The position numbers and the translations under genes are program-made. Under the pieces are notes generated by a model that worked only from the letters and a program-made list of their open reading frames with translations, searched no databases and was not told where the DNA came from. A stretch of DNA of 64,000 bases from Sodalis sp. CWE. GTDB lineage: Bacteria > Pseudomonadota > Gammaproteobacteria > Enterobacterales > Enterobacteriaceae. The number at the start of each line of letters is the position of its first letter. Within the stretch, counting starts at the first letter, position 1. Shown here piece by piece: positions 1-64,000 of this stretch. Location: NCBI RefSeq assembly GCF_019646055.1, contig NZ_JAESFE010000001.1, positions 62,001 through 126,000 on the forward strand, given 5' to 3'.

Positions 1-1657
1 TAAAATTATTGCGGCTAATAACGGCGATGCTTGGTTAGAAGTAAAAGGTCAGAAAATGGCACCGCCTCAGATTTCCGCTGAAGTTTTAAAAAAAATGAAA
101 AAAACCGCAGAAGATTATTTAGGAGAATCAGTTACTGAAGCGGTAATTACTGTACCAGCCTATTTTAATGATGCACAGCGTCAAGCAACAAAAGATGCAG
201 GACGAATCGCTGGACTAGATGTTAAGCGAATTATTAATGAACCGACCGCAGCCGCACTTGCGTATGGTTTAGATAAAGAGACAGGCAATCGAATTATCGC
301 GGTTTATGATCTAGGTGGTGGGACTTTTGATATTTCTATTATCGAAATTGATGATGTTGATGGTGAAAAAACATTTGAAGTATTGGCAACTAACGGAGAT
401 ACCCATTTAGGTGGCGAGGACTTTGACAGTCGTCTTATTAAACACTTAGTCGATGCATTTAAAAAGGATCAGGGAATCGATCTGCGCAATGATCCGTTAG
501 CAATGCAGCGTTTAAAGGAAGCTGCTGAGAAAGCCAAAATAGAGTTGTCATCTGTTCAACAAACTGACGTTAATTTACCTTATATTACAGCCGATAGCTC
601 TGGTCCAAAGCACATGAACTTAAAAGTAACTCGTGCTAAATTAGAGTCATTAGTAGAAGAATTAGTAAATCGTACTTTAGAACCTTTAAAAATGGCGTTG
701 AAAGATGCAAATCTATCTGTTTCTGATATCAGAGATGTTATCCTAGTAGGCGGACAGACTCGTATGCCTTTAGTTCAGAAAAAAGTCACTGATTTTTTTG
801 GAAAAGAGCCGCGTAAAGATGTAAATCCGGATGAGGCTGTAGCTATTGGTGCTGCAGTTCAAGGTGGTGTGCTAGCCGGTGATGTGAAGGATGTATTGCT
901 TTTGGATGTTACTCCTTTATCATTGGGTATCGAAACGATGGGCGGAATAATGACTCCACTGATTGCTAAAAATACTACTATTCCAACTAAGCATAGCCAG
1001 ATATTTTCTACTGCAGAGGATAACCAATCTGCTGTCACTATTCATGTTTTGCAAGGCGAACGCAAACGATCCAGCGATAACAAATCTTTAGGTCAGTTTA
1101 ATCTTGATGGTATTGAACCGGCTATGCGTGGTACACCACAAATTGAAGTAACTTTTGATATTGATGCTGATGGGATTTTGCACGTTTCTGCTAAGGATAA
1201 AAACAGTGGAAGAGAGCAAAAAATTACCATAAAAGCTTCTTCTGGGCTAAGCGAAGAAGAAATTAAAAAAATGATACGAGAGGCAGAAACAAATGCAGAG
1301 TCTGACCGCAAGTTTGAAGAATTAATACAGACTCGAAATCAAGCTGATCATTTACTGCACAGTACTCGAAAGCAACTAGCGAACGTAGCTGATCAGTTAC
1401 CTGCTGATGACAAAATATCTATTGAGAATGCTTTAAAGAATTTAGATGATTCCATGAAAAATGAAGATAAAGCTGATATTGAAACGAAAATTCAAGCACT
1501 TATTCAGGTATCTAGCAAATTACTCTCAATAACCAAGAACCGTACTAAAACAACTGGAGAAAGCAAAACAAGTAGCGACGACAACAACAATAAAAAAGCA
1601 AAAGCAGAGGATGACGTTGTTGACGCTGAATTTGAAGAAGTTAAGGATAAAAAGTAA
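1..1657 (+). CDS. dnaK: Chaperone DnaK (Hsp70), 5' end outside window
   Basis: ATP-dependent Hsp70 chaperone of the cytoplasm, working with DnaJ and GrpE. The reading frame is open from base 2, so the gene begins upstream; the first visible residues ([11 protein letters not shown]) match roughly residue 100 of the 638-residue E. coli protein. Visible are the nucleotide-binding domain ([40 protein letters not shown]), the interdomain linker [15 protein letters not shown] and the substrate-binding domain. The acidic C-terminal tail ends EFEEVKDKK, the usual enterobacterial end. dnaJ follows 105 bp downstream as in E. coli. The sigma-32 promoter would lie outside the window. Confidence 0.98.
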
Positions 1658-1762
1658 TCTTCACGAATGAGTAAAGGTTGTTGTCTGCCGATTCTGTTCG
1701 GACGCTGCGATGAAAAGTGCGGATAGTGTGTTTGCCCTTACAAATTTGTTGAAGGAAAAGGA

Positions 1763-2905
1763 ATGGCAAAGTCAGATTATTATAGGATTTTAGGTGTTTC
1801 TCGAGATGCAGAAGAACGTGATATTAAAAAGGCATACAAACGTCTAGCAGTAAAATTCCACCCAGATCGTAATCCAGGAAACTCCGAAGCTGAAGCCAAA
1901 TTTAAAGAGATTAAAGAAGCTTACGAAGTACTAACTGACACTCGAAGACGTGCTGCTTATGATCAATACGGTCATGCGGCTTTTGAGCAAGGAAATGTAG
2001 GAGGTTCTGGATCGTCTTTTTCTAGCGGAGCTGGCGGGGCAGATTTTAGTGATATCTTTGGGGACGTTTTTGGCGATATTTTCGGAGGAGGTCGACGTCA
2101 GCGAGCTAGTCGAGGAGCAGATTTGAGTTATGACATGGAGCTTTCTCTCGAGGAGGCGGTGCGAGGCGTAACCCGAGAAATTCGAGTCCCTTCGTTGGAA
2201 AAGTGTAGTCTTTGCTATGGTAGTGGAATAAAATCAGGAACTAAAGCTATCACATGTCTTACTTGTCATGGACAAGGACAAGTCCAGATCCGACAAGGAT
2301 TTTTTACAGTCCAACAAACTTGTCCTACTTGTCAAGGACAAGGTAGGATTGTTAAGGATCCTTGTGTTATGTGTCACGGACAAGGAAGAGTAGAAAAATC
2401 TAAGACGTTATCTGTAAAAATTCCGGCAGGAGTAGATACAGGAGATCGAGTTCGTTTATCTGGTGAGGGGGGAATAGGGGTACGTGGTGCAGGTGCAGGT
2501 GATCTATATGTGCAAATTAAAGTACGAACACACCCTATTTTTGAACGAGAGGAAAACAATCTATATTGTGAAGTTCCGATTAATTTTGCCATGGCAGCAC
2601 TTGGCGGTGAAATTGAAGTTCCAACACTGAATAGTCGCGTGAAACTTAGAATTCCAGCAGAAACTCAAACTGGTAAAATGTTTAGAATGAGAGGTAAAGG
2701 GGTAAAATCTGTACGTGGTGGATCTCAGGGTGACTTGTTTTGTCGAGTTGTAGTTGAAACACCTGTGAAACTTAACGAACGTCAAAAACGACTGCTTCAA
2801 GAATTAGAAGAAAGTTTTGGCGGGTTAAACGGGCAACAAAATAGTCCACGTTCGAAGAGTTTCTTAGAAGGTGTAAAAAAGTTTTTTGATGATCTAACCC
2901 GTTAA
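1763..2905 (+). CDS. dnaJ: Co-chaperone DnaJ (Hsp40)
   Basis: J-domain co-chaperone that delivers clients to DnaK and stimulates its ATPase. The 380-residue product has the usual type I layout: J domain with HPD at about residues 33-35, a Gly/Phe-rich linker at about 78-112, then four CxxCxGxG zinc motifs ([32 protein letters not shown]) from about residue 147, and a C-terminal peptide-binding region. E. coli DnaJ is 376 residues. The start has a purine-rich site (GAAGGAAAAGG) just upstream. It is probably co-transcribed with dnaK. Codon similarity among the zinc modules makes short direct and inverted repeats in the DNA. Confidence 0.97.
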
Positions 2906-3088
2906 ATTCCTAATTTTGCTTTTTAAAAGTAGACAGCGTTGTTTTAAGAAAAATTAAGATCTAACAAAAAGCTTATTTTCCATTCATCTCTTCTCTTATA
3001 AGAAGATTATTATTGACCTACATCCCCGCTTTATCTTTTTGATCATGATTCATTTTGCTGAATGGATTTTTAATAACAATACATGTAA

Positions 3089-3352
3089 TCAGTTCATTGA
3101 ATTTATTCTTATAAGAAGTTTTGATTTATAACGTGCTGCTTTATTTTTATGAATTAACCCCCTTTTTGCTTGACGATCAACAACTGGTTGCATGATAGAA
3201 AACGCGTGCTGTGCAGCACTTTTATTTCCCTCTGCGATAGCAGTATAAACTTTTTTTACAAAAGTTCTTATCATAGAACGTCGACTTGCATTATGTCGAC
3301 GACGCTTTTCAGATTGAGCAATTCGCTTTCTAGCGGATTTATTGTTAGCCAA
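3089..3352 (-). CDS. rpsT: 30S ribosomal protein S20 (bS20)
   Basis: Primary 16S rRNA-binding protein of the small subunit body. The 87-residue length equals E. coli. The N-terminus [18 protein letters not shown] and the very basic, helical composition are diagnostic. It is divergent from ribF, as in E. coli, with 205 bp between the two starts. A structured inverted repeat (3439-3474) lies in that space and could belong to the rpsT leader; in E. coli S20 represses its own translation, but no such control can be shown here. Confidence 0.97.
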
Positions 3353-3438
3353 AATAATCTCCTAAATAATGTAGGATTTTTACAAAAAAATTTCATAAAA
3401 TATTTAAAGTGTTAAACCCTACATAATATTTTGAAAAA

Positions 3439-3474
3439 AACAATTCTCCCTTCTATAAGGTAACTGGAATTGTT
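3439..3474. promoter_or_regulatory. Nested hairpin between rpsT and ribF
   Basis: An 8-bp perfect inverted repeat (AACAATTC at 3439-3446, GAATTGTT at 3467-3474) encloses a second small hairpin, CCTT-CTAT-AAGG. It lies midway between divergent rpsT and ribF, so it could fold in the 5' leader of either transcript. No function is recognised. Confidence 0.35.
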
Positions 3475-3557
3475 AAGAATATATCATTATCACTGAATAT
3501 TGGTATAAGGCTAGTATTCTATTTCTCTTATTTGTTTAAACGACATTTAAACTAATT

Positions 3558-4502
3558 ATGAAACTTATTCGAAATGTACATAATTTACAAAAATACCCCT
3601 ACGAATGTGTTTTAACTATTGGCAATTTTGATGGATTTCATCGCGGGCATCAACTAATTATTTCAAATTTGAAACATGAAGGACGCCGTCTTGGTTTACC
3701 GGTAACCGTAATGCTATTTGAACCTCAACCGCAAGAATATTTTTCTGGTAAGGAAAACGCACCAGTCAGACTATCTTGCTTTCGTGAAAAAGTAAAGTAC
3801 TTAACTGCTTCTGGAGTAGATTCAATTATATGTATTAATTTTAATGAACAGTTTGCAATGTTAGATGCTCAAAAGTTTATAACTGATTTACTAATAAAGA
3901 AATTAGGAGTACGATTCATTAGTATTGGTGATGACTTTCGGTTCGGGGCTAAACGACAAGGAGATTATATTTTACTAAAAGCAATGGGAAAACGTGCTGG
4001 ATTTAGAGTCACAAATGTGGCGACATGCACTACTAAGAATGGGGAAAGAATCAGCAGTACCGCCATTCGCAAAGCGCTAGTAAAAGACCAATTAGAAAAA
4101 GCAGAGAATTTATTAGGACATCCATACCGTCTCTCTGGTCGAGTAATATATGGCGATATGATAGGAAAGAACATCGGTTTTCCAACTGCAAATATATCTC
4201 TTAAAGGAAGACGTATGCCAATTCATGGTGTATATGCTGTAAAGGTTCACACTTTCACTAGTGCACCTTTGCTAGGTGTGGCAAATATAGGTGTTAGACC
4301 CACGGTGTCTAGTAATAAAAACCAAAAATTAGAAGTGCATTTATTAGATATAGATAAAAATCTGTATGGTCAATATCTTGAAGTATTAATACATGCAAAA
4401 TTACGTAACGAAAAAAAATTTTCTTCACTCGAGGATCTTAAAAATCAAATTGTGCTTGATATAAGAAATACACGTAACTTCTTTAAATTAAACCATTTTT
4501 AA
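3558..4502 (+). CDS. ribF: Bifunctional riboflavin kinase / FAD synthetase
   Basis: Converts riboflavin to FMN and then to FAD in the cytoplasm. At 314 residues it matches the E. coli protein (313). The N-terminal nucleotidyltransferase domain shows TIGNFDGFHRGH and the ISSTAIR motif near residue 175. The C-terminal flavokinase domain shows GDMIGKNIGFPTAN, the PTAN element that binds riboflavin and Mg-ATP. It heads the ribF-ileS-lspA-ispH block in E. coli order and stands 38 bp before ileS. The start ATG has no clear Shine-Dalgarno site; the next in-frame ATG would remove conserved sequence. Confidence 0.96.
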   Translation: MKLIRNVHNLQKYPYECVLTIGNFDGFHRGHQLIISNLKHEGRRLGLPVTVMLFEPQPQEYFSGKENAPVRLSCFREKVKYLTASGVDSIICINFNEQFAMLDAQKFITDLLIKKLGVRFISIGDDFRFGAKRQGDYILLKAMGKRAGFRVTNVATCTTKNGERISSTAIRKALVKDQLEKAENLLGHPYRLSGRVIYGDMIGKNIGFPTANISLKGRRMPIHGVYAVKVHTFTSAPLLGVANIGVRPTVSSNKNQKLEVHLLDIDKNLYGQYLEVLIHAKLRNEKKFSSLEDLKNQIVLDIRNTRNFFKLNHF

Positions 4503-4540
4503 TGATGCGCATATAGAATTGCGTGATTAATTGGAATTAA

Positions 4541-7363
4541 ATGACTAATTACAAAAGTACTTTAAACTTGCCTAATACAAAGTTTTCCATGCGTGGAAAT
4601 TTAACTGAAAAAGAGCCGCAAATATTAAAACGTTGGCATGAACAGAACTTATATGACATAATTCGTCAAGTCAAAAAAGGAAAAAAAATCTTCATATTGC
4701 ACGACGGACCGCCATATGCAAATGGCGGCATTCATATTGGTCATGCGGTTAATAAAATTCTTAAAGACATTATAATTAAGTCTAAGCTGTTAACAGGATA
4801 TGACTCTCCATACATAGCAGGTTGGGACTGTCATGGATTACCAATTGAATTAAAAGTAGAACAACTTATTGGTAAAGCTGGCCAAAAAGTTAGCGCTGCG
4901 AAATTTCGCGAAGTTTGTCGCACGTATGTTACTAAACAAGTTGAGAAACAAAAAAAAGATTTCATCCGTTTAGGTGTTTTAAGCGATTGGCAACATCCAT
5001 ATTTAACGATGGATTTTTCAACTGAAGCAAATATTATTCGAACATTTGGTAAAATAGCAACCAGTGGTTATCTATATAAAGGAAAAAAACCAACACACTG
5101 GTGTACCGAGTGCCGCTCTGCGTTAGCAGAAGCAGAAATAGAGTATCACAACCGTTCTGCTCTATCTATTGATGTTGCTTTCAAAGCTAAAGATACCAAT
5201 TCGGTTTCTATTAAATTTGGCATAACCAATTATATTGAACAGATTTATTTGCTTGTTTGGACTACGACACCATGGACTCTACCTGCTAATCGAGCTATTG
5301 CTATTCATCCTGAATTCAATTACCAACTTATTGAAATAAAAGGAAAAGGTTATATTTTAAGCGAAACTTTATTAAATACAGTAATGAAACGGTTTTGTGT
5401 TAAATCTTGGAAAACATTAGGAGTCACTAAAGGTAACCAGTTAGAATCACTATGGTTTTGTCATCCATTTATGAATTTTAATATACCGACTATTTTCAGT
5501 CAGAATGTAACATCATCTATGGGAACTGGAGCAGTGCATATAGCTCCAGGACACGGTCTTGATGATTACATCGTTGGTAAAAAATACAATTTAGAAATTT
5601 TTAACTCAGTCGGATCTGACGGCTGTTATTTACCAAACACGCATCCATCGTTAGATGGATTATCAGTCCTGAAATCTACTGTTGATAAAGTGATTATTAA
5701 TCTACTTTATAGTAACGATGCTTTAATGCATGCAGAAAATTTAATACATAGTTATCCGCATTGTTGGAGACATAAAACTCCAGTTATCTTTCGTACAACG
5801 CCACAATGGTTTATCAGTATGGAGCAAAATGGTTTACGTAGAAAATTGTTAAAAGAAGCTAAAAAAGTAAAATGGGCTCCTCAATGGAGTCAAACTTGTA
5901 TTGAAGCGATGATTACAAATCGTCCTGATTGGTGTATTTCTCGACAACGTGTTTGGGCAATACCATTGGCACTATTTGTGCATAAAGACAAAGGCACATT
6001 ACATCCTCGAACAACTGAATTAATAGAGGATATTGCAAAACGAGTTGAAAAAATCGGTGTGCAAGCCTGGTGGGATTTAAATTTAGCTGAAATTTTGGGC
6101 GATGATGCTGATCTTTATTATAAAGTACCAGACACTCTTGATGTTTGGTTTGATTCTGGATCTACTTATTCTTCAGTTTTAGAAGCGAGGCCAGAATTTA
6201 AAAATCATTTACCAGATATGTGCTTAGAAGGGTCAGATCAGCACCGTGGTTGGTTTATGTCGTCACTGATAATTTCTACCTCTATACATGGTAAGGCGCC
6301 ATATCGCCATGTACTAACTCACGGTTTTATTGTTGATGGAAAAGGTCGAAAGATGTCAAAATCAACAAATAACGTAATTAGTCCGCAAGTAATAGTAAAT
6401 AAGTTGGGAGCAGATATTTTACGTCTCTGGGTTGCTTCTACCGATTATACACGTGAAATGTCAGTTTCGAATGAAATCTTAACATGTTCAGTTAACTCTT
6501 ATAGAAAAATACGCAATACAGCACGTTTCCTTCTGTCTAACTTAAATGATTTTATCCCAACATTACATAGTATTAGTCCAGAAGCAATGATCGCAGTAGA
6601 TCGATGGGCGGTTAGTCGTACACAAGCAGCGCAGGAGGAAATTATTTCTTCTTATGAAGAATATAATTTTCATAATGTTATAAAGCGTTTGATACAATTT
6701 TGTTCTGTTGAAATGAGTTCTTTTTACCTAGATATTATTAAAGATCGTCAATATACATCTAAAAAGAACAGTATTGCTCGTCGTAGTTGCCAGACGGCAA
6801 TGTATCATATTATCGAAGCTCTTGTTCGTTGGATAGCTCCAATTATTCCATTTACAGCTGATGAAATTTGGAGTTTTATTCCAGAAAGACAATCCAAATA
6901 TGTCTTTACTGAAGAATGGTATAATGGTTTATCCAAATTGGATGCTACTCAATTATTGAACGATGCGTATTGGGAAACTTTACTAAAAGTACGAAATGCA
7001 ATTAATAAGGTTATTGAGCAAGCGCGAGTTGCTAAGTTTATTAATAGCTCATTAGAAGCTTGTATTACATTATACGCTGAACCTATTATTAAAGATGTAT
7101 TAAGCAAATTGGATAAGGAGCTTCACTTTGCACTACTTACGTCAGATGCAATTATTGCAGATTATAATGATGCCACGATTGATGCAATACAATGTGAAAA
7201 ATTTCATGGATTAAAAATAGCTTTGAAAAAAGCAAATGGAGAAAAGTGTCCACGTTGTTGGCATTACACGACCAATGTTAACCAATATATTCATGATCTA
7301 AAAATGTGCAATCGCTGTGTTATGAACGTATCTGGTCTAGGTGAAATTCGTAAGTTTGTTTAA
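4541..7363 (+). CDS. ileS: Isoleucyl-tRNA synthetase
   Basis: Class I synthetase charging tRNA-Ile. The 940 residues compare with 938 in E. coli. The HIGH signature appears in [20 protein letters not shown] as [11 protein letters not shown], and the editing domain has [17 protein letters not shown] and [12 protein letters not shown]. The C-terminal zinc-binding region CPRCWHY...CNRC is intact, so the protein looks functional. The last 23 bases overlap the GTG start of lspA, suggesting translational coupling. A 7-bp perfect inverted repeat (4708-4727) lies within the sequence encoding the HIGH region. Confidence 0.98.
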
Positions 7364-7841
7364 CAAAAAAGCTGCAGATTCAATGTATTATATAAATTTT
7401 CTTGTGATGGTAATGCTAGATTTAATCAGTAAGAAATGGATTATGACTCATTTATGGATTGGTGAATCAATATCGGTATTTCCATTTATTAGCTTTACTT
7501 ATGTTCTCAACTCTGGAATAATCTTTGGCTTTTTAGCCGGAAAAGGAGAGACCCAACGTTGGATATTGTCAATAATATCAATAATGGTTTTATTGATACT
7601 ATTTATCATAGTCCAATCTAATAAATCAAAAAGATTATCTAGCATTGCCTATACGATGATTGCTAGCGGCGCATTTGGTAACCTATTTGACCGAGTTATG
7701 TACGGTTTCGTGATTGATTTTATTGATTTTCATATTGATGATTGGCATTGGCCAACGTTTAATTTAGCAGATACGGAAATTTGTATCGGTATAATATTGA
7801 TTACATTAGAAAATATTATTGTTCGCTACAACAATCGTTAA
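7341..7841 (+). CDS. lspA: Lipoprotein signal peptidase (signal peptidase II)
   Basis: Inner-membrane aspartyl protease that cleaves prolipoprotein signal peptides. From GTG 7341 the product is 166 residues (E. coli 164) with four hydrophobic segments. The catalytic aspartates are in GNLFDR (D117) and FNLADTEI (D144). The family NxGxAF element reads NSGIIF, a mild departure. The GTG start overlaps ileS by 23 bp; an ATG at 7383 would give 152 residues and trim the region before the first membrane segment. I chose GTG because it aligns the first conserved Asp with E. coli. Confidence 0.93.
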
Positions 7842-8032
7842 TTAGATAATTTATCCAATAGGCATCCTGAAAAATTGTAATATTATATTATTTGGCTTTA
7901 ATCTAAATCTTTAAAAGATTAACTAAATTTCTTTAGAAACTAAGTGGTGTTTAAAAAAACAATCAATTTGACTAAAAATTTTAAAGTGATAGCTCTCCTT
8001 TTAAAGAGGAATTGAAAAATAATAGGAAAAAA

Positions 8033-8995
8033 ATGAAAGTGTTATTAGCTAATCCTCGTGGTTTTTGCGCAGGCGTAGATCGGGCAATCAACATTGTTGA
8101 GCGAACGTTAGAAATTTTTGGTCCTCCAATTTATGTGCGTCATGAAATAGTACATAATCGTTATGTTGTAGATTCTTTTCGAGCACGAGGTGTAATTTTT
8201 GTTGAGAAAATCATTGAAGTACCTGATAAGGCTATTTTAATTTTTTCTGCTCATGGTGTATCACAAAAAATCAAAGAAGAAGCTCGCTGTCGCGACTTAC
8301 TTATATTTGATGCGACTTGTCCTTTGGTCACTAAAGTACATAAGAAAATTATTCGTGCTAGTCAAAAAGGCATGGAAACTATTCTCATTGGACATTCAGG
8401 TCATCCTGAAGTTGAAGGGACTATGGGACAGTATAATAATTTATTTGGTGGTATTTATTTAGTAGAGTCAGTTGACGATATTCAAAAACTTCAAATTAAA
8501 AATGAAAATAATCTGTGTTTTATGACTCAAACAACGCTTTCAGTTAATGCGGCTAGAAATATTATTGATGCGTTACGTACACGATTTCCCGCTATTGTTA
8601 ATTCTCATAAAAATGATATTTGCTATGCAACAATTAACCGTCAAAAAGCTGTACGTGATCTTTCTGCTAAAGTTGATATAATGCTTGTTATTGGCTCAAA
8701 AAATTCATCCAACTCTAATCGACTAGCAGAGTTAGTCCAACAAATTGGTAAGCCATCTCATTTAATTGAGAACGCTACTGATATCCAAGAAAGCTGGTTT
8801 CGAAAAACGAAAAATGTTGGTATAACTGCGGGTGCATCCGCACCGGAAATATTGGTAAATCAGGTTGTTAGACATTTATGTCTGTTAGGCGCTGAAAGCG
8901 TTAGAGAATTTGTTGGAAAAAAAGAAAAAATCGTTTTTAAACTTTTAAAAAAAGCTGAATATAAAAAAAAATTTAAAGCGCAATCTCAATTATAA
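8033..8995 (+). CDS. ispH: 4-hydroxy-3-methylbut-2-enyl diphosphate reductase
   Basis: Iron-sulfur enzyme for the last step of the MEP pathway, making IPP and DMAPP. The three cluster cysteines are in RGFCAGV (C12), DATCPLV and DICYAT; the active-site histidines in [16 protein letters not shown] and [10 protein letters not shown] are also present. Start ATG 8033 gives 320 residues (E. coli 316) and is preceded by TAGGAAAAAA; a TTG at 8012 would add seven residues not seen in the family. It follows lspA by 191 bp; E. coli fkpB, between lspA and ispH, is missing. Confidence 0.97.
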
Positions 8996-9048
8996 ATTTT
9001 TATTTCTTACGCGCCTTAATATTAGTAAAATTTATTAATTTCTATCTT

Positions 9049-9092
9049 TTTCAGATTCTGAAAGTATCTTCTAAGTTCCCCTTCATCAGGGG
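9049..9092 (+). terminator. Two hairpins between ispH and dapB
   Basis: TTTCAG-ATT-CTGAAA (9049-9063) and the GC-rich CCCCT-TCATC-AGGGG (9078-9092), the latter followed by TTT. The second stands out in AT-rich surroundings and is the best candidate for an ispH terminator, but it lies only about 50 bp before dapB and might instead be a dapB leader element. Confidence 0.4.
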
Positions 9093-9143
9093 TTTCAAGC
9101 AATTAATGTGAACAGACACTTATCCGTAAGGATCAAGAATAGA

Positions 9144-9968
9144 ATGTGTAAGGAAAATCCAGTTTTAATTGCAATTGCTGGCGCAACGGGTCGGATGGGA
9201 AGAGAACTTATTCAAGCAGTAGCGCAATCAAAGCGAGTTATTTTAGGAGCCGCGATAACTCATGATAGGTCAACATTGTGCGGTATAGATGCCGGCGAAT
9301 TAGTAGGAATTAACCGCCTAGGTGTATTAATTAGCAGTGAATTAGAAGCAGTAAAAAATAACTTTGATATCCTAATTGATTTTACTTGCCCTAATGCTAG
9401 TATGAAATATTTGGCATTTTGTCATCAAAATAATAAAAGTATTGTCATAGGCACTACAGGTTTTAATCAATTTCAGAAAAATATCATCAAAGCCTGTTCT
9501 AAAAGCATAGGAATTGTTTTCTCTGCCAATTTTAGTATTGGAGCTAGCCTAATGCTTGAACTACTCAAAAAAGCAGCTAAAATAGTTGGAGAAAGCTGTG
9601 ACATTGAGATTATTGAAATGCATCATCGTGATAAAAAAGACGCGCCTTCAGCTACCGCAATTGCTATGGGTAAAAACATCGCTTGCGCGATTGGAGAAAA
9701 AGAATCAAATAATTATACTTTATACGATCATAAAAAATATAAAAATAGATATAAAATGAAAAAAATTGGGTTCTCAATCATCAGGGCGGGGGATATTATT
9801 GGTGAGCACACCGCGATTTTTGCTGGAATTGGAGAACGTTTAGAAATCACTCACAAAGCTTTAAATAGAGCAACATTTACTAAGGGGGTAATTCGCGCTG
9901 TCACATGGCTCGCTGATAGTAAAAAAAAAGGTTTCTTTAATATGCAAGATTTACTTAATCAAAAATAA
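9144..9968 (+). CDS. dapB: 4-hydroxy-tetrahydrodipicolinate reductase
   Basis: NAD(P)H-dependent step of the diaminopimelate/lysine pathway, here probably kept for peptidoglycan. The N-terminal Rossmann element is IAIAGATGRMGRE; the catalytic region reads EMHHRDKKDAPSATA, keeping the catalytic His and Lys but with Ala for the usual Gly in DAPSGTA. From ATG 9144 it is 274 residues (E. coli 273); a GTG at 9108 would add 12 residues with no counterpart. AAGGA about 12 bases upstream supports 9144. A run of nine A at 9921-9929 lies near the 3' end. carAB, next in E. coli, is absent. Confidence 0.96.
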   Translation: MCKENPVLIAIAGATGRMGRELIQAVAQSKRVILGAAITHDRSTLCGIDAGELVGINRLGVLISSELEAVKNNFDILIDFTCPNASMKYLAFCHQNNKSIVIGTTGFNQFQKNIIKACSKSIGIVFSANFSIGASLMLELLKKAAKIVGESCDIEIIEMHHRDKKDAPSATAIAMGKNIACAIGEKESNNYTLYDHKKYKNRYKMKKIGFSIIRAGDIIGEHTAIFAGIGERLEITHKALNRATFTKGVIRAVTWLADSKKKGFFNMQDLLNQK

Positions 9969-10796
9969 AGTATCTTATTTTTTATTAGTCATTAATTTCT
10001 AATTAAACTTTTCTTTCAGATTTTATTACATCCGTGTTAACCTATTTAAATGTAAACATACATACTTAATCAAAATTAAAGCAAGAAATAATCTGGTTGA
10101 TTATTTTTATCCTTTTTATTCTAATTTCTTTTTTGAAAAGTTCAGTTTTTATATTATCTACTACATGTCTCTTTTTCATAGCAGAATATACATAGGCAAA
10201 ATCAATAATACATCTCATTAGATATAGTCTAAAAGAAAAGAAAATTAATAGAATGACTGTTTATTAAAAATGGTCAGATTTTTTTCGATACTTTCTTTTA
10301 AAGAACCGACACCTTATCGAGATGCTTATCTAAACTTAAAATGATCGGAAATAAGCTTATATTTATTTATTCTTGTTGCATTTTTTAATTTTAAATTAAC
10401 TCATTTAGAAAATACGAAAATCAATTTATACCTTTTATTTAATTATGAGTAAAAATTTAGTTAGAAATTTATCTTTCCTCAAGCATTCAAATGCAATGTT
10501 ATGTGATAAAATTTCCAAAAGTATTACTAATTAAATTAATTATGCTTAACAAAAAAACAAATATGTAGTTTTCATCGGCTTAAGTAAATAAAAAGATGTC
10601 TATTTGTATTTGTAGTTCATTATTATCTTTTTCAAAATAAAAGAGCCCTCTAATGTACGTAATAAACATTTTAATTTAATTAGATTAAATAATCTTTTGA
10701 TCGTTTGACTTTTGATCGAAATCAAGTTATTTTGGCTCTTTGTTTTCTATTCTTCCTTATAAATTTAGAATTTTATTTTTTTAGATAAAAAGTTAT
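9969..10796. other. Gene-free interval, site of lost carAB
   Basis: 828 bp of AT-rich sequence with no credible reading frame or tRNA. In E. coli carA, carB and other genes lie between dapB and folA; no recognisable remnant is left. An 8-bp inverted repeat (AAAGAGCC near 10639, GGCTCTTT near 10733) brackets about 85 bp that contains the small hairpin TTGAT-CGAA-ATCAA. Its role is unknown. Confidence 0.6.
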
Positions 10797-11312
10797 ATGA
10801 TTGTTAGCTTGATTGTTGCTATGACAACAAATCGAATAATTGGCATAAAAAATTCCTTGCCATGGAATATCCCTATGGATATGATCTGGTTTAAAAAACA
10901 TACAATTAATAAACCAATCATTGTTGGACGCAAAACATTTGAATCTATTGGGAACCCGCTACCAAAAAGACATAACATTGTATTAAGTACTCTTCGCCAT
11001 CCAAAGAAGAGAAAAAGTGATACCGCCGTCGTATCATGGGTAATGACACCGTCAGAGGCGCTATCAGTAACAAACAATGCACCAGAAGTGATGGTAATAG
11101 GTGGCGCTAAAATTTACGAAATTTTCCTTCCTAAAGCTAATAAGCTTTATTTAACCCATGTGGAAACTAATATAAACGGAGATACACGATTCCCAGATTA
11201 TAAATACGATGAATGGAGGTCTGTTTTTTATAAGTTGTGCAAAAATGCAATAAAGAATAAAAACAATAATACTTACAATTGTTGTTTTGAGATCCTGGAA
11301 CGCCGTAATTAA
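10797..11312 (+). CDS. folA: Dihydrofolate reductase
   Basis: NADPH-dependent reduction of dihydrofolate to tetrahydrofolate. At 171 residues it is longer than E. coli (159), mainly through an insertion around RHPKKRKSD. Family features are LPWNIPMDMIWFKKHT with the catalytic acidic residue D28, GRKTFESIG, VMVIGGAKIYE and YLTHVETNINGDTRFPDY. With pabA in the same window it suggests a retained folate route. It converges with apaH, 144 bp apart. The start ATG follows a long AT-rich leader with no strong Shine-Dalgarno site. Confidence 0.96.
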   Translation: MIVSLIVAMTTNRIIGIKNSLPWNIPMDMIWFKKHTINKPIIVGRKTFESIGNPLPKRHNIVLSTLRHPKKRKSDTAVVSWVMTPSEALSVTNNAPEVMVIGGAKIYEIFLPKANKLYLTHVETNINGDTRFPDYKYDEWRSVFYKLCKNAIKNKNNNTYNCCFEILERRN

Positions 11313-11402
11313 TATCACAAAAAACAAATATAAAAACTTTAATAAATATCCAAAAAAACTTTATCTTCCTCATTTTTAAAAGTAATAGTATAAATGAAAA
11401 CA

Positions 11403-11417
11403 TTCTTCAAAAAAGAA
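11403..11417. terminator. Small hairpin between folA and apaH
   Basis: TTCTT-CAAAA-AAGAA in the space between convergent folA and apaH. It shares its arm type and CAAAA loop with the hairpin at 15730-15754. A weak bidirectional terminator is possible. Confidence 0.3.
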
Positions 11418-11456
11418 AAAACAATTTCAGCTGTTTAGCGATAGACGTTCTTTCAT

Positions 11457-12296
11457 TTACAGAGACTGTCTTAGGGAGGATGGGACATGAACGAGCGCTT
11501 TTTTCTCCCAATGTAACAGTGTTAATTTATTTCCCCAACAACAACCAGTGTCAAGTCCATAAATTCTTTTTGGCGTTTTAAATCCTGACAAGGAAGACCA
11601 ATGACCAAAAACAACACTGTAATGTTCGTAGAATTCTGATTTTAGTAACATGAACCAAGGTTGTAAAATCCTAGAAATATTTTTTGGCGAATCTTTACAA
11701 GACATATCTATTGTCCCATCTGGAAAACAATATCGAATTCGAGTAAAAGCATTAATACTAAACTGTAAACGAGCTAAATTATTTAAATCTTGACTCCAAT
11801 GAAATCTATTATTATCACTATACATAGCAGCTAGGAACAATGCATAATCATCTCCTCTTAATGCTGATTCGATTTCCTTAGCGCATTGTTTAACAGTATC
11901 AAAATTCCATTGTGGAGCAATACCAGCGTGTACCATGAACAATCTTTTTTCTTCATCTATTTGCAATATAGGTTGATGACGGAGCCAATTAATCAACTCA
12001 TCAGCATCTTTTTCTTTTTTTATCGATAGCAAAGTTTCTGTATTATCTTCTTGAAAATCTTTAATTCCGACATATGATGCCAAAAGATGAAGATCATGAT
12101 TTCCTAATACTATGCGTATTCTATTACTTTTAAAATCATGTATAAAGCGCAATACTTCTAATGAGTTTGGACCACGAGCAACTAAATCCCCGGTCAACCA
12201 AAGAGTATCCTCTGTTGGGTTAAATTGAACTTTTTCAAGTAAAATTTTTAATTCTTTAAAGCAACCGTGAACATCACCAATTAAATATGTTGACAT
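11457..12296 (-). CDS. apaH: Diadenosine tetraphosphatase (symmetrical)
   Basis: Hydrolyses Ap4A to two ADP and is also known to decap Np4-capped RNA. The 279 residues match E. coli (280). The metallophosphatase motifs are GDVHGC (residues 7-12), GDLVARGP and GNHDLHLL, with HAGIAPQW later. It lies at the 3' end of the conserved block lptD-surA-pdxA-rsmA-(apaG)-apaH. apaG has been lost, leaving 252 bp between rsmA and apaH. Confidence 0.96.
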
Positions 12297-12548
12297 TAGT
12301 AATTCTACGTAAGAAGGTTTTTTAGATAACGAAAAAATAAATCAAATTTATTGAATGAGCGCTAAAAACAATTTAATTATTGATACAATGCTTACATTTT
12401 ATAACATTTACAAAGTGATGTGAGAAAAACATAACAAAAGTTCTATTCTTAGTTCTTTTTTAAATTGACCTTGCCAAATGAACATCACATTATTTATTTC
12501 TAAATTAATTTTAGAGAATATATTGAAACGATGTAAACGCATTCCTTC

Positions 12549-13382
12549 CTATTTTTCATCTCTTTTAAAGAAAAGATTAAAACGATTTTCTAAAAAATTA
12601 GCCAAACGACAATAATGTTCAATGCTTATATTTTCCGCACGTGCTCCTGCATCAATTCCACATTCTTTTAATTGCTGAGCATTACAAAAACCGCTAAGAC
12701 TATTCCTCAATGTCTTTCGTCGTTGACTAAAAGCTAAATTAGTTAGAATGGCTAATATTCTTGTTTTCTTTGTTGAAGAAGACTCTATAATATAAGGAAG
12801 AAATCGAACTACTGTAGAATTTACTTTTGGAATGGGACGAAACGAGGCAGATGAAATTTCTAATATTGGAGTAATTTTAAAATGATACTGGGAAATTATG
12901 CTTAGTCGTCCATAATCTTTACTTCCAGGAGAAGCCACCAATCGATTTGCAACTTCCTTTTGCAAAATAAAATACATATCTTTGATACTTTGAATATGTT
13001 TAAACATATGAAATATAATAGGAGTAGATATATTATATGGTAAGCTTCCAAAGATACGCAATAAGCCTCCAAGATTGGTCGATAATTTGGTAAAATCTAC
13101 TGTCATAACATCTTGACATATAGTCTTCAATTTAGTTCGTAAAAAAGAGTTTTTAGCTAAACGTTTAGCTAAGTCTCGGTCAATTTCGATTGCAGTAATG
13201 TTTTTAACACGCTTCGCAATTGGCTTTGTTAACGCACCAAGTCCAGGTCCAATCTCAACAATTATCTGTCCTAATTGAGGTTTGATAACGTCAACGATAG
13301 CATCAATAACTAAACGATCATGCAAAAAACATTGGCTAAAACGCTTACGAACCGAATGCATTTGATAAATATAGTTACTCAT
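12549..13382 (-). CDS. rsmA: 16S rRNA m6(2)A1518/A1519 dimethyltransferase
   Basis: SAM-dependent enzyme (KsgA) that dimethylates two adjacent adenines near the 3' end of 16S rRNA late in 30S assembly. The 277 residues align with E. coli (273). SAM motif I is [11 protein letters not shown]. Motif IV, normally NLPY, reads SLPY here with Ser at residue 113, an unusual change at an active-site position. The start overlaps the pdxA stop by 8 bp. Transcription is probably with surA-pdxA. Confidence 0.95.
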
Positions 13383-14364
13383 TAATATTTTTTATTATAT
13401 CTATGGCAAGATTAAGCGCTGTTTGAATACTCCCAATATTTGCTTGTCCCGATCCAGCTAAATCCAAAGCAGTGCCATGGTCAACAGATACACGAATAAA
13501 AGGAAGCCCAAACGTAATATTAACTATTTGACCAAATCCTTGATATTTCAAAACAGGAAGGCCTTGATCATGATACATTGCTAATACTGCATCTGCTTGT
13601 TTTAGATATTTTAATTGAAATAAAGTATCGGCTGGAAGAGGTCCGATAAGGTTGTAGCCTTTATCACGTAACATATCCAAGGTTGGAATAATTGTTTCAA
13701 TTTCTTCTCGCCCTATATAACCTCCTTCACCAGCATGCGGATTTAAGCCGCATACATAAATACATGGTTTTCGAATTTTGAACTGTTGCTGTAATCCACG
13801 TGTTAGAATTATCAATGTTTCGCTAAGAGATTGTTTGGTTATAGCTTTTGAAACTTCTAACAATGGTAAATGAGTTGTTGCTAAAGCAATACGCAATGAC
13901 TCACTAGCTAACATCATCACAACTCTTTCTAATCTACTTCGACTAGCTAAATATTCTGTATGTCCGCTAAACGGTAATCCACTATCATTAATAATGCCTT
14001 TATGAACTGGTCCTGTAAGCAATGCTGCAAACTCACCATTAAGGCAACCGTCACAAGCACGATCCAATGTTTTAAGCACATAACTACTATTAGTAACGTT
14101 AAGTTTGCCAGCAATAGTTGGAGCTGGCTTCTTAACAGCAAGCACTGTTAACTCATGTTTCGATCTTGTTTTAACTGGTTTTTCAGGTTGGTAAGTTTGT
14201 AAAAATAAAGGTAGATTGAGCTGTTTTGCTCGTTCTATCAGTAAATCAGGATCTGCACAAACCACTAATTCTAAGGACCAAACCTGCTGAGCTAATTTAA
14301 TAACAAGATCTGGACCAACTCCAGCAGGTTCGCCTGGAGTAATAATAATTCGTTTACCATTCAT
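13375..14364 (-). CDS. pdxA: 4-hydroxythreonine-4-phosphate dehydrogenase
   Basis: Oxidises 4-phosphohydroxy-threonine in pyridoxal 5'-phosphate synthesis. From ATG 14364 the protein is 329 residues, as in E. coli; the frame is open further upstream but that part lies within surA and has no family match. Metal-binding histidines are in [16 protein letters not shown] and AMYHDQGLP. It starts inside the last 11 bp of surA and ends inside rsmA, so the three genes are probably coupled. It implies that at least part of vitamin B6 synthesis is kept. Confidence 0.97.
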
Positions 14365-15670
14365 TGCTATGAAAAATCTTAATATAATTAATTGCACGTT
14401 GCTCTTGCAGCCAAGCTTTCTCCTCTTCTGCGAATTTTTGACTAAATAATAATTCAAAAGCATAGTGTTTTTTTTGAAAATCATTGAAAATATTTATTTG
14501 TCTTTTTTCAACTAGTTCAACTAAGTGCCATCCAACTGAAGAACGAATCGGTGTACTAATTTCTCCTTTTTTTAAATGTGTTAGCGCAACACGGAAAACA
14601 GGATCGAGCATGTCAATTAAATTCCAACCTAAGTCGCCGCCTCGATTTACTGAGTCAATATCTTCGGAGAATTTCCTAGCAGCACTGGAAAAATTAGTAC
14701 TACCATTTTTTATTTGTGATGCAATATTCTCAAGTTTAGTTTGAATTTGATAATCTGATAGAAACGTTGAGGTATGCATCAAAATATGACGAATATGCAC
14801 TTCTTCAGTAATTATTGAACTCTTCTTACCACCATTTCCATAACGTACATCATTAACTTTAAGAATATGGAAACCATTTTTAAAAAACAGTGGTCCAATA
14901 ATTTTACCTTTTTTAGCATGTAGTAGCTGTTCTACGAACAATAATGGAATGTCTTCTATCTTTTTCCAACCAATCAAATTTCCTTTTATTATTTTGGAGC
15001 TAACCAAATAATCAGTTATCAACTTGTTAAAGTTAACATCATCTTTATTCTCTTTAATTAAGGAATAAGCTATTATTTTTGCTTTATTTAATTGATCCTT
15101 TGTTGGATTGTTTGATAAAGGAATTAAAATATGGTTAAGATTGTACTCAAAATTAGCTACATCAATCGCTTGATCAGTAATTTTTTGAGCTAACAACTCA
15201 ACTTCTTTTGGAAGAATCTTGATGCGACGACGCATCTCGTTATCATATACTTTGGCAATTAATATTTCTTTGTAAATTCTTGCCCGATAAACATCATCGC
15301 TTATGTTACTACAAGCCAATTGACTACGTAACTGATTAATCGTCATATAATTCTTAACAGCAATATTATTTATAGCTTGATCCACTTCTTCATTACTAAT
15401 GACAATGTTTTCTTGTTGAGCTAGCTGCAATAGAATCCGATCAATAATTAATTGATCCAAAATCTGATAGCGAAGTATATCTCTATTGAACAATCTTTGG
15501 TTAACTTTTTTGTTTCCATATAACATGACCAATGCATTTTCTACATCGCTTTTCAGAATAACTTCCTTGTTTACTACAGCAACAGTTTGATCAAGAATGT
15601 GCAGTGATGCAATTGGACTTTCAGTAAAAAGTAAGAAAAAGAAGAGGGTAGTTGTTCTCGACTTTTTCAT
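14354..15670 (-). CDS. surA: Periplasmic chaperone / peptidyl-prolyl isomerase SurA
   Basis: Chaperone for outer-membrane proteins in the periplasm. The 438 residues include a signal peptide ([15 protein letters not shown]...), an N-terminal chaperone region with [14 protein letters not shown], two parvulin-like domains (the second with [10 protein letters not shown] and GGDLGWN) and a C-terminal helix. E. coli SurA is 428 residues. It lies 114 bp downstream of lptD, its best-known client. Its 3' end overlaps pdxA by 11 bp. Confidence 0.97.
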
Positions 15671-15729
15671 AGATCATATCAATTTGAATAATGCCATTTT
15701 AATGATTACCTTGAGTATTTGTATATTAA

Positions 15730-15754
15730 TTTTTCTCTTCAAAAAAGAGAAAAA
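15730..15754 (-). terminator. Hairpin between lptD and surA
   Basis: A 10-bp perfect stem (TTTTTCTCTT / AAGAGAAAAA) with a CAAAA loop as read on the plus strand. It lies just after the lptD stop on the minus strand. There is no long T-run, so an attenuator or mRNA-processing hairpin is as likely as a terminator. Confidence 0.4.
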
Positions 15755-15784
15755 CGTCCAAAATCAAGTTTGTTCTATTCATTA

Positions 15785-18106
15785 TTATGATGTTTTTAAT
15801 CCTCGTAGTTCAATATTAAATGAAACCTTGTTTTCAAGCTGATTAGCGTGACTTATTTTGTTCCACCCAATAATTTTACGTTCATAGTCTAGATTCATAG
15901 CTAAACAACACGTATTGTACTGTAGTCCAATTAGTCGATTTGTTACTTGGTTAGTTTTTCCATTAAAATAATATTCTCCAACTAGCGACAAAGAATCAAT
16001 TAGTGGCCAATTTCCTGTTATTCCTATCTGAGAAATGCTTTTTTGATGACCTGACTTGTTAGTGTCAGACAGCAGTTGTTCAATATATTGAGAATTAGCA
16101 TAACGATAATTTAACTGAAGAGCATGATTTTTGTCGCGCTGGTATTCTAACATTGCATTGCCTAATATAATATTGTTGAAATGAGAATCATATTGTAAAC
16201 TGCCGCGAACTCCCCATTCATTATCACTGATGCGCCAGTAACTATCGCCTACCCATAACATATTACTTCTTCCGCTTATACTATGACTGTTCCTAATATC
16301 GACATTACTTTCAATATGTGATTTTGAAAAGTTGTAAATCTGACCTATGGAAGCACTGAATTGTTCTATATTTTGATCATTATAAATTCGTGTCGAAACA
16401 CCAGCTGCCAGGCGATTAGTCGATAAAATTCGATTAAAATAGTTATAAGATGGATCACGAAAAAGTCCATAATAATCAATAATTCGCAAAATGTTAGAAT
16501 CGTAAATACTAATATTATTTTGGTTACCATAAGGAATGTATAAGTACTGTAAACGTGGTTCTATGGTATGGATGTAGTGTGTTTTGCGATCCGTATTTCG
16601 TTCAATTATTATTCTTCCATCTGTTTTAAATTTTGGTATTACACAACTGGCTGATTTTTTTAAAAACTGATTAATATTGATACGCTTATTATATTCAACG
16701 GTATTATCTTGTTGATAATACAAGGTTACTAATTTAGCTTCAGCATTTAGATTTCCCCAATAATTAATTAACGGAAGGCCAATTGTTGGTTCAACGTATA
16801 GTCGAACTGTTTTAGGATGATTATTATTGACATGCGTAAACTGCGCTAACTGACCAAATAATTTAAAACTGAACGGACCAAGTTCATCTTTATGGTAGAT
16901 TAAATCAAATTGAGGAGCAGAACGATACCTATCACTGGTAGGTGCATTAAAAGTTTGAAATTTCACATACGAAAGAACAGAATTCCAATTTTGATCAGAA
17001 AAACCAAAACAGATTTTCTGTGCAGTTTTAGTATCTATCATTCTTCCATTTTTATAGTACTTCGAACTAAAATCATTAATATAATCAGTATCGCTAACTC
17101 TGTAGCAATCAGCATTAAAACGCCAAACTCGATTCATAATTCCATCGTGTTGCCAATACAATATCCATCTGTTTTTGTTATTGTTGTCGATTTTGTGTAT
17201 GTTTTTATATATACGGTCGCCTGACAAATAATCAAACTTTGTTAAACCTTTTCCAAAATCACTTAAGTAACGGAATTCAGTTTGAATTTGAGTTCCGCGT
17301 TTAGCCATATAATTTGGTGTAAAAGTAACATCATAATTTGGAGCCAGATTTAAGTAATAAGGAAACTTAAACTCTATACCGTTCTTACTACTGTATGCAA
17401 TACTAGGTATTAACAATCCAGAATGACGTTTATTTCCTATCGGAATTTGAAAATAAGGACTATAAAATATTGGAATTTTTCCAAATTTTAAATATGCATT
17501 GCGAATTTTAGCAATTTGCTCTCGATAATCATAAATTACTTCTGATCCTACGAAAGTCCAAATTTCATTTTCAGGAGCGCAAGAAGTAAAACTACCATTT
17601 TTTAGAACTGTATAATGATTGTTTTTGCAGTGTTTAATAAAGTAAGCTGCTCCATGTCCTGGTCGATCTAAGAAACAATAATTACCATAGTAAATATTAA
17701 TGTCTTTACTATCGAGATCAACCAATGCTTTAGGTCCCTGTAGTTTGATTTTTCCATCACAGTAACTAATATTCCCTGTAGCAGAAATAACACAGGGAGT
17801 ATTTTCTTTTTTCTCTTGACTTTGTTGGATAAGTTCAATTTTTTTTGCAGAAATTATACTATCTCCTTGCTTAATTTTTACGTTACCACTAAAAGTTGCA
17901 TGCCCTGAATGGTTTACTTTGACTTCATCAGCTTGGACACATATTGGTAGTGAATCATTATCATTTTTTCTAACTATTGATCGAATATAATTCGCCCCTA
18001 TTGGTTGACTTTGATCCGGGATATTTGCCAATACTGTCTGATTGTATAACATTGGTCCGACCAAACTTATTAGGATGGTAATAGATAAACGTTTTTCATG
18101 GAACAT
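15785..18106 (-). CDS. lptD: LPS-assembly outer-membrane protein LptD
   Basis: Outer-membrane translocon that places LPS in the outer leaflet. The 773 residues (E. coli 784) have a signal peptide ending near TVLA, a periplasmic OstA-like domain and a beta-barrel. NGSFTSCAPENEIW and the paired cysteines QYNTCCLAMNLDYERK match the second, third and fourth disulfide cysteines of E. coli. The first (C31 in E. coli) is missing at its usual place; a Cys at residue 56 is the nearest substitute. Its presence with LptF and LptG means that the outer membrane with LPS has been retained. Confidence 0.96.
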   Translation of the reverse strand: MFHEKRLSITILISLVGPMLYNQTVLANIPDQSQPIGANYIRSIVRKNDNDSLPICVQADEVKVNHSGHATFSGNVKIKQGDSIISAKKIELIQQSQEKKENTPCVISATGNISYCDGKIKLQGPKALVDLDSKDINIYYGNYCFLDRPGHGAAYFIKHCKNNHYTVLKNGSFTSCAPENEIWTFVGSEVIYDYREQIAKIRNAYLKFGKIPIFYSPYFQIPIGNKRHSGLLIPSIAYSSKNGIEFKFPYYLNLAPNYDVTFTPNYMAKRGTQIQTEFRYLSDFGKGLTKFDYLSGDRIYKNIHKIDNNNKNRWILYWQHDGIMNRVWRFNADCYRVSDTDYINDFSSKYYKNGRMIDTKTAQKICFGFSDQNWNSVLSYVKFQTFNAPTSDRYRSAPQFDLIYHKDELGPFSFKLFGQLAQFTHVNNNHPKTVRLYVEPTIGLPLINYWGNLNAEAKLVTLYYQQDNTVEYNKRININQFLKKSASCVIPKFKTDGRIIIERNTDRKTHYIHTIEPRLQYLYIPYGNQNNISIYDSNILRIIDYYGLFRDPSYNYFNRILSTNRLAAGVSTRIYNDQNIEQFSASIGQIYNFSKSHIESNVDIRNSHSISGRSNMLWVGDSYWRISDNEWGVRGSLQYDSHFNNIILGNAMLEYQRDKNHALQLNYRYANSQYIEQLLSDTNKSGHQKSISQIGITGNWPLIDSLSLVGEYYFNGKTNQVTNRLIGLQYNTCCLAMNLDYERKIIGWNKISHANQLENKVSFNIELRGLKTS

Positions 18107-19074
18107 TTAGGCTTTGCATTGACATTCAATAAATAATGATACTAAAAATTTTTTAGTTAATGAAAAAGCGTTAGATAGTAATTACAGCATCAAAAATAAT
18201 CGTTCAGTTTCGTTCTTATCTTCTTTTTAAGAGATTTCATTAAGATCGAGGTTTTTTTATTCAAAAAGTTAATAATATCGCTTCCATAATACATATACGA
18301 TTTTAACAAATTTTATTTAAAAGAACTTAGTCTACTACTTTATATAGTTTTAAAAAAAATCTGAAGTATTCTGTTAATCTTTTTATAGTTGTTATTTTTA
18401 CTATCTTTTATTATTGATAATAAATTGACATTCTACATTAGTTCTAGAATTCCTGATCTGTAAAGAAAAAAGAAAGCTTCATATTTTTAGAAGACAAAAA
18501 AGATGTGCTAATTTTTGTTAAGATAGGTATTAGTCTATTGATAGATCAGATCTGTAAACTTTTTAAGTTAACTTAAAACAGTTAGTTTACTAATTAAATT
18601 ATAATTCTAATTTCAGTTAGAAATGATTTCATCTTTGTTTGGATTAAGACACCATATTTTAGTTGCTAATTATTAAATAATAATTTTGGTATTAGCAGCA
18701 ACTTTGTCTATGATCTATTTTTAGAAGATCTATAAAATCTAACACATTTGTTCAATGTTATAACTCAAAAAAATAACTGTTTTAATTTAAATGTTAGAAA
18801 ATTTTTTTATCTATAAAATCCAGTTATTCTTTCTTTTGTAAAGAAGTGCTTTGATAGATTTAAGCTCCTTCTCGGAAAATTTTTTGATAAAAACGACTTA
18901 AAGCTTTTAATTAGAGTTTTTAGATAATCTTGTAAACAGCAAAATGTTATGCTAAAATTACCTTATTTATGTGAGAACGCAAATAAATTTGTCAGAAAAG
19001 ATTTCTATATACTGAGATAATTGTTTATAAAAAAACCTCTCTGTAACTTTCCTTAAAAACTCATAAAGGTGCTT

Positions 19075-19090
19075 CTCTTCTTAAGAAGAG
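19075..19090. repeat. 16-bp perfect palindrome
   Basis: CTCTTCTTAAGAAGAG, self-complementary with no loop, in the non-coding interval between lptD and pabA. A dimeric protein site or remnant of a terminator stem are both possible; nothing nearby decides. Confidence 0.4.
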
Positions 19091-19216
19091 CTAATGATAA
19101 TTTTTATTTTTCACTGTTGTTGACGAATTGCAACATGCGATATTATCGTTGTATTTTTCCGTTTAAAAACTAAAAAAAACCATTATTTTCATTTATCAGA
19201 AAATTCATATATTAGA

Positions 19217-19371
19217 GAATAACTAAGCTAATTATTATTAGCGATAATTTAGTTAAATTATGCTACACTTATCTAGTAAAAATGACGAGTTTATATCTTA
19301 GGCGTATAATTACGCGCTGTTTTTGTTACTAGATAAGTTGTATAGCTAATAATTGTTACTGATCAATTATT
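19217..19371. repeat. Cluster of three inverted repeats upstream of pabA
   Basis: Three structures in about 155 bp: GCTAAT-TATT-ATTAGC flanked by imperfect AACTAA/TTTAGTT arms (about 19218-19257); a 13-bp perfect inverted repeat ACTTATCTAGTAA (19267-19279) / TTACTAGATAAGT (19326-19338), enclosing the hairpin GCGTA-TAAT-TACGC (19302-19315); and AATAATTG / CAATTATT with an 8-base loop (19348-19371). They end about 190 bp before pabA. It may be a structured RNA, an operator region or a relic; no family is recognised. Confidence 0.5.
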
Positions 19372-19558
19372 TTTCTGCTTATCAGTAAAATTTAGCAAAA
19401 ATTTCCGTAAGAAGATTCGATTTAGTAAATGACAGATAATCAATTATACCATAATTTAACAATGCATATTTATCCAAATGTTTTCTTTGTTATATTATTG
19501 ATGATAGTAAAAATCATTTTTTTAGACTGTTATAGCTAAGGAAAATATTGAGTTCATT

Positions 19559-20140
19559 ATGGCTAGATTATTGATAATTGATAACTATGATTCATTTACC
19601 TGGAACCTTTATCAGTACTTCTGCGAGTTGGGAACAGAGGTAGTTGTACATCGTAATGACAGTCTGAATATTAAGGATATTGAAAATTTAGCGTTATCGC
19701 ATATAGTAATTTCCCCAGGACCAGGTAACCCAGACAAAGCAGGAATTTCTCTTGCTGTTATTCATTACTTTACTGGCAAATTACCAATTCTAGGAGTTTG
19801 CTTAGGGCACCAAGCTATTGGTCAGACTTTTGGTGCAAAAATTATTCAATCTCGTCAAGTGATGCATGGGAAAACTTCCACTATTTTTCATGACAATTTA
19901 GGAGTATTTCTCAAACTAAAAAATCCCTTAGTAGTGACTCGATATAATTCACTTGTGATTGACCCCACTAGTATTCCATCTTGTTTAAAGGTAACTGCTT
20001 GGAGTCAAAAAAAAGGAAAACAAGATGAAATAATGGCTATCCGTCATTGTTCTTTTCCAATTGAAGGCGTTCAATTTCATCCTGAAAGTATTTTAAGTCA
20101 GCAAGGTCACTCTCTGCTTGCTAATTTTCTTAAGATTTAA
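19559..20140 (+). CDS. pabA: Aminodeoxychorismate synthase glutaminase subunit
   Basis: Class I glutamine amidotransferase supplying ammonia to PabB for p-aminobenzoate. The triad is C81 (GVCLGHQ) with H174 and E176 (VQFHPES). The N-terminus [20 protein letters not shown] and VMHGKTS favour PabA over TrpG, although [11 protein letters not shown] is TrpG-like where PabA usually has SPGPCTPDEAG. At 193 residues it is close to E. coli PabA (187). It stands alone between two large gene-free stretches. In E. coli argD, crp and other genes lie around it. Anthranilate synthase use is possible but no trpE is in the window. Confidence 0.92.
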
Positions 20141-22138
20141 GAGTAACTTAAATTGTTCTTAAAAAATCAATCAACTTGATTTTATCATTTTGTACAAACA
20201 TCAATGTTATTTTATTTTTCCAAAGCAGTACTTACCAAATTAAATATTAAATCTTTAATTTGAAACAAATTACATCTAACTATGTGATAATTCACCAAAT
20301 TAAAGATTTTTTTAAAGTATGACTTTTATTTAACTATTCAGGCCAAATGAATAAAAAATTCAAATTCTTATTAAATTATAATTATCTAGCTGCAAAAATT
20401 TAACATCCTAAAATGAATATTAAATCAATTGAAATTCATAATTTCAAATCAAAACTTGCTTTAAGAAAATTCATTTAAATAACTTTTGCAAACTTGTTCT
20501 TTAAATAGACTAAATTTCTTCTTTACGGAAGTTTTTAGATAAAAATATTAATTTAAATTTAATTTATTGCACAGTGTGCGTCATTGACAAGTATAAGATT
20601 TTTTATTTTTTTTAAAAAAAAAGGTGCCAAAAATTTCTGTAATAATGTAAATCAAAAATTAAAGAAATTTGTACGCCTTACATATAAAAATTTACATCAA
20701 CTTATAAGCCCCATATAAATTTAAAACATAAAAATCTAAACAAAAGCTTTTTAGAAAATGTTAGAAAAATTAAATTTTGCTTTAGCATCTACCTAATTTT
20801 TATTCTCCTCTTATTAAGACGATATAATAAAAAACCATAAATGCTAGTTATTTTACAATACAGAGATAGCAATTCATTATTATAATAAAATAAAATTAGT
20901 AATAAGTTACTTCATTATAGACCTCTTTTTTTGTACTTAACTCAAGTTTAGTGAATTAATCCAATAAGACCACCCCAGTAAAATTTACTGAGTTTATTGC
21001 AGGCAATTTTGGCAAATTTTTTTGAAAAAATTCAAGTTTTTAAATAAAAAATTTGAAAAAAAATAAAATAGTTTTTACTTAACGAGAACCTTAGTAGAAT
21101 AAGGAATTCTCATTTACTAAATTAGTAAGCCAATTGTGTTGTCAAATTTCTATACACAGATCTATCTAGTATTTTTATGTAACACTTTTTTATTTTGTTC
21201 AAAACAAATATTCATCAATAAAAAAATAACTTTTTAAAATTAAACAAAAAAATAACACTTATAAAAACTGATTGGTTATTATGCTTCTTTCTTCTTAAGA
21301 AAGAATTTTTATTGTGAAAATCTTGCATTCCTTATGCTCAAGCATAATTCTCTATTTGAATTGTTATTATATCCAATTCAATATCACTATAAAAAATATA
21401 AATAGTGTATTATTAATGATTTCCATATTCTTTTTTCAAAAAGAAGAATGGAGAAATTTATTAATTATTTGGTAAATAACCTATCTATCTAAAAGATTTA
21501 TTTATAATGAATCTTAATCTATAAATTAGGAGCCTAAAAATTTAATTTTCTAAAGATGAACAGGCATCAATAAAAATAGCGAGTCAGGACGACTGTTGTC
21601 TTAGATAGTAATAGATTATGATTAGCACATTTTAATTTATTTTAAATCACTTTATGTATCTAGTTAGGTAGCAATTAAGTAAACTTTATTTATAGTTTAT
21701 TGAACATGAACATCTTCTATTATTTTGAATTTCTTTTCATAAAAAGTTTATAAGATGATATTCATAGCTATTATCACGCTTTAATTGTTAGTACTGATTT
21801 TCATTTTGAAAAAATTTAAAAGATAAATCATAACAAAAAAAAGGATTATCAAGCTAAAAATATTTGTGTGTGAAGCTTTAATTAAAGCTAATGCTTTTTC
21901 TACTTAAAAGGAATCTTGTTCATACGTTCTGCGTATTGTAACAGCGTAATCTAAAAAAAATTACTAAAGATCACGATATTTTTGATATTACGAAATGATT
22001 AGTATAATTTCTCGAATCTATTGCTCTGTACAAAGAATTTTTATGCTTTATACAATTAGCTTAAAAATTTTAATTATGCTACAGCATTTTTTTTACAAAA
22101 AAGCTTGAAAAAACAGTCATTTCATGACAGGAGTAATG
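20141..22138. other. Gene-free interval between pabA and tusD
   Basis: About 2 kb, extremely AT-rich, the largest empty stretch in the window. In E. coli the region from pabA to tusD holds crp, slyD, fkpA and others; none is recognisable here and no long reading frame is present. The clearest structure is a terminator-like hairpin at 21285-21310; weaker stems occur near 21114-21128 (TTACTA-AAT-TAGTAA) and 21428-21445. Confidence 0.6.
21285..21310 (+). terminator. Orphan terminator-like hairpin
   Basis: A 9-bp perfect stem, TTCTTTCTT-CTT-AAGAAAGAA, followed by five T. It has the form of a rho-independent terminator on the plus strand, but the nearest plus-strand gene, pabA, ends 1.1 kb upstream. 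It may be a relic of a deleted gene or the end of an unrecognised small RNA. Confidence 0.45.
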
Positions 22139-22528
22139 ATGTTAAACTATTGCTTAATGGTTACAGGTCCAGCTTATGGAAATCAACGCTCTAGAAGCGC
22201 ACTGCAATTTTCTCAAACACTTTTAAAGTGCAATCATCGTTTGAGCATGATATTTTTTTATCAGGATGGGGTACTCAATGCTAATAGTTTTAGCACGCTA
22301 GCTAGCGACGAAGTAAACCTTGTGCATGCATGGCAACACTTAGCAAAGCAAAATCAAATAACATTGTATGTTTGTACTACTGCTGCACTCCGTCGTGGAA
22401 TAATTGATTCCACTCATGCATCATTGCTTAAAAAAACTGGAGAAAATCTCCAACCTGGGTTTGAACTAAGTGGGCTAGTTAATTTGGTCCAAATGATTTT
22501 AACATGTGATAGATTCGTTCAATTTTAG
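22139..22528 (+). CDS. tusD: Sulfur-relay protein TusD
   Basis: Subunit of the TusBCD complex that takes persulfide sulfur from TusA and passes it via TusE to MnmA for 2-thiouridine at the tRNA wobble position. From ATG 22139 it has 129 residues (E. coli 128). VTGPAYGNQ and the active-site Cys79 in YVCTTAALRRG are conserved. AGGAG at 22129-22133 gives good spacing to 22139; ATGs at 22124 and 22136 are less likely. tusC and tusB follow closely, and rpsL comes next as in E. coli. Confidence 0.95.
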   Translation: MLNYCLMVTGPAYGNQRSRSALQFSQTLLKCNHRLSMIFFYQDGVLNANSFSTLASDEVNLVHAWQHLAKQNQITLYVCTTAALRRGIIDSTHASLLKKTGENLQPGFELSGLVNLVQMILTCDRFVQF

Positions 22529-22544
22529 TGAATAAACTTTTTTT

Positions 22545-22904
22545 ATGAATCGCATCGCATTTATTTTTACGCATGGTCCGTATAGAGATGAATCTGGAAG
22601 GGAAGGATTAGATTTACTGCTAACAACCGTATCATTATCTGAAGAAGTTGGAATTTTTTTTATTGCTGATGGAGTATTTTTATTGTTACCTCACCAGCAA
22701 CCCTCGCAAATTCTAACGCGAAATTTTATTGTTACCTTCAATATACTTTCTTTTTATGATATAAACGGAATTTATCTTTGTTCTAAATCAGCAGAAGAAC
22801 GGGGATTACATAATCATACTAAATGGATTTTGAATGTTAAACGATTATCACCAAAAAGATGGTATCAAAAATTGACTTTTTATAATACTATATTAACGTT
22901 TTAA
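22545..22904 (+). CDS. tusC: Sulfur-relay protein TusC
   Basis: Second subunit of the TusBCD heterohexamer; it has no known catalytic Cys. The 119 residues equal the E. coli length. The N-terminus RIAFIFTHGPYRDESGREGL, the acidic EEVGIFFIADGVFLLLP and LYLCSKSAEERGL-type sequence near residue 90 match the family. It follows tusD by 16 bp and precedes tusB by 15 bp, so the three are surely one operon. Confidence 0.95.
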   Translation: MNRIAFIFTHGPYRDESGREGLDLLLTTVSLSEEVGIFFIADGVFLLLPHQQPSQILTRNFIVTFNILSFYDINGIYLCSKSAEERGLHNHTKWILNVKRLSPKRWYQKLTFYNTILTF

Positions 22905-22919
22905 TATCAGGAAACGCAT

Positions 22920-23207
22920 GTGCTATATACTCTTACGTCTTCATCTTATTATTGTCATTTAAAAGCTTTGATACGTATTGCATATTTTGGTGATGCTTTA
23001 TTATTATTATCCGATGGTGTTACTGTTGGCATTATTGGTTCGTCGACCGTACGTATAATTTGTTCTTCTCCACTGGAGCTATATGCATTAGAAAATGACG
23101 TTGTAGCTAGAGGCCTTTCAACTTATATTTCACCTAATATTAAAATAATTGACTATGTTGGTTTTGTTAGATTGACTGAAAAACATATACGGCAAATAAG
23201 ATGGTAA
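22920..23207 (+). CDS. tusB: Sulfur-relay protein TusB
   Basis: Smallest TusBCD subunit, 95 residues as in E. coli. It starts with GTG at 22920 (MLYTLTSSS, compared with MLHTLHRSP in E. coli) after a CAGGAAAC site. Conserved pieces are GDALLLLSDGVT, YALENDVVARGL and IIDYVGFVRLT. In E. coli the tus genes directly precede rpsL, and the same is true here with 143 bp between. Confidence 0.94.
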   Translation: MLYTLTSSSYYCHLKALIRIAYFGDALLLLSDGVTVGIIGSSTVRIICSSPLELYALENDVVARGLSTYISPNIKIIDYVGFVRLTEKHIRQIRW

Positions 23208-23350
23208 AAAGTTTTCTTGTGACTTGCTTGACATTTTTTTAAAGTTATTCGTACCATTTTACTGTTACAAATTCTTTTTATGATGCTCCGTTTCAAAAAC
23301 AATACTATGAATAAACTTTCACATGAAATTGATGATCAGGAGTTTTAATT

Positions 23351-23725
23351 TTGACAACAATTAACCAGCTTGTACGTAAACCGCGTGTCTTAAAAGTAAC
23401 GAAAAGTAAAGTCCCAGCACTAGGTTCTTGTCCACAGAAGCGTGGTGTATGCACTCGTGTATATACTACTACCCCAAAAAAGCCAAACTCTTCTTTACGT
23501 AAAGTATGCCGTGTTCGCTTAACAAACGGATTTGAGGTTACTTCTTATATAGGCGGGGAGGGCCATAACCTACAAGAACATTCTGTAATCCTTATTCGAG
23601 GAGGCCGTGTAAAAGACCTTCCTGGCGTACGTTATCATACTGTTCGAGGTGCACTTGACTGCTCTGGAGTTAAAGATCGCAAACAAGGAAGATCCAAATA
23701 CGGCATGAAAAAACCAAAGATCTAG
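23351..23725 (+). CDS. rpsL: 30S ribosomal protein S12 (uS12)
   Basis: Decoding-centre protein of the small subunit. 124 residues as in E. coli, with [19 protein letters not shown] and [17 protein letters not shown] carrying the lysines classically altered in streptomycin resistance, both wild type. The start is TTG, with AGGAG eight bases upstream; no ATG is available at this position. First gene of the str operon. Confidence 0.98.
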
Positions 23726-23812
23726 TTATTTTTAGAGCAATTTAATAAGTAAAATAAAACTAGTTATTTGCTTTTTAAGAAAAATTCATTTAATCCTTGA
23801 TCGGAATAAGTT

Positions 23813-24283
23813 ATGTCACGTCGAAAAATAATTAATCAACGTAAAATTCTTCCTGATCCAAAATTTGGATCAAATGTTTTAGCTAAATTTATTAACATTT
23901 TAATGATGAACGGTAAAAAATCTGTTGCCGAAACAATTGTGTATGCAGCATTGGAAATTCTAACTCATAGATCTGGAAAACAACATCTGGAGGCTTTTGA
24001 AACAGCTTTGGATAATGTGCGTCCGACTGTTGAAGTTAAATCACGCCGAGTCGGCGGAGCGACGTATCAAATACCAGTAGAAGTTCGTTCAATACGTCGA
24101 AATACTCTTGCAATGCGTTGGATTATTATTGCTGCGCGTAAGCGCAATGATAAATCTATGGTTATTCGTTTGGCAAACGAACTCTCTGACGCAGCAGAAA
24201 ATAAAGGTGGCGCTGTAAAAAAACGTGAAGAAATTCATCGAATGGCAGATGCCAATAAAGTTTTTGTTCATTATCGTTGGTAA
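23813..24283 (+). CDS. rpsG: 30S ribosomal protein S7 (uS7)
   Basis: Primary assembly protein of the 30S head, contacting mRNA and tRNA at the E site. 156 residues, with [19 protein letters not shown] and [18 protein letters not shown]. In E. coli S7 is the translational repressor of the str operon, acting at the rpsL-rpsG spacer, which is 87 bp here; I cannot confirm the fold. fusA follows 84 bp downstream. Confidence 0.98.
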
Positions 24284-24367
24284 TTGAAAAACAGACGCCT
24301 TTTCTAAAAGAAGAAAATTAATACTTATGTTATAAAATAATTGGTTTTTAACAATTAAAGGACTTAA

Positions 24368-26476
24368 ATGGCTCGTATAACACCTATTACACACTATCGA
24401 AATATTGGAATCAGTGCGCATGTTGATGCAGGAAAAACCACTACAACGGAACGCATTTTGTTTTACACAGGCGTAAACCATAGAATTGGTGAAGTTCATA
24501 ATGGTTCTGCTACTATGGATTGGATGGCACAGGAACAAGAACGTGGAATAACCATTACATCTGCAGCAACCACTTGTTTTTGGGCTGGCATGGCCAAACA
24601 ATTTGATTCGCATCGCATTAACATCATTGACACTCCTGGACATGTTGATTTCACTGTCGAAGTGGAACGATCTATGCGTGTGCTCGATGGAGTCGTAATG
24701 ATTTATTGTGCTGTTGGTGGTGTTCAACCTCAATCTGAGACTGTTTGGCGTCAAGCAAATAAATATAAAATACCGCGAATTGCGTTCGTAAACAAAATGG
24801 ATCGTATTGGAGCAAACTATCTGCGTGTTGTTGAACAATTAAAGACTCGTCTGGCTGCTAACCCAGTTCCAATTCATCTCGCTATTGGTGCAGAAGAAAA
24901 ATTTACTGGAATCATAGATTTAATAAAAATGAAAGCAATTAGTTGGTCTGAAATAGACCAGGGTGTAACTTTTACTTATCAGGAAATTCCTATTGATTTG
25001 ATTGAATTAGCTAAAAAATGGCATCTGCATTTAGTAGAATCAGCAGCAGAATCGTCTGAGGAACTAATGGATAAGTATCTAGAAGGAAAAGAACTTACTC
25101 AAGACGAAATTAAACGTGGTTTACGTCAACGTGTTCTAAAAAATGAAATAGTTCTTGTAACTTGTGGATCTGCCTTTAAAAACAAAGGAGTACAATCAAT
25201 GCTGGATGCGATTATTGAATATCTACCAGCGCCGACTGATGTTGCTGCCATCAAAGGAGTTCTCAGTGATGGAGCTACTAGCATTAAACGTCGATCTAGC
25301 GACGAAGAACCTTTTTCAGCATTAGCTTTTAAGATTGCCAATGATCCATTTGTCGGTAATTTAACTTTTTTTCGTGTTTACTCAGGAGTAATTAACTCTG
25401 GTGATGCTGTCATGAACTCTGTAAAGGATAAACGAGAAAGATTTGGACGAATCGTACAAATGCACGCCAATAAACGTGAAGAGATAAAAGAAGTTTATGC
25501 AGGAGATATTGCTGCAGTGATAGGTTTGAAAGACATAACTACTGGAGATACTCTATGTGATCCATTAGCACCTATTATTCTCGAACGCATGGAATTTCCA
25601 GAACCAGTTATTTCGGTTGCCGTAGAAGCAAAAACAAAAGCTGATCAAGAAAAAATGGGCTCAGCACTTAGTCGTCTAATGCAGGAAGATCCATCTTTTC
25701 GAGTATGGACCGATAAGGAATCAGGGCAAACAATAATTGCCGGTATGGGGGAATTGCATCTTGAAATTATTATTGATCGTATGAATCGTGAATTTGGTGT
25801 AGAAGCTAATATCGGAAAACCACAAGTAGCTTATCGTGAAACTATTCGTGCTACCGTTGAGCATGAAGGAAAATTTATTCGACAATCTGGCGGCCGTGGA
25901 CAATTTGGTCGTGTTTGGTTGCGCATTGAACCAATGGAAGCAAACGGAAAGAGCTATGAATTTTTGAACGAGATAGTTGGTGGTGTCATTCCAAAAGAAT
26001 ATGTACCGGCAGTGGATAAAGGAGTTCAGGAACAAATGAAAAGCGGTGTATTAGCCGGCTATCCAATTGTAAACGTAAGGGTTTCTGCTTTTGATGGTTC
26101 CTATCATGAGGTTGATTCTTCAGAGATTGCATTTAAAATCGCTGGTTCTATAGCCTTTAGAGAAGGATTTATGAAGGCAAAACCAGTTCTATTGGAACCT
26201 ATTATGAAAGTTGAAATTGAAACACCAGAACAATACATGGGTGATGTAATTGGTGATCTTAATCGTCGTCGCGGTGTAATCGATGGAATAGAAGAAAATA
26301 TTTCTAGCAAAAAAATTCGTGCGCAGGTCCCTTTGTCGGAAATGTTTGGATATGCTACCGATTTACGTTTACAAACTCAAGGTCGCGCCTCCTATTCTAT
26401 GGAATTTTTGAAATACAGTGAAACGCCAAAACATATTGCACAAGCCATTATTGAAGCCCGCAGAGCAAATAAATAA
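24368..26476 (+). CDS. fusA: Elongation factor G
   Basis: GTPase for ribosomal translocation and, with RRF, recycling. 702 residues (E. coli 704). G motifs are [12 protein letters not shown] (G1), [11 protein letters not shown] (G2), DTPGHVDFT (G3) and NKMD (G4), followed by the domain II-V sequence through [11 protein letters not shown] and the C-terminal [26 protein letters not shown] precedes the ATG. In E. coli tufA comes next; here the gene is followed by nearly 1 kb with no gene. Confidence 0.98.
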
Positions 26477-27744
<1,268 letters not shown>

Positions 27745-27860
27745 TTAACAATGCGGATACTATCTCATTTGTTAGTTTTTAAATTGAAGAATAACCAAAT
27801 AATGCAATTTAAAAGCACTAACCTTATTGAGGTTCTATAGAAAATTAGAAGGATTTAAAG

Positions 27861-28511
27861 ATGATAGGTTGTATTGGACGTAAAATAGGAATGACTAGTA
27901 TTCTTACTAAAGAAGGCGTCTTTATTCCTGTCACTATTATTAAAATTGAAAAAAACTACATTACTCAAATTAAAAGTATAGAACAAGACGGATACGATGC
28001 TATTCAAATTACTTTTGGTAATAAAAAAGCAAATCGGTTAACTAAGCCAGAATCCGGACATTTTAAGAAAGCTGGTGTAAACACTGGTTACGGTTTATGG
28101 GAGTTTCGCATAAAAGAAAATAAAGAAAAAAATAAATTTTTTATTGGTCAAAGCATTACTACAGAATTTTTTACTAATATAAAAAAAGTTGATGTTACTG
28201 GCTTATCTAAGGGTAAGGGATTTGCTGGTACTGTAAAACGTTGGAATTTTCAAACTCAGAGTAGTAGTCATGGTAATTCTTTATCCCATCGAGCACCAGG
28301 ATCCATCGGACAAAATCAAACTCCAGGTAAAGTGTTTAAAGGAAAAAAAATGGCAGGTCAGTTGGGTAACGATCAAATAACTATTCAAAACTTGGAAGTA
28401 ATACGTATAGATATAAAAAGAAATCTTTTAATAGTTAAAGGCTCTATTCCAGGAGCAAATAAAGGTAATTTGATTATTAAATCAGCTATTAAAACTAACG
28501 CCTCTAGCTAA
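27861..28511 (+). CDS. rplC: 50S ribosomal protein L3 (uL3)
   Basis: Early-assembly 23S rRNA-binding protein whose loop approaches the peptidyl transferase centre. 216 residues (E. coli 209). The loop [20 protein letters not shown] includes the glutamine that PrmB methylates in E. coli. Several lysine-rich replacements (ENKEKNKFF) reflect the AT bias. AAGGA precedes the ATG. Confidence 0.98.
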
Positions 28512-28524
28512 AAAGGAGATAAGA

Positions 28525-29130
28525 TTGGAGTTGGTGTTAAGAGATGTAAAAAAAACATTAGAGGTTCCCGAAGCTATTTTTGGATGTAATTTTAATGAAG
28601 CACTAGTTCATCAAATAGTTGTTGCTTATAGAGCGAATGCTCGTCAAGGAACTCATAATCAAAAAACTCGAGCTGAAGTATCAGGTTCTGGAAGGAAACC
28701 GTGGCGTCAAAAGGGAACTGGTCGTGCGCGTGCTGGTAGCTCTAGAAGTCCAATCTGGCGTTCTGGTGGCGTTGCTTTTGCTTCCAAGACCAGCAACTAT
28801 AGCCAAAAAGTAAATAAGAAGATGTATCGCGGTGCTATGAGGAGTATTTTTTCTGAACTTATACGTCAGAATCGATTATTTGTTTTTCAACAATTTTCTA
28901 TTGAACAACCACATACCAGACTTCTAATAAAAAAATTAAAAAATATGGCATTAGAAAATGTGCTTATTATTATTGACAAGCTAGATAAAAATCTTTTTCT
29001 TGCAGCAAGAAATCTCTACAAAGTAAACGTACAAAAAACCTATAATCTTAATCCGATTAGTTTAATTACCTCAGAAAAAGTTATTATAACGGTTGATGCT
29101 GTTAATAAAGTTGAAAGGATGTTAGTATGA
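28525..29130 (+). CDS. rplD: 50S ribosomal protein L4 (uL4)
   Basis: Lines the exit tunnel with its long loop, here [19 protein letters not shown]. In E. coli it also represses its own operon by attenuation and translational control. 201 residues as in E. coli. The start is TTG (MELVLRDV...), with AAGGAG at the normal distance; no ATG fits. The stop overlaps the rplW start (ATGA). Confidence 0.97.
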
Positions 29131-29438
29131 CTAACGTGGAGCGTTTGTTTAAATTATTACTTGCCATATATGTTTCTGAAAAAACCTCTAATTTAATGGA
29201 AAGACGCAACACTGTTACAATTAAGGTCTCTAGAGATGCAAAAAAAGCAGAAATTAAAGTTATTGTGCAAACACTTTTTAATGTCAAAGTTGATAATGTT
29301 CGTACCTTAATTGTAAAGGGAAAAACTAAACGTCGTGGACAGCACATTGGTCATCGAAACAACTGGAAAAAGGCTTATGTCACCTTAAAAAGGGGTGAAG
29401 ATATGAACTTAGTTAATGCAATCAATGAAAGCAAATAA
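29127..29438 (+). CDS. rplW: 50S ribosomal protein L23 (uL23)
   Basis: Sits at the tunnel exit and is the docking site of trigger factor and SRP. The YVSEKTS segment keeps the Glu that contacts trigger factor. 103 residues (E. coli 100) with [15 protein letters not shown] near the end. It overlaps rplD by 4 bp, so translational coupling is likely. Confidence 0.97.
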
Positions 29439-29447
29439 GGGGAAAAA

Positions 29448-30269
29448 GTGACGGTAATTAAGTATAAACCAACATCCCCTGGACGGCGCCATGTCATTAA
29501 AGTGGTAAATTTTGACCTTTATAAAGGAAAACCGTATATACCCCTAGTGAAAGCTCTCCATAGATCTGGAGGTCGAAACAATATTGGTCATATTACTACG
29601 CGACATATTGGTGGGGGTCATAAGAAACGTTATCGTTTGATTGATTTTAAACGAGATAAGGATTATATACCAGCGTTGGTAGAGCGTTTAGAATATGACC
29701 CTAATCGTTCTGCTAACATCGCATTAGTATTATACAAAGATGGTGAACGCCGTTACATTTTGGCAACAAAGGATATGAAAATTGGTGAAGAGATTCAATC
29801 TGGCATTAAAGTGAAAATTAAAACAGGAAATTCTTTACCGATACGTAATATTCCAGTTGGTTCTTTTATTCATAATATCGAAATGAAACCTGGTAAAGGT
29901 GGTCAGTTAGCTCGCTCTGCAGGAGCTTATGCCCAAATTGTAGCTCGTGATGGAAATTACGTTACAGTTCGTCTTCGTTCTGGAGAGATACGAAAAATTC
30001 AATCTGCATGTCGTGCGACTTTAGGTGAAGTAGGTAACGCCGAACACATGGCGCGTGCTTTAGGTAAGGCTGGGGCGAACCGTTGGTATGGAGTTCGTCC
30101 TAACGTTCGCGGTACGGCTATGAATCCAGTTGATCATCCACATGGTGGCGGTGAAGGACGTAATTTTGGCAAACATCCAGTAACACCTTGGGGTGTTCAG
30201 ACTAAAGGAAAAAAAACTCGTAACAACATTCGTACTGATAAACTTATTGTTCATCGTCGCAATAAATAG
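29448..30269 (+). CDS. rplB: 50S ribosomal protein L2 (uL2)
   Basis: One of the most conserved large-subunit proteins, needed for subunit joining and peptidyl transfer. 273 residues as in E. coli. The C-terminal signature [18 protein letters not shown] includes the functionally important His (H229 in E. coli). The start is GTG at 29448 with AAGGGGAAAA upstream. A single-base shift would disrupt the family match, so the start is firm. Confidence 0.98.
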
Positions 30270-30289
30270 CTTTTCACTAAGGAAACTAT

Positions 30290-30568
30290 ATGCCGCGCTC
30301 TCTTAAAAAAGGCCCATTTATTGATTTACATTTGTTAAAAAAAGTAGAGAAGGCGTTAAAAAACAATGATAAAAAACCAATTAAAACTTGGTCTCGTCGT
30401 TCTACAATTTTTCCTAAAATGGTGGGTTTAACTATTGCCGTTCATAATGGTCGTCAGCATATTCCTATTTTTATAGGCGATGAAATGGTTGGTCATAAAT
30501 TAGGTGAATTTGCTCCAACTCGGATTTATCGTGGTCATACGGCTGATAAAAAGGTTAAGAAGAGATAA
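30290..30568 (+). CDS. rpsS: 30S ribosomal protein S19 (uS19)
   Basis: Head protein that contacts A-site tRNA and S13. 92 residues as in E. coli. [20 protein letters not shown] and [16 protein letters not shown] are diagnostic. It is spaced 20 bp after rplB and 5 bp before rplV. Confidence 0.98.
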
Positions 30569-30573
30569 GATTC

Positions 30574-30906
30574 ATGGAAACTATTGCTCGTTATCGTTAT
30601 GCTCGTTCTTCTGCTCAAAAGGTTCGTTTAGTAGCTAATTTAATTCGAGGCAAACAGGTTGCAAAAGCTTTAGAAATTCTTACTTATACCAATAAGAAGG
30701 CTGCTTCTTTAGTAAGAAAAGTATTGGAGTCTGCAATCGCCAATGCTGAACATAATGATGGTTCAGACGTTGATAATCTTAAAGTTATGAAAATTTTTAT
30801 TGATGTTGGACCTAGTATGAAGCGAATTATGCCTCGCGCTAAAGGTCGTTCGGATAGAATGTTAAAACGCACTAGTCATATCACCGTAGTTGTTTCTGAT
30901 CATTAA
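30574..30906 (+). CDS. rplV: 50S ribosomal protein L22 (uL22)
   Basis: Tunnel-wall protein whose beta-hairpin narrows the exit tunnel near the macrolide site. 110 residues as in E. coli, with [20 protein letters not shown] and the hairpin [14 protein letters not shown]. It is within the S10 operon, 25 bp before rpsC. Confidence 0.98.
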
Positions 30907-30931
30907 CATTCTTTTTAGAGGAAACTTAAAG

Positions 30932-31645
30932 ATGGGTCAAAAAGTACATCCAAACGGAATTCGACTCGGTATTGTAAAATCTTGGAGTTCTACTTGGTAT
31001 GCAAGCAAAAAAGAATTTGCTGACAACCTTAATAGTGATTTCAAAGTTCGGCAATTCTTAAGTAAAGAACTGATAAAGGCTTCAGTTTCTCGTGTGGTGA
31101 TTGAACGTCCAGCTAAAAGCATTCGAGTGACTATTTATAGTGCTCGTCCAGGTATTGTAATTGGTAAAAAAGGAGAAGATGTTGAGAAGCTTCGTAAAGC
31201 CGTAGCAAATATTGCTGGTGTGCCAGCTCAGATTAATATCAGTGAAATTAGGAAGCCAGAACTAGACGCTAAACTTGTTGCTGATAGTATTTCTTCTCAA
31301 CTAGAACGCCGTGTCATGTTTCGGCGAGCTATGAAACGTGCTGTACAAAATGCAATGCGTCTTGGCGCAAAAGGAATTAAAGTTGAAGTTAGTGGTCGTT
31401 TAGGAGGAGCTGAAATAGCGCGAACTGAATGGTATCGTGAGGGTCGTGTTCCGCTTCATACTTTACGTGCAAATATCGACTATAGTAACTCTGAGGCATA
31501 TACCACTTACGGAATCATTGGCACAAAAGTATGGATCTTTAAAGGCGAAGTTTTTGATAAAACAACTGCAACTAAGCAAGGAAATTCAACCTCTTCACCA
31601 AGAAAACAGCAGCGTAAAAAAGTACAAGCAAAAGAGAATCAATAA
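30932..31645 (+). CDS. rpsC: 30S ribosomal protein S3 (uS3)
   Basis: Forms the mRNA entry site with S4 and S5. 237 residues (E. coli 233). The KH domain shows [15 protein letters not shown]; the C-terminal domain has [21 protein letters not shown] use ATG 30932 (MGQKVHPNG), preceded by AGAGGAAACTTAAAG; an upstream in-frame ATG lies inside rplV. The stop overlaps the rplP start by one base. Confidence 0.98.
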
Positions 31646-32058
31646 TGTTACAACCAAAACGTACAAAATTTCGTAAAATGCATAAAGGACGTAATCGCGG
31701 GCTGGCAATAGATTCCCAAATAAACTTTGGTGTTTTTGGTCTAAAAGCTACCAATCGCGGTCGCTTGAGTTCTAGACAAATCGAAGCAGCGCGACGTGCT
31801 ATGACAAGAGCGATTAAAAGACAAGGAAAGATTTGGATCAGAATTTTTCCAGACAAGCCTGTTACTGAAAAACCTCTAGAAGTTCGCATGGGAAAAGGTA
31901 AGGGCAATGTAGAATATTGGGTGGCCTTAGTCCAACCAGGCAGAATTCTATACGAAATGGATGGAGTTTCAGAAGATCTTGCGCGTAAAGCTTTTAAATT
32001 AGCTTCGGCAAAATTACCAATTAAGACTATTTTTATGACTAAAGTGACACCAAATTAA
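31645..32058 (+). CDS. rplP: 50S ribosomal protein L16 (uL16)
   Basis: Late-assembly protein near the A-site tRNA elbow. 137 residues (E. coli 136), with [19 protein letters not shown] and [19 protein letters not shown], the latter containing the arginine region hydroxylated in E. coli. It shares one base with the rpsC stop (TAATG). Confidence 0.98.
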
Positions 32059-32059
32059 A

Positions 32060-32254
32060 ATGAGTAAAACCGAGCTTCGTAAAAAAAAATATCAAGAACT
32101 TAGCATGGAGTTATTTGGTCTGTTGAAAAAACAACTTAATCTTCGTATAAGGGTATCTAGCAATCAATTACAACAAACACACTTGTTAAAACAAACACGT
32201 CGTGAAATTGCTCGTATAAAAACGATATTGACTGAAAAGATCTTATATAAATAA
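32060..32254 (+). CDS. rpmC: 50S ribosomal protein L29 (uL29)
   Basis: Small helical-hairpin protein next to L23 at the tunnel exit. 64 residues (E. coli 63). [20 protein letters not shown] and the final [10 protein letters not shown] match the family, although the N-terminus is more divergent than its neighbours. A run of nine A near codon 8 is a possible slippage site. One base separates it from both rplP and rpsQ. Confidence 0.96.
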
Positions 32255-32255
32255 C

Positions 32256-32507
32256 ATGAAAAAAATTCGCATCTTAAGGGGTCGCGTGGTTAGTGATAAA
32301 ATGGAAAAATCAATTGTCGTATCTGTTGAACGTCTTGTGAAACATCCGATTTACGGTAAAGTAATTCGGCGTAGAACCAGACTTCATGCACATGATGAAA
32401 ATAAAAGCAGTACTATCGGCGACATTGTTGAAATAAGCCAATGCAATCCTATTTCTAAAACCAAATCTTGGAAACTAGTTCGTATCATAAAAAATAAAGT
32501 CGTATGA
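32256..32507 (+). CDS. rpsQ: 30S ribosomal protein S17 (uS17)
   Basis: Primary binder of the 16S 5' domain. 83 residues (E. coli 84). [20 protein letters not shown] and the C-terminal [12 protein letters not shown] are characteristic. Last gene of the S10 operon; 134 bp separate it from rplN. Confidence 0.97.
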
Positions 32508-32641
32508 ATTACATTTCGATATAATAAGCTAGTTCTCTGCAAGAAAAGATTAATAAAAATTATTGTAGAATCTTAATATATGCTAATATATCCTTTCGTA
32601 GTCATTGAAGGAGTATTTTGCAATGTAAACGGAGTATTTAA
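32508..32641 (+). promoter_or_regulatory. Candidate spc operon promoter region
   Basis: 134 bp spacer between rpsQ and rplN, in the place of the E. coli spc promoter. A weak match is TTGTAG (32563-32568) and TAATAT (32584-32589), 15 bases apart. The sequence alone does not show that it is active. Confidence 0.3.
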
Positions 32642-33013
32642 ATGATACAAGAACGAACTGTATTGACAGTAGCAGATAATTCTGGTGCACGTCATGTAAT
32701 GTGCATTAAGGTTTTAGGTGGTTCGCGCCGCAGATATGCAAAAGTTGGTGATATCATCAAAGTTACCATCAAAGAAGCGATTCCTCGAAGTAAAGTAAAG
32801 AAAGGTGAAGTTTTAAAGGCGGTTGTAGTAAGAACAAAGAAAAGTATTCGTCGCAATGACGGTTCAGCTCTTCGATTTGACAGTAATGCATGTGTATTAC
32901 TTAGTAATAGCAATGAGCAACCAATAGGAACTCGTGTTTTTGGACCTATAACCCGTGAACTTCGGAATGAAAAATTTATGAAGATTATTTCTCTAGCCCC
33001 TGAAGTTTTGTAA
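32642..33013 (+). CDS. rplN: 50S ribosomal protein L14 (uL14)
   Basis: Interface protein that forms a bridge to 16S rRNA and binds L19. 123 residues as in E. coli, with [20 protein letters not shown] and [20 protein letters not shown]. First gene of the spc operon (rplN-rplX-rplE-rpsN-rpsH-rplF-rplR-rpsE-rpmD-rplO-secY-rpmJ), all present in E. coli order. Confidence 0.98.
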
Positions 33014-33023
33014 GGAAGTAATA

Positions 33024-33338
33024 ATGGCATCAAAAATTCGTCTTAATGATGAAATCATTGTGTTAACTGGTAAAGATAAAGGTAAACGCGGAAAAATAAA
33101 AAACATCTTACCAAACGGTAAAGCCATCGTTAATGGGATTAATTTAATTAAAAAACATCAAAAACCACTTCCAGCTGCAAATAAATTAGGTGGCATCTTT
33201 GAAAAAGAAATGGCAATCGAACTTTCTAACGTTGGAATTTTTGATATTTCCACTAACAAAGCTGGAAGAGTGGGCTTTAAAATTGAAAATGGTAAGAAGT
33301 TCCGTATTTTTAAATCTAGTGGAAAAATTATTAAATAA
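33024..33338 (+). CDS. rplX: 50S ribosomal protein L24 (uL24)
   Basis: Assembly initiator at the tunnel exit. 104 residues as in E. coli. The KOW motif reads [20 protein letters not shown]. Eleven bases separate it from rplE. Confidence 0.97.
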
Positions 33339-33349
33339 CAGAGCATCAT

Positions 33350-33892
33350 ATGATAGCAAAATTACATGAATATTATAAAAACAAAGTAATATCTACATTA
33401 ATGAGAGAATTTAGGTATCGCTCTGTTATGCAGGTTCCTCGTATCGAAAAAATTTCACTGAACATGGGAGTGGGTGAAGTAACTTCCGACAAAAAGATCT
33501 TGGATAATGCTGCAACCGATTTAGCTGCAATCTCTGGACAAAAAGCACTTATTACCAAAGCACGCAAATCAGTTGCTAGTTTTAAAATTCGTCAAGGGCA
33601 TCCTATTGGATGCAAGGTAACCCTTCGAAGCAAACGAATGTGGGAGTTTTTTGATCGGTTAATTTTTATTGCTGTACCGCGTATTCGCGATTTTCGAGGA
33701 TTATCTAAAAAATCATTTGATGGACACGGTAATTATAGCATGGGAGTGCGTGAACAAATTATTTTTCCTGAAGTCGATTATGATAAAATCGACCGTATTC
33801 TTGGTATGAATATTACTATTGTAACTACTGCAAAATCTGATCATGAGGGTTATGCATTACTTAACGCGCTTAATTTTCCATTCAGAAAATAA
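33350..33892 (+). CDS. rplE: 50S ribosomal protein L5 (uL5)
   Basis: Binds 5S rRNA with L18 and L25 and touches P-site tRNA. 180 residues (E. coli 179), with [16 protein letters not shown] and [20 protein letters not shown]. In E. coli S8 represses the operon at the rplX-rplE junction; the 11-bp spacer here is too short to judge. Confidence 0.98.
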
Positions 33893-33907
33893 AACTTAAG
33901 GTTTCTA

Positions 33908-34213
33908 ATGTCTAAAGAATCTATAAAAGCTCGTGAAATGAAACGAGCAAAACTAATTAAGAAGTTTTTTACTAAGCGAATTCAACTAAAATCTGTCATT
34001 TCTGATTTAAACGCTCCTAATGAAGAGCGTTGGAACGCAATATTAAAACTTCAAACTTTCCCTCGTGATTCTAGCCCTTCCAGAAAAAGAAATCGTTGTC
34101 GACAAACTGGTCGACCTCATGCCTTTTTAAGAAAATTTGGGTTAAGTCGTGCCAAGCTTCGCGAGGCAGCAATGCGTGGAGAGATTCCTGGTTTAAGGAA
34201 GGCTAGCTGGTAA
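33908..34213 (+). CDS. rpsN: 30S ribosomal protein S14 (uS14)
   Basis: 30S head protein of the long, zinc-free type. 101 residues as in E. coli. [20 protein letters not shown] is conserved, with a single Cys and no CxxC pair. The stop is one base before the rpsH start. Confidence 0.97.
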
Positions 34214-34214
34214 A

Positions 34215-34607
34215 ATGAGCATGCAAGATCCGATCGCTGATATGTTAACTCGTATTCGTAATGGTCAGTTAGCAAATAAAAAAATTGTGCTTGTCCCGTC
34301 ATCTAAAATGAAAGAAGCAATTGCAAGTTTGCTAAAAGTCGAGGGTTTTATTGAAGATTTTAGAATTGCAAAAAGTAATAAACCTATATTAGAATTGAAA
34401 TTGAAATATTATCAAGATAAACCTGTAATAGAAGTTATAAGACGTATAAGCAGACCTGGATTACGAATTTATAAAAAGAAAAATGTCTTACCAAGGGTTA
34501 GAGCAGGAATGGGAATTGCAATAATTTCCACTTCAAGAGGGATAGTTACCGATCGAGTCGCCCGTCTATCTGGTCTTGGCGGTGAAGTTATTTGTTATAT
34601 AGCTTGA
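34215..34607 (+). CDS. rpsH: 30S ribosomal protein S8 (uS8)
   Basis: Central 16S rRNA-binding protein and, in E. coli, the translational repressor of the spc operon. 130 residues as in E. coli. [18 protein letters not shown] and the C-terminal [20 protein letters not shown] are the family signatures. Confidence 0.98.
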
Positions 34608-34622
34608 TTAAAGAGGAGAAAG

Positions 34623-35156
34623 ATGTCTCGTTTTGCTAAGACCCCTATAATTATTCCTATTGGTGTACATGTGAGGCTTGATAAGCAAGTAATACTAATT
34701 GATGGAAAAAATGGAAAATTAACTCGTACCATTCATAAGTCTATTATGGTTCAGTATTCTGGCAGAAAAATATTTTTTACTCCAAGAATTGATTGTGCAA
34801 AAAATTGGGCACTTGCTGGTACGGAACGTGCACTAATTCATAGCATGTTAATTGGTGTAACAGAAGGATTTACTAAAAAACTACAGTTAGTTGGTATAGG
34901 TTATCGTGTCTCTGTAAAAGACGACATAGTTACTTTAACATTAGGTTTTTTTCATTCTATCAACTATCGATTACCTGATGGTATTATTATAGAATGTCCA
35001 AGTCAAACCGAAATTATATTAAAAAGTGCTGATAAGCAGATTGTTAGTCAGGTCGCAGCAAATTTGCGTTCATTTCGTTGCCCTGAGCCTTACAAAGGGA
35101 AAGGAATTCGTTATTCAGATGAAATTGTACGTATTAAGGAATCGAAGAAGAAATAA
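34623..35156 (+). CDS. rplF: 50S ribosomal protein L6 (uL6)
   Basis: Large-subunit protein near the factor-binding site. 177 residues as in E. coli. It is less conserved at the N-terminus than its neighbours but has the [20 protein letters not shown] signature near the end. AGAGGAGAAAG before ATG is one of the strongest Shine-Dalgarno sites in the window. Confidence 0.97.
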
Positions 35157-35158
35157 AA

Positions 35159-35518
35159 ATGATAACAATAAGAAAAGCAGCTCGCCTTCGTCGAGCTATT
35201 CATACAAGATATAGGCTTCAAAAGTTGCATGCTATCCGTTTAGTGGTGCATCGCACTAATTGCCACACTTATGCTCAAATTATTGCATCAGACAATGCTG
35301 ATGTTTTAGTATCCGCTTCTACAGTTGAAAAAATTATAAGGAAAAAATTAAACAGCACTAGCAATAAAGAAGCTGCTGCTACAATAGGTAAAATCGTTGC
35401 AGAACGGGCACTAAAAAAAGGAATTAAGAAAGTGTCCTTTGATCGTTCTGGTTTCCAATATCATGGAAGAATAAGAATGTTAGCAGATGCTGCACGAAAG
35501 GCCGGTCTTCAGTTTTAA
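35159..35518 (+). CDS. rplR: 50S ribosomal protein L18 (uL18)
   Basis: 5S rRNA-binding protein. 119 residues (E. coli 117), with [18 protein letters not shown] and [16 protein letters not shown]. It begins two bases after the rplF stop. Confidence 0.97.
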
Positions 35519-35534
35519 AGTAGAGATTTAAAAA

Positions 35535-36059
35535 ATGTTTCAAACTGAAAAACATATGAGTGATTTACAAGAAAAACTAATCGCAGTAAACCGTGTGTCT
35601 AAAACTGTAAAGGGAGGACGAGTTTTTAGCTTTACTGCCCTTACAGTAGTCGGCAATGGATTTGGTCGTGTTGGTTTTGGCTATGGAAAAGCAAGGGAGG
35701 TTCCAGCAGCAATCCAAAAAGCAATGGAAAAAGCTCGAAGAAATTTGATTAATATTGCACTAAATAATGGTACCCTACAGCATTCAATCAATGGTATACA
35801 TACTAGGTCTCTTGTATTTATGAAGCCAGCTTCTGAAGGGACGGGTATTATTGCAGGCGGTGCTATGAGAGCGGTGTTAGAAGTTGCAGGAATTTATAAT
35901 GTGCTTGCAAAAACTTATGGTTCTACCAATCCAATTAACGTAGTTCGTGCAACTATCAATGCTCTTAAAAATATGAAATCTCCTGAAATGGTTGCTGCTA
36001 AGCGTGGAAAGTCTGTTGAAGAAATATTAGGAAGTGCTCTTCATGGCAAAAATACTTAA
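35535..36059 (+). CDS. rpsE: 30S ribosomal protein S5 (uS5), with C-terminal extension
   Basis: Shapes the mRNA entry channel and affects decoding accuracy. 174 residues against 167 in E. coli. [16 protein letters not shown] and [16 protein letters not shown] are conserved. The E. coli protein ends VEEILGK; here the ancestral stop has gone and translation continues as [14 protein letters not shown], overlapping the first 17 bp of rpmD. Confidence 0.97.
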
Positions 36060-36252
36060 AATTACTCAAATTCGAAGTTCCATTGGTCGTCGACCAAAAC
36101 ATAAAGCAACTTTAATTGGACTAGGTTTGCGACGAATTGGTCATGTTGTGGAGCTTCAAGATACACCAGCTATACGAGGAATGGCTCGTTTAATTTCTTA
36201 TATGGTTAAGCTTGAGGAATATGATACGTCTAAACGCTTTGTGTCCTACTAA
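36043..36252 (+). CDS. rpmD: 50S ribosomal protein L30 (uL30), with C-terminal extension
   Basis: Small large-subunit protein. The start is ATG 36043 ([12 protein letters not shown]), aligned with E. coli MAKTIKITQTRS; it lies within rpsE. Conserved core: [21 protein letters not shown]. coli L30 ends at VKVEE (59 residues). Here VKLEE is followed by [10 protein letters not shown] plus stop, giving 69 residues, because the expected stop has become a sense codon. The tail overlaps rplO by 32 bp in another frame. Confidence 0.95.
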
Positions 36253-36658
36253 AGGTTCTAAAAAACTTCCTAAGCGAGTCGGTCGTGGAATAGGTTCTGG
36301 TTTAGGGAAGAGTAGCGGTCGTGGCCATAAAGGTCAAAAATCTCGTTCTGGAGGAGGTATACGTCCAGGATTCGAAGGCGGGCAAACTCCTTTATATCGT
36401 CGACTCCCAAAATTTGGCTTTATATCACGTAAGTCTATGATTACAGAGAAAATACGTCTATCTGATTTAGCTTCTTTAAAAAGCAGTATCATAGATTTGA
36501 AAACGTTAAAAGCTGCAAAAATTATTAATGTTCGTACTAAGTTTGTAAAAATTTTCCTTTCAGGAAAAATTAAACAAGCGATTGTTATTCGCGGATTGCG
36601 TGTTAGTAAAGGAGCTCATTCTGCAATTAAAGCAGTTGGTGGGAAAATTGAGGAATAA
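36221..36658 (+). CDS. rplO: 50S ribosomal protein L15 (uL15)
   Basis: Late-assembly large-subunit protein. I start at ATG 36221 ([13 protein letters not shown]), with TTGAGGA just upstream, giving 145 residues (E. coli 144). A TTG at 36212 is the Shine-Dalgarno region itself and is less likely. The glycine-rich segment [20 protein letters not shown] is diagnostic. The first 32 bp overlap rpmD. Confidence 0.97.
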
Positions 36659-36665
36659 GCGAAAA

Positions 36666-37997
36666 GTGGCTAAACGATCAAAATTTAATTTTCAAAGTGC
36701 ACAAAGTGGCTTTAGCGAGCTAAAACGTAGGTTGTTATTTGTTATCGGAGCTCTTATTATCTTTCGAATCGGTTCTTTTATTCCTATTCCTGGAATTGAC
36801 GCAGCCGTTCTTACGAAGCTACTTGAACAAAGATGGGGAACTATTATTGAAATGTTCAATATGTTTTCTGGCGGAGCCCTGAATCGTGCCTCCATCTTTG
36901 CACTAGGAGTGATGCCATATATTTCGGCATCAATTATTATTCAATTATTGACTGTAGTTCATCCTACTTTGGCAGAAATAAAAAAAGAGGGCGAATCTGG
37001 AAGAAAAAAAATTAACCAATATACTCGCTACGGAACATTGATGTTGGCAATATTACAAGCTATTGGTATTGCAACTAGTCTTCCAAATATGTTGGGAGTA
37101 AGAAGCCTGGTTAGTAATCCCGGTTTTGTTTTTTATTGTATCGCAGTTATAAGCCTCGTCTGCGGAACCATTTTTTTAATGTGGTTAGGAGAACAAATCA
37201 CTGAACGAGGTATTGGTAATGGCGTTTCTATTATTATTTTTTCTGGAATTGTCGCAGGCTTACCACCTGCTGTTGGTTCCACTATTGAACAGGCCCGACA
37301 AGGAAATATAAATTTTTTTGAATTGCTTTTAATAGGAATATTTATATTTTTAGTAACATTTTTTGTAGTATTCATTGAACGTGGACATAGACGTATTCTA
37401 GTCAACCATGCTAGACGACAGCAAGGGCGTTACATTTATGCAACTCAAAGCACACACTTGCCATTAAAAGTTAATATGGCAGGTGTGATCCCAGCAATAT
37501 TTGGTTCTAGTATTATTTTATTTCCTGCTACAGTTCTATCTTGGTTTGGAAATAGTACAAGTTGGAGCTTCTTAACTAGAGCTGCATTTTATTTACAACC
37601 AGGTCAATTGCTTTATGTATTATTGTATGCATGTGCAATTATTTTTTTCTGTTTTTTTTATACAGCGTTGGTTTTTAACCCTAGAGAAACGGCAGATAAT
37701 TTAAAAAAATCTGGCGCATTTATCCCAGGCATTCGCCCTGGCGAGCAGACGGCAAAGTTTATTAATAAAATCATGACCCGCCTTACACTGGTCGGTGCTA
37801 TATATATAACTTTTATCTGTTTAATTCCAGAATTCATGCAAGGCATTATGAAAGTTCCCTTCTATTTTGGCGGAACATCTCTATTAATTGTCGTTGTAGT
37901 TATTATGGATTTTATGGCTCAAATTCAGACCTTTATGATGTCGAATCAGTATGAATCTGTTTTAAAAAAAGCAAATTTGAAAATTTATAATCGTTAA
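36666..37997 (+). CDS. secY: Protein translocase channel subunit SecY
   Basis: Channel of the Sec translocon in the inner membrane, partner of SecE, SecG and SecA. From GTG 36666 it is 443 residues, the same as E. coli, with ten membrane segments. The plug region, [30 protein letters not shown] and the C5 loop [12 protein letters not shown] are conserved. An in-frame open stretch upstream lies within rplO. The start has only a weak purine-rich site (GCGAAAA) and may be coupled to rplO. Confidence 0.98.
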
Positions 37998-38033
37998 TTT
38001 AATTGAGTAATAAATCTTGGAGGCTAAAATTAA

Positions 38034-38150
38034 ATGAAAGTCCGTACTTCCGTTAAGAAGTTATGTCGTAATTGTAAAATTGTCAAACGAAATCGAATTA
38101 TTCGAGTAATCTGTACCGCAGAATTAAAACATAAACAACGCCAAGGCTGA
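38034..38150 (+). CDS. rpmJ: 50S ribosomal protein L36 (bL36)
   Basis: 38-residue zinc-ribbon protein of the large subunit, too short for most gene finders. It begins [20 protein letters not shown] and ends KHKQRQG, differing from E. coli L36 at only a few places. The zinc ligands C11, C14, C27 and the following His are present. TTGGAGGC lies nine bases before the ATG. It stands between secY and rpsM as in E. coli and closes the spc operon. Confidence 0.97.
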
Positions 38151-38282
38151 TTCTTGCTTTTAATAAAGAAACTAATTAACAAAAAATTTTAGCTGTTTTT
38201 TTAGTGCATCCTCTTAAAATCTTTTGATTCTTTTTCGTTTTTTCCGTCGGCATTCATTTAGAATATAGAGTAGAGGTATACA

Positions 38283-38639
38283 ATGGCTCGTATTGCTGGT
38301 ATTAACGTTCCGGATAATAAACATGTTTTGATTGCTTTAACATCAATTTACGGAATTGGAAAAGCTCGTTCGAAATACATTTGTACAACTTCAGATATTA
38401 ACGAACATATTAAGATCAGTAAACTGTCCGAAGAACAGATTGATACTATACGTGCAGCAGTTTCCAAATTTGTTGTAGAAGGTGATCTTCGTCGTGAGGT
38501 AACTTTAAATATTAAACGTTTAATTGATCTTGGAACCTATCGTGGTTTGCGTCATCGCCGTAATCTTCCAGTTCGTGGTCAACGTACTAAGACTAATGCT
38601 CGTACACGTAAAGGTCCTCGAAAATTAATCAAAAAATAA
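38283..38639 (+). CDS. rpsM: 30S ribosomal protein S13 (uS13)
   Basis: Head protein making bridges to the 50S and contacting P-site tRNA with its C-terminal tail. 118 residues as in E. coli. [20 protein letters not shown] and [20 protein letters not shown] are conserved. First gene of the alpha operon; the 132-bp leader is where E. coli S4 binds a pseudoknot, which I could not verify. Confidence 0.98.
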
Positions 38640-38653
38640 ATTTAGGATAAAAA

Positions 38654-39049
38654 ATGGTTAAATTTACCACCACACTTCGAACAAGAAAACGAATTAAAAA
38701 GTCTATTCCAGATGGTGTAGCTCATATCCATGCATCCTTTAATAATACAATTGTTACGATCGCTGATCGTCAGGGTAACGTATTAGGATGGGCGACTTCT
38801 GGAGGTTCTGGTTTTCGCGGATCACGCAAATCTACACCTTTTGCTGCACAAGTTGCAGCAGAACATTGTGTTAAAGTTGCAAAAGAATATGGAATTAAAA
38901 ATTTAGAAGTAATAATTAAAGGACCCGGACCTGGTCGCGAATCTACTATTCGTGCTTTAAATACAGCTGGTTTCCGTATCACAAATATTACTGATGTTAC
39001 TCCTATTCCTCATAATGGATGTCGACCTCCTAAAAAAAGACGAGTATAG
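38654..39049 (+). CDS. rpsK: 30S ribosomal protein S11 (uS11)
   Basis: Platform protein near the E site and the 3' end of 16S rRNA. 131 residues (E. coli 129). [20 protein letters not shown] and the end [15 protein letters not shown] are near identical to other enterobacteria. It sits 14 bp after rpsM. Confidence 0.98.
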
Positions 39050-39079
39050 TATCAATTTTAAAAATTGAATGGAGAAAAA

Positions 39080-39700
39080 ATGGCAAAATACTTAGGACCT
39101 AAACTAAAATTGAGTCGACGAGAAGGAACAGATCTTTTTCTAAAATCTGGTATTCGAACGATTGATTCTAAATGTAAAATAGAAAAACTTCCAGGTCAAC
39201 ATAATTCTAGAAAATCGCGTCTTTCTGATTACGGTATTCAATTACGTGAAAAACAAAAAGTTCGACGTATTTATGGCATTTTTGAACGTCAATTTACTAA
39301 CTACTACAAAAAAGCAGCACGTTTAAAAGGAAACACAGGAGAAAATTTATTGCAATTATTAGAACGTCGCTTAGATAATGTTGTTTACCGAATGGGATTT
39401 GGAGCCACGCGTACTGAATCACGTCAATTGGTTAGTCATAAAGCAATCATGGTAAATAGCAAAATTATTAATGTTGCATCTTATCAAGTTAATTCAAATG
39501 ATATTATTAGCGTTTGCGAAAAAGCTAAACGTCAACACCGTATTCATGCTTCATTAGAATTGGCTGAACAACGTAGCAAACAAATTTGGATTGAAGTCAA
39601 TATTTCTAAAATGGAAGGAGTATTTAAACATATTCCAGAACGAACTGCCATTTCTGCAGATATTGACGAACATTTAATTGTCGAACTTTATTCCAAATAG
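39080..39700 (+). CDS. rpsD: 30S ribosomal protein S4 (uS4)
   Basis: Assembly initiator and, in E. coli, repressor of the alpha operon. From ATG 39080 ([20 protein letters not shown]) it is 206 residues, as in E. coli; TGGAGAA precedes the ATG. A TTG at 39065 would add five residues that include the ribosome-binding site. The S4 RNA-binding domain starts at [14 protein letters not shown]. Confidence 0.98.
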
Positions 39701-39722
39701 GAATTTAATGGAAAAAGATAAT

Positions 39723-40712
39723 ATGCAAGATTCTGCCATAGAATTTTTAAAACCGCGCTTGGTGGATATTGAACAAATAAGCCTAACACATGCCAAAGTT
39801 ACCCTCGAGCCGCTAGAACGCGGATTTGGTCATACTTTAGGTAATGCCTTGCGCCGTATCTTACTTTCATCAATTTCAGGTTGCGCTGTAACAGAAGTTG
39901 AGATTGATGGTGTATTACATGAATATAGTAGTAAAAAAGGTGTACAAGAAGATATTTTGGAAATCTTACTCAACTTAAAAGAACTGGCGGTAAAAATTCA
40001 AGGTAAAGACGATGCCATTTTGGTTTTGAACAAGTCTGGAATTGGTCCTGTAACTGCATCTGATATAACCCATGATGGAAATGTTGAAATTATAAAATCA
40101 GATCACATATTATGCCACCTAACTGACGAAAGTGCATCTATTTCGATGCGTATTAAGGTACAAAGAGGTCGCGGTTATGTTCCAGCTTCAGCCAGAATTT
40201 ATGCAGGAGATAATGAACGCCCAATAGGACGTTTACTAGTTGATGCATGTTATAGTCCGGTAGAACGAATTGTTTATAATGTGGTGGCAGCACGTGTCGA
40301 ACAAAGAACAGATTTAGACAAACTGATTATCGAAATAGAAACTAACGGAACAATTGATCCAGAAGAGGCGATTCGCCGTGCTGCTACGATTTTGGTGGAA
40401 CAGTTAGAAGCTTTTGTTGACTTGCGGGATGTAAGTCAACCAGAAATAAAAGAAAACAAACCAGAATTCAATCCAATTCTATTACGTCCTGTCGATGATT
40501 TAGAATTGACTGTACGTTCTGCTAACTGTCTTAAGACAGAATCTATTCATTATATAGGTGACTTAGTTCAACGTACTGAAGTTGAATTACTAAAAACTCC
40601 TAATCTCGGCAAAAAATCTCTTACAGAAATTAAGGATGTATTAGCTTCTCGTGGACTATTTTTAGGGATGCATCTGGAAAATTGGCCACCTTCTATTACT
40701 ACTGATGAATAA
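39723..40712 (+). CDS. rpoA: RNA polymerase alpha subunit
   Basis: Platform for polymerase assembly, with a C-terminal domain for UP elements and activators. From ATG 39723 it is 329 residues, exactly as in E. coli. [17 protein letters not shown] and the C-terminal domain [20 protein letters not shown] are intact, so activator and UP-element contact is still possible. ATG 39708 would add MEKDN and has AGGA upstream, so it cannot be excluded. An 8-bp inverted repeat (40416-40440) lies in the linker coding sequence. Confidence 0.97.
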
Positions 40713-40738
40713 TTTAGCTTATAAATTATGGAGTTTGC

Positions 40739-41125
40739 ATGCGTCACCAAAAGAGCAGTCGTCAATTAAGTCGAAACAGTAGTCACCGTCGCGCCATGTT
40801 TCGTAACATGACAAATTCTTTGATTCAATACGAATTTATTAAAACAACTTTATCAAAAGCAAAAGAACTACGTCGTTTTGTTGAACCATTGATTACTCTT
40901 TCCAAAGAAAATAGTATTGCGAATCGTCGTTTAGTTTTTTCCAAAACTCGTCATAATGAAGTTACAAAAAAACTATTTAACGAATTAGCTTCACGTTTTT
41001 CAACGCGTTCTGGTGGGTACACTCGAATTTTAAAATGTGGTTTTCGTAAGGGAGACGGTGCACCAATGGCGTATATCAAATTTATCGATCATAAAACGAT
41101 ATCAAAAAGTTCAACCGACGCGTAA
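40739..41125 (+). CDS. rplQ: 50S ribosomal protein L17 (bL17)
   Basis: Large-subunit protein near the tunnel exit; last gene of the alpha operon. 128 residues (E. coli 127). [20 protein letters not shown] and [20 protein letters not shown] are conserved. It converges with gltP; the 52-bp space holds a strong hairpin. Confidence 0.98.
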
Positions 41126-41130
41126 ACTTA

Positions 41131-41151
41131 ATTCTCTAACAATTAGAGAAT
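41131..41151. terminator. Hairpin between convergent rplQ and gltP
   Basis: A 9-bp perfect stem, ATTCTCTAA-CAA-TTAGAGAAT, six bases after the rplQ stop. No long T-run follows on either strand, but position and form suggest a bidirectional transcript end. It resembles the hairpin at 54775-54797. Confidence 0.5.
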
Positions 41152-41177
41152 AACGTAGAATAATTATCTAAATTTTA

Positions 41178-42491
41178 TCATCCCGAATTTCTAGGAGATT
41201 CCAGATTCTTTTTTTCGTATTTCAATGCTTGCGAATTATCATACAAATTTTCCCATTTAGAAATTACTAATACTGCTAATGCGTTACCAATTACATTTAG
41301 TGCAGTTCTTGCCATGTCTAAAAAACGATCAATGCCAGCAATAAAAGCTAATCCTTCTATAGGGATATTTATACTTCCTAATGTTGCTAGTAATACTATA
41401 AAAGAAACCCCTTGTGCGCCAGCAATTCCCTTAGAGGTAATCATTAATGTCAATACTAGCATTATCTCCTGATATAGAGATAATTCAATTCCGTATAATT
41501 GAGCAACAAAAATAGCAACAATGCTTTGATATAACGTTGAGCCATCTAAATTAAATGAGTATCCGGTGGAAATAACAAAGCTAGTAATTGATGCCGGTGC
41601 ACCATAGAGTTCCATTTTTTTAATAATATGTGGCAATACACTTTCTGAACTAGCAGTAGAAAAAGCCAAAATTAATTCTTTTTTTAAAAAACAAATTAGT
41701 TTCCAAATTCGCAATTGAAAAAGTCTGGCTACAGTTCCTAATATTACTAAAGCAAAAAAGACAATAGCGCCATATACTAATAATACTAACTTAGCTAATG
41801 GAAAAATTGAAGAAAAACCAAAAGTTGCTATAGTAACAGAAATTAATGCAAATACTCCTACTGGAGCACAACGCATTACTATTTGTGTTACTTTAAACAT
41901 TGTTTCTCCTGTTGCATTAAATATATTAATTAATGGCGCACGAATCCTTTCTGGTAATGAAGATAAACCAAAGCCAAACATTACAGTGAAAAAAACGATA
42001 GACATTATTTCTCCATTTGCCATTGAGGCAAAAATATTTATCGGAATAATTGATAAAATTATCTTCAGTACGTCTTGCCCATCTAGTCGTATCGATTCGA
42101 AAGTAATTTGCTTATGTTTTGAAGCATCACCCAATGATGACAAAACTGACATATCAATTCCTTTTCCTGGATGAAAAGTATTAGCAAAAATTATTCCAAG
42201 AATAATTGCTATGGTTGTAATTATTTCAAAATATAGAATAGTTTTAAATCCAATACTACCGAGCTTATCGGTATCTCCAATTTTGGCGATGCCGACAACT
42301 AGTGTTGTTATTACAATAGGAACTACAACCATTTTAATCATGCGAATAAAGATATCTCCGGCCGGAGAAAGCACACTTGCTAGTATCCAATCACGTAGCT
42401 CTCCCTGATTATGTAACGATAATCCGAAAAGAATTCCGAGAATTAAGGCAATAAAAATTTGCCAGACAAGTGTTATTTTTAACTTTTTCAT
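41178..42491 (-). CDS. gltP: Proton/glutamate-aspartate symporter GltP
   Basis: Inner-membrane dicarboxylate amino-acid symporter, here probably importing glutamate from the host cell. 437 residues, as in E. coli GltP, with LAWQI-type N-terminus, SPAGDIFIRMIKMVVVPIVI and the two re-entrant hairpin regions (AFSTASSESVLP and the segment after TSKGIAG). TGYSFNLDGSTLYQS is intact, but two usually conserved prolines are changed: ISTGYSF for VPTGYSF and AGAQGVSF for AGVPGVSF. E. coli gltP is not next to rplQ, so a rearrangement joined them. Confidence 0.95.
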   Translation of the reverse strand: MKKLKITLVWQIFIALILGILFGLSLHNQGELRDWILASVLSPAGDIFIRMIKMVVVPIVITTLVVGIAKIGDTDKLGSIGFKTILYFEIITTIAIILGIIFANTFHPGKGIDMSVLSSLGDASKHKQITFESIRLDGQDVLKIILSIIPINIFASMANGEIMSIVFFTVMFGFGLSSLPERIRAPLINIFNATGETMFKVTQIVMRCAPVGVFALISVTIATFGFSSIFPLAKLVLLVYGAIVFFALVILGTVARLFQLRIWKLICFLKKELILAFSTASSESVLPHIIKKMELYGAPASITSFVISTGYSFNLDGSTLYQSIVAIFVAQLYGIELSLYQEIMLVLTLMITSKGIAGAQGVSFIVLLATLGSINIPIEGLAFIAGIDRFLDMARTALNVIGNALAVLVISKWENLYDNSQALKYEKKNLESPRNSG

Positions 42492-43191
42492 AAGGAATAA
42501 TTATTTTCTATAGTTATTTTTGTCTGAAAGAACGTTTTTCTTTTCTATTATTAATAGACTTTACGTGTATAAAATTTCTGTTATTTTTTCTAGCTTGTAG
42601 TCGTAAATCAAAAAGTTTAGGAAAAATAAAAAATTATGCAAATGAGAAATCAAAGCAAAAGCTTTAGCATAATACTTTATTTTAAATGATGATTGATTCA
42701 AGGAAGATTTTTCAACAATCTTCTAATGCTTAACGAGTATAGACAAATAAATATCCATTTTAAAAAAATCCAATTTCGGAGACAGTAAAAACTAGAATAT
42801 ATAATTAAAATATAAGAGAAAAGAATTGTTATATTATTTTATTAGTCAAATTTCGGGCGAAGAACAGGATCCAAAAAAGATCGTTCAAAGAATTTAAAAT
42901 TATATAAATGAAAGCTATGTAGATATTTCTTTGTTCTATTCTTTTTTCAGAGTGGTTTAACGTTTTTGGTGTATATCTTTATTCATGAAATGAACAAGTA
43001 GTTCATATTTCTTATTGCTTAGCTCTTATATTTAGGGCATATGCTTCTAAAAAGAAATTATAACAAAGCAACTTCAACGAAATATTCAGAATTTAATAAA
43101 TGTTAATTGTTTTAAACAAATAAATAAATTAAAAAATAGAAAGTTTGTTTTTTTTCTTTGAAACTCTAAAAAATTCTTTATAAGAATCCAT
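42492..43191. other. Gene-free interval between gltP and ssb
   Basis: 700 bp with no credible gene. The only clear structure is GAAGATT-TTTCAAC-AATCTTC (42703-42723), a 7-bp hairpin. It contains the gltP promoter region at the left and the ssb terminator at the right edge. Confidence 0.55.
43164..43187 (-). terminator. Rho-independent terminator of ssb
   Basis: On the minus strand, just past the ssb stop: ATTCTT-ATA-AAGAAT followed by six T. The six T (complement of A43168-43173) partly overlap the stem's last base. An AT-rich version of the standard terminator. Confidence 0.6.
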
Positions 43192-43737
43192 TTAAAATGG
43201 AATATCGTCATCAAAATCTATTGGAGACTCATCGCCAATCATTGAAGTGTTTTTCTTGATACCATCACGCATCACTATGCTATCATTATTAGAAATTTTA
43301 AATCTTGATTGATCATTTTCCTTAGACGACTGAGCAGCTTTTTGAATCCACTCTTTTTGTTTTCCGAGTTCACTTGCTAAATTGTTTTGACGATTACCAA
43401 GCATTTGCATAGTTCCGCCCGTATTGACTATTACTTCAGTAATGTAGCGCTCTAATCCGTTTTGATCCTTCCATTTACGAGTTTGTAATGATCCTTCGAT
43501 ATATATTTGAGATCCTTTATGAAGATATTCTTTCGCTACTTCAGCTAATTTACCAAAAATTACTACACGATGCCATTCTGTTTTTTCCTTAGTTTCACCA
43601 GTTTGCTTATCTCGCCAACTTTCTGAGGTAGCAACGCTAATGTTGGCTACTGCATTACCGTTGGGTATATGACGAACTTCTGGGTCTCGACCTAAATTCC
43701 CAACTAAAATTACCTTATTAATACCTCTACTGGTCAT
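43192..43737 (-). CDS. ssb: Single-stranded DNA-binding protein
   Basis: OB-fold protein coating single-stranded DNA in replication and repair. From ATG 43737 ([20 protein letters not shown]) it has 181 residues (E. coli 178); the upstream open frame has no family match. The acidic partner-binding tip FDDDIPF is intact, so contacts with DNA polymerase and repair proteins should remain. The glycine-rich linker of E. coli has become Lys/Ser/Asn-rich. Divergent from uvrA as in E. coli. Confidence 0.97.
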
Positions 43738-43891
43738 GAAGAATCTCCTGTAAAAAGGTTTAACTTTTATTTCTTTCCCTAAGAATATCATTAACGATAC
43801 ATAAATAATATAGCAATCATGTTTCTTAATTTCTAAAATTGTAGGCTTAAAAAAAGAAGAGTTAAGTTTCTATACCTTGTCTAAAAGCACA

Positions 43892-43925
43892 CTGAATATT
43901 TACTCAGATCTTTTTGTGATATTAT
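43892..43925 (+). promoter_or_regulatory. uvrA promoter with LexA-box-like site
   Basis: CTGAATATTTACTCAG (43892-43907) fits CTG-N10-CAG, the core of the enterobacterial SOS box, in the position where E. coli has a LexA box between ssb and uvrA. An extended -10 element TGATATTAT (43917-43925) lies just downstream, so the site would cover the -35 region. The inner bases deviate from the consensus TATATATATA. Whether LexA exists in this genome is unknown. Confidence 0.45.
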
Positions 43926-43964
43926 ACAACGATTTTAGTTACTTTAAAGACGCGATAAAGTTAG

Positions 43965-46799
43965 ATGTATGAAATTAAAATTCATGGTGCCAATGCCCAT
44001 AATCTTAAAAACATTAGTTTGACATTACCTCATAACAAATTAATAGTAATAACTGGATTATCTGGTTCTGGAAAATCATCACTAGCGTTCGACATAATTT
44101 ATGCTGAAGGTCAGTATCGCTATACTAAAGTACTTCCTATTTATATTAGACGATTTCTACCATCAATAAAAAAACCAAACGTAGATCGTATTGAAGGGTT
44201 ATCACCTACAATTACAGTTGCAAGAAAGAGTATGTTTTCCAACTCTCGTTCAACGGTAGGAACTGTAACTGAAATTTACGATTACCTTCGGCTTCTTTTC
44301 GCTCGTATTGGTGAGCCTTATTGTCCTAATCACAATATACCATTAGCAGTATTGTCTATTAGACAAATGGTAGATAATGTTTTGTTAAAACAAGAAGGTA
44401 AAAGGCTTATGTTGTTGGCTCCAATCCTTATAAATGGACAACAAGAAGAATACAAAAAAAAATTAAAAGACCTAATAAAAGAAGGATATATTCGAATACG
44501 CATCAATGGAAAAATTTTTAATTTATTAAAATTATCTACACTTGATACAACACAAGAGAAACTTAAAATTGAAGTAGTGATAGATCGTTTTAAAGTATGC
44601 AAAAATCTTTCACAACGCTTAATAGAGTCCTTTGAGACAGCTCTCATTCTTTCAAAAGGCAAAGTAATATTAGTAGATATGGAAGATCAAGAAAAAGAAA
44701 CATTGTTTTCTAATAATTTTTCTTGTTCTATTTGCGGATATAGCGCTAATAAATTAGTTCCTCGCTTTTTTTCTTTCAATAATCCATATGGCGCCTGTCC
44801 AGATTGTAAAGGAACTGGTTTTCTGAATTATTTAGATCCAGAAAAAATTTTTCGGAATAAAAATATCTCTCTTGCTAAAGGCGCTATTCATGGATGGAAT
44901 CAGAACAACTCTGATCATTTTCAAATATTATGTTCGTTAGCTGAACATTATAAATTTGACATTGAAGAACCATTTTGTAAACTTGATTACAAAATACAAC
45001 AAAAAATTTTATTTGGATCGAAAGAAAATATTAAGATTAAATATATTAACAATGGTACGGTCTCAGAACAATATCTTCCATTTGAGGGAATTGTATCAAA
45101 CATAGAACGACGTTATAACAACGCTGAGCCTGCTATTCGTAAACGTTTTGCCAAGTATATTAACAGTCGTTTTTGTATCAATTGTGGCGGAACTCGCCTT
45201 CGTCAAGAAGCTAGAAAGGTTTTTCTAGAACATATTTCTCTGCCAGAGATTTCTGAAATGCAAGTCAGTTACGCGCTTTCTTTTTTCGAAAATATAAAAA
45301 TAAGTAAGCAACGCGCAAAGATTGCGGGAGAAGTTTTAAATGAAATTTGCAAACGACTTAAGTTTCTTGTTGATATTGGATTAGATTATCTTTCTTTATC
45401 TTGCCCAGTGGGAACCTTATCGACAGGTGAAGTCCAACGAATACATTTAGTGAACCAAATGAATACTGAATTAATTGGAGTAGTTTTTGTATTTGATGAA
45501 CCAACTATTGGCTTGCATCAACGCGATAATATCCAATTATTACAAATGTTAATGAATCTGCGAAATGCAGGCAATACAGTTATCGTAATAGAAAATGACA
45601 AGAGCATAATACAAATTGCTGATCATATTGTTGATATGGGCCCTGGCGCTGGTTGTAATGGCGGAAGAATAGTAGCTAAAGGCACAATAGAAGAAATTAT
45701 GGCAAATCCTACATCAATTACAGGACAGTTTCTTAGCAAGAAAGAAGATATAGTCATCCCAAAAAAGCGTGTTGTAGCAGATACTTCCCGTATGTTAAAA
45801 CTAATCGGTGCACATGGAAATAATCTAAAAAACGTAACATTATCTTTACCAGTCGGACTAATTACTTGCATTACTGGCGTTTCTGGATCAGGTAAATCTA
45901 CACTAATTAGTAATACTTTATATCCAGCTGTTCAAAGTCAATTTAATAAAAATATCACCTTTAGCAAAGCAAAACCATATCACCATATTCAGGGTCTAGA
46001 ATATTTTGATAAAATTATAAAGGTTGATCAAAATCCAATTGATCGCATATCATGCTCCTCTAATACCGCAACATTTACTGGTATTTTTACACTAATACGT
46101 ACATTGTTTGCTTCCGTTCCAGAATCTCGAGCTAGAGGGTATACAACTAGTCGATTTAGCTTTAATACACAAGGCGGACGTTGCGAAACATGTCAAGGAC
46201 ATGGAATTATCAAGACTGAAATGTACTTTTTATCGGATACTTATGTCCGGTGTGATCAATGTAATGGCCAACGTTATAATCGTGAAACTTTAGAAATTAA
46301 ATATAAAAAGAAAAGTATTTATCAGATATTAGAAATGAGTCTTGAAGAAGCATACGAGTTTTTCAGCGCTATTCCAATTTTGGCAAATAAAATTCGAATG
46401 TTAATAGACATAGGTTTATCATATATCTGCTTAGGTAATCCGATTACAATATTATCAAAAGGCGAAGCACAACGAATTAAACTAGCACAAGAACTATCTA
46501 AAAACAGAATAGGAAGAACACTATACATACTCGATGAACCAACAATAGGTTTACACTGTTTTGATATCCGTAAATTATTAACTATACTTTATAAATTACG
46601 AAATCAAGGTAATACAATTGTTATTATTGAACATAACTTAGATATCATTAAAACTGCAGACTGGATTGTCGATCTTGGTCCAGAAGGGGGAATCAGTGGA
46701 GGTCAGATTATAGTTTCCGGGACGCCAGAAGTAGTAGCGGATTGCAAAATTTCTTATACCGGACAACTTTTGAAGCCAATCCTAAAATGTAAAACCTAA
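43965..46799 (+). CDS. uvrA: Excinuclease ABC subunit A (UvrA), divergent
   Basis: Damage-recognition ATPase of nucleotide excision repair. 944 residues (E. coli 940) with both Walker A motifs ([24 protein letters not shown]), the zinc modules (CSICGYS...CPDC and CETCQGHG...CDQC) and both Walker B (DEPTIGLH). Several near-invariant elements have changed: ABC signatures read LSTGEVQR (485-492) and LSKGEAQR (830-837) instead of LSGGEAQR, the first H-loop His is N544 (VIVIENDKS), IEQKS is VARKS, and the DQSPIGRTPRSNPATYTG block is altered at 688-706. The frame is open throughout, so the gene may be functional but is relaxing. Confidence 0.95.
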
Positions 46800-46949
46800 A
46801 AAACATTCGGATTTTAAAATTAAAAAGGTATTTTTATTTTTTTGATTGCTTTATTTAGAGTGGATTTAACGTCAGAATTAATTTTAATACAGTTTTTTTA
46901 ATTTTTAATAATGTTAAATAGAACATCTATCTTCTAGGATAGAGTCACA

Positions 46950-48347
46950 TTAAAAATAACATGGATCAGCATAATTTTCAAATCGAGACCATTTTCCATT
47001 GAAAGTTAATCGTACAGTCCCAATTGGTCCATTACGTTGTTTGCCAAGAATAATTTCAGCAATACCCTTCATCTCACTATTTTCATTATAAACCTCATCA
47101 CGATAAATAAACATAATTAGATCAGCATCCTGTTCAATGGATCCAGATTCACGCAAGTCAGAATTGACAGGACGCTTGTCAGCACGTTGCTCTAAACCAC
47201 GATTAAGTTGTGAGAGAGCTATAATTGGAACTTGCAGCTCTTTTGCTAATGCTTTCAAAGATCGAGAAATTTCGCCAATTTCTAGTGTTCGATTGTTAGA
47301 TAAAGATGGGACTCGCATTAATTGTAAATAGTCGATCATAATAAGGCTTAAGCCGTTATGTTCTCGAAATATTCTACGTGCACGCGAACGTACTTCTGTC
47401 GGAGTTAAACCAGACGAATCATCAATGTATATATTACGTTTCTTTAAAAGAATTCCCATAGCACTAGATATTTTTCCCCAATCTTCATCGTTTAGTTGTC
47501 CAGTGCGGATCTTAATTTGATCAACACGCGATATTGATGAAAGTATACGAATTATGATTTGTTCACTTGGCATTTCTAAACTAAAAATTAGCACTGGATT
47601 ATTTTCTGTCATAGAAACATTTTCGCACAAGTTCATAGCAAAAGTAGTTTTTCCCATGGATGGACGAGCAGCTATAACAATTAAGTCTGATCTTTGTAAA
47701 CCGGAAGTTTTTTTATCTAAATCTAAATAGCCGCTAGAGATACCAATTATTCCACTGTGTGGTTTCTGATATAATTTTTCAATACGAAAAATTGCATCTT
47801 CAAGAATTAAATCAATGCTTTTTGGACCTTCGTTTTTATTAATCCTATCCTCTGCTATCTGAAATACTTTTGATTCTGCTAAATCTAATAACTCTTCACT
47901 GCTGCGTCCTTGAGGGTAATATCCAGCATCTGCTATTTCATGAGCAGCTTTTATCATTTCTCTTAAAATAGCTCGTTCACGTACAATATCGGCATAAGCA
48001 GAAATGTTAGCAGCGCTTGGAGTGTTTTTTGATAATTCTGCTAAATAGGCAAAACCACCAACCGTATCTAATTCTCCTTTTTGATCCAATGATTCTGAAA
48101 GAGTAATTAAGTCAATTGGTTTATTTAATTCTAATAAAAGTCGCATTTCGTCAAAGATGAGTCGATGAGGGCGGCTAAAAAAATCATTGCTCGTGACTTG
48201 CCCAATAACGGTATCCCATCTTTCGTTATCTAACATGAGACCACCCAAAAGGGACTGTTCTGCTTCCAGAGAGTAGGGTGGAGTTTTTATATCTTCAATT
48301 CTATGCTCTTGAATAAAACTGGATCTACTAAATCTTTTTTCTGACAT
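46950..48347 (-). CDS. dnaB: Replicative DNA helicase
   Basis: Hexameric 5'-3' helicase of the replication fork. From ATG 48347 it has 465 residues (E. coli 471). The N-terminal domain begins near PPYSLEAEQSLLGGLMLDNE; Walker A is ARPSMGKTTFAMN and Walker B DYLQLM. The C-terminal QRNGPIGTVRLTFNGKWSRF is intact. GTG at 48362 would add five residues. dnaB is next to uvrA here, facing it; in E. coli the two are close (alr, tyrB and aphA lie between). Confidence 0.97.
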   Translation of the reverse strand: MSEKRFSRSSFIQEHRIEDIKTPPYSLEAEQSLLGGLMLDNERWDTVIGQVTSNDFFSRPHRLIFDEMRLLLELNKPIDLITLSESLDQKGELDTVGGFAYLAELSKNTPSAANISAYADIVRERAILREMIKAAHEIADAGYYPQGRSSEELLDLAESKVFQIAEDRINKNEGPKSIDLILEDAIFRIEKLYQKPHSGIIGISSGYLDLDKKTSGLQRSDLIVIAARPSMGKTTFAMNLCENVSMTENNPVLIFSLEMPSEQIIIRILSSISRVDQIKIRTGQLNDEDWGKISSAMGILLKKRNIYIDDSSGLTPTEVRSRARRIFREHNGLSLIMIDYLQLMRVPSLSNNRTLEIGEISRSLKALAKELQVPIIALSQLNRGLEQRADKRPVNSDLRESGSIEQDADLIMFIYRDEVYNENSEMKGIAEIILGKQRNGPIGTVRLTFNGKWSRFENYADPCYF

Positions 48348-49023
48348 AAATACTCTTCTCACTGTAACAGTGTTTAAATATTGAATTGCTTCTTCTATAT
48401 AAGAATTGTTTAAATTTACTTTTTAAATTTAAATGATTCTCCAACTTTTTTAAAATTATTAAATATTATTTTTAATTCTATACATCAATAGTTAGATATC
48501 GCAATCGGTATTATTTAATAATAAATCCATATTTTTATCTAAAAAATTAATAGTACTGAAATGTTTTTTTAGATTATGAAGTAATTTAATAAAATAACGA
48601 TAACTTCAAATTAAAAACATTAATTACATCAGTCATATTATACTTTTAAAAAATTGAGAAATAAAATTTTCATTAAAAATTGATTATAATTTAGGATAGA
48701 AATGATTTCCATTAAGATAGATTCTTTATAAAAGAGAACTTTCATAAGAAAAAGAAATAATTTCAATACTAGTAAAATAAAAAAATGCAGTAGTTTTTCT
48801 CTCAAAAAAGAGATTTTTTCTATAATTCATTAATTAATTTGATTGCTTTTTTTGAAGTAAAAGATTTTAACATGCCATCATATTTGATAATCATTTATAT
48901 TTTCTGCATATTCAAGAGAGGTAATAACTTAAAACCAAGCCTTTTGCATAAAAGTTGCATAACTCATGACAAATATTTATCATAATTAAATTAATTAAAT
49001 TGTTAATGAAAAAACTTATTTGT
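48348..49023. other. Gene-free interval between dnaB and tusA
   Basis: 676 bp without a credible gene. It must include the promoters of divergent dnaB and tusA. One terminator-like hairpin (48798-48819) is present; otherwise nothing recognisable. Confidence 0.55.
48798..48819 (+). terminator. Terminator-like hairpin upstream of tusA
   Basis: TCTCT-CAAAAA-AGAGA followed by six T on the plus strand. The nearest upstream plus-strand gene is uvrA, ending 2 kb away beyond dnaB, so it ends no visible gene. Confidence 0.35.
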
Positions 49024-49281
49024 ATGTCAGAAAATTTTTTCCTCGATTCAGATCAAAGTCTAGATGTACGTGGTTTGCGTTGTCCTGAACCGATTATGTT
49101 AATACGTAAAACTACACGCAATATGTTCCAAGGTGGAACATTATTGATTATTTCTGACGATCCGGCTACTGTTCGAGATATTCCACTTTTTTGTCGATTT
49201 ATGGAGCATACTTTATTAGCAAAAATAACAAATAAATTGCCATATCAATATTTCCTTCGTGTACAAGGAAGAATGAAATAG
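49024..49281 (+). CDS. tusA: Sulfur carrier protein TusA
   Basis: Accepts persulfide sulfur from IscS and passes it to TusD; in E. coli it also feeds molybdenum-cofactor synthesis. From ATG 49024 it has 85 residues (E. coli 81) with the active Cys20 in [13 protein letters not shown] and the conserved [20 protein letters not shown]. In-frame ATGs at 49000 and 49006 extend it without family support; no clear Shine-Dalgarno site helps. Together with tusDCB (22.1-23.2 kb) it supplies four of the five Tus proteins. Confidence 0.93.
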
Positions 49282-49638
49282 CCATGAATAATGAAACAGA
49301 AAAGTTTATTTCAAAAATAATGATTTTAAACGAAAATATTATTTCGTTCAGAAAACCCCTCGAACAAAATCCGATTTAATTATTTGAAATTGAATTGTAT
49401 TAATTTTAAAAATTAACTAAGTGATCTTATTTCCGCTAGCGGTAAGTACACATTATACTATCATAGTCATTAATAATAGTTGATAATGGAAAGATACAGC
49501 GGAGTTCAATGATGAATCGTTTTAGTAATTCACTTAGTTTAATTTATTTCTATTTATAGAATAAAGAATTTTAATAAACCTATTAGTAATTTTAATTACG
49601 TTTATAGATCTTTGTTAAAGTTCGATCCAAAGAACACT
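49282..49638. other. Gene-free interval between tusA and rsmD
   Basis: 357 bp between convergent tusA and rsmD. It contains the GC-rich palindrome CCGCTAGCGG (49433-49442), conspicuous in this AT-rich sequence, and an imperfect inverted repeat around 49451-49489. E. coli has zntA and several small genes here; no remnant is recognisable. Confidence 0.5.
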
Positions 49639-50205
49639 TTATGGAGAAAAGTAAAGTCGATAAGAAACCTGAGAAGTGTTCTTCTCCCGATGCTTTTTCC
49701 AGTGAGAAGGAACTATTTTATTGGCTTCTTGGTTCGTCGCTTCGGTTTCAATATAAATCCATGCGTTCCGCTTTAGTCGCTGATATTGATTTAGAGCATT
49801 TATTGTAACAGTTATTAATTCATTATGATAAAATGGAGGATCAATAAAAACAATATTAAAAGAACTTCCATTCCTCGCAAGCCAATGCAAGCTATTAGTA
49901 GTGATGATTTTTGCTTTTTTTGTTTGCAATTTTGATGCGCTTTGAATCAATTGCTTACTGGCTAGACGGTTTATTTCTAATAGGGTAACGTTACTAACAC
50001 CACGAGATAGTGCTTCAAAACCTAACGCACCAGTCCCAGCGAAACAATCTAAACATTGAGCTTCTTTAATAACTGGTTGTAACCAATTAAATAATGTTTC
50101 TCGCATGCGACTAGAAGTCGGACGCAAACCAGGATTCTTTAATACAACAAGTTTACGGCCTCTCCATTTTCCACCAATAATGCGAATGTAATTAGGATAA
50201 TTCAT
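49639..50205 (-). CDS. rsmD: 16S rRNA m2G966 methyltransferase
   Basis: SAM-dependent methylation of G966 in the P-site region of 16S rRNA. 188 residues (E. coli 198). IRIIGGKWRGRKL, CLDCFAGTGALGFEALSRG (SAM motif I) and the catalytic FIDPPF are present. In E. coli it is divergent from ftsY-ftsE-ftsX, with rpoH after them; here rpoH follows after a 750-bp gap without ftsYEX. Confidence 0.95.
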   Translation of the reverse strand: MNYPNYIRIIGGKWRGRKLVVLKNPGLRPTSSRMRETLFNWLQPVIKEAQCLDCFAGTGALGFEALSRGVSNVTLLEINRLASKQLIQSASKLQTKKAKIITTNSLHWLARNGSSFNIVFIDPPFYHNELITVTINALNQYQRLKRNAWIYIETEATNQEANKIVPSHWKKHREKNTSQVSYRLYFSP

Positions 50206-50955
50206 TTCTTATTATGCTATAAGCATATAAAAAGTATCATCAGATAAATAAATTAAAATAAATAACTAATTGTATCATTGAGTAATATATAGTGAATTCT
50301 TTATCAAAAAAAAAGATCCTATTAAAGATAGGCGAATATTTATACGTTTATAAAAACTACACCTATAATTATCAAGCAATTAATGGATTTAAATTTCTAT
50401 TAAGAGAATTTTTCATTGGAATAGACAAAAAGCCAAAAAGCAATAGTTATTAAGCTGTAAAATTCTTATGGTATAAGAAAATTATTTAAAACAATATAAT
50501 TTTCTTATAAAAGACATGAAATATGAAAACAAATAAGCGCTCCTTTCTAATTAAGATTTTAAATAGATTAATGCAATCTCTAATATTCATTTTCAATTGG
50601 AATAAACCTGATAATAGATTTTAGGTTCGTATTTTTTGATCTAAGGAAGGTAGAAATAAAAAATTATTTTTTTGTTAAAAATATCTCTTAGTATATTACT
50701 TTTAATTCTAAAAAATAGAACAACCATATTTATTCATCCTTTTAATAAACAAAAAGACTATTTAGAAAATAAAGTCAATATATTTATCTTTCTAATTGAA
50801 AAACATGAACTACATTTTTATTAAAATGGTACAGAAAACAACAGCAGATCTTTTTATAGATCTGAAAAACTTTATTTTAGTTAATTTTTGCTTTCTGCTT
50901 GATAAGACATTACCCATAATTTTTATAAAAATTCTCATCTTAAAAAGAGGCTATA
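50206..50955. other. Gene-free interval, site of missing ftsYEX
   Basis: 750 bp without a credible gene between rsmD and rpoH. E. coli has ftsY, ftsE and ftsX here. A small hairpin CCTAT-TAAAG-ATAGG lies near 50316-50331. The rpoH promoters should lie at the right end, but none stands out. Confidence 0.55.
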
Positions 50956-51813
50956 ATGATCGAAGAAATACAAGGATTGGCTTATTCTCCACAGGGGAGT
51001 TTAAAGGCTTATGTTAGATCTGCTCATGCTTATCCAATGCTTACTGCAGAAGAAGAGCGTAACCTGACTGAACAGTTATACTATCACGGGGATTTAGAGG
51101 CAGCTAAAAGATTGATTTTATCTCATCTTCGTTTTGTTATACATATTGCTCGTAACTATTCCGGCTACGGATTATCACAGGCTGACTTAATTCAAGAGGG
51201 TAGTATTGGATTAATGAAAGCTGTTCGGCGTTTTAATCCAAAGGTAGGTGTAAGGCTAGTATCATTTGCAGTGCATTGGATAAAAGCGGAAATACATGAA
51301 TACGTATTGCGTAACTGGCGCATCGTAAAAGTGGCTACTACTAAAGCACAGCGTAAGCTCTTCTTTAATCTAAGAAAAACTAAGCAACGTCTTGGATGGT
51401 TTGATCAGAATGAAGTAGAAATAGTAGCTAAGGAACTCGGGGTAACAAGTAAAGATGTTCGTGAAATGGAGTTTCGTATGGCTGCACAAGATATGACGTT
51501 TGATCCAATACCAGAAGATAGCTCTCGCGATGGATATTCAATTTTACCGACAATTTATTTACAAGATAAGTCATCTGATTTTGCTGATAATTTTGAAGAA
51601 GATAATTGGGATAACCATGCTACTGAAAAATTGAGCAAAGCGCTTCGAAATCTCGATGAGCGTAGTCGAAACATTATTTGCGCGCGCTGGTTGGATGTTG
51701 AGAATAAAAGCACTCTCCAAGAGTTAGCTAATAGATATGGGGTTTCTGCAGAGCGCGTGAGACAGTTAGAAAAGAACGCTATGAAGAAAATGCGCCTAGC
51801 GATCGAGACCTAA
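50956..51813 (+). CDS. rpoH: RNA polymerase sigma-32 factor (heat shock)
   Basis: Alternative sigma factor for chaperone and protease genes. 285 residues (E. coli 284). Region 2 shows [20 protein letters not shown] and [19 protein letters not shown]; the RpoH box [18 protein letters not shown] and region 4 [20 protein letters not shown] are conserved. AGAGG lies before the ATG. Retention with dnaK-dnaJ suggests that a heat-shock regulon survives. Confidence 0.97.
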
Positions 51814-52156
51814 TTAATTTTTTATGACTGAAAACGTATCTAGATTCTGTACAATGAAACGTTTTATATGGGCACTTTTTAATCAAGATATATAAGTTTT
51901 TAGTTTCAAACTCTTTTTATAAAAAAATCTCTTCAAACTGCTGCCATATCATCTTTCAATAAGAAATTTTCTTTGTAATGGAAAAAACAATCCGTATCAA
52001 TTTAAATTAAACGATTACTACTTTTTTAATGTCATTATACATAAAAAAGCGTATTTATAATTTCTTATTTAAAACTAGAATAAATATCGATGTTTAATAC
52101 CAAAAATCATATGAAAAACAGATAAATTTCAGTAAAACAAAAACTATAAATATTCT
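51814..52156. other. Gene-free interval between rpoH and lptG
   Basis: 343 bp between convergent rpoH and lptG. AT-rich, without a clear terminator hairpin or any other recognisable element. Confidence 0.5.
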
Positions 52157-53227
52157 TTAATGTCGTAGCAACAGTACACCAATACTAATTGTAATAAATA
52201 TTGCACTAGGAAACAAAACCCCTAGTATGGGAGGGATGTTATATATCAGACTGAGCGTTCTAAGTATTTGTTCCGTTATAAAAAATAAAAATCCAAGACT
52301 TATTCCTGTAATAATACGTGTTCCCATAGAAACATTATGTAGTGGACCCAAAATAAACGATATTGCTACAAAAATCATTACAGCTACCGAGAGCGGAGAA
52401 AAAATTTTAGCCCAGACATAAATTAGATATCGATTAGATTTCTGCTTGTTTTGATCAAGATAATTAACATAGTTGTACAGTTCGGAAACGGACATTGATT
52501 CCGGTTTTGTTAGAATAATTTCTAATTTTTCTGGTGTAATATCAGTCTTCCACTCATCATTTTCAGTGTTTTGACTAGAAATTTTTTTATCGTCAATTAA
52601 TGTTGATTTACTTACTTGTGATAATCTCCAAATATTATTGCTAAATGTAGCTGTTTCTGCATAAAGAAACGATTTTAATCTTTTTTTCATTAAATGATAA
52701 ATATTGATACCAACTAACTTATTACTACCTATAATGCTTTTAATAAAAATAAAATCATCACCATCTTTAATCCAAAGATCATTATAGGCGGAAAGAGTAG
52801 AGTCATTATAAATCATATTTGTACGATAATTATGAGCCATTTTTTCACTAACCGGAGAAATCCACTCGCTGATAATTACCGTTAAAAGAATTAGCGGAAA
52901 AGTAGTCTTCATTACTGAACCAGTAATTCGAATGAGACTAATTCCAGCTGCTTGTATTACCACCAATTCATTGTTTGTTATTAACGATCCTAATCCTAAT
53001 AAGGTTCCAAGCAGGATAGATTCAGGCAAGAACACTTCAATATCTTTTGGAACACTAAATAATGTAAATAACCCTGCACAAAAAGTAGAATAATTGCCTT
53101 GACCTACTTTTCTTAATTGCTCAACAAATTTAATGATACTAGACAGCGATATAAGAACAAATAGGCTCATTATTACTGTATTTAGTAAAGTTTTACCAAT
53201 ATAGCGATCTAATATGCTAAGAAACAT
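52157..53227 (-). CDS. lptG: LPS export permease LptG
   Basis: Inner-membrane subunit of the LptB2FG transporter that extracts LPS and passes it to LptC and LptA. 356 residues (E. coli 360), with DRYIGKTLLNTV at the start, membrane segments at both ends and a periplasmic jellyroll in the middle. LSVAVMIFVAISFILGPL and MGTRIITGISLGFLFF match the E. coli protein. It begins four bases after lptF, so the two are one operon. Confidence 0.95.
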   Translation of the reverse strand: MFLSILDRYIGKTLLNTVIMSLFVLISLSSIIKFVEQLRKVGQGNYSTFCAGLFTLFSVPKDIEVFLPESILLGTLLGLGSLITNNELVVIQAAGISLIRITGSVMKTTFPLILLTVIISEWISPVSEKMAHNYRTNMIYNDSTLSAYNDLWIKDGDDFIFIKSIIGSNKLVGINIYHLMKKRLKSFLYAETATFSNNIWRLSQVSKSTLIDDKKISSQNTENDEWKTDITPEKLEIILTKPESMSVSELYNYVNYLDQNKQKSNRYLIYVWAKIFSPLSVAVMIFVAISFILGPLHNVSMGTRIITGISLGFLFFITEQILRTLSLIYNIPPILGVLFPSAIFITISIGVLLLRH

Positions 53228-53231
53228 TAAA

Positions 53232-54332
53232 TTATTTCCTTATGCGAAAGTGATTACAAATCCTTTTTACAAAAAACGAATTATCTAGTAAATTCAAAAA
53301 TAATGCCAAAAACAAATATGCTATATTTGTAATCCACGACCAAAGTTTAGGATCAAGCTTTCCCATAATGCTATTAGCACGCAACGATGTTTGCAAAAGA
53401 AAGAAAAATAAGTATAAAAGCATTGCAAAAAATAGGCTAAAAAATTGTTTTCGGCGCGAATTTACCATCGAAAATGGAATTGCAATTATTGCCATGATAG
53501 GTATTGAAACTATTAGTGTAAATCTCCAATGCAATTCTGCGCGTTTTTTAGATTCTTTAGAATTCCATAACTGTAATAAAGTTAATTGGTTAATATTTTG
53601 TTTAAAAAGCAAAGTTTTTTTTTGTTGATGAATAACAATTTTAGTTTGATCAAAGTCAGTAATGCGAAAAATAAGAAATGGGTTTTTTTTTTCATAAAAA
53701 GTGCCTTGTTTTAGAACAAAAACTTGTGATCCATCTGATCTATAATTTAGATATCCGTGATCGGCTATTACTATAAAAGGATATGTATCTTCTATTTTTC
53801 TAAGTTGTGCCAGAAATATATGATTAAAATTATTATTTGTGATTTGTTCAATAAACAGAACAGAATTTCCGTTCTGCATTGATTTAAATCGGCCTTCCAT
53901 TATTGCTGATACACCAATATCAGCCTTTGATTCTGACATAACTATATCTTGATATTGACACGACCAAGGAGAGATCCACATTACGTTGATTCCTTCCAAG
54001 ACTATTGTGATTAAACTAAGTAGGAGTGCTGAACGTAGCAGTTCAATTTTACTAAAACCGCAAGCATACATAGCGATAATTTCATTTTTGGCATACATAT
54101 AACTTAACGTTATTAAAAGACTTAGGAAAAGGCTCAATGGAAAAATAAGTTGCGCCATCTCAGGCATACCTAAAATGAGCAAAGGAACAATCAGATTCTT
54201 TGATACAATACCATCAGCTGTTGCATCAAGTACCCTAACCAATTTTTGACAAAAGAAAATAAAAAATAAAATAAATAAGATAGTAACCTGGTTTTTGAGC
54301 GTTTCATAAATAAGATATCTAATAATAATCAC
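53232..54332 (-). CDS. lptF: LPS export permease LptF
   Basis: Partner of LptG in the LPS transporter. 366 residues, equal to E. coli. It has N-terminal membrane segments (IIRYLIYETLKNQV), a periplasmic domain, and C-terminal segments with LHWRFTLIVSIPIMAIIAIPFS. The coding strand contains a run of ten A (complement of T53683-53692) at FYEKKNPF, a likely slippage site, though the frame is intact. In E. coli pepA-holC-valS runs in the opposite direction from here; only valS remains. Confidence 0.95.
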   Translation of the reverse strand: MIIIRYLIYETLKNQVTILFILFFIFFCQKLVRVLDATADGIVSKNLIVPLLILGMPEMAQLIFPLSLFLSLLITLSYMYAKNEIIAMYACGFSKIELLRSALLLSLITIVLEGINVMWISPWSCQYQDIVMSESKADIGVSAIMEGRFKSMQNGNSVLFIEQITNNNFNHIFLAQLRKIEDTYPFIVIADHGYLNYRSDGSQVFVLKQGTFYEKKNPFLIFRITDFDQTKIVIHQQKKTLLFKQNINQLTLLQLWNSKESKKRAELHWRFTLIVSIPIMAIIAIPFSMVNSRRKQFFSLFFAMLLYLFFFLLQTSLRANSIMGKLDPKLWSWITNIAYLFLALFLNLLDNSFFVKRICNHFRIRK

Positions 54333-54774
54333 AACTATTCGTCTATAAGGCCTTTTTAATAGAGAAAAAGCAGTAGTACCATCTTATTTTATTATAAGCT
54401 AAAAAAACTTTTTCGTTTAAAAAATAAATGACAAATATCTTTTTAAAGGCTTTTATTACTTAATTTAGTAAAACTAGAAGCAATCATTTAATTATTGAAG
54501 AGATAGATAGGAGATTTTTGATTTACTAAAATATATTTATGCAAGACGTGGATATTTTATTATTTACATGAATGTATACTAATATTTCCATGCACAGATC
54601 ACCATAATTAAGACCGAAACATTAATTATTTCAAATTGACATACCAGACTATTAAAATTTTTTATAAAAAAGCAGAGAATCATTATAGTTATGATGATTC
54701 ATATGGAACTTTAGTTTAAAGAACAAGAGTAAAAAAATTTAGAGATTTTCTTTTTTTTTTGAAACTTTTAAAAA

Positions 54775-54797
54775 ATTTTCTCTAAAATAGAGAAAAT
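54775..54797 (-). terminator. Strong hairpin upstream of valS
   Basis: A 10-bp perfect stem with 3-base loop, ATTTTCTCTA-AAA-TAGAGAAAAT. On the minus strand it is followed by TTTTTAAAAG, as in a terminator, but no minus-strand gene ends here. It resembles the hairpin after rplQ. Confidence 0.45.
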
Positions 54798-54953
54798 AAA
54801 TATATCATTATTACAATTATCTTCTAAGAAGAAGGAAATAGAATCTGTTCTTTATTAGAATTGCTTATTTACAATAAATAAATTTTCTATTTAGTTGTAG
54901 AAGCAACTTAATTAAGTTAAGTAGTTACTCTTTGATGCTGATATTTTAGATAT

Positions 54954-54970
54954 TCTCTTCATTAAAGAGA
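54954..54970. terminator. Small hairpin upstream of valS
   Basis: TCTCTT-CATTA-AAGAGA, a 6-bp stem with the arm type seen at several other intergenic places. Followed by only three T on the plus strand. Confidence 0.3.
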
Positions 54971-55150
54971 TTTAAGTTCTAATTCAAACAGAGTGCAAAT
55001 CTAATTTTTTAATCATTCTTACTTTTTTAAATAAAATTTACTAGAAATAATGTCATTACGGATTGTAACATAATGTGCATAAATACTCAGATAAGTTTCA
55101 TTTCATGACAACGCTTACACAAACTAGGATAATTAGGCAGATTAATAATA

Positions 55151-58021
55151 ATGGATAAAACATATCATCCAAGAGATATTGAGCAATCACTTTACAACGA
55201 TTGGGAACAAAAAGGATATTTTAAACCTAATAACAATACCCAACAAAATAGCTATTGCATTATGATGCCTCCGCCTAACGTAACTGGAAATTTACATATG
55301 GGTCACGCTCTCCAGCATTCTATTATGGACGTCTTGATTCGTTATCAGCGCATGCAAGGAAAAAATACTCTCTGGCAAGTAGGTACAGATCATGCAGGCA
55401 TTGCAACACAAGTAATAGTGGAAAAAAAGATCGCTGCTGAAGAAGGAAAAACCCGTCACGACTATTGTCGTGACGGGTTTATTGAAAGAGTTTGGCAATG
55501 GAAATTTCAGTCTAGTAAAAAAATTTACTATCAAATGCGTCGTTTGGGTAATTCTGTAGATTGGGAAAGAGAACGATTTACATTAGATGAAGGATTTTCT
55601 AATACAGTTAAAGAAGCATTTGTTCGTCTATACCAAGATAATTTAATTTATCGAGGTAAACGCTTAGTAAATTGGGATCCTAAATTAGGTACCGCAATTT
55701 CAGATTTAGAAATAGAAAATCGTGAGTCAAAAGGAACTATGTGGTACTTTCGTTATCCACTTTCTGACTCAATAGTTACTCGTGATGGATTACCTTATAT
55801 TGTGGTTGCTACCACACGGCCAGAAAGTATACTTGGAGATACAGGTATTGCAGTACATCCAAAAGATCAACGTTATCAAAATCTAATAGGTCGATTTGTT
55901 TTTTTACCTTTAGTTAACCGTCGTATTCCTATCATTGGAGATCACTCTGTTGATGCAACTAAAGGAAGCGGATGTGTCAAAGTTACGCCAGCACACGATT
56001 TTAATGACTACGAAATTGCAAAAAGACATGTCTTGCCAATGATAAATATACTTACTTTTGAAGGTAGAATTCGACAACATGCAGAAATTTTCAATAGTAA
56101 AGGTGAAATTAGTAATATTCTCTCAAGAGAAATTCCAGATTTCCTGCAAGGATTAGAGCGTTTCGCCGCACGAGCGAAAATTATTTCTAAAATGAAGAGT
56201 CTTGGTTTACTTTCTGATGCTAAAAATCATAATCTTACAATTCCATACAGCGATCGTAGTAATGTAATAATTGAGCCAATGTTAACCGATCAATGGTATG
56301 TTCGGACTAAATCATTAGCAAAAGTAGCAATAAAAGCAGTAAAACAAGGAAAGATAAAATTTGTACCGAAGCAATACGAAAACATGTACTTTAGTTGGAT
56401 GTATAATATTCAGGACTGGTGTATTTCTCGTCAACTTTGGTGGGGACATCGTATACCAGCTTGGTATGATCCTATAGGAAAAATTTATGTTGGTCGTAAT
56501 GAGATTGAAGTACGTCAAAATTATCAATTGAAAGATGACATAGCCTTACGGCAAGATGAGGATGTTCTAGATACTTGGTTTTCTTCAAGTTTATGGAGTT
56601 TTTCTACTCTCGGTTGGCCAAAAGCAACCAATGAACTACGTATTTTCCATCCAACTAATGTATTGGTAAGTGGTTTTGATATTATTTTCTTTTGGATAGC
56701 ACGCATGATTATGTTAACAATGTATTTCATTAAAGACGAATGCGGTGATCCACAAGTGCCATTTAAAACTGTTTATTTAAGTGGATTAATTCGCGATGAG
56801 AAAGGAAAAAAAATGTCTAAATCTAAAGGAAATATTATTGATCCACTAGATATGATTGATGGTATTTCATTAGCTAACTTAGTTAAAAAACGTACTGATA
56901 GTATGATACAACCAAAATTAGCAGAAAAAATTCAAAAACAGACTTCAAAACAATTTCCTAATGGAATTAAAGCGTATGGAACTGATGCTTTACGCTTTAC
57001 GCTTATGGCATTAAATTCTACTGGTCGTGATATCAATTGGGATATGAAACGTTTGCAAGGTTATCGTAATTTTTGTAATAAATTATGGAACGCTAGTCGT
57101 TTCATATTAATGAATACTAAAGACCAGGATTGTGGATTTTACGGTGGTGAAAAAAAATTTTCACTAGCAGATCGCTGGATCTTAATTGAATTTAATCAAG
57201 TAGTAAAAAAGTTTCGCGAAGCATTAGATAACTTTCGATTTGATATAGCTGCTAATATTTTGTATGAATTTATTTGGAATAGATTTTGTAATTGGTATTT
57301 AGAGCTAACTAAATCAGTAATAAGCAATGAAGATAACAACAATAAAGCTGAACTGCGCGGAACACGATATACCATGATTACTCTGTTAGAAAAACTATTG
57401 CGTTTGTCACATCCAGTCATTCCCTTTATTACTGAAGAAATTTGGAAGCAAGTTAAAATTATTATTGGAAACAGAGGTGACACTATAATGTTACAACCTT
57501 TTCCATTGTATGATAAAACCTTAAAAAAGGATGTAAATGCTTTACTTGATTTAGAATGGATTAAACAAACGGTTTTTGCTGTACGTAGCGTACGTTCTGT
57601 TCTTGGTATTGCTCCTAATAAGCCGTTATCAATATTGCTACGTCAAGCATCCAAAGATGTAGTCCGTAGAGTACATGAAAACAAAAGGTTCATTTTAAAA
57701 TTAGCCAAACTCAATAGTATTTCATTATTATCACCGAATGATAACGAACCAATTTCTTTCATTAAAATTATCGACAACGCTGAACTTCTTGTTCCAACAA
57801 AAGACCTAATTTACGAAAAAAAAACCGAACTAAACTGTTTAATTAGAGAAACTGAGCGAATTGATGATAAAATTAATCATATTATTGCTAAACTTAACAA
57901 TAAAAATTTTATCAATTATGCTCCAGAGCAATTGGTATTAAAAGCTCAAAAAGAACTGATATCTTATAAAAAATCTAAAGAGGTGTTACTTAAACAATGG
58001 AAAAATATTACTAATGAATAA
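55151..58021 (+). CDS. valS: Valyl-tRNA synthetase
   Basis: Class I synthetase charging tRNA-Val. 956 residues (E. coli 951). The HIGH region is [21 protein letters not shown] is [11 protein letters not shown], and editing-domain sequence [11 protein letters not shown] is present; the C-terminal coiled-coil arm ends the protein. A 14-bp perfect inverted repeat with 4-base loop lies inside the gene at 55449-55480, encoding [12 protein letters not shown]. coli has KTRHDYGREAF there. It converges with trpS. Confidence 0.98.
55449..55480. repeat. 14-bp perfect inverted repeat inside valS
   Basis: AAACCCGTCACGAC (55449-55462), loop TATT, GTCGTGACGGGTTT (55467-55480). It is fully within the valS coding sequence, about codons 100-110, and much more GC-rich than its surroundings. 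It is the most stable hairpin noticed in the window. Confidence 0.85.
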
Positions 58022-58071
58022 TATTCGTCTCTGTGAGTAAATGAATTTTTTGAAATTTGTGAATATAAAAG

Positions 58072-59082
58072 CTATGTTTTAGCGAAAATACCAACAGCTT
58101 TATGCACTCTTTCCAGAGTAGAGTTAGATTGAACTTTGGCTTTTTTTGCTCCATCATATAGAATTTGATTTAAATAATCCTCATTCGTACGTAATTTACG
58201 ATAACGACTCTGTAAAGAAATTAATATTTCTAATACTACATCTGAAACGACAGATTTTAAATGCCTATATGTTTTTCCTACAAAAACTTTTTCTAATTCC
58301 TCAACAGAGTCACCAATTAAACCAGAAAGTATTTCCAATAGATTTGAAATACCGGGTTTATTTATTGGATCATAACGTATTACTGATGGCTTATCTGAAT
58401 CAGTTACTGCTCGCTTAATTTTTTTAATAATAGATTCTGGATCATCTAGTAAAAAAATAACGTTGTTTTTATTACTATCTGATTTTGACATCTTTTTCTC
58501 TGTATTTAATAGAGACATAATCTGCGAACCATGTTTAGGAATAAGTGGATAAGGAATAGTAAATATATTTCCGTATAAAGTATTAAATCGTTTAGAAATT
58601 TTTTGAATCAGTTCTAAATGTTGTTTTTGATCCCTTCCAACTGGCACTTGATTAGTTTGATAAAGTAAAACATCCGCAGCCATCAGGACTGGATAATCAA
58701 ACAATCCAACATTTATATCCTTAGCATAACGAATTGACTTATTTTTAAATTGTGTCATTCGATTCAGCTCACCAAAATAAGTATAACAGTTCAACAACCA
58801 ACCTAACTGGCTATGTTCTGCAACATGAGATTGAACGAAAATTATACTTTTTTCTGGATCAATACCACAAGCTAAAAGCAACGTGAGGACATCTAAAATC
58901 GACTTGCGAAGTTTTTGAGGGGGTTGACGAACTGTAACAGCATGTAAGTCAACGATACAATATATGCATTCATAATCATCTTGCATTGCTCTCCATTGTT
59001 GTAGAGCGCCTAAATAATTTCCAATTGTTATTAATCCTGATGGTTGTATTCCACTAAAAACAATTAATTTTTTTGTTGTCAT
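58072..59082 (-). CDS. trpS: Tryptophanyl-tRNA synthetase
   Basis: Class I synthetase charging tRNA-Trp. 336 residues (E. coli 334). The HIGH-type motif is [14 protein letters not shown] and the second signature [10 protein letters not shown]. It lies downstream of rpe as in the E. coli aroK-aroB-damX-dam-rpe-gph-trpS cluster; gph is missing, with 163 bp in its place. Confidence 0.97.
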
Positions 59083-59245
59083 AAATTTATTTCAATTTAA
59101 ATTGAATAAAAAATTAACGAAATAAAAACGACGCATCTTTTTCAGACAAGTTTTTATAAAAAAATTTTTTCATTCAAGATGACCGACGTTTAACGGTCAT
59201 ATAAATTATTTTTCTAACTTAGAATAAAATATATATTTAAGTTTT

Positions 59246-59923
59246 TTAGTATCTACTCGTCTTTAAAAGAGCTTGGCGCATAGCGCCAATTGCAACACTG
59301 TAATCTGGTTGATTGAATATGGCTGAGCCTATAACAAAGACATTAGCTCCTGCTGAAGCGATGTCCCCGATATTACTTACTTTGATACCTCCATCCACCT
59401 CAAGCCAAATATCTCTTCCACTCCGATCTATCATTAAACGAGCTTGACGTACTTTTTCTAAAGTAAAAGAAAGAAAAGATTGCCCGCTGAAACCTGGATT
59501 AATCGACATCATCAAAACAAGATCAATCTTGCTCAAAACATATTCAAGGCAACTTAAAGAAGTAGCTGGATTAAAGGCTAATCCAGCTTTACAACCGCAA
59601 TTTCTAATCAACTGCAAGGATCGATCAACATGCTCCGATGCCTCAGGATGAAAAGTAATATAGTTAGCACCAGCAGCAGCAAAATCTGGAATTAAATCAT
59701 CGACTGGTTTTATCATTAAATGTACGTCAATATTAGAAGTAATTCCATACTTACGTAGTGACTTAAGTACCATGGGACCAACAGTTATATTTGGAACATA
59801 GTGGTTATCCATAACATCAAAATGTATTATATCCGCTCCAGCAGCAATCACTTGAGTAATATCTTCACCTAGTCTAGCAAAATCCGCAGAAAGAATAGAG
59901 GAAGAAATTAAATAATTTTTCAT
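59246..59923 (-). CDS. rpe: Ribulose-phosphate 3-epimerase
   Basis: Interconverts ribulose 5-phosphate and xylulose 5-phosphate in the pentose phosphate pathway. 225 residues, as in E. coli. [45 protein letters not shown] and EVDGGIK carry the TIM-barrel active-site residues. dam and damX, upstream in E. coli, are gone. Confidence 0.97.
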
Positions 59924-60485
59924 TTATATGTTTCTCCGTCTCATAATAATCATAATTAGTCAGTCAAGTGATATGTTTTATTATTTTATTAACTTAGGAA
60001 TTAGTTAATTTTATAGATTAATTATTAAGTTTAATGCATATTTTTTTTACATTTGAACGTAAAGGTGTGTCTATTTTGAAATATGAATTCTTGATTCTTT
60101 CATTTAAGAAGCTTTGTTAATTTTTAATAAAAAACAATAATTTCCTTTAGAAAGGAAAGGTGAATCAAATAAAGCACACATGTACATCATGATATTTCAA
60201 TAAATGTAAAGAAAGTTATTAATTAGTGTCCTTATCAATTCAGCAGCTATTATGAAATGATTTTTTAAATAGATTTAGATAAATATAACATTAGTTAGTT
60301 TCAAAAAACCTAAAAAGTAGTATACATTGTCGGACAATTTCTTTTCGTTACATATAGCAAGATCTTAAAAGGACAAAAGATGAAGAAAAAACAGCCCTAA
60401 ACTTCTTAAATAAAAAGAAGAAACTGTCTAAGTAAAATTGCATTGAACTAAAAAAACTATTTAAAGCAGCTTAACGTATATTCAA
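59924..60485. other. Gene-free interval, site of lost damX and dam
   Basis: 562 bp between aroB and rpe. No remnant of dam or damX is recognisable. A short hairpin CTTCTT-AAATAAA-AAGAAG lies at 60402-60420. Its loss implies that Dam-dependent mismatch strand choice and SeqA-type timing are unlikely unless dam lies elsewhere. Confidence 0.55.
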
Positions 60486-61595
60486 TTAATTTACTAAATT
60501 TTGACAATCTTTAATAGACGCCATTGCCACATCATTAGTTACATTAGCATATACTTTTGCACTTCCAATCTCAGTTGGTAGCACTAAATGTAATTGTCCA
60601 GATTTAACTTTTTTATCACGCATCATATATGGTAAGTAATCGTTTGGTTTCATATTTATTGGGCCACTGATTGGCAATCCAGCACGTATCAGTAATGTAC
60701 TAACACGTTTAGCTTCAAAATCATTGAATTGACCAAGTCTATAAGAAGCAAAGGCGGCCATCATTATTCCAGCAGACACAGCTTCGCCGTGAAGCCAATT
60801 ACCATCATAACCTGTGTGAACTTCAATGGCGTGCCCATAAGTGTGGCCAAGATTTAACAATATACGCTGACTTTTTTCGTATTCATCGTTAGTGATTACC
60901 TTACTTTTTAACTTACAACAATGACAAACACAGTAAGCCAAAGCTTTTGGTTCCAGTTTGAATATTAATTCGAGATTATTTTCAAGCCAGTAAAAAAAAC
61001 TTGCATCAAAAGCAATACCATACTTAATAATTTCAGCTAAACCAGAGGAAAATTCACGTCGTGGCAATGTATCAAGACAATCCAAATCAATTATTACTGA
61101 TACTGGTTGATAAAAAACTCCAATCATATTCTTTCCAAGGGAATGATTGATAGCTGTTTTTCCTCCAATCGAAGAATCGACTTGAGAAAGTAGTGTAGTA
61201 GGCGCATGAATTAAACGAACACCGCGCTTATAGCTAGCAGCTGCAAAACCAGCTAAATCTCCAATGACACCACCACCTAATGCAATTATGGTAATCTCAC
61301 GACTATAAGACCTTTTTAACAAAAAGGTAAAGATGCGATCTAGCATCAATAGTGATTTATTTTGCTCTCCGTCTGGTAAAATTATACAATCAACTTTAAT
61401 GCCAACTTGAACCAATCGTTTGTAAAGAGGATCTAGATATAAAGAAGTAAGACGATCGTTCGTTATCAAAATAGCACTGTCGCCACTAATTAATGGCCAA
61501 AAAGCAGTTGGATCTTTAAGTAACCCGAAGCCAATGGTGATTGGATAACTTCGTGTTCCTAATGAAACAGTAACTTTTTCTATTTGAACGTTCAT
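60486..61595 (-). CDS. aroB: 3-dehydroquinate synthase
   Basis: Second step of the shikimate pathway, DAHP to 3-dehydroquinate, NAD- and metal-dependent. 369 residues (E. coli 362). [41 protein letters not shown] and the metal-binding [12 protein letters not shown] and [11 protein letters not shown] are present. It lies 53 bp after aroK and is probably co-transcribed. With pabA it points to chorismate use for folate. Confidence 0.97.
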
Positions 61596-61648
61596 TCAAA
61601 CTTAATATCCCTTATAAGGTTTTAAAAATGTTCATATTTGTTTAATAA

Positions 61649-62167
61649 CTATTTTCTAAATATAGCGACAATATGATTTGCAACGATTCTGGTACTTTGG
61701 TCATCAGTACAAATAGTTACATCTGCTATTTCTTCGTATAGAGGATTTCGTTTGCAAGCTAATTGTTCAAGAGTATTCTGTAATAGAGTCTTAGTTTTTA
61801 ACAGGGGTCGTCTTTTGTCTCGTTGAGTTCGAATCAACTGTTTTTCTATGGTTGTTTTCAGATAAATAACCATGCCTCTTGCAGAAAGGCGGTTACGTGT
61901 TTCTCTTGATTCGATGGATCCGCCACCAGTAGCCAATATAATTCCTTTTTTTTCAATTAATTGACTAATAATTTTTTCTTCTCGATTGCGAAATCCGTTT
62001 TCACCTTCTACGTCGAATATCCAGCTGATATCAGCTCCAGCACGTCGCTCGATTTCTTGATCAGAATCAAAAAATTCCATATTAAGCTGTTGTGCTAACT
62101 GGCGACCTATAGTGCTTTTCCCTGCACCCATAGGTCCAATTAAAAAGATGTTACGTTTCTCTGCCAT
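61649..62167 (-). CDS. aroK: Shikimate kinase I
   Basis: Phosphorylates shikimate at the 3-hydroxyl. 172 residues (E. coli 173). Walker [10 protein letters not shown], the shikimate-binding FFDSDQEIE and FRNREEK, and [13 protein letters not shown] are conserved. The promoter and 5' leader are now next to a duplicated deaD fragment that ends about 45 bp upstream, which may affect its expression. Confidence 0.97.
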
Positions 62168-62184
62168 ATTATTAGTTAGATTAT

Positions 62185-62912
62185 TTATTGTGTCGAAAAC
62201 TCACTTAATCTAAGATCCACATTTTTTATCTGATTTTGTACTTTAGTGGTAAACTTGGCTAAGCGACGTGCATTTAACATTTCGTTGGTTGGTAATTTAA
62301 TCTCCTGAATTTTTGATTTCATGATTCGCTCAATATTGTACAACAAACGACGTTCATGATGTTCCACAAACAATAAAGCACGTCCAGGTCGTCCAGCTCG
62401 TCCTGTACGACCAATACGATGAACGTAAGATTCTGAATCTATCGGAATGTCATAGTTTATAACTAAACTAACACGATGCACATCTAACCCGCGCGATGCG
62501 ACATCGGTAGCAATAAGAACATCTAAACGACCGTCTTTCAGACGACCTAGTGTCTGCTCACGAAGTGCTTGGTTCATATCACCGTTTAAGGCAGCACTAT
62601 TATAACCGTTACGTTCGAGCACTTCGGATACCTTTAGAGTTGCTTCTTTTGTTCTTATAAAAATAATGGCTGCATCAAAATCCTCTATTTCTAAAAATCG
62701 CATTAACGCTTCATTTTTGTTAATTCCATGTACTATCCAATATCCCTGACTTATATCAGGACGCGTATTAGCGTTAGATGGAATGCTAATTTCACGCGGT
62801 TGATTCATAAATCGACGACTAATACGCCGAATTGGCTCCGGTATTGTGGCAGAAAATAACGCAGTTTGACGCTTTGCAGGTATTCTTGTCAAGATATCCT
62901 CGACGTCTTCGA
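62185..62912 (-). pseudogene. deaD: Internal fragment of deaD, duplicated
   Basis: An open stretch encoding the middle of Dea[27 protein letters not shown], then helicase domain 2 with [13 protein letters not shown] and [13 protein letters not shown] to KNVDL. It lacks the N-terminal ATPase motifs Q, I and II and the C-terminal RNA-binding domain. Homology starts near 62912 and ends at 62212; after that the frame runs out of match to a stop at 62185. The only start is an internal TTG. It sits between intact-looking deaD and aroK. The DNA is identical over at least 412 bp to the deaD copy at 63589-64000, so it is recent, or an assembly artefact. Confidence 0.85.
62212..62623 (-). repeat. Direct repeat, copy 1 (deaD)
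   Basis: Identical base for base to 63589-64000, offset 1377 bp, same orientation. The match stops sharply at 62212. On the other side it is cut by the window end, and by protein homology should run to about 62912. Confidence 0.95.
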
Positions 62913-62967
62913 TTTGAAGTTAAATGTTAATGATAGAAAATATCAGTTTTAGTTTTAATTATACTGA

Positions 62968-64000
62968 TTAACAACTAATCGCTCTACGTGTCCGTGCAGA
63001 AGCATAGCGATGTTTTTGCTTGTTTTGATTCAAATAATGTTGTTGACTTTTTTTTAAATCGCTCAATTGATCTTGATCGTAGTGTTTTTCATCACAAAAA
63101 TTAGAATGACTGTGTCGTTTTCCATTAAATGACTTTGTCCTTCCTATTAATTTTATATTTATAGGTTTATTTAGGATTCGAGTACGAGCGAATCGAGATA
63201 GTATTTTTTCTGACATTTTTTTTGGAAGTTCTATAGTTGAGTATAAAGCAAATAATTTAATATTTCCGATATGATGACTATTGATATTTCCTTCGTTAGT
63301 AATTGTACCTACTATATGACGCACTTCAATACCATGATCGCGACCAAGCTCGATTCGATATAAATCCATGTTATTTATTCCACTGTTCTTAATGTTATGC
63401 CATTCTTCACATTTTGTTTGAACTAAACGATATGAACGAGCTTTTTTTAAATTTTTAATTATACGATCTGGAGGTAAAAGCAAAGGACGCTCTCCTTGTG
63501 CCATTTTTAGTAGCGCTGTGGCTAGCGTTTCCATATCAATTTCTTCAAATGAATTTTTCAGTTTGTTTAACAAGGATCGATATGGAGCAAGATCCACATT
63601 TTTTATCTGATTTTGTACTTTAGTGGTAAACTTGGCTAAGCGACGTGCATTTAACATTTCGTTGGTTGGTAATTTAATCTCCTGAATTTTTGATTTCATG
63701 ATTCGCTCAATATTGTACAACAAACGACGTTCATGATGTTCCACAAACAATAAAGCACGTCCAGGTCGTCCAGCTCGTCCTGTACGACCAATACGATGAA
63801 CGTAAGATTCTGAATCTATCGGAATGTCATAGTTTATAACTAAACTAACACGATGCACATCTAACCCGCGCGATGCGACATCGGTAGCAATAAGAACATC
63901 TAAACGACCGTCTTTCAGACGACCTAGTGTCTGCTCACGAAGTGCTTGGTTCATATCACCGTTTAAGGCAGCACTATTATAACCGTTACGTTCGAGCACT
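62968..64000 (-). CDS. deaD: DEAD-box RNA helicase DeaD (CsdA), 5' part outside window
   Basis: Cold-shock-type RNA helicase active in ribosome assembly and mRNA decay. The window shows the C-terminal 343 residues: part of helicase domain 2 ([28 protein letters not shown]), the linker, the RNA-binding domain ([36 protein letters not shown]) and a short basic tail. The start lies beyond 64000. E. coli deaD is not beside aroK, so a rearrangement placed it here. A partial second copy lies directly downstream. Confidence 0.94.
63589..64000 (-). repeat. Direct repeat, copy 2 (deaD, parent gene)
   Basis: The copy inside the longer deaD gene, continuing past the end of the window. Its boundary at 63589 is flanked by normal deaD coding sequence (encoding APYRSLL), which identifies this as the source copy. 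Confidence 0.95.

Follow-up and report, generated by a model that had tools for sequence, protein, structure and literature searches.

What could place a perfect 14-bp inverted repeat inside the coding sequence of valS in a reduced, AT-biased genome (797 kb, two contigs) that, judging by its size, base composition, and relatives, is enterobacterial and symbiont-like? The repeat (55449-55480) lies in a 64,000-nucleotide stretch of Sodalis sp. CWE DNA, here called the window, and had been proposed to result from a quasi-palindrome mutation. With modest confidence, we take the same view, that the hairpin is a mutational footprint of quasi-palindrome correction by template switching. As such, it is a strong but ordinary case of a known footprint, and no new system is involved.

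A perfect hairpin inside valS

The two arms are 100% complementary (14/14 pairs) and are separated by a loop of only four bases (Table 1). The original prediction was right about the repeat and about the residues encoded by its arms.

Table 1. Coordinates of the valS hairpin and its parts within the window
Feature	Positions	Strand	Description
valS	55151..58021	+	Intact frame of 956 aa encoding valine--tRNA ligase (NCBIfam TIGR00422 and NF004349, each above its cut-off)
Left arm AAACCCGTCACGAC	55449..55462	+	Within codons 100-104 (KTRHD)
Loop TATT	55463..55466	+	Tyr105 codon and first base of Cys106 codon
Right arm GTCGTGACGGGTTT	55467..55480	+	Within codons 106-110 (CRDGF)
Codon GGG (Gly109)	55475..55477	+	Rarest glycine codon, 7.8% in sampled coding sequence

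The claim of a stable mRNA hairpin also held in folding predictions. By itself, the hairpin has a predicted energy of -24.9 kcal/mol, and the 66-nt RNA around it reaches -30.8 kcal/mol (z = -7.2 versus 200 dinucleotide shuffles), compared with a mean of -12.9 and a minimum of -25.4 kcal/mol for the same segment in 1,000 synonymous shuffles of valS. These predicted energies would suit an RNA element under selection, one that slows translation, stabilizes the mRNA, or attenuates transcription in valS, and three distant relatives (L057, L106, and L078) fold the segment as stably via other pairings. Against such an element, none of the 168 relative loci listed has the perfect hairpin, and a search of Rfam at the gathering score matched nothing there. 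Furthermore, valS is essential and translated, and ribosomes would be expected to cover the stem, located ca. 300 nt into the gene. Selection has been proposed as the reason for excess structure in coding sequences (Katz and Burge, described in PMC4060949). The suggestion that the hairpin might slow or end transcription inside valS relied on a TTTATT following it. The TTT of that motif belongs to the stem, the true 3' sequence being ATTGAAAGAG; an intrinsic terminator on the valS (+) strand was rejected because there is no U-tract 3' of the stem, and the scan gives a terminator-like call on the opposite strand only. All in all, we consider an RNA element improbable; a function of this kind is unsupported, and nothing in our results shows that the valS hairpin has a function of its own.

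Two other candidates were discarded. In a genome search with a 72-base query, the only matches were the site and its own palindromic counterpart; the sequence is thus single copy, and a dispersed repeat element was rejected. A tRNA was looked for at the hairpin site and none was found.

The surroundings offered several observations in their own right. Between 52000 and 60000 of the window, terminator-like stems numbered 12, versus 3.1 (standard deviation, 1.7) from shuffles, and several were inside genes. Inside rpe (TIGR01163), on the minus strand, 10 bp pair perfectly around a loop of 5 bases (59564-59588). No ORF of at least 80 aa was listed in the ca. 0.8 kb between lptF and valS (54333-55150), the stretch from 54301 to 55150 had no match at an E value of 0.01 to the ORFs of relatives' flanks, and pepA and holC, which occupy this place in E. 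coli, were not seen between lptF and valS. An Alpha_RBS leader (Rfam RF00140) scored above the gathering threshold at 38220-38315.

Pairing beyond synonymous codon choice

With the 11 residues at the site fixed and synonymous codons weighted by their usage in the sampled genes, the probability of 14/14 pairs was 5.7e-6. We also exchanged synonymous codons at random inside every gene of the sample (189,741 bp of coding sequence, about one-quarter of the genome). Over 5,604 such shuffles, stems of at least 14 bases with loops of 3 to 12 arose 105 times (0.019 per shuffle), and a stem of this length with at least 8 G/C arose once; these chance figures, and the probability above, are weakened by the fact that the hairpin was singled out by a scan of many sequences. 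The valS hairpin surpasses the expectation from synonymous codons. The codons ACC, CAC, GAC, and GGG make up 0.13, 0.21, 0.19, and 0.08 of the use of their synonyms, but GC3 at the site is only mildly raised (5 of 11 codons), a value reached by 62 of 947 windows along valS.

The window contains two perfect stems of 14, versus none in 20 first-order Markov simulations. The other one (50472-50509) has a loop of 10 and is nearly all A/T, with one G/C per arm.

The homologous site in relatives

The site was placed in 173 loci, namely, five copies of this genome and 168 loci of relatives, all of them outside its genus. The relative loci listed came from four sources: 29 from a search of 60 genomes (30 loci listed, one of them from this genome), 80 listed out of 547 confirmed, 29 among the matches listed in a third search (384 of 392 genomes matched; 30 loci listed, again one from this genome), and 30 from a search of 33 genomes. 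Some genomes appear twice, and the set holds 156 distinct 36-base blocks.

Pairing at the homologous site ranged from 1 to 11 of the 14 positions and was never complete in the 168 loci, the best paired being L006 (11/14). This imperfect pairing indicates that the protein motif alone encodes a quasi-palindrome. Among the relatives, L153 and L145 had 9/14 pairs and L004 and L005 had 8/14; the predicted energies of their hairpins lie between -3.8 and -7.1 kcal/mol, far from the value obtained here. In a ValS tree of 60 sequences, L153 was the sister (local support, 0.92), while the shortest distances were to L004 and L005; this genome sits on a long branch (0.33 substitutions per site), and a long-branch effect may explain its grouping with L153.

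We compared the two arms separately. The left 14-mer is present at the site in 6 of the 168 relative loci listed and the right one in none, the nearest being one base off (L083). This suggests, if weakly, that the right arm was the one rewritten, the weakness being that there are three differences from L153 in each arm; five of the six are toward G or C, against the preference of this genome for A and T.

Residue changes at positions 106, 108, and 109

The original prediction held that three substitutions (G to C, E to D, and A to G) were exactly those making the right arm complementary to the left. Only the last of them stands. The base responsible for Gly106Cys (55466) is in the loop and adds no pair. 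Gly occupies residue 106 in 158 of the 173 loci, the five copies of this genome are alone in having Cys, and Ser, Thr, Asp, Arg, or Asn is found in 10 of the relative loci listed, which indicates that the position is relaxed in some relatives. The change of E to D exists only in comparison with E. coli-like sequences; Asp is the commonest residue at position 108 among the relative loci listed (84, versus 69 with Glu), and more so in the 88 loci left when the 80 listed out of 547 confirmed are set apart (64 versus 9). Asp108 is present in L153, L145, L004, and L005, whereas L144 has His, L148 has Asn, and L154 has Ala. Ala109-to-Gly (GGG) is thus the sole residue replacement, versus relatives with Ala, that runs through arm bases.

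Position 109 is Ala in 112 of the 168 relative loci listed and another residue in 56. Gly109 accompanies an imperfect hairpin in four of them, L016 and L119 (one genome; 8/14 pairs), L110 (5/14), and L083 (with GGG; 9/14), which indicates that Gly109 is tolerated independently of the pairing. The search for relatives with CRDGF and noncomplementary codons, put forward with the original prediction as a sign of ordinary protein selection, could be run in part and yielded these four Gly109 loci and none with Cys106 among the 168.

These data bear on selection at the protein level, by which Cys106 or Gly109 would have been favored for ValRS function, with the pairing as a by-product. The variation at residues 106 and 109 is compatible with that reading, but the residues do not dictate GGG, GAC, CAC, and ACC, the perfect stem retains its very low probability once they are given, and Cys106 contributes nothing to the pairing. 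We find it hardly probable at all.

A stronger alternative is that independent substitutions on the protein-encoded quasi-palindrome completed the pairing, with no templated event. Relatives come as close as 11/14, Asp108 and several codons required no change, Gly109 arises elsewhere next to imperfect hairpins, and the branch is long with differences from L153 in both arms. On the other hand, 0.019 stems of at least 14 are expected per ca. 190 kb of shuffled sequence, one with the same G/C arose a single time, and the probability at the site is as low as that calculated above, all subject to the effect of the many-sequence scan. Completion by independent substitutions is possible but, in our judgment, rather unlikely.

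Template switching as the proposed origin

Quasi-palindrome correction remains the best explanation, given the excess over chance, the imperfect pairing of relatives, and the excess of such stems in coding sequences (see below), even though the argument from three substitutions fails for two of them. The starting point would be the conserved KTRHD and GR(D/E)AF motifs, separated by one residue, whose codons form a quasi-palindrome in many valS genes of Gammaproteobacteria. A DNA polymerase stalled in the hairpin may have briefly copied the opposite arm, and one arm, probably the right one, would have been rewritten as the exact reverse complement of the other. The rewriting would have brought GGG, and hence Ala109-to-Gly, into an AT-biased genome, and Gly106-to-Cys would be a separate loop change at the relaxed position. 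The hairpin may have been kept because the protein tolerates the changes; translating ribosomes would melt the stem. A single template switch could account for the perfect arm, the uncommon GGG, and a codon that differs by two bases. From sequence comparisons over a long branch and across genera, we tentatively infer that the origin was templated, in one event and not several, and that copying ran from left to right.

The process itself is documented. Quasi-palindrome correction (Ripley 1982) includes, in E. coli, the thyA hotspot (Dutra and Lovett 2006), both as cited in PMC7202029. The valS case resembles it in that an imperfect repeat with a short loop has become perfect, with a multibase arm difference that contains transversions and with imperfect relatives, but here the change was deduced from distant relatives and not seen as a mutation. 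Template switches have also been recorded in the coding genes of S. cerevisiae (PMC8604942), RNA hairpins are described as products of template switches (PMC8794818), and a mutation review treats the process (PMC10710837). Perfect repeats within genes and clustered nonsynonymous changes in the arms are common to the yeast cases and to valS. In PMC8604942, the yeast events were polarized on the phylogeny, with long branches left out, unlike ours, and the loop change in valS is a single base with no spacer inversion, unlike those cases. Among the titles and abstract openings searched, nothing was found on quasi-palindrome or template-switch hairpins in insect endosymbionts or Buchnera, and the literature search found no paper on quasipalindromes together with exonucleases I and VII.

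Perfect hairpins in coding frames across the family

We compared perfect stems (loops of 3 to 12) with synonymous shuffles across coding frames sampled from 43 genomes of the family, among which G063 contributed only 3,252 bp. With four groups of genomes summed, there were 50 stems of at least 11 bases versus ca. 17.5 expected (two overlap in G112, and many are A/T) and 14 stems of at least 13 versus ca. 2.3 expected; given that ORFs were called mechanically (at least 100 aa, longest first), some of these hairpins may be in nongenes, as the one in G016 appears to be, or in terminators. The short-loop excess grows with arm length. Stems of 7 bases were 1.20× the expectation in 22 genomes of less than 1 Mb, 1.20× in 10 large genomes, and 1.36× in 10 of intermediate size. 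The controls, in pooled classes of relatives, gave 1.03 to 1.07× (mirror), 1.00 to 1.09× (parallel complement), and 0.97 to 1.08× (distant inverted repeats). Short perfect repeats are overrepresented in the coding sequence of prokaryotes according to PMC4060949 and to PMC6649704, which cites it, with template switching as the proposed cause; that pattern recurs in our 43 genomes, although the repeats reported there measured 6 to 9 bp and the valS stem measures 14.

For this genome alone, near 7-mers were at 1.28×, far ones at 1.19×, the parallel complement at 1.21×, and the mirror at 1.01×, so its excess over all stems is modest and lacks clean specificity. Its G+C-rich 7-base stems numbered 20 versus 11.4 expected, while the G+C-rich controls gave 9 versus 8.6 (loops of 40 to 49), 11 versus 10.2 (mirror), and 18 versus 11.6 (parallel complement). 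Given the excess of perfect short-loop hairpins across the sampled frames of the family, the valS case alone is unsurprising.

Individual genomes provided further examples. G112 has 38 perfect short-loop stems of at least 8 bases versus 12.1 expected, one of them a 15-bp stem in a sensor-kinase-like frame (L192, 6767-6799). A perfect inverted repeat of 21 bp around a 4-base loop (L248, 15986-16031) was found in an Obg-like GTPase gene and is shared by two genomes of the same genus with zero to one mismatch. This stem is perfect in G254 and G382 and has 20/21 pairs in G322, and G154 aligned partly. In G062, a pdxH-like gene has a 12-bp stem; two genomes of its genus, G346 and G198, have imperfect versions, and G279 had no match. 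Both gene names were read from the translations and not from a family search, and the two parallel cases are unpolarized.

These parallels matter for the possibility that the valS hairpin is an artefact of sequencing, library preparation, or assembly, such as fold-back copying in vitro, which the representation of the genus by a single assembly would favor. The intact valS frame, the conserved flanking residues, and the presence of comparable coding-frame hairpins in other assemblies, including the Obg-like one common to three genomes, argue against it, and we regard an artefact as very improbable.

Nuclease loss and G+C-rich stems

Exonucleases I and VII have a role in E. coli regarding quasi-palindrome (template-switch) correction. 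No SbcC, exonuclease I, or XseA was detected in this genome. SbcC was looked for in this genome alone, and exonuclease I and XseA were used to group the 43 genomes, with G158, G254 (sub-threshold pieces only), and G173 (a fragment) counted as lacking the gene. The all-stem excess did not differ between the four genotype groups (1.19 to 1.29× at 7 bases). Distant repeats (loops of 40 to 49) were also in excess in the group without both exonucleases, from 1.17× at 7 bases to 2.20× at 12.

G+C-rich 7-base stems were at 2.08× in genomes with neither enzyme, 1.84× with exonuclease I only, 2.22× with XseA only, and 1.23× with both, and their controls in the four groups ranged from 0.55× to 1.44×, all within 2 standard deviations. 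The genomes with both nucleases are all large, and therefore nuclease loss is inseparable from genome reduction and base composition. We set it aside as the basis of the explanation, since the all-stem excess was alike and the G+C-rich difference is confounded with reduction. A broader reading is that, in reduced symbionts that lost the nucleases suppressing hairpins, template switching repeatedly rewrites G+C-rich hairpin arms in essential genes (valS here; the Obg-like and pdxH-like genes in relatives). The contrast of about 2× versus 1.23× fits it but is confounded in the same way, and we consider it doubtful.

Implications for protein evolution in the family

If repeated rewriting were true, neighboring DNA, and not selection, would set amino acid changes, and conserved motifs prone to form hairpins would offer proteins a systematic way to decay. 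That G+C-rich stems are more strongly in excess in reduced genomes is a lead. The valS hairpin is a clean G+C-rich case in an AT-rich genome, in which a protein sequence was probably altered by DNA copying its own neighbor. Such clusters of changes can pass for adaptive change or for regulatory hairpins.
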